From positions 1-32,040 of the forward strand of contig JALSNW010000037.1 in assembly GCA_026986785.1 (NCBI GenBank): a stretch of 32,040 nt of DNA, given 5' to 3'. The translations under genes were made by a program, and so were the position numbers. The DNA comes from Deltaproteobacteria bacterium (GTDB taxonomy: Bacteria > Desulfobacterota > Dissulfuribacteria > Dissulfuribacterales > QOAL01). This document shows, one piece after another, positions 1-32,040 of this stretch. Position 1 is the first letter of the stretch, and every line of letters starts with the position of its first letter. The notes under the pieces were generated by a model. That model ran no database searches, was not told the DNA's origin, and saw only the letters and a list, made by a program, of their open reading frames with translations.

Positions 1-23
1 CTCTCAAGAAACTGGCGGACTGA
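1..23 (+). CDS. 3' end of a probable antitoxin gene (partial)
   Basis: An open frame runs in from the left edge and ends at TGA 21-23, with last residues LKKLAD. It stops three bases before the Doc toxin ATG, which is the usual antitoxin-then-toxin order for phd/doc and related modules. Too little is visible to name the antitoxin family. The assignment rests on position, so it is inference. Confidence 0.45.
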
Positions 24-26
24 CGC

Positions 27-413
27 ATGACACCTGATTTCCTCAGTCTCGCCGAAGTGTTGGAGATCCATCGGGACCAGATTGAACGATACGGAGGAAA
101 GAGCGGTATCCGTGACCTGGGGCTTCTCCAGTCCGCCCTTGCAATGCCGGCGGCGGGGTTCGGCGGTCGCTATTTGCACGGTGACCTTTTCGAGATGGCT
201 GCGGCCTATCTTTTTCATATCGTACGGAACCATCCCTTTGTGGACGGCAACAAAAGAACCGGAGCGGTGGCCGCCCTGGTATTCCTGTCCCTTAACGGTA
301 TGGAAATCGAAGCCGGCGAGGATATATTCGAACAAACGGTACGTGCTGTGGCCGAAGGAAAGATGGACAAATCCGCCATCGCCGGATTCTTCCGGGAGCA
401 TTTTGCTGGTTAG
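27..413 (+). CDS. doc: Fic/Doc-family toxin (death-on-curing type)
   Basis: This is a 128-residue protein with the Fic/Doc core motif HPFVDGNKRT at residues 69-78, containing the catalytic His and the phosphate-binding loop. The length fits Doc-type toxins (about 125-135 aa), and the 'LxxxxxxHRDQIERYGG' start and 'GLLQSAL' segment are typical of the family. Doc of phage P1 phosphorylates elongation factor EF-Tu and is neutralised by Phd; the target here is not known. It follows the tail of a probable antitoxin gene by three bases, so the pair should be co-transcribed and autoregulated. Codon use is rich in GCG, GGC and CGC, unlike the AGG/ATA-rich genes further right, which suggests recent acquisition. 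It lies on the 3' side of ssrA, a common integration site. Confidence 0.9.
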   Translation: MTPDFLSLAEVLEIHRDQIERYGGKSGIRDLGLLQSALAMPAAGFGGRYLHGDLFEMAAAYLFHIVRNHPFVDGNKRTGAVAALVFLSLNGMEIEAGEDIFEQTVRAVAEGKMDKSAIAGFFREHFAG

Positions 414-632
414 AGTCGGTGTTCCAACAGTCATCTCACAGTCCTCCTGCCAGAACACATTCATTGTGATGATTCGCCCGCCTTCCCTGCAATGGACCAA
501 TGGAGAAAGAATGATTGACGAAGATTTCCTCTGCGTGCGTTTTTATAACTAGAACCAGGAATCAGGCGGGTGGAGAACGGGTCTGGAAAGATGTGAAACG
601 GGCGCAAACCCTTTGAAAATAAGGGGAAATAG

Positions 633-682
633 AAAACCCGTAATCCCGGAGAAGACCTGCGGAGAGACGGGTTGTCTTTTTT
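633..682 (-). terminator. Probable terminator downstream of tmRNA (possibly bidirectional)
   Basis: An AACCCGT arm (635-641) pairs with ACGGGTT (667-673), and further partial pairing is possible inside the loop. On the minus strand it follows the tmRNA CCA end by about 14 bases and runs into TTTTCTATTT. On the plus strand a run of T (677-682) follows, so it may work in both directions. The loop is long, hence moderate confidence. Confidence 0.5.
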
Positions 683-686
683 CAAA

Positions 687-1041
687 TGGTGGAGGCGGCG
701 GGAATCGAACCCGCGTCCGAAAGCATTCCACTCAAGCGTCTACGTGCGTAGCCCGGATTTTTCATATTCGCTTAAACAGCCCCATCCGGGCAGGGTCTGT
801 TCAAGCTAACCTGCAAGATGTTTAACCTTCACCGGGGCAGGTACCCGGATCAGGCGAGCCTGTTAACTTGGCACCCTTACCGGTTCAACAGGCAGAGCCG
901 TAAGGGTGTGGCTGCGTTAAGCAGCCAGTGCGTACTCGTATTCAGAGTCGGCGTTTGTGTTTTTTCCGCGTTTTTCACGAGGTCGCGGACCCCGGCACGC
1001 AACTTGAGCTTCCATACCCTCGTCGAAACCATATCGCCCCC
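687..1041 (-). ncRNA. ssrA: tmRNA (transfer-messenger RNA)
   Basis: The minus strand starts GGGGGCGATATGGTTTCGAC (5' end at 1041), the classic tmRNA 5' end. It finishes with a T-arm (GGGTTCGATTCCC) and CGCCTCCACCA (3' end at 687). The 5' GGGGGCG pairs with CGCCTCC to form the 7-bp acceptor stem, with one G-U. The tag frame ends ALAA-TAA; the codons before it read NADSEYEYALAA (plus-strand 955 down to the stop at 917-919). The triplet in the usual resume-codon position is ACA (956-958), so the tag may begin with Thr rather than the common Ala. With SmpB, tmRNA rescues stalled ribosomes and marks the nascent chain for proteolysis. At about 355 nt it has the standard one-piece length, and CCA is encoded. 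Confidence 0.97.
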
Positions 1042-1096
1042 TCTCATGAGAAGAGTCATAGTTTCTGAGATGTAGTTGGCTCTTGTACTGATTCAC

Positions 1097-1125
1097 AAAA
1101 TAAGGAGCCGTAGCCCCTGTGTCAA
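1097..1125 (-). promoter_or_regulatory. Sigma-70 promoter of ssrA
   Basis: On the minus strand TTGACA (1125-1120) is followed after exactly 17 bases by TATTTT (1102-1097). Transcription would start near 1090, giving a leader of about 50 nt that RNase P would remove to make the mature 5' end at 1041. The -35 matches consensus perfectly and the -10 matches four of six bases. The rest of the 385-base gap between ssrA and the DAHPS gene holds only the forward promoter listed separately; no gene is seen in it. Confidence 0.75.
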
Positions 1126-1282
1126 GAAGTCCTTAGTCAATGTCATCCCTCCGCTGGGGCTGACACTGTATGTCTCCGCAGTATATAGCAAATCTTTCTT
1201 GTGAAATCGCCCTCCTTCCTTGAAGCCCCAGACCAACCCTGACAGATCAAAGGGAAGATAGCCAAAAATCTCATTTCATCCC

Positions 1283-1312
1283 TTGATATCTTCACGGACT
1301 CCAGGATATTTT
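1283..1312 (+). promoter_or_regulatory. Candidate sigma-70 promoter of the DAHPS-like operon
   Basis: TTGATA (1283-1288) is followed after 18 bases by TATTTT (1307-1312). It would give a leader of about 105 nt before the ATG at 1427. No obvious leader peptide or riboswitch fold is seen in that leader, although a GAGGAG ribosome site lies at 1408-1413. Confidence 0.45.
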
Positions 1313-1426
1313 TTTATGGAAAGCCAAGAAAAAACTGGTTAATGTTCTCAGTTTGCTGAGGCATTGTCTCACCTTCTTGGTTAGGACATATCTCAATCCA
1401 AAATCAGAGGAGTATCACAACAAGCC

Positions 1427-2572
1427 ATGATTATAATTATGAAGCCGGACGTGGACCCGGCAGGACAAGAGATCCAGCAATTGCTCGATTACCTTTCCCA
1501 ATTTCAGGACATACAGACAAGATCTGCTGGCATACGCGGGGCCAGCAGGGTGGTCAACGAGATCTATCTGATCGGCCCAACGCACCACATACCCATTGAG
1601 ACACTTCAAAGGATGCCTGGTGTTGAAAAGGTCGTCAGGGTCTCGAGTAAATACAGGCAAATAGGAAGGCATGGAGGCCAACTGGATGAATTAGGCTTTG
1701 TCTACAATGGCGTTGAATTCAGCCAGGAGACCTTCAACTGCTTTATCGGCCCCTGTGCAGTGGATACCCCAGACAATGTAGAGACCATTTTCAGGAATAT
1801 GCAAAGGGTGGGCCTTGTAACTGCCAGGATGGGTGTCTACAAACCGCGAACCAGCCCCTATGATTTTCAGGGGCACGGCAGGTCATGTCTGCCTTGGTTG
1901 TTCGAAATGGCAGGCAAATATGGCATCAAGGTCATTGCCATGGAGGTGCTCAAGGAGATACATATCGAGGAGATATTTGAAGAGCATGAAAAGGCTGGGA
2001 AACCAACTGGTGTAATGCTGCAAATAGGCACCAGAAATGCCCAGAATTTTGAACTCCTCAAGGCCGCTGGCTCTCAAAAGGAATTTCCAGTACTCTATAA
2101 AAGAGGCATGGGGCTCAGCCTCGAAGATTCACTCAACGCCTGTGAATACATTGCAAGTGAAGGCAACAGGAATATCGTGTTCTGCCTGAGAGGGGTCCAA
2201 ACCAGACTGGGCGATCCCCACAGGAACCTTGTGGATTTTGCCCACGTACCAGTGGTCAAAAGGCTCACCAGACTCCCAGTCTGCATAGATCCCACCCATT
2301 CTGTAGGCAGTAAAGACAGGGCGCCAGACGGCCTCATGGACATCTTCCATGTAAGCGCACAGGGTATAATTGCTGGGGCCAACATGATACTCGTGGAATT
2401 TCATCCAAGGCCTGAGATGGCCCTCTGTGATGGCCACCAAGCCCTGACTATGCAGGAGCTCGAACATTACATGGCAGATGTGGAGCTGGTGAGGAAGTGC
2501 TACAAGGAACGGGTGAACATAGCCAAGCAAGCCCTTTTCAAGAGTTGGCATCAGGACAAGGAGGAGGTATGA
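1427..2572 (+). CDS. 3-deoxy-7-phosphoheptulonate (DAHP) synthase family protein
   Basis: This 381-residue protein has an N-terminal regulatory, ferredoxin-like domain (about 1-75, opening MIIIMKP as in Thermotoga-type DAHPS) and a C-terminal aldolase barrel. The four metal ligands of the family are all present: Cys110 in GPCAV, His291 in DPTHSVG, Glu324 in VEFHP and Asp335 in CDGHQ. So are KPRTSPYDFQG (139-149) and KRG (225-227). DAHPS joins phosphoenolpyruvate and erythrose-4-phosphate, the first step of the shikimate pathway. Two places are unusual: the common CERGxRT motif reads CLRGVQT (253-259), and the segment after DPTHSVG is longer than usual. It may therefore be a paralogue with another aldol-type substrate. 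The ATG gives the family-typical start, although GAGGAG lies rather far upstream. Its stop overlaps an ATG of the amidotransferase gene. Confidence 0.85.
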   Translation: MIIIMKPDVDPAGQEIQQLLDYLSQFQDIQTRSAGIRGASRVVNEIYLIGPTHHIPIETLQRMPGVEKVVRVSSKYRQIGRHGGQLDELGFVYNGVEFSQETFNCFIGPCAVDTPDNVETIFRNMQRVGLVTARMGVYKPRTSPYDFQGHGRSCLPWLFEMAGKYGIKVIAMEVLKEIHIEEIFEEHEKAGKPTGVMLQIGTRNAQNFELLKAAGSQKEFPVLYKRGMGLSLEDSLNACEYIASEGNRNIVFCLRGVQTRLGDPHRNLVDFAHVPVVKRLTRLPVCIDPTHSVGSKDRAPDGLMDIFHVSAQGIIAGANMILVEFHPRPEMALCDGHQALTMQELEHYMADVELVRKCYKERVNIAKQALFKSWHQDKEEV

Positions 2573-2574
2573 GG

Positions 2575-3291
2575 ATGAAGATTCATTATCTTCTTCATGT
2601 ACCATTTGAAACCCCAGCTGCAATAAATGATTGGAGCCAAGACAGAGGGCATAGAGAAAGCTACACAAGACTTTTCGAAAATACTGCCCTCCCGGCCAAG
2701 GACGAATACGACCTCTTGATTATCATGGGTGGACCAATGGGGGTGTACGATGAGAATGAATATCCTTGGCTCAAAGAAGAAAAGCTATTCATCAAAGAGG
2801 CGATAGAGACAGGAAAGCCTATAGTAGGTATCTGCCTGGGTGCACAACTTCTTGCAGATGGCCTTGGTGCCAAGGTGAGAAAAAATCGTTTCAAGGAAAT
2901 CGGTTTCTTCCAGGTAGCCCTTACGCCAATAGGCTGGAATTCTCCCATTTTTGGCAAGCTACCAGGTACGTTTGACGCATTTCACTGGCATGGGGACACC
3001 TTTGAAATACCAAAAGACGGGTATCATATAGCGAGTTCAGAGGCCTGCCCCAACCAGGCATTTGTATATGACAACAGAATAGTAGGGCTCCAGTTTCACA
3101 TAGAGTCAACCAGGGAGAGCCTCGAGGCCCTGGTAAAAAACTGTGGAAATGAATTGTTGGAAGAAAGTGAATACATACAAAAGCCCGAGATCATACTGGA
3201 TGAAAAACGTGACTTTGCCCAGATGAACAGTGTCCTTTTCAGATTTTTGGACTGCTTTGTCGATCATCAGAAGGAGCAAGGCAGGATCTAA
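2575..3291 (+). CDS. Class I glutamine amidotransferase, GMP-synthase-like
   Basis: This 238-residue protein is a free-standing class I amidotransferase domain. It has the nucleophile Cys87 in GICLGAQLLA and the His175-Glu177 pair in QFHIES, so the triad is complete. The start MKIHYLLHVPFE and the MGGPMGVYDE loop (51-60) match the GATase1_GMP_like family, whose members release ammonia from glutamine but often have unknown acceptors. An earlier ATG at 2569 overlaps the upstream stop, but AAGGAGGAGG (2558-2567) sits at good distance only from the ATG at 2575, so that start is preferred. Tight coupling to the DAHPS-like gene suggests the two act in one pathway, perhaps adding an amino group to a product of the aldol enzyme. 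That link is inference. Confidence 0.88.
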   Translation: MKIHYLLHVPFETPAAINDWSQDRGHRESYTRLFENTALPAKDEYDLLIIMGGPMGVYDENEYPWLKEEKLFIKEAIETGKPIVGICLGAQLLADGLGAKVRKNRFKEIGFFQVALTPIGWNSPIFGKLPGTFDAFHWHGDTFEIPKDGYHIASSEACPNQAFVYDNRIVGLQFHIESTRESLEALVKNCGNELLEESEYIQKPEIILDEKRDFAQMNSVLFRFLDCFVDHQKEQGRI

Positions 3292-3326
3292 GCAGGTCTA
3301 TCACAACACAGGCGGGATTCGATCAA

Positions 3327-3806
3327 ATGGCAACAGACGTCGAGGCTCAGATAGAAAAACTCCTTGAAAAAGGCCTTTCAAAAAAGGCAATAAAGGAAAA
3401 GTTAAAGGGAAGCGTGGAGGAGAGTGAGCTGGATTTCTTTCTCAAAAACACCCCCTACCCAAAGGACAAGGCCAGATATCTCTTTCTAAACATATCACTT
3501 TTTGCCATCTTGCTGGTTATCACCCTGAAAAAGCTTTATTTTGCCCTTTCATTTGGTCAATTTGGCATTGTGATGCTCTTGGCACTGGTAGTCCCAACTG
3601 TAAACCTGTATCTCTTACGAGAGATAATGAGATTCAGGAGGCTTGGCTATCAATTTTGTTTTGTCTTATCCATCCTCTCCCTTATAAATGCGGAGAACCG
3701 GGCCTTTCCAGAGATAATACTCATCCCCCTGATGATACTGCTATCTGGGTTTTTATACTGGCAGATGTTTTGGAGACACGACAGGGAGCTCAAGCAGGCA
3801 ACTTGA
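3327..3806 (+). CDS. Small integral membrane protein of unknown function
   Basis: I do not recognise this 159-residue protein. Residues 1-45 form a charged helical stretch (EAQIEKLLEKGLSKKAIKEKL), resembling short helix-turn-helix-like anchors seen at the start of bacterial membrane proteins. After it come about four hydrophobic segments (roughly 50-70, 77-96, 110-123 and 129-149) and a short basic tail. It starts 35 bases after the amidotransferase stop on the same strand, so it is probably the third gene of the operon. The ribosome site is weak (GGCGGG at 3311-3316). A function linked to the two enzymes is possible but nothing in the sequence shows it. Confidence 0.7.
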   Translation: MATDVEAQIEKLLEKGLSKKAIKEKLKGSVEESELDFFLKNTPYPKDKARYLFLNISLFAILLVITLKKLYFALSFGQFGIVMLLALVVPTVNLYLLREIMRFRRLGYQFCFVLSILSLINAENRAFPEIILIPLMILLSGFLYWQMFWRHDRELKQAT

Positions 3807-3850
3807 GCGCCCCCTTTTTGATTTATCACATTCAGTACATGTTGGAGAAA

Positions 3851-4582
3851 CTACTCCTTCTTGGCCGTTGCCGGTACTGGCGCTGGCTGTAGGAGCTGTC
3901 TGTGTCTGCATGCTCCAGACACAGCCTCGATAAGGGCCCTGGAATGGGGATTAGATACGTTTCTCCTGATTATTATATCCACAGGCCTAACATTTCTTTG
4001 ATAATAGGCAATATTATACGAATCCCTCGGGGTGATTACCGAACCCTCTATGCTTATACCTCCAAAAATGCCCCTGGCCCTGGCAAATGCCAACACATCT
4101 ACGGTGGCGGCCTTTGCACCTGCCCCATATGGTCCTGCAGCCACACTTATATCGCCCCCCAACTTGACAGATGTAGAAAGTAGGGCATCCATCCCCTTAT
4201 CCGTCATTATCATCAAGATTATCGAAGAGGATTCTGCCCCGGCCTGGAGGCCAAAAGACGCGGCAGCCATGGTATAAAAGGCTGGCTGGCTCCACTGTCC
4301 TGTCCGATCGTCCTTGGCGACGAGGACGCCTGTCCCCCCTTCTGCCCCAAAAATAAAGGCACCTTTGAGGAGCTGTGGAATGATGAGAAGTGCTTTTGCA
4401 CTACAGAGATTTTTTTTGAACCAGGTCATATTTGGATCAGCAAGAAAACTCTTGAATGTTATCGTGGCTTCGTCTACAAGGGCTGCCTGAGTTGAATAAT
4501 CCCCTGCATAGGCCGAGGATAGTCCAAGGGTCGTCGAGAAAAGCAAACAAAATGCCGCAAATATGCCTAATAATTTTTCCAT
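3851..4582 (-). CDS. Exported SYLF-domain (Ysc84/DUF500) lipid-binding protein
   Basis: This 243-residue protein has a Sec signal peptide with likely cleavage after AYA (about residue 26). A SYLF domain follows (about 35-225): the family-typical pieces are KALLIIPQLLKGAFIFGAEGG and GLQAGAESSSIILMIM, then an alternating small-residue stretch (SVAAGPYGAGAKA) and a later GGISIEGS segment. Bacterial SYLF proteins are periplasmic or membrane-associated lipid binders of poorly known role. A GGAG ribosome site lies just before the ATG and the gene has a perfect -10 box upstream. The last 20 residues are a Pro/Ala/Lys-rich tail. It is monocistronic and convergent with the membrane-protein gene, ending 44 bases from it. 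Confidence 0.9.
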   Translation of the reverse strand: MEKLLGIFAAFCLLFSTTLGLSSAYAGDYSTQAALVDEATITFKSFLADPNMTWFKKNLCSAKALLIIPQLLKGAFIFGAEGGTGVLVAKDDRTGQWSQPAFYTMAAASFGLQAGAESSSIILMIMTDKGMDALLSTSVKLGGDISVAAGPYGAGAKAATVDVLAFARARGIFGGISIEGSVITPRDSYNIAYYQRNVRPVDIIIRRNVSNPHSRALIEAVSGACRHRQLLQPAPVPATAKKE

Positions 4583-4614
4583 GTGGCGCCTCCGTAAATC
4601 TTTTCAAGGTTGTA

Positions 4615-4645
4615 ATTATAGGTGTATCTCCATAAGGCCTGACAA
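4615..4645 (-). promoter_or_regulatory. Candidate promoter of the SYLF gene
   Basis: The minus strand shows TTGTCA (4645-4640), a 19-base spacer and a perfect TATAAT (4620-4615). The spacer is two bases longer than ideal. The start would be near 4608, giving a leader of about 26 nt before the ATG at 4582. Confidence 0.5.
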
Positions 4646-4790
4646 TTGCAAAATCTGATACAAATATATTAAAGAGCCCTTTGAAAGACAATTGTTTTGT
4701 TTGTATCCAGCCTTTCGGCCAGACTTCATTGAGATATGGACACGACTCATGGATGCCCACCTTGTAAATGTGACAAAACGACAATGCTGT

Positions 4791-4821
4791 TTGACAAAAC
4801 ATGCAGTTTTTCGAATATGGT
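4791..4821 (+). promoter_or_regulatory. Weak candidate promoter of the nitroreductase gene
   Basis: A perfect TTGACA (4791-4796) is followed after 19 bases by TATGGT (4816-4821), which matches TATAAT at four positions. The spacing is long, so an activator may be needed or the real -10 may differ. The rest of the 303-base divergent gap (4583-4885) shows no gene. Confidence 0.3.
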
Positions 4822-4885
4822 CGTATCTCAATCCCCCATGTCTCGTTCAAGAGGCCTTTATCATGTTGTTTGAAGGAGAGTGTCT

Positions 4886-5551
4886 ATGGAAACCACACTG
4901 GCTATCAGATCAAGAAAATCTGTAAGAAAATTCCTAAAAAAGCCTGTCTCAAGGCAATTGTTAGAGGATGTATTAGACATTGCAAGATGGGCGCCTTCGG
5001 GTGGCAACTGCCAGCCCTGGCGTGTGGCCGTGGTAACAGGCAAGAACAAGGAAGAGATAACCAGTAACATTCTTGCCGCAAAGGATCGAGGGATAGAGGA
5101 AAGTCCTGATCTTGATTATTATCCAAGCTCTTGGATCAATCCATACAGGGAGAGGAGGTTTCAATGTGGAGTTGCCCTCTATAATGCCATGGGTATAAAA
5201 AGAGGTGATACAGAGGCAAGAAGGCAGGCCTGGTTACAAAATTACAGGTTTTTCGATGCACCAGCCGGTCTTTTCTTCTTTATCCCAAAGGCCCTTGGAA
5301 CGGGATTCCTCATTGACATGGGCATCTTCATCCAGACAGTGGCACTTGCTGCCATGGACAAAGGGCTTGCGACCTGCATTCAGGCCTCCTTGGCAGGATA
5401 TCCAGGATTGATCAGGGAACAACTGGGCATAACCGATGATTTCAATCTCGTTTGCGGCATGTCCATTGGCTACGAAGATCCAGAGGCAAGAGTAAACAAT
5501 TTCAGGACAGAAAGGGCCAACCTTGAGGAATTCGTCTCATGGCACGATTAG
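4886..5551 (+). CDS. Nitroreductase-family FMN oxidoreductase
   Basis: This 221-residue flavoprotein carries the family's FMN-binding pieces: IRSRKSVRKF near residues 7-16, WAPSGGNCQPW at 35-45, a GIFIQTVALAAMDKGL helix (146-161) and a C-terminal CGMSIGYEDP segment (190-199). Such enzymes reduce nitro groups, quinones or other acceptors with NAD(P)H; the true substrate cannot be read from sequence. Start choice: AAGGAG at 4873-4878 is seven bases before ATG 4886, so the GTG two codons upstream (4880) is unlikely. It stands alone on the plus strand and is convergent with the ABC permease gene, 34 bases away. Confidence 0.9.
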   Translation: METTLAIRSRKSVRKFLKKPVSRQLLEDVLDIARWAPSGGNCQPWRVAVVTGKNKEEITSNILAAKDRGIEESPDLDYYPSSWINPYRERRFQCGVALYNAMGIKRGDTEARRQAWLQNYRFFDAPAGLFFFIPKALGTGFLIDMGIFIQTVALAAMDKGLATCIQASLAGYPGLIREQLGITDDFNLVCGMSIGYEDPEARVNNFRTERANLEEFVSWHD

Positions 5552-5585
5552 TTTTTACTCTATAACGTGGGCACGGCTGGCGGAT

Positions 5586-6368
5586 TTACTGTCCTGGCAG
5601 ATTGAGTCCATGACTTGAAACCAGCCTTCTACCCGCAAGAGTAGCGATGGACATGGAGCCTATGGCATTGGCTGCAGCTATCATGAACATGATCACGATC
5701 TGATAAGATACTGCCTGCATCGGGCTTGCTCCTGCCACTATTTGGCCTGTCATCATTCCTGGCAAAGAGACTATTCCAGCCACCGTCATATTGTTGATTA
5801 TGGGAATCATGCCTGTCCTGACGGCCTGCCTGGCCCCATTTCTTATGGCCTCTGCCCTTGTTGCACCAAAGGTGAGCATAAGCTCTATCTCCCTTCCTCT
5901 GCTCCGCACGTATTCGGTCAATCTATCGAGACAAAGGCAGATACCATTGAGGGAGTTGCCAAACACCATCCCAAAGATGGGGATCAGGTACTGGGGATCG
6001 TACCAAGGGTGGATCTTGATGACCATCTGGGTGACGATACCCCCTGCAACTATACTGGATACGGTCATGGTGAGGAGTGTATCGAGATTTATCCACCTGT
6101 ATCTCGTCTTTGATCTTCTTACCGCCTCCCTGCCTGCAAAGACCAACATGATGAGAAGCCATCCAAGCACCAGGAGCGGGGTATTGATCTGAAAAATCTT
6201 TTTGAGTATCAGGCCCATTGCCCCAAGCTGCAACATGCACCTGGCTGAGGCGATGGAAAGGGATCTTGTCAGACCGAGTTTGAGGACAATGGAGATCGAT
6301 GCTGCTATTACAATAAGCCCAATAGCAACGAGGAGATCAACAGGGGTTAACTCTATGTAGTGTGCCAT
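5586..6368 (-). CDS. fetB: ABC exporter permease, FetB-like (UPF0014 family)
   Basis: This protein is 260 residues from the ATG at 6368; a TTG two codons earlier at 6374 is an alternative. It has about six to seven membrane helices and the family pieces RCMLQLGAMG, FGMVFGNSLNG and TFGATRAEAIRNGARQAVRTGMIP, followed by MMTGQIVAGASP. This is the UPF0014/FetB family, whose E. coli member with FetA raises resistance to iron-linked oxidative stress and probably exports iron. The start lies inside the 3' end of the ATPase gene, a 32-base overlap that implies translational coupling. The exported substrate is not shown by the sequence. Confidence 0.9.
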   Translation of the reverse strand: MAHYIELTPVDLLVAIGLIVIAASISIVLKLGLTRSLSIASARCMLQLGAMGLILKKIFQINTPLLVLGWLLIMLVFAGREAVRRSKTRYRWINLDTLLTMTVSSIVAGGIVTQMVIKIHPWYDPQYLIPIFGMVFGNSLNGICLCLDRLTEYVRSRGREIELMLTFGATRAEAIRNGARQAVRTGMIPIINNMTVAGIVSLPGMMTGQIVAGASPMQAVSYQIVIMFMIAAANAIGSMSIATLAGRRLVSSHGLNLPGQ

Positions 6369-7002
6369 CTTCAAGTCTCAGCCATTCATCTGCATTCTTT
6401 GCAAGACGTTCTTCATGAAAGACGCATATGACAATCGCGTCCCTTTCCCTGGCATAGTCCCTGAGCAGACCAAAACACATGTCTGCCAACTCTGGTTCAA
6501 GGCCGGAGAGGGGTTCATCTGCCAGGAGGACTGAAGGGGCCCATAAAAGCCCCCTGACAATGCCAAGCCTATGCCTTTCGCCACCCGAAAGCCTGGAGAT
6601 GGGATCTTCCAAGGGTATGTGACCGAGTTGAACCTTTCTCATCAATTTCAGCACCTGATCTCTGGAAAAGGACTTTTCAGCCCCATTTTTGAACCGAAAT
6701 GGGAACTCCAGATTTTCAAGGATCGTCCCGTCAATACAAGGTGCATCCTGGAGTAAGAGGGTCACCTTCGACCTCCAAAGAGCAAGCCTCTTTTCATGGT
6801 AGTCTCGACCGTTTAGTCTCCTCTGGGCCACCCTTGCCCTATTGAGGCCTACAATGGATCTAAGCAACGTGCTTTTCCCACAACCAGATGGGCCATTGAT
6901 CACTACGATCTCCGGTGACGAGAGCCTCAAATGTATCCTGTCCAATACCTTCAGGCCTGATTTGGTGACATAGCTTATGGGACCACATTCAAAATCTGAC
7001 AT
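6337..7002 (-). CDS. fetA: ABC transporter ATP-binding protein, FetA-like
   Basis: The 221-residue ATPase has all core motifs: Walker A GPSGCGKST (37-45), Q-loop Gln85, signature LSGGE (138-142), Walker B VLLADE (158-163) and switch His196 in CVFHE. It is short, as usual for the FetA subgroup, and overlaps the FetB-like permease, so the two form a complete two-gene transporter. No ribosome site lies close to the ATG: GAGGAG is about 16 bases away, and that same region holds the divergent Hsp20 promoter. The gene and hsp20 share a 75-base intergenic space, so their expression may be linked. Confidence 0.9.
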   Translation of the reverse strand: MSDFECGPISYVTKSGLKVLDRIHLRLSSPEIVVINGPSGCGKSTLLRSIVGLNRARVAQRRLNGRDYHEKRLALWRSKVTLLLQDAPCIDGTILENLEFPFRFKNGAEKSFSRDQVLKLMRKVQLGHIPLEDPISRLSGGERHRLGIVRGLLWAPSVLLADEPLSGLEPELADMCFGLLRDYARERDAIVICVFHEERLAKNADEWLRLEDGTLHRVNPC

Positions 7003-7014
7003 TTCTATATGCAG

Positions 7015-7042
7015 TTGACTCCTCTAACTATCTGCTTATCTT
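7015..7042 (+). promoter_or_regulatory. Candidate promoter of hsp20
   Basis: TTGACT (7015-7020) is followed after 16 bases by TATCTT (7037-7042). The transcript would begin near 7049, about 30 bases before the ATG. No sigma-32-type pair (CTTGAA/CCCCAT) and no CIRCE repeat were seen, so heat control, if present, works another way. Confidence 0.5.
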
Positions 7043-7077
7043 TTTTAACAAAAAAGAAGGTAAGGAGGTATAAAAAA

Positions 7078-7518
7078 ATGTTTGAACTTGCTCCGTGGAA
7101 ACCAATGAATGAACTTTCCACTTTGAGGAAAGAGATGGATAAGCTTTGGGAGGATTTTTTTGGAGAAAGAGACCTGCTGACAAGAACCGAAGGTTGGATA
7201 CCAGCAGTTGATGTATCAGAGACGAAGGATGCCATTATTGTCAAGGCAGAGGTGCCTGGGATGGAGGCAAAGGACATAGATGTCTCCCTTTCTGGTGACA
7301 TGTTGGTAATCAAAGGGGAAAAGAAGGAAGAAAAAGAGGAAAAAGATGAAAACTTCCACAGGATAGAGATGAGACGGGGTTCCTTTCAAAGGGCCATAAG
7401 GATCCCTGTTCCTGTAGAAAGTGACAAGATAGAGGCAAAATACGAAAAGGGCATCCTCAAGATCACCCTCCCCAAGAAGGAGGAAAGCAAGGCCAAGAAG
7501 ATCGAAGTGAAGACATAG
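7078..7518 (+). CDS. Small heat-shock protein, Hsp20/alpha-crystallin family
   Basis: The protein has 146 residues. An N-terminal arm (1-40) is followed by the alpha-crystallin domain (about 41-133) with VKAEVPGMEAKDIDVSL, the KGEKKEE loop and the conserved GILKITLPK close at 125-133. A short tail ends KKIEVKT, where I-x-V is the IxI-type motif that docks neighbouring dimers. Such proteins hold unfolding clients as large oligomers in the cytoplasm. AAGGAGGT at 7062-7069 fixes the start at ATG 7078 rather than the upstream in-frame start at 7009. A strong terminator follows, so it is a single-gene unit. Confidence 0.96.
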   Translation: MFELAPWKPMNELSTLRKEMDKLWEDFFGERDLLTRTEGWIPAVDVSETKDAIIVKAEVPGMEAKDIDVSLSGDMLVIKGEKKEEKEEKDENFHRIEMRRGSFQRAIRIPVPVESDKIEAKYEKGILKITLPKKEESKAKKIEVKT

Positions 7519-7550
7519 ACAAGTATCCATATAACACGTCGATATCATGG

Positions 7551-7583
7551 AAAAGCAGCCTCAGAAAATGGGCTGCTTTTTTT
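7551..7583 (+). terminator. Intrinsic terminator of hsp20
   Basis: AAAAGCAGCC (7551-7560) pairs perfectly with GGCTGCTTTT (7571-7580) around a 10-base loop, and the T run continues to 7583. It lies 33 bases after the stop. Confidence 0.93.
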
Positions 7584-7698
7584 GATGCATATCCCACCAA
7601 GACCTTATCAGCCCTCGACTATACAGCCTCGTCGCCCTTCAAAGGCACATATTTTAGGGTTGACTTGGGCAAAGTTTCGGTGCTATTAAAATAAAAAA

Positions 7699-7717
7699 AG
7701 TATGAATTTTTATACTT
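7699..7717. repeat. AT-rich inverted repeat upstream of the phospholipase gene
   Basis: AAGTAT (7699-7704) and ATACTT (7712-7717) form an inverted repeat with a 7-base spacer, about 100 bases before the phospholipase ATG. It could be an operator or a chance feature of an AT-rich stretch. The rest of 7584-7814 shows no gene. Confidence 0.3.
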
Positions 7718-7814
7718 CAAATCAAAAAAACTTTTTTCTCTGTCTTCTTATCCAGGATTATGGATTTCATAGGCAAACATATCCGTTGAAATCCCACAAA
7801 ATAGGGGGCATATC

Positions 7815-9905
7815 ATGGGAACCAAAAAATCAGTACCAGAAAACGTGGGATTTATCTCTGTCTACAATGCAGAGATAGAGGCCATCAAGAAAAGAAGAAT
7901 GGCCCTGAACAGCAAAGAGGCAGACCTGGAAGGAAGGACAGAGACACATCGAGGGCAGATCACGACAAGGGCATTAGAGCCAAACATACCTGAAAAGAGC
8001 CCCTTGCCCATGTTCGGCATTGCCCTGTCCGGCGGGGGCATTCGTTCTGCTACCATAAATCTTGGTTTTCTCAAGGTCCTAAACGAAAACAATGTCTTCA
8101 GGCTTGCAGATTACTTATCCACTGTCTCTGGTGGAGGGTTCACTGGGAGCTATATAACGGAAAAATTGAGACTCCAGCTCGGCAAAGACCCTGGTCCTAA
8201 GGGAACCAATCCATATGAAGGGCTTTTTTCATCAGATGACATAGCACACATAAAGAGACACGGCTTCTATCTGGCCCCGGGGAAAAAGGGCCTGCAAAAA
8301 CTAATGGACTATACTGTCCTGATAGGAGGATTTATTGCAACAGCCCTTCTCCATCTGATTTGGTATGTAATGACATTTATATTGATCCTTTATCTTTTCA
8401 AGGTCATCTATCTATCGATTGGTAACCGCTTCTTCAATAATCTCGGTATAGTAGCCATGGCTGTTTTTGGCCTTTCTGCCTGTTGGTATTATTTTTGTCA
8501 TGGCCTTAGATTCTGTGGACGTCGATTCTTATGGCCCGTAAAAGGACTGATCACAGCTCTTGCCTTGTCCCTTGCCGCTATATTCCTGGTATACTTTATT
8601 GATCAGACAGGTAACCTCCCCCAACTTGTCTATCCCGCCCCGTTTGATGATTTTGTCTTTCTTTTGGCAGTAGTTTTCATTATTGGCATCTTTGCCAACC
8701 CTAATATATTGTCGCCAAGCCAGATCTACCGATTTCGGCTTGAAGAGGCCTTCAGATGGTTTGGTAAAAAGAGTAGGAAACTCTGTGACATAGGCCCTGA
8801 TTGCGGTGAGAAAGGCTGGGGACCAGCACCCTATCCCCTCATCAATACCACCTTGAACCTTTCAGGGGCGGCCCAACCAGAACCCTCCAAGACAAAATCT
8901 GGAAATTTTGGGAAATCACCAGACAAGCTTCCCTATAGTGGCTTTAAGACCTGCGACTATTTTCTCTTGTCGCCCTTTTACTGTGGTTCCAAGCTGACAG
9001 GTTTTTTACCAACTGCCAATAGTGAATATCGATTGATGAGCTTGTCGACGGCTGTAACCATATCAGGTGCTGCCCTCAACCCGGAAATGGGCTATAGGTC
9101 CAACAAGATCACTGCATTCTTCATGACCCTTTTGAACCTGCGTCTCGGTTACTGGGCACTAAATCCATACCTGTTCAAAAGATGCTGGAATATAGGGGAG
9201 CAGATTGCTTATTGCTTATCTAAATGCCTAAAAAACATGGGCATAAAATACTTCTGGCCAACATATTGGCCTGTATACAATATCTATGAACTGCTCAACA
9301 AGTCGAACATATATAGATGGAGGGTAAACCTTTCGGACGGTGGCCATATTGAAAACCTCGCCGTCTTCGAACTATTGAGACGAAAATTGCCCCTCATCGT
9401 AGGAGTCGATGCAGGCGCAGACCCGGATTATACCTTCTCGGATCTGAAAAACCTGGTTGCCAGGGCCAGAAACGAATTGGGCATAGAGATCAAATTCAGG
9501 CAAGATCCAGAAACGATCATCAGGCCCAGAGCCACTTCTGGATTTTCACAGAGGCAATTTTGCATAGCAGATCTCTATGATCTTCCCAGGATCAAAAATG
9601 GCTGTAAGAAACACATTGGCATCTTCGTATATGTGAAGGCCTCGATAACGGCACAAGAGATCAAAGATCCCCAAAGGAAACAAAAGAGTTATACCTACAG
9701 GCTTTATCATCCCAAGTTCCCTCATGAACCCACATCTGATCAATTTTTCGACGACGCCCAATGGGAGGCCTATTTTGAGACTGGAAAGGAGATGGCAATG
9801 GCATTCCTGGAAGAATGCAGGAAGGCAGATCCAGCCAAACCTCCTAAGTTTCCCCAAGATATCACCCTGAACAGATTCAGTAAGATGGTGAGTGCCATAA
9901 ACTGA
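7815..9905 (+). CDS. Patatin/cPLA2-like phospholipase with an inserted membrane domain
   Basis: This is a 696-residue protein. After a charged helical N-terminus comes the oxyanion-hole motif ALSGGGIRSAT (70-80), then the nucleophile elbow STVSGGGF (102-109) with likely catalytic Ser105. About 400 residues later is the catalytic DGG of patatin-fold enzymes (NLSDGGHIENLAVFELL, Asp508), followed by IVGVDAGAD. The SGGGxRSA form is closer to cytosolic PLA2-like members than to plant patatin. Between Ser and Asp lie about four hydrophobic segments (roughly 166-198, 208-228, 244-262 and 279-297), so the enzyme should be membrane-anchored. Family members hydrolyse phospholipid acyl esters; the substrate here is unknown. 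It is a single gene, with a divergent hsp20 unit ending upstream and a convergent kinase gene 11 bases downstream. Confidence 0.85.
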   Translation: MGTKKSVPENVGFISVYNAEIEAIKKRRMALNSKEADLEGRTETHRGQITTRALEPNIPEKSPLPMFGIALSGGGIRSATINLGFLKVLNENNVFRLADYLSTVSGGGFTGSYITEKLRLQLGKDPGPKGTNPYEGLFSSDDIAHIKRHGFYLAPGKKGLQKLMDYTVLIGGFIATALLHLIWYVMTFILILYLFKVIYLSIGNRFFNNLGIVAMAVFGLSACWYYFCHGLRFCGRRFLWPVKGLITALALSLAAIFLVYFIDQTGNLPQLVYPAPFDDFVFLLAVVFIIGIFANPNILSPSQIYRFRLEEAFRWFGKKSRKLCDIGPDCGEKGWGPAPYPLINTTLNLSGAAQPEPSKTKSGNFGKSPDKLPYSGFKTCDYFLLSPFYCGSKLTGFLPTANSEYRLMSLSTAVTISGAALNPEMGYRSNKITAFFMTLLNLRLGYWALNPYLFKRCWNIGEQIAYCLSKCLKNMGIKYFWPTYWPVYNIYELLNKSNIYRWRVNLSDGGHIENLAVFELLRRKLPLIVGVDAGADPDYTFSDLKNLVARARNELGIEIKFRQDPETIIRPRATSGFSQRQFCIADLYDLPRIKNGCKKHIGIFVYVKASITAQEIKDPQRKQKSYTYRLYHPKFPHEPTSDQFFDDAQWEAYFETGKEMAMAFLEECRKADPAKPPKFPQDITLNRFSKMVSAIN

Positions 9906-9916
9906 ACTACCATAGC

Positions 9917-12802
9917 TCAAGGGTCATCTTCCCTCCCGTGTGGAAACAATCTGGCTATTTCCTTCAGGAAAATCGAAAGGTTAACTGGTTTAGTCAAGAA
10001 GGCATCCACTGCGAGGTTCGACATCAACTCATCCGTGACAAGCTGGTTGTATCCACTACACAAGATCACCGATATTTTCTTGTTGTAGCTCCTCACTTCT
10101 TTGATCAGATCTGCACCACTCATCCTTGGCATGGTCATATCTGTGATCAGGAGATCCCAGCCATCTGGGGCCTTCTCAAAGGCCTCAAGGGCACTCTTTC
10201 CGTCCCCGAACACATGGACCTCGAATCCCACATCCTCCAGTACGGCCCTAAAGATGGAGCAAATCATCTCTTCATCATCTACGAACATGACTTTCCTGCC
10301 CTTGCCATCCACTTGGATACAAAAATCACCCTCATCTCGTGGGGGGCCATGGGACGCTGAAGGCCTTGATACAGGCAGATAAACCGTGAAACAAGAACCC
10401 TTGCCAGGCACGCTCTCTGCTTTAACATAGCCTCTTAGGCCATTTACGATACCGTGGACAACGGCGAGTCCAAGACCTGTCCCGTCTTCCTTGCCCTTGG
10501 TGGTAAAGTAGGGTTCAAAGATCTTCCCAAGCACTTCCTCGTCCATCCCACAGCCTGTATCCTCCACTGTCAATACGGCATATCTGCCAGGCCTCAGGCC
10601 CATGGCCTCTGCCTGGGCCTCATCCAATTCCCGTTCTGTCAGGCTGATGGTGAGGACCCCACCGGAATCACGCATTGCCTGATAGGCATTGGTAGAAAGA
10701 TTCATGACTATCTGATATAGATCAGCTGGATCTGCTAAGACCAGACCAGTAGGAGTGATATGCTTTTTTATCTCAATAGTCGCAGGCAATGTGGAATGAA
10801 GAAGCCTTATCACCTCTTCAATGGCCTCGGCCATATCCTGGAAATCCTTTTTGCCATCGGAATACCTGCTAAATTTTAGGATCTGCTGGACAAGCTCTTT
10901 TGCGCGCCTCGATGCCAACTCGATCTGGGACAGATAGGACTCCAGTTGAGAATTACCCGAGGCCTTCAATTGGGCAAGCTCTGTATAGCCGCTGATGGCT
11001 GCCAATATGTTATTGAAATCATGGGCAATACCTCCTGCCAAAGTGCCTATGGCCTCCATTTTTTGTGCATGGCGCAGCTCCTTTTCAAGCTCCTTGGTCC
11101 TGGTGATGTCCTGGACCATGGCTATGAGATATTTTATCTTCCCGTTCCTATCTGTAACAGGCGCCAGATTTACTGAGATCAGGACGTGGCTGCCATCCTT
11201 CTTCTTTAGCCATACCTCACTATGGACATTACTCGGACCAGCCTGCAACCTGTCCAGAATCTCTTTCCTGTCTTCCAAATCTACATAGAGATCATAGGTG
11301 GCAATACTCTGTATGAGCTCTTCAGGGGATTGGTATCCAAATATCTCGGCAAATCGGGGATTGACCGTTATGAATTGCCCTTCAATGGAGCTGAGAGAGA
11401 TCCCTTCTCCAACCCCGTTGAAAATGGTCCTATACTTTTCCTCGCTGTTTCTAAGTTCCTTGGTACGCCTGTTGAAATAGTATGCCAGCTCTCCCAACTC
11501 GTTGTTGACAGGGATGTCCAACTCCAAGGAAAGATCCCCGGAATCCTTCTGGATCTTCTTGAGCTGATTTGTGAGATGCTTGAGTGGCCTTAATATATAG
11601 TGATAAAGGAATAGCCCGGCAAGAAGTATTACCAAGAGGATCAAGCCGGATAGTGATAACATCAGGTGATTGGCAATCCGGCCTACTGGCGCTGTTATCA
11701 CCTCCTCAGGCACTGTCACAACCAGCTTCCAGTTTGTCTCAGGCATCACGAAGGCATAGACCAAGGCAGGCCTGTTGAAGAGGAAGTCCCTTTGTACTTT
11801 GAAAGACCGAGGGCTCTCCTCAGTGGCCAGGCTCTCATTAACAGGCGTTTGTAACAAGGCTGCAATGAGGCGGGCTTCCCAAGGTGCTATGTCAGAAGAT
11901 AATGCCATGAGCCTCTTTGCCATCTTTTCTATAGGTGCCTTCTGTCTTGCATTCTTCAGGATCTCTCTATTTATCTCCTCCAACACCTGGTTGACGGGTT
12001 GGAATACTGGATGAAGCCTGGCAAGCTCCATGCTCGTGACAAACTCGGTACAAGCCTGACCCCTCCCATCGCATTTAACCTTGTTCAATACATATTCTTC
12101 CTTGGGGAAGACTATGAAACTGTTATTTCTGTCCACCGCAAAGATATATCCTTTTATCTCCCTTGCAGCCTGTACAAAAAGTTTTTTGAGGCCTGCAAGC
12201 CTCAGGTCAACAGTTGCAGTCCCCAAGAACTCACCTCTTTTTCGCATACTTGCAGAACATGTAACCATGGGCTCATGGGAATACGGATCGATATAGGCCC
12301 TAGACCAATAGACCTTTCCCTTTTTCAGAAATCTGACTGGGACATACCACTCCTTGTCGTGGTATCCATAACGATTGTAATCATCGTAGAACACGAGCTG
12401 CCCTTGGCGGTTCCGCCCCCAAAAGAAACTTAACCTCTCTTTTTTGGGATCAAACTTGAAGGGCTCAGGCCATATCCCTCCTCCTGCTGTTATCTGCCTC
12501 AGGATATCAACATCAAAGATTCCAGGGACCTGTCTCTTAATTGCCTCAAAATCAGGGCTCAGATTTACGGCAGTATAGCCAATGTTTAAGGCAACAATCT
12601 CTGCCTGGGCCAACATAGTGCTTATCTTGGTTACTACCTCCCTACCCGTCTCTTCTATATTGTGTTTTCTCTCTTTGAGTAAAACTGGTTTTATGATGTC
12701 CTGGGTTGTATATATCACTACGGCAATAACCGCAGCCATGAGCATGACAAAGCTTATTGGAATGAATGTCTGGATATTGTGCTTGAATCGTATCGACTGC
12801 AT
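9917..12802 (-). CDS. Hybrid sensor histidine kinase (dCache-HAMP-PAS-HisKA-HATPase-REC)
   Basis: The 961-residue protein reads in order: membrane helix (about 13-33); a large periplasmic sensor of dCache type (about 40-375, with EWYVPV and [16 protein letters not shown] pieces); a second helix (382-402); HAMP linker (403-455); and PAS (about 456-575). Then come HisKA with phospho-accepting His594 in [11 protein letters not shown], HATPase with N-box [11 protein letters not shown]1 VEDTGCGM and G2 GTGLGLA, and a C-terminal receiver (836-955) with acidic Asp842/Asp843, phospho-acceptor Asp888 in ITDMTMP and Lys938. All catalytic residues are present. The HDFNN form belongs to the HisKA_4-like group common in deltaproteobacteria. 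No separate response regulator gene lies nearby, so its output partner is elsewhere. dCache sensors often bind small organic ligands; the ligand is unknown. Confidence 0.95.
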
Positions 12803-12920
12803 AAAAATGCTATCTTATCACCTGTTTGAAAATGGTTGAAGGTCTCTCATCTCTTTTTTTATCGACCCTTCTCGAGGTATTGAGAACAGGGTTTTTGACT
12901 CATGACAAAAACAGCCTTTC

Positions 12921-12950
12921 AATATAGATCAACATCAACAAAGCCATCCA
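12921..12950 (-). promoter_or_regulatory. Weak candidate promoter of the kinase gene
   Basis: On the minus strand a TGGATG-type box (about 12950-12945) stands 18 bases before TATATT (12926-12921). The -10 is good but the -35 is poor. The start would lie near 12914, about 110 bases before the ATG at 12802. Confidence 0.25.
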
Positions 12951-12955
12951 AGTCT

Positions 12956-12975
12956 TCTTGAATCATTATTCAAGA
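12956..12975. promoter_or_regulatory. 20-bp palindrome, candidate operator
   Basis: TCTTGAAT (12956-12963) and ATTCAAGA (12968-12975) form a perfect inverted repeat around CATT. It sits in the 326-base divergent gap between the hybrid kinase gene and hdeD-yfdX, just upstream of the weak kinase promoter. A repressor or activator dimer could bind here and act on either unit. It has no T run and is unlikely to be a terminator. Apart from this and TTGACA at 13023-13028, nothing else is seen in the gap. Confidence 0.45.
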
Positions 12976-13128
12976 CAACATATTGTTTTTACATCAAAAT
13001 AAAAATTTTTAGAAAAATCTTCTTGACATTTGCCTATCTTGTTCAATCTTTTCAAAGCATAATATTTTACAATTTTGCTTTTGGTTTATGAAATTTTTTA
13101 CAAATTTGTCAAGGAGGAGACATATAGC

Positions 13129-13752
13129 ATGACGACCAATATGGACGGTTCAAAGACACAATCTTTTGCCTGGGGAGACGTTGAAAAAAACTGGAAATGG
13201 CATCTCCTTCTCGGGCTCTTTTTCATTGCAACAGGCGCCATTGGCCTTGTCATCACCCCATTGGCCACCCTTTCCACCATCCTGCTCTTTGCCTTTTTCA
13301 TGTTGGCAGGAGGGCTACTCCAGCTCTTTGAAGCCTTCAGGGCCGTCAGTGGCTGGAAAAGCCGTCTCTTGCACATCTTGGGAGGGGCCTTCTATGTTGC
13401 AGGTGGCATGGCCTGTTTCTTGAATCCAGTGGCAGCCTCCTTAGCCCTTACCCTGTTGCTTGCAGCCTCGATCCTGGTAACCGGGACATTGAGATTGGTC
13501 ATAGCCTTTCAACACAAGGATGAGATGAAGGACTGGGTAGTGCTTCTAATAAATGGAATTGCATCCATTGTCATTGCCATACTTATTGGAATTTCTTGGC
13601 CTTATTCAGCTATTTGGACCCTTGGGCTTTTCATCTCCATCGACTTGATCTTCAACGGCTGGAGCCATATAATCGTTGCCCTTGGTGCCAGAAGACGGCT
13701 TGATCTGAAAATGGACAACATTACTGAAAAAACAGAACCAAAAGCCATATAG
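13129..13752 (+). CDS. hdeD: HdeD/DUF308-family membrane protein
   Basis: The 207-residue protein has six membrane helices (about 25-44, 48-70, 79-97, 101-123, 136-154 and 160-184), with a polar N-terminus and a charged C-terminal tail. The paired-helix pattern GLFFIATGAIGLVITP / FMLAGGLLQLFEAF is the DUF308 repeat of HdeD. In E. coli HdeD is an inner-membrane acid-stress protein of unclear mechanism. The start is ATG 13129 behind AAGGAGGAG (13111-13119), not the upstream in-frame start at 13075. The yfdX gene begins 16 bases after its stop, and the two are very probably one stress operon. Confidence 0.88.
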   Translation: MTTNMDGSKTQSFAWGDVEKNWKWHLLLGLFFIATGAIGLVITPLATLSTILLFAFFMLAGGLLQLFEAFRAVSGWKSRLLHILGGAFYVAGGMACFLNPVAASLALTLLLAASILVTGTLRLVIAFQHKDEMKDWVVLLINGIASIVIAILIGISWPYSAIWTLGLFISIDLIFNGWSHIIVALGARRRLDLKMDNITEKTEPKAI

Positions 13753-13767
13753 GAGGAATAAAGAACC

Positions 13768-14727
13768 ATGACTGAGAAACTTGAAAACAGATCCATGCTG
13801 GCTCGAACACTTTCAGCACCTCTTGCCGCATTGTTCCTTGCCTCTACGTTCATGGGCGTGGGGCTCATGAACACCAAGGCACTTGCTGAACAGAAGGGTG
13901 TTGGCATAAAACCTGAACACCAGCTCAAAACCTCGGCCCAAATCTCTTCAAAAGCAGTGGAAAAGGAAAAGAAAAAGGCCAAAGAGGTGGCCAACAACCT
14001 TGATCAAAAGGCAATAAAGGCTGTGGCAGACACCTATAAAGTCCTGGACCTCTTAAAGCAGAAGAAATCCAAACAGGCCCTGGAACTCCTCAAGAAGGTC
14101 ATAGGTGAGATGGAGATCATCCTTGCTGCCAATAAAAAAGCTGCTCTCATCCCCATCAACAGTTATCAGGTGGTCGTGGATGTAGATCTGTCTCCCAAGG
14201 AGATCCGCAGCAGGATAGATGACGTGAGAGAAAAGCTGAACGCCGGTGACATCCAAGGTGCAAGGCAGATCCTCGACACACTCCAGAGCGAGATAGACGT
14301 CATCATAGAGCAGCTCCCCCTTGGCACCTATCCTGATGCCATGAAACTGGCATCAAAATATATAATTGATGGCAAGATAGACGAGGCCAAAAGTGTCCTT
14401 TCCATTGCACTAAACTCCATGGTTCTCAAAACCATAGTCATACCGCTTCCTCTTGTTCGTGCAGCCGATCTGATAAAAGCGGCATCGAATACTGCAAAGA
14501 TAGACAAGACACAGGCGCTCAAATATCTCGATGAAGCCAAGAAACAGCTCAAAGTGGCAGAACTGCTCGGTTATGGGAAGAAGGATTCAAAGACCTATAA
14601 TGATCTTGAAAAACGCATAGAATCCATACAAAAGGAGATCAAGGGCCAGAATAAGGCCGAAAAGATGTTTGAAGAACTCATCAACAAACTCAAGGAATTC
14701 AGAAAACATATCGGTGGCAAAAAGTAA
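13768..14727 (+). CDS. Exported YfdX-family protein
   Basis: The 319-residue protein has a long signal peptide with likely cleavage after KALA (about residue 40). A YfdX domain follows (about 55-235): ALELLKKVIGEMEIILAANKKAALIPINSYQVVVDVDLSPKE, then the PLGTYPDAMKLASKYIIDGKIDEAK and PLPLVRAADLIKAAS segments. YfdX of enterobacteria is a periplasmic protein induced with the EvgAS acid-resistance regulon, and its role is not settled. The last 85 residues are a Lys/Glu-rich helical extension, probably coiled, beyond the family core. A clear AGGAGGAA ribosome site and the 16-base spacing tie it to hdeD. A strong shared terminator follows. Confidence 0.85.
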   Translation: MTEKLENRSMLARTLSAPLAALFLASTFMGVGLMNTKALAEQKGVGIKPEHQLKTSAQISSKAVEKEKKKAKEVANNLDQKAIKAVADTYKVLDLLKQKKSKQALELLKKVIGEMEIILAANKKAALIPINSYQVVVDVDLSPKEIRSRIDDVREKLNAGDIQGARQILDTLQSEIDVIIEQLPLGTYPDAMKLASKYIIDGKIDEAKSVLSIALNSMVLKTIVIPLPLVRAADLIKAASNTAKIDKTQALKYLDEAKKQLKVAELLGYGKKDSKTYNDLEKRIESIQKEIKGQNKAEKMFEELINKLKEFRKHIGGKK

Positions 14728-14750
14728 TTTCAGCCCAATGATACCTCTCA

Positions 14751-14790
14751 ATATAAAACCGCAGGACTTTGAAGCCCTGCGGTTTTATAT
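14751..14790. terminator. Bidirectional intrinsic terminator
   Basis: A perfect 15-bp stem, ATATAAAACCGCAGG (14751-14765) with its complement at 14776-14790, surrounds a 10-base loop. T-rich tails lie on both strands, so it can end yfdX on the plus strand and the transglutaminase-like operon on the minus strand. Confidence 0.92.
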
Positions 14791-14809
14791 TGTTCAAACA
14801 GATCCCAAG

Positions 14810-16672
14810 CTAAGGGCCAATAAAGAGCCTCAAGCTGTTTTCTTCTGGATCAAGCAGGTTAGATATCACTTTTTTCAGCCTTTTGAACTCTTTGCCATTT
14901 TTTACGAACCCCCTTCTGATCTCTACCTTTCGAACACAATCGAGTCGAGAGTCAGAGGCCTTGCAGAAATTTTCCCAAGACATTGGCCCGATCTGTCCCC
15001 TTTGATCCTTAGGGATTGCAGCTATCCTGTAAGGATGCGGGAATCTAACGATAAATTTCACTATAGAGGAATCACCCTTTCGAAAAAAAAGTGGGTTCTT
15101 TCTATTTTCAGGACATGTGGCCACTGTATCGAGTACAGAGATCCTCTGGACAGGAAGGATCCAAAAATCGCCACAGGTTATAATAAAATCCTTTACCTTG
15201 AAATTGGCCCTAAGACTAACTGGCCCAGCCAAAGGGTCCAGATTCGATATCTCTAAGGGAGCAAGCGGCACTGCCAAAGGGTTTAGTGAATGGAAAAATA
15301 TAGAGCTTGTAACCTTGAATTCCTTGGGCGTCAGATCTCGAAACATCTTCCTCGTTCCCTGGGCATCCCTACCGCTCCTGACGGTCTTGAAATGGTAATA
15401 GAGTATAGAGGGATCATTGCAATCCACTTCATAGCTTGAGACATTCCGGGTGGGACGCACATCCACTATGGGAACAAATTTCCCAGTTGCCAAGTCCAGG
15501 CCAAGTTGACCATCCATACCAGTGATACCTGGAGACAGGTCCTTAACATCAAAGGAATAAAACCTATGGCCAGTCTTTACCAATAGGGTATCGAGATAGA
15601 GGGGATATGGGCAGGATTTAATGTCCTTGACCCAGATGCCCCGTGAGCTGGCCATTATGAGATGGGGAGCAAGCCCCTTTGTTTTCAGTATCTGATAAAA
15701 CAGCAATGCAACATCTATCTGGCTGCCATAACCAGACATGAGGGTTTGTCTCGGGCTCTGGAAGACCAATTTCGTATCAAAAAAACTGATAGGCAATATC
15801 TCGAGTCTCTTAGTCAGCTTGGAGTAGATCTCATCCGCAGAGCCAGACAAGGACAAGGCTTTTAAGATACGTCCCAATCCAGCCTGTGTATCAGCCCGAG
15901 AGAAGATCCTATCGAACCAGGTTGCCACCTGCTGCCACGATCCAAAGGTGGAAAAGATGAGTGTCGATGCCATATTCTCCACAGGAGGACTGAAGGGTTC
16001 CTTTGGGGCCTTGTCAAGATCCTTTCCTGTCCACGTCAAGATCCTCCTGCCCTGTTGCATCTCAGTGGCGAAGTGGATATGCCTATCCTTCAGATGATAG
16101 TCGAAGTAGCTTCCCTCAGGCAGATCTATAACCACGGTCTTTTGCCTGCAAGGATCGGCCAATCTGAATGACTCAAGGCCCCAGAGGCCGATCCTTGCAT
16201 GTTTCACTATCTCGAGTTCTATCTTGCAGCCTTTCTCTATTACGGGGAAGTTGACAATCCTCAACCTGGCCCCTGAAAATATGGAGGCCCCCTGAGTAGA
16301 AGGATCAGCAATGTCGTTTATCTCTTTTGGGGACACCTCCACAATCTTTCCATCTGGCAGGATGGTCCTTGCAAACTTGACGTCAACTTTTTCATAGGCG
16401 CTATTGTAGCCAAAACGGAAATCCCCCCTATCCTTTTTCCCCTTATACGTGTTTATCAGGGTCTTAAAATAAAGGGTCAGGCTGTAACTGCCGTCAGGGT
16501 TGAGCTGATAGCGCTTCTTCACAATAAGGTTCACTGCATCAGGAGGCCTTACTTGATAGGCAGACCCCATTGCATGGCAATATGCAGCAGAAAAAGGCCA
16601 GGCGACACAAAACAAAAACATGGCCAAGAAAAAAGGGGGGATTGGTGAATCAATACCAGAAAAAATCTTCAT
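14810..16672 (-). CDS. Exported DUF3857 protein with degenerate transglutaminase-like domain
   Basis: The protein has 620 residues from ATG 16672, which has AGGA about seven bases upstream; an in-frame ATG at 16708 has no ribosome site and lies inside the upstream gene. A signal peptide (1-30, ending AAYC) could be a lipobox-like site, though this is unsure. A DUF3857 domain (about 45-235) is followed by a transglutaminase-like fold (about 255-380). Aligned with its upstream neighbour, the catalytic Cys position reads Gln in YGSQID (315-320), the His position is replaced in YLDTLL (359-364), and only the Asp of FYSFD (Asp375) remains. It is therefore probably not a peptidase and may bind rather than cleave. 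The C-terminal 200 residues show DUF3858-like beta features. It is second in a two-gene operon, 14 bases after the first. Confidence 0.8.
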   Translation of the reverse strand: MKIFSGIDSPIPPFFLAMFLFCVAWPFSAAYCHAMGSAYQVRPPDAVNLIVKKRYQLNPDGSYSLTLYFKTLINTYKGKKDRGDFRFGYNSAYEKVDVKFARTILPDGKIVEVSPKEINDIADPSTQGASIFSGARLRIVNFPVIEKGCKIELEIVKHARIGLWGLESFRLADPCRQKTVVIDLPEGSYFDYHLKDRHIHFATEMQQGRRILTWTGKDLDKAPKEPFSPPVENMASTLIFSTFGSWQQVATWFDRIFSRADTQAGLGRILKALSLSGSADEIYSKLTKRLEILPISFFDTKLVFQSPRQTLMSGYGSQIDVALLFYQILKTKGLAPHLIMASSRGIWVKDIKSCPYPLYLDTLLVKTGHRFYSFDVKDLSPGITGMDGQLGLDLATGKFVPIVDVRPTRNVSSYEVDCNDPSILYYHFKTVRSGRDAQGTRKMFRDLTPKEFKVTSSIFFHSLNPLAVPLAPLEISNLDPLAGPVSLRANFKVKDFIITCGDFWILPVQRISVLDTVATCPENRKNPLFFRKGDSSIVKFIVRFPHPYRIAAIPKDQRGQIGPMSWENFCKASDSRLDCVRKVEIRRGFVKNGKEFKRLKKVISNLLDPEENSLRLFIGP

Positions 16673-16686
16673 ATTCAGTCCTATCT

Positions 16687-18636
16687 CTATTTCAGTAACA
16701 TGAAACAAAATGGTGCGGCTTCCAAGGCAGCCTGCACCCTGAGGAGATCATGATATCGCTTTGTCGGAAATTCCAGCTTTTTTATGGCAAGTACACGCTC
16801 GATTGCCACACCGTGTGCCAATAAAGAAAAACCTGTCTTGTAGAGAAGGAATCTATTGTCTATGTCCTCTGTATCTGGCAGGCGTACCTTGGCATAAGGG
16901 ATATGGAAATCTATCGATTCCCTGACAACAGACTTGAAGCTATATCCGATCTTCAAGGGATAAGACCTCGAGGTCATGGATGCCTTGCCCAGGAGCCAAC
17001 TATCCATTGGGCCGAGGGGGCTGCATGCTGAAAATGGGAAAAAGAGTCCTGATTTTTTCAATGCATCAGGTAATTCGAACTTACAATGAAAAGAGAAACT
17101 TTTACTGTCGTCTGCTGGATCGGTCCAGGAGATCTCCTCTATCTTCAAGCGCGGCTGCCTCCTGAGCAAAAATACCCGGAGAAACCTCTCCTGCTCGTCC
17201 CTGGACTTCCTCATGAGGATACCTCGAAAAGCCGTATCGGCAAAACCTGAGGCCTTGGCCAAGAGCCTGCCCCTCAACAAGCCGCCCTTGACCAGGCTCT
17301 CCTTGATATCCATTGTAAAAAGATTGCTATCTGGTGGTTTGACAGGTGTTGTGAGAAGATCAGAGCCACCTGCAATGGCAGGAAGGCAGGAGGAATCCTG
17401 CTCGTAATCTGGCAGAAACTGGCGACTGGTCTCTGAAGTGGGGTCCATGTATATACGTGGATGCCCAGAGTCATCCAAGACTGCAGCAATGGCATGATTG
17501 AAATATGGTACCGGGATTTCCGGATCGAGCTTGGTTCCAGCACTCATTATCACAGGGGCTGCTGAAAAGCCTGCCTGGCGCAACATGGCGACCAATAGGG
17601 CCGCTTTGTCACGGCAAACCCCGTACCTCCTTGAAAATGTCAATGAAACATCATGGGGCTCGAAACCCGGCCGATTGGCCTCTTCAATGATCCCAAGATA
17701 TCGTATTTTACGAGCCACGAAGAAAAAAAGGGCATTGAGCTTCTCCCTTTCCGCAACCTTTCCCTTGATGAGCGCACTGACCTTTTCCTTGATGGCCTGA
17801 TTCACCTTGAGCTTGGGCTCCACCAGATGATAATACCAGACTGACACATCTTTCCAGGAGGACAAGGTAGAGAACAAAAGTCTCATGGCCACTGTCTGAA
17901 TATCTGGCATATAGGGTTCGGGGACTATTTCAGGCACATCGTTAAAGATCCAGCGATATCTGACCATCCCTTTTGATATGCCCTTATCGAACTTGACCTC
18001 AGCCCCCTTTGGCCTATCCTTTATCATATAATGTAAAGGAAGCCCCTTTGGCATGTCGATCTCCAACCTGATATTTTTCACAGGATAGGACTGTTGAATC
18101 ATGCTCCTTCCAAAGAAATGGCCTTGTATCATTGGTTTGAAATTGTCCGTTTCAACTATGTAATGGATGGTATCACCAGGACTCAGCTCAGGGACAAAGA
18201 CATTCATGACCTTGAGATTGGGATCGTAGATATTCATCCTGGCCAATGAGGATGGTGCTGTTAGGCTCGAATTCTTTTCCAGATCCACGAGAATGGATCT
18301 CCCCCCAGGTTTGATGACCTCCATCTTTAGGATCTTCAGCCTGGAATAATTCTTATTGATGTAAAAGTGCTGGACCTGCTGAGCCCTCTTCCCCTTTTCA
18401 TCCAGGATGGTCAAAAAGACCTCATCCAGATCCAGATAACGACCATCCTTTCTCACTATTATATGCTCATCCTCCCTATCGAGCACACAGTGGGCAGCGA
18501 TGCCCGCCTTAGAGACCTCCCTTGGGGGATAAGCTTGCTGAGACCAGGCCGGTTGAGATCCAAGGCCTATAGATGAGATAAGAGATAAGATAAAAAAACG
18601 AGGTGATACATGTAAGATACGGCCAATAATATTCAT
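16687..18636 (-). CDS. Exported DUF3857/transglutaminase-like protein with intact triad
   Basis: The protein has 649 residues from ATG 18636 behind GGGAGAG; a GTG four codons upstream (18648) overlaps the ribosome site and is less likely. A signal peptide (1-32, cleavage near AWSQ) is followed by DUF3857 (about 50-245), then a transglutaminase core. The catalytic residues are Cys341 in RYGVCRDKAALLVAMLR, His381 in YFNHAIAAV and Asp398 in YMDPTSE. The C-terminal part is beta-rich. Bacterial members of this architecture are periplasmic or surface proteins, usually thought to act as peptidases or cross-linking enzymes, and few have been tested. Its downstream partner has the same layout without the active residues, so the pair looks like a tandem duplication with one copy specialised. 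Confidence 0.85.
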   Translation of the reverse strand: MNIIGRILHVSPRFFILSLISSIGLGSQPAWSQQAYPPREVSKAGIAAHCVLDREDEHIIVRKDGRYLDLDEVFLTILDEKGKRAQQVQHFYINKNYSRLKILKMEVIKPGGRSILVDLEKNSSLTAPSSLARMNIYDPNLKVMNVFVPELSPGDTIHYIVETDNFKPMIQGHFFGRSMIQQSYPVKNIRLEIDMPKGLPLHYMIKDRPKGAEVKFDKGISKGMVRYRWIFNDVPEIVPEPYMPDIQTVAMRLLFSTLSSWKDVSVWYYHLVEPKLKVNQAIKEKVSALIKGKVAEREKLNALFFFVARKIRYLGIIEEANRPGFEPHDVSLTFSRRYGVCRDKAALLVAMLRQAGFSAAPVIMSAGTKLDPEIPVPYFNHAIAAVLDDSGHPRIYMDPTSETSRQFLPDYEQDSSCLPAIAGGSDLLTTPVKPPDSNLFTMDIKESLVKGGLLRGRLLAKASGFADTAFRGILMRKSRDEQERFLRVFLLRRQPRLKIEEISWTDPADDSKSFSFHCKFELPDALKKSGLFFPFSACSPLGPMDSWLLGKASMTSRSYPLKIGYSFKSVVRESIDFHIPYAKVRLPDTEDIDNRFLLYKTGFSLLAHGVAIERVLAIKKLEFPTKRYHDLLRVQAALEAAPFCFMLLK

Positions 18637-18688
18637 ATACTCTCCCACGGGCTTATAAGATGGGACTTCTTATCAAAGAATCTTTGTT

Positions 18689-18703
18689 CCTATGTGACAT
18701 AGG
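18689..18703. repeat. Small inverted repeat in the divergent region
   Basis: CCTATG (18689-18694) and CATAGG (18698-18703) flank TGA. It lies about 55 bases upstream of the transglutaminase operon start and may be an operator. It is short enough to be chance. Confidence 0.3.
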
Positions 18704-18815
18704 CTAATCTCAAATCCTGGGTCTTCCAATAGACAAGAAATCACATGGAAGAGTAAATCCAACATTTCCCTATCTTAGCGATCTATTTTAACGAGTGCAT
18801 CATTTTATTTAATGA

Positions 18816-18834
18816 TTGCAATATTTTTGTTGCA
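18816..18834. promoter_or_regulatory. TTGCAA/TTGCA inverted repeat, candidate operator
   Basis: TTGCAA (18816-18821) and TTGCA (18830-18834) form an inverted repeat with an 8-base T-rich spacer. It resembles the TTGCAA double box at 27266-27282 before znuA but with wider spacing. It lies in the 534-base divergent region 18637-19170, which holds no gene apart from possible upstream starts of rex. Confidence 0.35.
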
Positions 18835-18851
18835 CCTGATCAAAAAACATT

Positions 18852-18871
18852 ATGCCCCCTTAAGGGGACAT
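18852..18871. promoter_or_regulatory. 20-bp near-palindrome with CCCCTTAAGGGG core, candidate operator
   Basis: The perfect 12-bp palindrome CCCCTTAAGGGG (18856-18867) is extended by ATG on the left and CAT on the right with one mismatch pair between. It has no T run, so it looks like a protein site rather than a terminator. It lies between the transglutaminase operon and rex. It does not match the TTGTGAA/TTCACAA-type Rex operator. Confidence 0.45.
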
Positions 18872-19159
18872 CGGGAATACAGGCATTTTTGGAAGAGGCT
18901 CATAACTGTACGAAAATCTTGATTTTTTTGTCCTCAAGATTCGAATGGTCATTTATTATGTTTTAAATATATTCAATAAAATCATAACTTTATATCCATT
19001 ATGCCTGCAACTGAAATGATGCATTACAATGCTAACAATTCTCCTCGCAATAAAGATTTAGTATATAACCAATAGAAATCATTAACAAAAAAATGAGTAA
19101 CAAAAAATATTCTAAAAGGCACAAAGGTTGCTCTATCGGAGAAATGCAAAATATCGAGG

Positions 19160-19165
19160 AGGAAG
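19160..19165 (+). promoter_or_regulatory. Ribosome binding site that sets the rex start
   Basis: AGGAGG-like sequence (GAGGAGGAA around 19156-19164) lies about eight bases before GTG 19171. The in-frame ATGs upstream have no site (19093) or one too close (19144), so the GTG is the best start. Confidence 0.6.
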
Positions 19166-19170
19166 CAAAA

Positions 19171-19923
19171 GTGAAGAAGCAAAAGATACCAGCAGCAACA
19201 ATTATCAGACTATCGGTTTACCAGCGTTATCTCAAAAAACTCTTATCAAGGGGAGTAAAGGTGGTCTCATCAAACGAACTAGCCACCAGGGCCAATGTGA
19301 ATCCGGCCCAATTGAGGAAGGATCTTTCCTACTTTGGCAGATTTGGCGTTCGAGGGGTTGGGTATGATGTGGCCTCGCTGATGACCAGCATCTCTTCCAT
19401 CCTCGGGGTAATGGATGGCCATTCAGTGGCCTTGGTGGGAACAGGACCGATAGGTCAAGCCCTTTTGAGACACCGGGGTTTTGCAAAACAGGGCTACCGC
19501 TTTACAGCCGTATTTGACATAGAAACAGACAAAATAGGGGAAAAGTGTGCGGAAAGATTGCTTATAAGGCCCCTGAGTGAGCTGCCGGCCATTGTTGAAA
19601 GGGAGTCCATCAAACTGGCAGTGCTTGCAGTGCCTTCAGACTATGCCCAGGACGTAGCCGACCAATTGGTGAGATGTGGAATAAAAGGCATACTCAATTT
19701 TTCACCTACCAGGATCAAGGTGCCCAAGGGGGTGAGTGTGCAATACGTAGATTTCACCATCCTTCTTGATAGTCTCACCTACAACATCTGTAAGGCCCAA
19801 CAGGAGGCAGAAGAAAGCGGCCAAGACGACAAGGGCATCCCAGAACTCAAGTGGGGCAGAGAACACAGTTGGCCTGTGGTACAGTCCAATATCCGTGGTC
19901 ATGAAATAGGTATTAGTAGTTAG
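19171..19923 (+). CDS. rex: Redox-sensing transcriptional repressor Rex
   Basis: From GTG 19171 the protein has 250 residues. The N-terminal winged helix (about 5-80) has IPAATIIRLSVYQRYL, SSNELA and the Rex signature AQLRKDLSYFGRFGVRGVGY (46-65). The C-terminal Rossmann fold has GTGPIGQAL (91-99) for NAD(H). VPSDYAQDVADQL and ILNFSPTRIKVP are also typical, as is the C-terminal FTILLDSLTY swap helix (195-204). Rex senses the NADH/NAD+ ratio and represses anaerobic energy genes; in sulfate reducers it controls sulfate-reduction genes. About 40 residues at the C-terminus (GQDDKGIPELKWGREHS and onward) exceed the usual length. A start at ATG 19093 would add 26 charged residues not typical of Rex. 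It lies 60 bases before the TauE-like gene on the same strand. Confidence 0.95.
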   Translation: MKKQKIPAATIIRLSVYQRYLKKLLSRGVKVVSSNELATRANVNPAQLRKDLSYFGRFGVRGVGYDVASLMTSISSILGVMDGHSVALVGTGPIGQALLRHRGFAKQGYRFTAVFDIETDKIGEKCAERLLIRPLSELPAIVERESIKLAVLAVPSDYAQDVADQLVRCGIKGILNFSPTRIKVPKGVSVQYVDFTILLDSLTYNICKAQQEAEESGQDDKGIPELKWGREHSWPVVQSNIRGHEIGISS

Positions 19924-19983
19924 AGACTCTATGGGGATAGAGAGTTGCTACCATAGCATAATTTCGAGAGAGGAGAATACACC

Positions 19984-21663
19984 ATGAAAAGAAAGTTATT
20001 TATCAATCTAATGACGATCTTGCTACTTTTAGGATTTTCTGCTGTCAGTTCCTTTGCAATAGAGGCGACCCTCACCTCTGGAGACAGGGTAAAGGCTGGC
20101 AATCCGGTAACCGTCAAGGGCAAGATCGATCCGGGCCAAGATCTCTACGTTGTAATCTGCACCCACAGGATGTTCAAACCAGCAGATTCACCGGGTGCAA
20201 AAGAGAGGAAGAAACTCACTAAAAAATTTGGTGATACTGCCATTCCCACCACTTATTACGTAATCACCAACAAACCAGAAAACCTGGCCACTCCAAAGAG
20301 CGTGGCCATGGGCCAGACAAGCGGCCCCTTTGCCTTCCCACCTTTCAAGTTCATGGTGAGGATCAACAAGATCAAAAAGTGGACAGACATACCTGAGAAC
20401 GTGAAAGGCTTACTGGGACCCATCAACTCAGCTGCCCAGTGGAAGTTTCTCACCTTCACCCACGAAAAGAAATTTGGCATCAATACAATAGTAAAGGAAA
20501 AACCACTCGGTGGTGGTACTGCCAGGATGGTCCTTACCGATTACAATGCCCAGAGGGAAGACTGGAACAAGGGCACTACACTCAAGTTCGACAAGGCCAC
20601 AGGGGAATTCGAGATGACCATGACCCCTTACAAGAACCTTGCCCCTGAGACCAAGCTCGATGTCTGGGTAAATGGCCAGAAGACAAACGCCTTCTCTATC
20701 GAACCATCCACATTCTATTTCAAGACCGGTGGCTGCTACATGAATCCTCTCGTGGTTCTGGGAGGTGCATTTGTCATTGGTGTCCTCTTCGTCATCATGG
20801 GCGCTGCAGGTGGTCTCTTTACTGCTGCATATCAGATCACAGTCATTGGTACAAAGGGCCCCATCGGTATCAATGCCGCCAATACCATCAAGCCCACAAA
20901 CCTGTTCCTGACGCTGTGTTCTCCGCTTACAGGTCTTATCAGCTACTTCAAGAGCAAGCGTTTTGCCTGGCCGGTGGCCATCTTCTTTGCCATAGGTATC
21001 TTGATCGGCGCATTCTTCATAGGACCAACGTTTTCTGCCAAGTACCTCCCGCTCAAGGCCTATAAGTTCTATCTGGGTATAATCTGTCTTCTCATTGGCT
21101 TTAAGCTCTTCCATGAGAGCCTTCCCAGCACCATCGAGAAGAAGAAGGCCCTGAAGGCCATCATCCAGAAGTTCAACAAGGCCGTTGAGGAAGCCAAGAA
21201 GACCGGCAAGGCCGCAGAGCTTGGAAAGGTCGAATTCGACAAGTTCAACTTCATCAAATTCGACATGAGGTTCTGGGGTGAGACATTCGTTGCCAAGCCT
21301 CTGACCATGCTTCTCGGCGGTATAATAATGGGTATGATCGCCTCTTCATTCGGTGTTGGTGGTGGTTTCATGTTCATGCCCTTCATGACCACATTCATGG
21401 GATACCCCATGTACTTGGCCGTTCCTATCGCATTGGCAGGTACATTTGCAACATCCCTTGGTGGAATCTCCAAGTACATCCTCATGGGTTATCAGCCTGA
21501 TTGGATCATGGCAGCCTGTATTGCCGGTGGGGCCATTGGTGGAGGAATGGTGGGACCAAAGATCCAGAAAAAGCTCCCGGAGATCTTCCTGAAGAGGATG
21601 CTGGCCTTGGCACTTATCATCGTATTCATGAAGTACACAAAGCTTCTGCCATTCATGAGATAA
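19984..21663 (+). CDS. TauE/SafE-family permease with large exported N-terminal domain
   Basis: This is a 559-residue protein. A signal peptide or signal anchor (1-25) is followed by a soluble, probably periplasmic domain (26-250) that begins like an Ig-type beta domain (ATLTSGDRVKAGNPVTVKG). The TauE/SafE permease follows in two halves: helices from about 255 to 375 with GAAGGLFTAAYQ and GINAANTIKPTN, then helices from about 435 to 555 with SSFGVGGGFMFMP and PIALAGTFATSLGG. Between the halves is a Lys/Glu-rich loop of about 60 residues (380-435), presumably cytoplasmic. Family members export sulfite, sulfoacetate or related organosulfur anions. Codons are strongly biased (AAG, TTC, GCC), as in highly expressed genes. 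GAGAGGAG sets the start. Its position behind rex suggests redox-linked energy or sulfur metabolism; the substrate is inferred, not shown. Confidence 0.85.
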   Translation: MKRKLFINLMTILLLLGFSAVSSFAIEATLTSGDRVKAGNPVTVKGKIDPGQDLYVVICTHRMFKPADSPGAKERKKLTKKFGDTAIPTTYYVITNKPENLATPKSVAMGQTSGPFAFPPFKFMVRINKIKKWTDIPENVKGLLGPINSAAQWKFLTFTHEKKFGINTIVKEKPLGGGTARMVLTDYNAQREDWNKGTTLKFDKATGEFEMTMTPYKNLAPETKLDVWVNGQKTNAFSIEPSTFYFKTGGCYMNPLVVLGGAFVIGVLFVIMGAAGGLFTAAYQITVIGTKGPIGINAANTIKPTNLFLTLCSPLTGLISYFKSKRFAWPVAIFFAIGILIGAFFIGPTFSAKYLPLKAYKFYLGIICLLIGFKLFHESLPSTIEKKKALKAIIQKFNKAVEEAKKTGKAAELGKVEFDKFNFIKFDMRFWGETFVAKPLTMLLGGIIMGMIASSFGVGGGFMFMPFMTTFMGYPMYLAVPIALAGTFATSLGGISKYILMGYQPDWIMAACIAGGAIGGGMVGPKIQKKLPEIFLKRMLALALIIVFMKYTKLLPFMR

Positions 21664-21682
21664 CAACCAACTTGGATAAATG

Positions 21683-21711
21683 AAAAAGGCCGCCTTCAAG
21701 GCGGCCTTTTT
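21683..21711 (+). terminator. Intrinsic terminator of the TauE-like gene
   Basis: AAAAAGGCCGCC (21683-21694) pairs perfectly with GGCGGCCTTTTT (21700-21711) around TTCAA. It lies 20 bases after the stop. The 205 bases between here and the convergent feoB stop show no gene. Confidence 0.95.
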
Positions 21712-21916
21712 ATTGCCCTAATTTACCTCCTAATGCCATTTCCAATGCTCGGCACTCCTTGGCTTGGCAGAAATAGCCTTTGGATCATCAGCCTACAAGT
21801 GCGCCAAAGATGTATAAGACAAGGCAGGCACGTTATCCGTCTGATACAAAATACATGCTAACCAAGTAACAATTTAAAGGCATTTTCACCAGGTGCTTCC
21901 AGTGCATAATTCGGAT

Positions 21917-24094
21917 TCAAATACCATGAGAAAAGAGATAGCATGATTGCCTTATGACAAAGGCCACTACCCATGCCAAGATCATCAGATAACTGACACT
22001 GAAAACAGTCCAACCTACAGAGCCTGTCTCGCGCCAGATGGTTGCCACAGTGACCAGGCATGGAACGTAAATCAGAACAAAAACCATGAATGCAAGGGCT
22101 GTCACCTTGTCGATGCCACTTTCTTTCAAGGCCTTTTTCAGGCTGGCAGAATCATCTTCCCCTGTCTGATAGAGCACTCCCATGGTACTCACCACTACTT
22201 CCTTTGCCACAAAACCAGTAACAAGGCTTACCCCAAGCTTCCAATCAAATCCCAGAGGCGCTATCAGAGGCTCTATGGCATGGCCTATCTTCCCGATATA
22301 ACTCTTGGAAAGCCGTTCTTCTTCCTTGGAGATCTTCAATCTCTTCAGCCTTTCGACCAGGGTAGAAATCTCCTTTTTGCCTTGCCCATGGGAAGATTTG
22401 AGAGCGTTGATCTTGGAGGTCAGTTCCTGGAGCTGTCTATCATAATCTTGAGAATACCGTATATCCATTGGAAATGCGCCAAGAAACCATATCACAATGG
22501 AAAAGGCCAAGACTACACCGCCCATCTTCTGGAGATACACCTTGCCCTTTTCCCACATGTGTATGACAACGCTCTTCAGCGTTGGCAGACGATAAGGGGG
22601 CAGTTCGAGGACAAAGGGGGCACTTTGTCCCTTGAATATGGTATGACTAAATATCTGTCCCACCACAATGGCCAACACCACACCCAACAGGTAGATAGCA
22701 AAGATCACATTACCAGCTGTCTCGGGGAAGAAAGCCCCAGCCATCAAGATGTACACAGGAAGTCTTGCAGAACAACTCATCAGTGGATTGATGAGTATGG
22801 TCAAAAGCCGATCTCTCCTGGTTTCCAAGGTACGGGCGGCCATGATTGCTGGTACGTTACATCCAAATCCCATGAGGAGCGGTATAAAAGACTTTCCATG
22901 CAGGCCCAAGGTGTGCATGATCCTGTCCATGATAAAGGCTGCCCTGGCCATGTAACCCGTGTCTTCAAAAAGACTGATACCAAGAAAGAGCAAGAGGATA
23001 TTTGGCAAAAATACGATCACCCCTCCAACTCCACCTATTACACCCTCGACGATCATGTCCTTGAGAAGACCGTCAGGCAGTATTCTCGAGGCGAATTGGG
23101 CCAGAAGATCTACCCCTTTCTCTATCCATTCCACCGGATAGGCACCGAGACTGAAAGTGGCCTGAAACAATACATACATGAAAAAAAGCAAGATTGGAAA
23201 ACCAAGGACCCTGTTTGTCAGTACCTGATCGATCTTGTCCGAGATGGTCTTTTTGGCCACGGCTGAAAGACGCATGGTCTCCTTCAAGGCGCCAGCAATG
23301 AAGCCATAGCGTGCCTCTGCTATTACCGTCTCCGCATCTTCTTGAAAGATTGACAGTATATGTTGCCTACTTTTTTCCACCTGGGCCATGATGTGATCTG
23401 CCACTGGTGATCTTCTCACCCGTTCCTCGACAATCTTGTCTTTTTCCAAAAGCTTTACTGCCAGCCACCTTGGATAGTAACTCCTGTTCAGATCTTGATC
23501 CTTTTTCAAGACCTGCCTGATTTTTGATATCTCTTCTTCTATCTCTCGACCATAATTGATGTGTATGTGACGCGACGTAGGATCTTTCCCCTCTGCAACC
23601 TCCAGGACTGTATCCAAGAGCTCCTCTATACCCTCACCCTTGGTGCCAACTGTCTCTACGATAGGGACACCAAGGAGCCTGGAAAGTTGCGGATAATCTA
23701 TCTTGATACCCCTCATCCTTGCCACATCCACCATATTCATGGCAAAGACCAGGGGGATATTCAATTCGATGAGCTGTACAGCCAAGTAGAGATTCCTCTC
23801 AAGGTTAGAGGCATCTAATATGTCCACGACCACATCTGGATGTTCTTCCAATATGAAATTCCTGGCCACGACCTCTTCGACAGAATAGGCTGTGAGGGAA
23901 TAAATCCCTGGTAGATCTACGACCGTGATCTCCCTGCCCTTGTGGACCAATCTTCCCTCCTTTTTCTCCACAGTAACCCCTGACCAATTACCCACCTTTT
24001 GTCTGGCCCCTGTTAGCTGATTGAAGATGGTGGTCTTGCCTGCATTGGGATTCCCAGCAAGGGCCAATGTTATGTGTTCTGGCATAGAATCCAT
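21917..24094 (-). CDS. feoB: Ferrous iron transporter FeoB
   Basis: The protein has 725 residues from ATG 24094, which overlaps the stop of the preceding gene as TGATG; a TTG one codon earlier also exists. The N-terminal G domain has G1 GNPNAGKTT (14-22), switch T in GVTVE, G3 DLPG (60-63) and G4 NMVD (120-123). Then comes the helical GDI region, and a membrane part with two gate repeats (LLMGFGCNVPAIMAARTLETRRDRLLTILINPLMSCSARLP and VTGFVAKEVVVSTMG segments). A predicted coiled stretch of about 70 residues (QLQELTSKINALK and onward) lies between the gates. FeoB imports Fe(II) across the inner membrane under anoxic conditions. No feoA or feoC lies nearby; instead it closes a zinc/manganese-type ABC operon. 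Confidence 0.97.
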   Translation of the reverse strand: MDSMPEHITLALAGNPNAGKTTIFNQLTGARQKVGNWSGVTVEKKEGRLVHKGREITVVDLPGIYSLTAYSVEEVVARNFILEEHPDVVVDILDASNLERNLYLAVQLIELNIPLVFAMNMVDVARMRGIKIDYPQLSRLLGVPIVETVGTKGEGIEELLDTVLEVAEGKDPTSRHIHINYGREIEEEISKIRQVLKKDQDLNRSYYPRWLAVKLLEKDKIVEERVRRSPVADHIMAQVEKSRQHILSIFQEDAETVIAEARYGFIAGALKETMRLSAVAKKTISDKIDQVLTNRVLGFPILLFFMYVLFQATFSLGAYPVEWIEKGVDLLAQFASRILPDGLLKDMIVEGVIGGVGGVIVFLPNILLLFLGISLFEDTGYMARAAFIMDRIMHTLGLHGKSFIPLLMGFGCNVPAIMAARTLETRRDRLLTILINPLMSCSARLPVYILMAGAFFPETAGNVIFAIYLLGVVLAIVVGQIFSHTIFKGQSAPFVLELPPYRLPTLKSVVIHMWEKGKVYLQKMGGVVLAFSIVIWFLGAFPMDIRYSQDYDRQLQELTSKINALKSSHGQGKKEISTLVERLKRLKISKEEERLSKSYIGKIGHAIEPLIAPLGFDWKLGVSLVTGFVAKEVVVSTMGVLYQTGEDDSASLKKALKESGIDKVTALAFMVFVLIYVPCLVTVATIWRETGSVGWTVFSVSYLMILAWVVAFVIRQSCYLFSHGI

Positions 24095-24528
24095 CAATCG
24101 CCTTCCCTACCGTATTGGTTTACAGATTCTTCGTCTATCCGAAATGACGTTGCCTTGAATATAGCAATCTTCTTGTTGTCTTCATTTAAAAGCGTGGCAA
24201 GATAAACTCCTGTCCTTCTACCTTGGTATTCCTGCTGACATATTACACTTACCACGGAGCCCTTCTTCACTGGCCTGAAATAATTGATGGATGCCTCGAT
24301 GGCCAGGGCCATTTTCCCGTGACAATTGGCAGCCAAGGCAAATGCCACGTCCGCCAATGCGAAAAGGGCAGCGCCGTGACAAAGGCGGGCAGCATTGAGA
24401 TGATTTGGCCCCACCTTCATAGAAAGCCTCGCCCGCCCTGGTGCAGTCTCCTCTATCTCCATATCGAAAAGGGCTATGAGCCTGTCATGTTGACGTATAT
24501 GCTCTGTTACTTTGCTTACTGTATCCAT
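24094..24528 (-). CDS. PaaI-like hotdog-fold thioesterase
   Basis: The protein is 144 residues from ATG 24528 (GGGAGAG about eight bases before it). The longer frame upstream to 24735 has a Cys/Arg-rich, non-family N-terminus and is rejected. The hotdog signature is HGAALFALADVAFALA (51-66), with the catalytic-type Asp60, and ASINYFRPVKKG (79-90). PaaI-type enzymes hydrolyse aryl- or acyl-CoA thioesters. It lies between znuB and feoB, overlapping feoB by one base, so it is translated with the metal-uptake genes. Why a thioesterase is here is not clear. Confidence 0.88.
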   Translation of the reverse strand: MDTVSKVTEHIRQHDRLIALFDMEIEETAPGRARLSMKVGPNHLNAARLCHGAALFALADVAFALAANCHGKMALAIEASINYFRPVKKGSVVSVICQQEYQGRRTGVYLATLLNEDNKKIAIFKATSFRIDEESVNQYGREGD

Positions 24529-24584
24529 GCTGATTCTCTCCCATCGCGTGCTTCCTAACTCAGCGCATCTGTCAAAAAGAATCC

Positions 24585-25397
24585 TTAACCCCTCAGCCAG
24601 GAAACAAATCTCTCTCCAAGGACAAATATGCCAAAAACAAGTGCTGCTACGAGAATTATGGTTGCCCCGCTGGTAAGATTGAACCTGTAGGAAAGCCATA
24701 ATCCAGAAAGGACAAATACCACGTTGGCAAGACATGAAGCAGCCATCATGCCAGCCAAGGACCTGGCCATCCTCTCGGTCAGATAAGGGGCTATGGTAAA
24801 AAGAGCCATAACAAGAATAAGACCGACCACCCGTATTGTCATGACAACAGCCAAGGCAACCAAGGCAAGGAAAAGGAAATGAAATCCATTTACTGGCACG
24901 CCCCTTACCCGTGCAAATTCAGTGTCGTAACTCATGGCCAAAAATTCCTTGTAGAAAAGACATACAACTGAGATGGTAACCAGATCCACTGCTGCCATAA
25001 CCTTTATGTCAGAGGCAGGCACTGTCAGGATGCTACCAAACAAGAAACTCATTAGATCCACGTTGTACCCAGGACTCAAGTCGATGAGTATGATGCCTGT
25101 AGCCATGCCGACTGCCCATAGTACCCCTATAAAGGTGTCCATCCTTTCTCTGCGTCCAACAGTTAGGGCAGCCATGAAAATAGCCATGAAGATAGAAAAA
25201 CCCAATATGCAAGGCAAGGCGGGTAGTGATAGGAAAAAGGCCAGTCCTACCCCTCCATAGGCAGCATGGGCTATACCTCCTGCCAAAAAGACAGCCCTGT
25301 TGACCACTACCAAGCTTCCTATCAAACCACAGGCAATGCTGGCAAGAAGCCCTGCCAAGATGGCATTTTGGATGAAAGGTAAGGAAAAGGCATCCAT
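24585..25397 (-). CDS. znuB: Zinc/manganese-type ABC transporter permease
   Basis: The 270-residue protein has about eight membrane helices, typical of the ABC-3 metal permease family. Family pieces are SLVVVNRAVFLAGGIAHAAYGGVG (32-55 region), LFGSILTV and RVVGLILVMALFTIAPYLTERMARSL. It starts three bases after the ATPase stop, so the genes are tightly coupled. With the ATPase and the binding protein it forms a full importer. Zinc is the likely metal from operon type, but manganese or iron cannot be excluded from the permease alone. Confidence 0.93.
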   Translation of the reverse strand: MDAFSLPFIQNAILAGLLASIACGLIGSLVVVNRAVFLAGGIAHAAYGGVGLAFFLSLPALPCILGFSIFMAIFMAALTVGRRERMDTFIGVLWAVGMATGIILIDLSPGYNVDLMSFLFGSILTVPASDIKVMAAVDLVTISVVCLFYKEFLAMSYDTEFARVRGVPVNGFHFLFLALVALAVVMTIRVVGLILVMALFTIAPYLTERMARSLAGMMAASCLANVVFVLSGLWLSYRFNLTSGATIILVAALVFGIFVLGERFVSWLRG

Positions 25398-25400
25398 AGT

Positions 25401-26225
25401 TCAGTGCCCCTTGTGACGGCCCAACACCCTATGGGGCAAACCGTGGGCAACCATCTCCACTGGGCAGCTCTCTGCCCTGCCCATGAGCAAGGATGCCATG
25501 TCATGAGTGATCTTTGGTTCGTGGTGGAAAAAGACTGTCTCGTTTACACAGATCACCGATTTTATGTATTTCGACAAGAGTCCAACATCGTGGGTGACAA
25601 AAAGTATAGTGATCTCCTCGTTAAGTTTGCCCAAAAGGTCGAACAGCATTGTCTGCCCATCGATATCGATACTTGCCATTGGCTCGTCGAGAAAGAGCAC
25701 CTCAGGATCTGAAACAAGGGCCCTCGCCAACAAGGTGCGTTGAATCTGCCCCCCTGAAAGATCATCTATTCTCTTATGCTGCAATTCTTCCATGCCCACG
25801 AGCTTCAAAACCCTGAGGGCCGCCTCCTTGTCTTCCCTGCTAAACCTACACCCCATACCCGTATAGCCGAGCCTGCCGAGCAAGGCCACCTCTAACACGG
25901 TGATAGGAAATCCCTTTTCTCCTGTACTGTACTGGGGCATGTAGCCCACGCGGCAACGCGTCTTGGCAGGTTCGTCACCCAAGAGCATGACCTTACCCTT
26001 TTTGGGCTTCAACAACCCGAGCATGAGCTTTACGAGAGTGGTCTTCCCTCCACCATTAGGCCCTATTATGGCCACGAAATCACCATGATATATACGTAAA
26101 TTGACATCTGTAAGGACAGGAGCGCCGTTAAAGGCAAAGGAACAGTCTTCAATTTCGATATCAGGGACCTGACCATGTCCCCCTGCAACATCCTTGGAAG
26201 ACGGGCCGGTTTTCGATCCTTTCAT
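25401..26225 (-). CDS. znuC: Zinc/manganese-type ABC transporter ATP-binding protein
   Basis: The protein has 274 residues from ATG 26225, which forms an ATGA overlap with the binding-protein stop; a longer frame to 26276 lies inside znuA and is rejected. Motifs: Walker A GPNGGGKT (55-62), Q-loop Gln98, signature LSGGQ (156-160), Walker B VLFLDE (176-181) and switch His212 in FVTHD. The tail CPVEMVAHGLPHRVLGRHKGH is His-rich and typical of this subgroup. It energises metal import at the inner membrane. The first 20 residues are a low-complexity Ser/Gly/Lys leader not needed for the fold. Confidence 0.94.
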   Translation of the reverse strand: MKGSKTGPSSKDVAGGHGQVPDIEIEDCSFAFNGAPVLTDVNLRIYHGDFVAIIGPNGGGKTTLVKLMLGLLKPKKGKVMLLGDEPAKTRCRVGYMPQYSTGEKGFPITVLEVALLGRLGYTGMGCRFSREDKEAALRVLKLVGMEELQHKRIDDLSGGQIQRTLLARALVSDPEVLFLDEPMASIDIDGQTMLFDLLGKLNEEITILFVTHDVGLLSKYIKSVICVNETVFFHHEPKITHDMASLLMGRAESCPVEMVAHGLPHRVLGRHKGH

Positions 26226-27190
26226 CTGAGGTTCTCTTTTATCTTTCGGGCAACGGACAACAGGTTCTTGTCCCATTCATAGGCCAAAGGGTCAGCAGGT
26301 AGCAATGTGGCACCGATTGAATCAGCCACAGCCTCTGCACTTTTCTTGGAATACTGAGGTTGAATCAATATCGTCTTTATGCCAAGACGTTTGGCCATCT
26401 TGGCAAGCGTTACCAATCGTGCTGGCTTGGGCTCCCTGCCCTTTTCTTCTATGGCAATCTGGCGGAGTCCATATGCCCTGGCAAAATATCCCCAACATGG
26501 ATGATAGACCATAAAGGCCCTTTGCCTGCCTATTTCAGAAGAGATGGATTGAAACATATTCATTATCTTAAGATCTGTCTGGGCAATCTGCTCGATGAAA
26601 TCAAGATATCTGGCCTGAAAATAGCTCGAATCCTTTGGCCTTTTCTCCAGCAGGGCATCTAAGATGTTCCTGGCCTGCAACATGACAAGGGGGGGAGAAA
26701 GCCAGATATGAGGGTCCATCATGGTAGGGCTGAAGCCCCTCCTTTCCCATTGATTTTCAGGGGACGTATCTCCTGAAATCGGGTATAGTTTGATACCTTT
26801 TTGGACAGGTATTATCTCCATGGCAGGGTTGATACGTTCGAATCTTGGCAGCCACGTCTTTTCAAAGGGTACTCCTATGGCAAAATAGATCTCGGCCCTG
26901 GAAAGTACTGCCATTTGCCTTGGGCGAGGTTCATAGGTCGCAGGATTGGCGCCAGGCGCCACCATGACAGAAACATCTACCCTTTCTCCCCCTATTCTCT
27001 CGACAAAATATTTCAAGGGCAAAATACTAACCATTGCTTGAAGCCTGGAAGTGCCAGTAGCTGAGGCTGTACAGACAAAAATACAGGCTCCAAGCGACAC
27101 GACCAGCAAAACTGCCAGGATCTCAAGCGCTCTATTCACGAACTGCTTATCATTCATTCTCCTTGGCACTCTCCCCAAAAATTTTTTCAT
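26222..27190 (-). CDS. znuA: Metal ABC transporter substrate-binding protein (ZnuA-like)
   Basis: This 322-residue cluster A-I binding protein has an N-terminal hydrophobic export segment (about 20-44). Core pieces are VSILPLKYFVERIGG, VMVAPGANPATYEP, DPHIWLSP and MVYHPCWGYFARAYGL. Candidate metal ligands are His161, His230 and Asp300. The first ligand, usually His in PHTYEP, is Ala84 here (PATYEP), and the His-rich loop common in zinc-binding ZnuA is missing. The start is uncertain: ATG 27190 has no clear ribosome site, and ATG 27157 has AGGAG only one base away. It heads the operon znuA-znuC-znuB-thioesterase-feoB and lies behind a TTGCAA double box. Confidence 0.9.
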   Translation of the reverse strand: MKKFLGRVPRRMNDKQFVNRALEILAVLLVVSLGACIFVCTASATGTSRLQAMVSILPLKYFVERIGGERVDVSVMVAPGANPATYEPRPRQMAVLSRAEIYFAIGVPFEKTWLPRFERINPAMEIIPVQKGIKLYPISGDTSPENQWERRGFSPTMMDPHIWLSPPLVMLQARNILDALLEKRPKDSSYFQARYLDFIEQIAQTDLKIMNMFQSISSEIGRQRAFMVYHPCWGYFARAYGLRQIAIEEKGREPKPARLVTLAKMAKRLGIKTILIQPQYSKKSAEAVADSIGATLLPADPLAYEWDKNLLSVARKIKENLR

Positions 27191-27237
27191 TATATAAAAC
27201 TACAGGCCAAGTTGATTGATACCAAGGCCTCAAAGAG

Positions 27238-27257
27238 AGCCCTGGGAAGACAGGGCT
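27238..27257 (-). promoter_or_regulatory. Leader hairpin before znuA
   Basis: AGCCCTG and CAGGGCT form a 7-bp stem with a 6-base loop, about 50 bases upstream of the znuA start and downstream of the putative promoter. It lacks a strong T run. It may stabilise the leader or be a weak attenuator. Confidence 0.35.
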
Positions 27258-27265
27258 AATTGTTA

Positions 27266-27291
27266 TTGCAACAAAATTGCAAGAAAGTCAA
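27266..27291 (-). promoter_or_regulatory. Promoter -35 with TTGCAA double box, candidate metal-repressor operator
   Basis: Two TTGCAA palindromes (27266-27271 and 27277-27282) are spaced 11 bases apart, one helix turn, with CAAAA between. They lie directly downstream of a TTGACT -35-like box (minus strand 27291-27286), so a bound repressor would block RNA polymerase. The -10 is poor (CAATAA region near 27264-27269). Because the downstream operon imports metals, a Fur-family regulator such as Zur is the obvious candidate. That is inference. Confidence 0.5.
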
Positions 27292-27400
27292 GAAGATTTC
27301 ACCTGGCAACGATTAGGCCATAATCGAAAATGCCATCTAACCAGGACATGCAAGAGACTTTAACCCTGGTTTAATTTCAAAGGCTGTCTCCCCTCATCAA

Positions 27401-28876
27401 TTACCAGTCATAGATGATCTCCCACTCTTTCGTAAACGGAGCATCATCAGGTTTGTATATCTTATAGATGGTCTGTCCCTTCCCTGGTTCACTTCGTTGC
27501 CCTTCACGCCAGAGTCTGAGTTCTATTGCCGGTGTTGGATGGGCTGTATCGGCGTGACCATTGTTATTTTCAAGCCACAACTCCCGCTCCTCGATAACCT
27601 TCCAGAGCGAACCATCCTCTCTACACCTGACCCTTTCCCCAACTCTGGGAAGCTCCAATCTCTGCCGTAGTTCCTTGAACTTATAGGGAGACTTGGCCCC
27701 GTGATCCAGTACCCTCTCTCCAAGAAACATGATCCCGATAGCCCCTATTGGCGCTGTAAGAAGAATGGACATGACGGCAATAGCAAGGATGAGGTCTCCT
27801 GATGCCACACCATAGGCAAGAGGGACGGCCCCTATAGCAGCCTGAACTGTGGCCTTTGGGATATAAGATACTACAGTAAAGAGCCTTTCCATCTGATTTA
27901 GTGGTGTACCGATAAGACACAAATAGGTGCCGATACTCCTGAAAAAAAGACCTATGATAATCAATAAACTGCCCATGAGACCAGCGTCCATGGCTACATG
28001 GATATTCACCTGGGCGCCGACCAACACGAAAAGGAGGAGCTCAGCGAACACCCAGAGCTTCTTCAGCTTCTGTGACATTATATGGGCTATGGGCTCGGAC
28101 TTTTCCAGGATTATAAACCCTATTGCCATGACACCGAGCAAACTGGCGATTGGGACGTGGCCCTCTGCCTGTTTTTCTATCCATGTAAGCATTATGGAGA
28201 TACCAAGTACGATCAGAGTCCTTTTTGGTGGCCGCCAATCATACCTTTCGAAGAGTCTATAGAGGATATATCCTGGAATAAGACCTATGAGGATGCCAAG
28301 GGTTATGGATACCGGGATCTCTGCCAATTTCGCCCATACGTTCACCTGCCCCCCTCCATACATACCGAGGAAGATGCTGAAAAGGACAATGACAAATACG
28401 TCGTCCACGGAAGATGCTGCGAGGATCAGGGTCGGAATCCCCTTTTTTGCACCACGTCCCCTATCCATGAAGTCTATCATAAGTGGCACTACTACGGCCG
28501 GGGATACAGCCCCCAAAATGGCACCCAAGATAGCAGCCTCTATATAACTGATTCCCAGTAACTTGGGGCCAAAATACGTGACTGCCGCTATCTCGAAAAG
28601 AGCAGGCACAGCACTCAGTAGCATGGCAGTGCGCCCCACCCTATTAAGGGTATCACGGCGTAGTTCAAAGCCTGCTCTCAGGAGGATCACTATGAGGGCA
28701 ATCTTTCTGAAGTCCCCTGAGACATTCATCATCTCAGGCGACATAAGATTCAACACATAAGGCCCTGCAAGGATGCCTATGATGAGCATGCCTATGAGGC
28801 CAGGAAGCTTGATTTTTTTAAACAGGTAATCAGCCCCGAGACCAAGCAAGATGATAATGGCTATGCTGAGATCCAT
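27401..28876 (-). CDS. Monovalent cation/proton antiporter (CPA family)
   Basis: The 491-residue protein has about 12 membrane helices over residues 1-395 and a hydrophilic C-terminal domain of about 95 residues. Family hallmarks are LLRAGFELR (65-73), GAVSPAVVVP (122-131) and the ion-binding acidic pair Asp158-Asp159 in AASSVDDVF. These fit electrogenic Na+/H+ or K+/H+ exchange; the ion is not determined by sequence. The C-terminal part (GERVRCREDGSLWKVIEERELWLENN and onward, ending EWEIIYDW) looks like a small beta domain and may be regulatory. The start is ATG 28876 behind GGGGGAG. It is preceded by the terminator of the dus unit, so it likely has its own promoter within 28877-28890 or relies on read-through. 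Confidence 0.92.
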   Translation of the reverse strand: MDLSIAIIILLGLGADYLFKKIKLPGLIGMLIIGILAGPYVLNLMSPEMMNVSGDFRKIALIVILLRAGFELRRDTLNRVGRTAMLLSAVPALFEIAAVTYFGPKLLGISYIEAAILGAILGAVSPAVVVPLMIDFMDRGRGAKKGIPTLILAASSVDDVFVIVLFSIFLGMYGGGQVNVWAKLAEIPVSITLGILIGLIPGYILYRLFERYDWRPPKRTLIVLGISIMLTWIEKQAEGHVPIASLLGVMAIGFIILEKSEPIAHIMSQKLKKLWVFAELLLFVLVGAQVNIHVAMDAGLMGSLLIIIGLFFRSIGTYLCLIGTPLNQMERLFTVVSYIPKATVQAAIGAVPLAYGVASGDLILAIAVMSILLTAPIGAIGIMFLGERVLDHGAKSPYKFKELRQRLELPRVGERVRCREDGSLWKVIEERELWLENNNGHADTAHPTPAIELRLWREGQRSEPGKGQTIYKIYKPDDAPFTKEWEIIYDW

Positions 28877-28891
28877 TTACTCCCCCTCTCA

Positions 28892-28930
28892 AAATAAAAA
28901 GGCCCTGCATAAAATCCCAAGCAGGGCCTT
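28892..28930 (-). terminator. Intrinsic terminator of the dus unit
   Basis: On the minus strand AAGGCCCTGC (28930-28921) pairs perfectly with GCAGGGCCTT (28908-28899) around a 12-base loop, and the sequence continues TTTATTTT. It ends the transcript coming from dus, about 210 bases after the dus stop, and lies just before the antiporter gene. The stretch 28931-29139 shows no gene. Confidence 0.88.
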
Positions 28931-29139
28931 GATAATCAGGTCATTCTGCCTGCAAAAAGATTGCAAAAGTGCCCTTTTTGTCAAACAGAAGTCATCAACT
29001 GAATGAAAACAGTGGTTCAGGCAGACTTCATTGCCTTGAAAAACTTAGCGACTATTACACAAGGCCATTTTGGTGTCAAGGAGCTTTCATCCAATTGTCA
29101 CTAAAAGGCCTGTTTAGTATAGACACCACAGGGACCAGT

Positions 29140-30165
29140 TCACGGACAACCCTTGAACCTTTCCGTGCCCCTGTTTTTTTCAAAGAATCTGTCTGCCTTC
29201 TCCATGGCCTCTGACATGGAGGTTGAACCTTGAACAGCCATGGCCAATCTGTTTCCAAAGGGGTAGTTGCGTGAAAAATAATGGGTAAATTCCTTCAGCC
29301 TCCCTATCCTCCGCTCTTGCGGAAACCTGGATATGAGGCCGTGACAAAAGGAATGATAGATTGCAGGAAGATCAATCTGTGGTGGCGGACTCGAAAGACC
29401 AGACAGCCCGGATGCAATACATGAAAAAATCCAGGGCATTATTGCAGCAGCACGACCTATCATCAGACCGTCTGCATTTGATTGCGCCAGGCACCTTGTT
29501 GCATCCTCCAGGGAAAAAATCCCTCCATTGATGATTATTGGTATGCCCAGCCACTGTTTTGCAAGACCTGCCCATTCCCAGCGAGGTTTCCGGGAAAAAG
29601 GCTCCCGGTCCAGCCTGGCGTGGATATAAAGGGCGTCAAGCCCCAAAGCCTCAAGCAAGAGGAGCCTACGCCTGAACATTGCCCTATCGAGGCATGGACC
29701 AAGACGGATCTTGGCCGTAAATGGCAAATCCGTACTTACTCGGATCTTCCACACCACCTCTTTCAACCTGTCTTCATCCTCCCATAAGGCGATTCCACAG
29801 CCCAATTTTCTAACCTTTGGCGCACCACAACCAAGGTTGAGATCAATAGCAGCCGCCCCCAGTTCCTCAAGTCTTTCTACTGCTGGCCGAACATGGCTAG
29901 CTTGCCCCACCAGCAATTGATAACTCAATGGGGTTTCCCTTGCGGTCCTGATCAGGTAAGGAGACTTTTCGGGATTTTCAAAAGGGATACTCTTGGCAGA
30001 CAACATCTCTGTACTGTAGAGTCCAACGCCACCAAATTGGGCAATGATAGACCTCAAGGCCGAATGAGTAAGACCCGCCATGGGTGCAAGCACAAGGGGT
30101 GGACGTATCTCCAAATTCCCCAGTCGAAATGATTCCTTTGTCATTGGCGAAGACTCAGGCACCAT
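29140..30165 (-). CDS. dus: tRNA-dihydrouridine synthase
   Basis: The 341-residue flavoprotein has a TIM barrel (about 15-250) and a helical tail. Dus motifs are APMAGLTH (27-34), SYQLLVGQ (81-88), DLNLGCGAPKV with the catalytic-type Cys113 (108-118), TAKIRLG (149-155), His181 in YIHAR, INGGIFS (211-217) and GLMIGRAA (232-239). The family reduces uridine to dihydrouridine in tRNA D-loops using FMN and NADPH. The common GCP after the barrel strand reads GCG here, a mild departure. AGGAG five bases before ATG 30165 supports this start over the ATG at 30144, although it overlaps the 3' end of the upstream ygiQ remnant by 11 bases. Translational coupling to ygiQ is likely in the ancestor. Confidence 0.93.
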   Translation of the reverse strand: MVPESSPMTKESFRLGNLEIRPPLVLAPMAGLTHSALRSIIAQFGGVGLYSTEMLSAKSIPFENPEKSPYLIRTARETPLSYQLLVGQASHVRPAVERLEELGAAAIDLNLGCGAPKVRKLGCGIALWEDEDRLKEVVWKIRVSTDLPFTAKIRLGPCLDRAMFRRRLLLLEALGLDALYIHARLDREPFSRKPRWEWAGLAKQWLGIPIIINGGIFSLEDATRCLAQSNADGLMIGRAAAIMPWIFSCIASGLSGLSSPPPQIDLPAIYHSFCHGLISRFPQERRIGRLKEFTHYFSRNYPFGNRLAMAVQGSTSMSEAMEKADRFFEKNRGTERFKGCP

Positions 30166-30855
30166 CCCCTCTCCTCGTCCTTCTCATCAAGGATTCGAGT
30201 ACCCTTCTCTGGGCCATTCTCTGCCGTCTCTTCTTGGCCACATATATTGGCCTCTTCCTATATCTGTCCAAGCCTGTCACATACATGGCCGTAGAAAGCG
30301 TTCCAGGGGTAGGTGTAAAATCCTGAAACTGGCGAATGGGCAACTTCAATCGCAAAAGACGCCTTTTCATCATCTCCATGTGCTCCATGTTACAGCCAGG
30401 ATGGGACGTCATGAAATAGGCAGACAGGCTCAAGACCTTGCCGTTGTCTTTTTCTTCTGTCCTGAACATCTCCAGAAACTCTTTCAGGATCCGGCCACCT
30501 GGTTTGTGCATCAAGGACAAGACCTGGTCTTCTGTGTGCTCAGGAGCTATCTTTAGCATACCTGGGGTATGGTCTCTTAAAATTTTCTTGAATAGACGCG
30601 GGGTTTTGAGAAGGAGATCCATTCTGAGCCCCGATGAGATGAAAAGATGTTTCACTCCATCTATTATCTCGACCTTTTCAAGCAATGAGAGGAAATAACC
30701 CTCTTCCAGGTGGAGATGTCTACAGAGCCTTGGGAAAAGGCAGTCTCTTCTCGAACACTTGTCTGTCCTTTTACATCTGGCCCCGAAAAGGTTTGCAGTA
30801 GGGCCTCCAAGATCTGAACCCAAATTATGCACTTCTCTGCAACAGAGAGCTTGGC
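30155..30855 (-). pseudogene. ygiQ: Truncated YgiQ-family radical SAM gene (C-terminal part only)
   Basis: The readable part (225 residues from GTG 30832) matches the C-terminal half of the UPF0313/YgiQ family: SDLGGPTANLFGARC, a Cys-rich CSRRDCLFPRLCRHL, LFISSGLRMDLL, LKIAPEHTEDQVLSLMHKPGG, AYFMTSHPGCNMEHM, QDFTPTPGTLSTAMYVTGL and a basic tail. The full family is roughly 600 residues or more, and its N-terminal half holds the CxxxCxxC iron-sulfur motif of the radical SAM core. That half is absent here. In frame upstream the code continues only to about 30871, where a TGA falls next to the insertion sequence end. The enzyme is therefore almost certainly inactive. The GTG is unlikely to be a real start. 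The family's reaction is unknown. Confidence 0.85.
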
Positions 30856-30871
30856 CCTCAATTTTTGAGGG
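30855..30871. repeat. Palindrome at the probable insertion sequence end
   Basis: CCCTCAA (30855-30861) and TTGAGGG (30865-30871) flank TTT. It sits exactly where the ygiQ reading frame stops making sense, so it may be part of, or next to, the terminal inverted repeat. Confidence 0.5.
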
Positions 30872-31057
30872 TCACAATTTAGCGTTGAGCGTCATGCAAG
30901 GATGTCAACGGACATTTTTCCCCAATTTCGATGCCATCAGGCCCCAAGATCGTCATTTGCCAGGTAGGATAAGGCAACATCGCCAGCCTTGTGGCGCAAT
31001 CCTTCCCTCCCGATTCCGGGCATCTGCATCACTGTCTAGAAAAAAAACATCAGTGCC

Positions 31058-32040
31058 TCATGCAAGGGCTTTTTGAGCATGACGGAATTCATTCTGATAT
31101 GTCCACCACTGGGCAAGCCGTACCAGAATCCTGCGACCTTTCCTGACAACCCGTGCAGGAATCCAGAGAAGTTTCCATCGGACGCTATGAGCCATCTCCT
31201 TTCGGCCACTGCGCCCAAGGGCCATCTCCTTGAACCAGTTCATGAGGTTGTAGGCAAGCATCACCAACTCGAAGTACAACCTGGAGCCAGCCCAGTTCCT
31301 GGTAATGCTCGTATCCAAACCGAAACCGTAGATGCCCTCCTTGATGAAATTCTCACAGCAGGCACGCTGGTTGTAGCAGTGCCAGACATCTTCTCCGGAA
31401 AGCTCGCTGTTAGTGGCTATAACCTGATAGTCATAGAGTTCTGCCTGGACATTGAGCAGCTTGAGCTGCTTTCTGGGCAACTCACCATGTTTTACGGGCT
31501 TGCGTATCACAACGAAACGGACCTGTTTGCTTCTCCCGATGGGGACAAAAATCTCTCCCGTTGCCCGGTTCCCATCGATCTTGTGCCATGTGCCTATGCC
31601 GAGAATCAGTCTCTGAACCCAAGGCTGTTTGGGAACGACTACGTAAAATTCGATCCCACGCCCCCAAAGCCATTTGAGAAATTCCCAGTTAAAAAAGCCA
31701 CTGTCCGCCCTAAGTCTTATCTCGGCCTTGCCGGGCAGCCTGCAAAACATCTTTTTCAAAAAATCTCTGACATGGTGGTTGGTGCAGTTTCCAGGACGGA
31801 AAAGACCCCCGAGGCAGTCCCGCGTTTCTCCCACAAAACACAAAAAAGGATGGTAACTTTTCCTTCCGCGCTTTTTCGGGTTGTAGCCACGTTTTGCACG
31901 ATGCTGATTGCCAAATACAGGGATGACGTGAGAATCGAGATCAAGCGTGATTTTATTCATATCCTGAAATCCTTTGCGAACACGGTCAAGAAGCATCTGG
32001 TTGATCCCTGCCATATGATCTGCTTTGTGCACGGTGATCT
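31058..32040 (-). CDS. IS1380-family transposase (5' end outside window)
   Basis: At least 324 residues of a DDE transposase are visible. LDLDSHVIPVFGNQHRAKRGYNPKKRGRKSYHP is the hallmark IS1380 segment with the first catalytic Asp. LRADSGFFNWEFLKWL carries the second Asp, and the later ENFIKEGIYGFGLD region holds the catalytic Glu. Family proteins are about 430-460 residues, so roughly 100 or more N-terminal residues lie beyond the right edge; the ATG at 32032 is probably internal. The visible frame is uninterrupted down to TGA at 31058, so the element may still be active. It cuts the ygiQ gene. Confidence 0.93.
   Translation of the reverse strand, partial: ITVHKADHMAGINQMLLDRVRKGFQDMNKITLDLDSHVIPVFGNQHRAKRGYNPKKRGRKSYHPFLCFVGETRDCLGGLFRPGNCTNHHVRDFLKKMFCRLPGKAEIRLRADSGFFNWEFLKWLWGRGIEFYVVVPKQPWVQRLILGIGTWHKIDGNRATGEIFVPIGRSKQVRFVVIRKPVKHGELPRKQLKLLNVQAELYDYQVIATNSELSGEDVWHCYNQRACCENFIKEGIYGFGLDTSITRNWAGSRLYFELVMLAYNLMNWFKEMALGRSGRKEMAHSVRWKLLWIPARVVRKGRRILVRLAQWWTYQNEFRHAQKALA

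Follow-up and report, generated by a model that had tools for sequence, protein, structure and literature searches.

The question raised by this locus is what a TauE/SafE permease with a large exported domain does directly behind rex, and what controls the pair. An earlier note had proposed a redox-controlled sulfur-anion channel. The window, i.e., the whole stretch of 32,040 nucleotides that was analyzed, corresponds to contig C37 in a genome of 2.59 Mb (99% complete).

Architecture of the rex-permease pair

The rex gene (19171..19923, forward strand) encodes a protein of 250 aa from a GTG start, belonging to the NAD(H)-sensing repressor family, with a C-terminal tail (EHSWPV) present in most relatives. 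Its product scored above the cut-offs of the NCBIfam Rex model NF003993 (263.9 bits, cut-off 217) and of NF003995 (255.5 bits, cut-off 126). A longer open reading frame from ATG 19093 was disfavored, as the GTG start aligns with the starts of relatives; the sigma-54-like promoter described below would fall inside that longer frame. The permease gene (19984..21663, 559 aa) follows on the same strand after a gap of 60 bp. A GC-rich hairpin followed by a T run (21683..21711, forward strand), read from the sequence and absent from the list of the terminator scan, is a possible end of the two-gene unit.

The permease was assigned to the TauE/SafE (TSUP) family by its Pfam match and a structural model. 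Residues 259-550 (20758..21633) matched PF01925 with 99.2 bits, above the gathering score of 32.6. In the model built on 53 sequences (mean pLDDT 81, pTM 0.76), which superseded a first model on 18 sequences with a poor membrane part (pLDDT 54.6), eight membrane helices were predicted in two halves of four, at residues 255-288, 298-323, 329-354, and 357-379 in the first half and 439-456/461-472, 476-500, 507-528, and 533-551 in the second. A signal peptide (residues 1-25, 19984..20058) was called by eye on the sequence, without a signal-peptide predictor, and a hydrophobic N-terminus was also found in relatives. Between it and the TauE domain lies an exported region of about 225-229 residues (approximately 26-254, 20059..20745), and between the two four-helix halves the model and a residue count placed a lysine-rich charged loop (residues 380-438, 21121..21297) with 14 K/R and 8 D/E. 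The exported domain and the loop, which the earlier note had described as additions to the usual TauE core, were thus both located, and its call of rex followed by a permease with an exported domain of ~225 residues was borne out by family scores above cut-off. All 17 aligned orthologues, 72-95% identical to the window permease, retain the same domains, so the architecture is more than a chance arrangement.

Taking the signal peptide at face value would put the exported domain, like the lysine-rich loop, on the outer face, although the periplasmic placement of a positively charged loop is contrary to the positive-inside rule. A sequence search for solved relatives of the permease gave no match in the PDB. 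The top structural match of the membrane part was BacA/UppP (6fmt; Z 11.9, 238 residues, 4.3 Å), which was discarded because helical bundles attain such Z values by chance.

Codon use had been described as strongly biased. Of 14 window genes tested, the permease had the lowest effective codon number (46.8) and, at 0.64, also led in the proportion of F/Y/H/N/D codons that end in C (0.26-0.49 in the others), which makes it the most biased of this set; the bias is real but moderate.

For the exported domain, the model predicted an Ig-like beta-sandwich core bearing a large helical insertion. Pfam searches found no family outside TauE in the permease at E < 0.01, and none for the N-terminal domains of two orthologues at E up to 10; the region did not prove to be a known unrelated domain, an outcome that would have spoken against the earlier note. 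A sequence search of the PDB with the exported domain found no match, and Foldseek yielded nothing beyond weak Ig matches, all with E values above 0.001. The best fold match in the PDB was an antibody V domain (Ig V-type; Z 8.5, 98 residues, rmsd 3.3 Å), a resemblance that may reflect merely a common arrangement in the predicted structure. Across 21 relatives, FAFPPF, GQT-G, and KFG-NT were invariant and GGGNAR nearly so. In a literature search of open-access papers, no description of this exported domain on TauE was found.

A profile of the domain detected it in 22 of 395 genomes sampled from the phylum Desulfobacterota, and the fusion to TauE was found across the phylum. Among its 25 matches, 23 lay together with TauE in a single open frame of 548-607 residues, the other two were a contig-end fragment and a weak match to a split form (G319), and none was a stand-alone copy. 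Judging by these matches, the domain is a constant part of permeases of this kind.

In the 41 genomes of the order to which the window genome belongs, 24 carried the fused permease and 5 a split one (e.g., G023), in which one gene of ~430 residues encodes a related domain behind a signal peptide, together with four helices, and the second half is encoded by a gene of 129-131 residues. The N-terminal domains of the two forms gave an HHalign probability of 17% (E 0.0014, 63 columns), the fused-domain profile matched the split-type protein of G319 with an E value of 4.4e-4, and L144 was 55% identical to the split-type L125. The two domains appear related, short of proven homology.

Scanning of named genomes yielded 73 permease loci, labeled as Desulfobulbus, Desulfocapsa, Desulforhopalus, Desulfopila, Desulfofustis, other Desulfobacterota, and unspecified proteobacterial MAGs; the patterns used were strict, so that distant relatives would escape them. 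Desulfobulbus, Desulforhopalus, and Desulfopila are sulfate reducers, and Desulfocapsa are disproportionators. A restriction of this permease form to sulfur-reducing or disproportionating bacteria, on which the earlier note had suggested a survey, is not seen among these hosts. Among organisms of known physiology, Dissulfurimicrobium hydrothermale is an obligate sulfur disproportionator (PMC8780430).

Paired palindromes and a sigma-54-type promoter

Within the order, 28 of the 31 rex genes lie immediately 5' of such a permease on the same strand, a count that includes split permeases and both copies where a genome has two. Among the genomes that have the permease, 22 of 29 carried rex, and among those that lack it, 0 of 12 did; three weak matches (G010, G012, and G031; E 6.5e-5 to 8.6e-4) were left out of these counts, and Fisher p values for co-occurrence are overstated because the genomes compared are kin. 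Among the 73 named loci, 21 had rex, all of them from close relatives, and 52 had none on the DNA around the locus. Since 28 of 31 rex genes are so placed within the order but 52 of 73 named loci have no rex, gene order indicates an ancient pairing inside this order that is not general. A further rex (L129) adjoins a molybdenum oxidoreductase.

Two palindromes, each with one mismatch to TGCAAC-N6-GTTGCA, were found upstream of rex as putative enhancer sites: TGCAAT-N6-GTTGCA at 18817..18834 and, 189 bp away, TGCAAC-N6-GATGCA at 19006..19023. Relatives have an equivalent pair, with TGCAAC-N6-GTTGCA sites approximately 180-190 bp apart 5' of rex, and some also have such sites in the rex-permease gap. 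Across the 41 genomes, 35 perfect palindromes were counted, compared with 0 for a reversed-pattern control, and 29 of the 35 lay within 3.1 kb upstream of a permease. With one mismatch allowed, the window genome contained 8 such places, including the two in the window, compared with 1 for the control.

About 95 bp beyond the second palindrome lies a sigma-54-like -24/-12 element, AGGCAC-N5-TTGCT (19117..19132, forward strand), 54 bp 5' of the rex GTG in a conserved place. Similar sites were present at 14 of 22 rex loci, where 0.39 were expected, and at 10 of the 50 loci that lack rex, where the expectation was 0.74; these counts cover 72 of the 73 named loci, the remaining one being too short. 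A smaller set of 33 loci is biased, as L056, L061, L067, L071, and L102 had been included for earlier matches. The window thus combines the -24/-12 element with the paired upstream sites that characterize an NtrC-type sigma-54 operon.

The palindromes could instead be the operator of the Rex of this lineage, placing the pair directly under the control of NADH. Their placement 5' of rex as well as between rex and the permease, and the confinement of rex to genomes with the permease, are in accordance with such a role. However, palindromes with 0-1 mismatches were retained at the permease in five genomes in which no convincing rex was found (G005, G007, G010, G012, and G025), all of which have a response regulator, and a sigma-54-type promoter lies ~95 bp beyond the palindrome. 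The half-site is also unlike known Rex operators, which counts further against direct Rex binding. On these grounds, a Rex operator at these palindromes is quite unlikely. A scan of 18 loci with six consensus forms of the canonical Rex operator gave scattered matches with 1-4 mismatches and no conserved place.

The response regulator, identified by Pfam as a sigma-54 activator (in the member from L138), was present at no less than 49% identity in 28 of the 29 permease genomes and in none of the 12 others; 11 matches at 40-45% were left out as paralogues, and partial matches in G005 and G018 were counted as present. The window genome encodes this regulator at G000:C35:90943-92331. The exception, G028, lacks both the regulator and the palindromes, and carries a split permease without rex. 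In G008, the permease lies at a contig end, so that its upstream region does not bear on this comparison. The presence of palindromes at permeases without rex and the joint absence of regulator and sites in G028 favor the response regulator over Rex as the likely binder. As read from the DNA, the hallmark of the operon is the paired palindromes with the sigma-54-type promoter, and not a Rex site.

Neighboring genes and a PhsA-like reductase

The neighborhood of the permease was surveyed at the 73 named loci, where all counts are minima because contigs are often cut. A membrane protein of 200 residues (SMALL) was encoded near the permease at 49 loci, a kinase or sigma-54 regulator at 45, a PhsA-like molybdenum oxidoreductase at 31, CheY at 22, a 150-residue Fe-S protein at 16, a PPDK-like protein at 11, and a phosphatase at 10. 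The reductase lay on the DNA around the permease at 29 of the 52 loci without rex, compared with 2 of the 21 with rex. Among ten distant permease members, eight of which were 37-42% identical, reductase and SMALL were each kept in seven. SMALL was absent from the window genome, and no remnant of it was found 5' of rex in the window.

Within the order, the reductase (at least 73% identical) occurred in 27 of the 29 permease genomes and in none of the 12 others, with 13 matches at 57-58% left out as paralogues and partial matches in G010 and G031 counted as present; G006 and G008 have the permease but no close reductase. The window genome encodes it apart from the permease, on a different contig (G000:C24), where no palindrome with up to one mismatch was found. 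Its best NCBIfam match was PhsA, with 517.3 bits, below the PRK15488 cut-off of 694, and on this score the enzyme is designated PhsA-like only. It was taken to be cytoplasmic because no export signal was evident on reading the sequence. In Ca. Desulfobulbus rimicarensis, a TauE permease and PhsAB were reported within the 11 most abundant transcripts (PMC7117923), and the MAG of this organism contains an orthologue (L088), a candidate for the transcribed TauE. Both neighbors and co-occurrence support a tie of the permease to sulfur metabolism. The earlier note would have been contradicted by finding the gene away from sulfur metabolism and rex in all relatives, and the relatives showed the reverse, with 28 of the 31 rex genes of the order directly before a permease and the reductase next to the permease in many relatives. 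In its proposal of a redox-controlled sulfur-anion channel, the sulfur link and the conserved pairing with rex stood; control by Rex is unproven, and no consistent Rex operator was found. The receptor role that the note hinted at for the exported domain stays putative; the predicted fold is Ig-like. Overall, the sulfur link and the exported domain are supported, and the sigma-54 signature is better supported than Rex control.

The signaling genes, i.e., histidine kinase, sigma-54 regulator, and CheY-like genes, that often adjoin the permease would also suit a transporter-like sensor, in which the permease and its exported domain mainly report the anion supply to the two-component system or to Rex; the exported domain exceeds the size needed for transport. 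Against this, the moderate codon bias and the highly expressed TauE of a relative suit a bulk transporter and no contact with the kinase is known, so that a mainly sensory function seems improbable.

A candidate import route for a sulfur oxyanion

The gene pair, the domain fusion, the palindromes and promoter element, the gene order, and the co-occurrence are all read in the sequences; from them we infer the direction of transport, the substrate, what the domain does, which activator is at work, and how Rex acts, if it does, as follows. The two genes would be transcribed as a unit from the sigma-54-type promoter, activated by the NtrC-family response regulator bound at the TGCAAC-N6-GTTGCA sites. 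The permease would bring thiosulfate, or less probably another sulfur oxyanion, from the periplasm to the cytoplasm, where the PhsA-like molybdenum oxidoreductase and its 150-residue Fe-S partner would cleave it. The Ig-like domain and the lysine-rich loop may aid anion capture or gating on the outer face, and Rex may couple the unit to the NADH/NAD+ state. Thiosulfate is preferred on account of the PhsA-like partner and the genetics of Desulfovibrio. We assign a probability of roughly 0.48 to this reading, a sigma-54/NtrC-driven rex-permease unit importing a sulfur oxyanion for the cytoplasmic reductase.

The genetic evidence comes from Korte et al. (2014), who reported nitrate resistance of rex mutants and of mutants in a cluster encoding TauE, a hypothetical protein, PtxB, a kinase, CheY, PPDK, and a phosphatase; resistance of permease and rex mutants was seen in both D. 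vulgaris and D. alaskensis (PMC4001038). A leaky thiosulfate transporter was proposed for this cluster, with impairment of the mutants on thiosulfate quoted as unpublished data, and the transposon fitness of DVU0250 in the pool (-5.82) was at odds with its G20 homologue (PMC4001038).

This cluster (DVU0251-DVU0245 and Dde_0597-0605; PMC4001038) resembles the present system in the gene order of phylum relatives and in its genetic link to Rex. Its order (TauE, a product of ~195 aa, PtxB-type, HK, CheY, PPDK, DSP) was not found at the window, where rex and the permease stand alone, but in relatives. In G415, TauE is followed by a 212-aa product, a phosphonate-type binding protein, kinase, CheY, and PPDK, so that the order extends up to PPDK. 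In G363, a short TauE lies with a weak SMALL match and a molybdenum reductase on one side and with a regulator-like gene, binding protein, kinase, CheY, PPDK, and also the phosphatase on the other. Split-type permeases adjoin PPDK and phosphatase in G154, G181, G311, and G330. From these six layouts, the fused, split, and short permeases appear to share one syntenic system. DVU0251 differs in its length (963 bp, 320 aa; PMC4001038), by which it was judged to have no room for the exported domain. By gene content, the exported domain occurs in builds that showed no separate binding protein, except in G319, where a phosphonate-type binding protein is encoded near a split-type permease. A short TauE paralogue of the window genome (G000:C21:3359-4315, L184) was rejected as a counterpart of the nitrate cluster, having ArsR-type and efflux-like neighbors.

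Two other assignments of the substrate or direction were weighed against thiosulfate import. The permease might work outward and remove sulfite or another sulfur anion that the reductase or reverse sulfate reduction generates, a role like the one proposed for Cupriavidus necator TauE: sulfite export is the function given for the characterized, name-giving family member (cited in PMC5840216, PMC3949148), and sulfite is a product of thiosulfate cleavage. However, loss of the permease of the syntenic Desulfovibrio cluster protects from external nitrate, which its authors read as import (PMC4001038), and some members with a short permease encode a separate periplasmic phosphonate-type binding protein nearby, typical of uptake; export is accordingly considered rather unlikely. 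Alternatively, sulfate or sulfite could be imported as the main acceptor. TSUP proteins have been proposed as the sulfate transporters of sulfate reducers (PMC5840216), a TauE homologue of A. fulgidus has been proposed to import sulfite, and the window genome carries dsrA, but the co-occurring enzyme is PhsA-like and not of the sulfate pathway, which leaves this assignment unlikely.

Compared with TSUP / TauE of C. necator, the window permease has the TauE domain above the curated cut-off and two predicted four-helix halves in common, but adds the signal peptide, the Ig-like exported domain of ~225 residues, and the long charged loop, and its type is conserved with rex or sigma-54 signals and with the molybdenum reductase. 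The putative CysZ transporters of TSUP "clade B" are likewise a conserved clade of sulfate reducers, with unassigned function; compared by description, they differ in that the account given of the clade mentions no fused domain (PMC5840216). SoxT and YeeE also import sulfur compounds for dissimilation and signaling, but belong to the YeeE-like family and to sulfur oxidizers (PMC11582611). Control of TSUP/PSE transporters by sigma-54 and enhancer-binding proteins is described for D. vulgaris operons (PMC4641369), a likeness at the level of control.

A broader proposal is that the permease forms part of a Desulfobacterota-wide module for sulfur-oxyanion respiration with a dedicated sigma-54 enhancer system, a co-transcribed Rex in one order, and three interchangeable permease builds (the fused single chain; a pair of chains, one for each half, the first bearing a related domain; and the short permease with a phosphonate-type binding protein). 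The fused domain would then take the place of a binding protein, and nitrate would use the same import route to enter and poison Desulfovibrio. As a whole, this module remains somewhat doubtful.

To our knowledge, no thiosulfate entry transporter has been proven in sulfate-reducing or sulfur-disproportionating bacteria. For the nitrate-resistance cluster of Desulfovibrio, a hypothesis was all that had been offered (PMC4001038); the present analysis connects this cluster with permeases whose exported domain is new, with a PhsA-like reductase, with a DNA signature that comes close to being dedicated, and with Rex, so that concrete genes and sites are now available for testing. If the proposed role is true, a permease that brings its own exported domain, for which a separate binding protein can apparently stand in, would be unusually built among secondary transporters, and related gene clusters may explain the nitrate poisoning of well-studied sulfate-reducing bacteria.

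The Rex tail and duplicated permease loci

Comparison with relatives indicated that Rex carries an additional C-terminal tail (window 19830-19923), ending in EHSWPV-QSN, which was kept in most relatives. In the same comparison, the tail was also found in the product of a second rex (L129), which adjoins the gene for a molybdenum oxidoreductase.

Two copies of the TauE/SafE permease gene per genome were identified in several genomes of one genus (loci L045-L047, L100, and L037-L041), and the neighbourhoods of the copies differed. Every permease copy in the two-copy genomes had its own rex and palindromes (TGCAAC-N6-GTTGCA, putative enhancer sites).

Palindromes away from the permease

Six perfect palindromes were not located upstream of a permease gene on the same contig (genome, contig, position: G007:C55:41120, G012:C48:18998, G032:C1:26509, G032:C26:19048, G020:C250:155, and G023:C1:1197609). 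The one in G020 adjoined the gene for the sigma-54-type response regulator of that genome, at a contig end.

Neighbouring genes

Two DUF3857 proteins encoded side by side were identified by domain search in the window (14810-18648, -), the second containing a transglutaminase core. In the survey of relatives' loci, this pair again adjoined rex in L037-L043, L098, and L101. Numerous short ORFs with the repeated peptides RPHAGGD and IHAPTRGAT were observed in L127 (1-5900); their pattern resembles that of an in-frame translation of a CRISPR array.

The conserved membrane protein SMALL, approximately 200 residues long, was encoded beside the permease in L131 (4660-5328, -), L101 (4205-4834, +), and other relatives; in the sister genomes represented by L083 and L101, its gene immediately preceded rex. 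The only match of SMALL, to EMC3/TMCO1-like proteins, was sub-threshold. SMALL was absent from window 18650-19090, where no remnant was recognisable. FeoB (window 21917-24097, -) adjoined the rex-permease unit and was also encoded near the permease in seven other loci (L059, L062, L083, L101, L124, L125, and L131); thus, this shared neighbourhood recurs.
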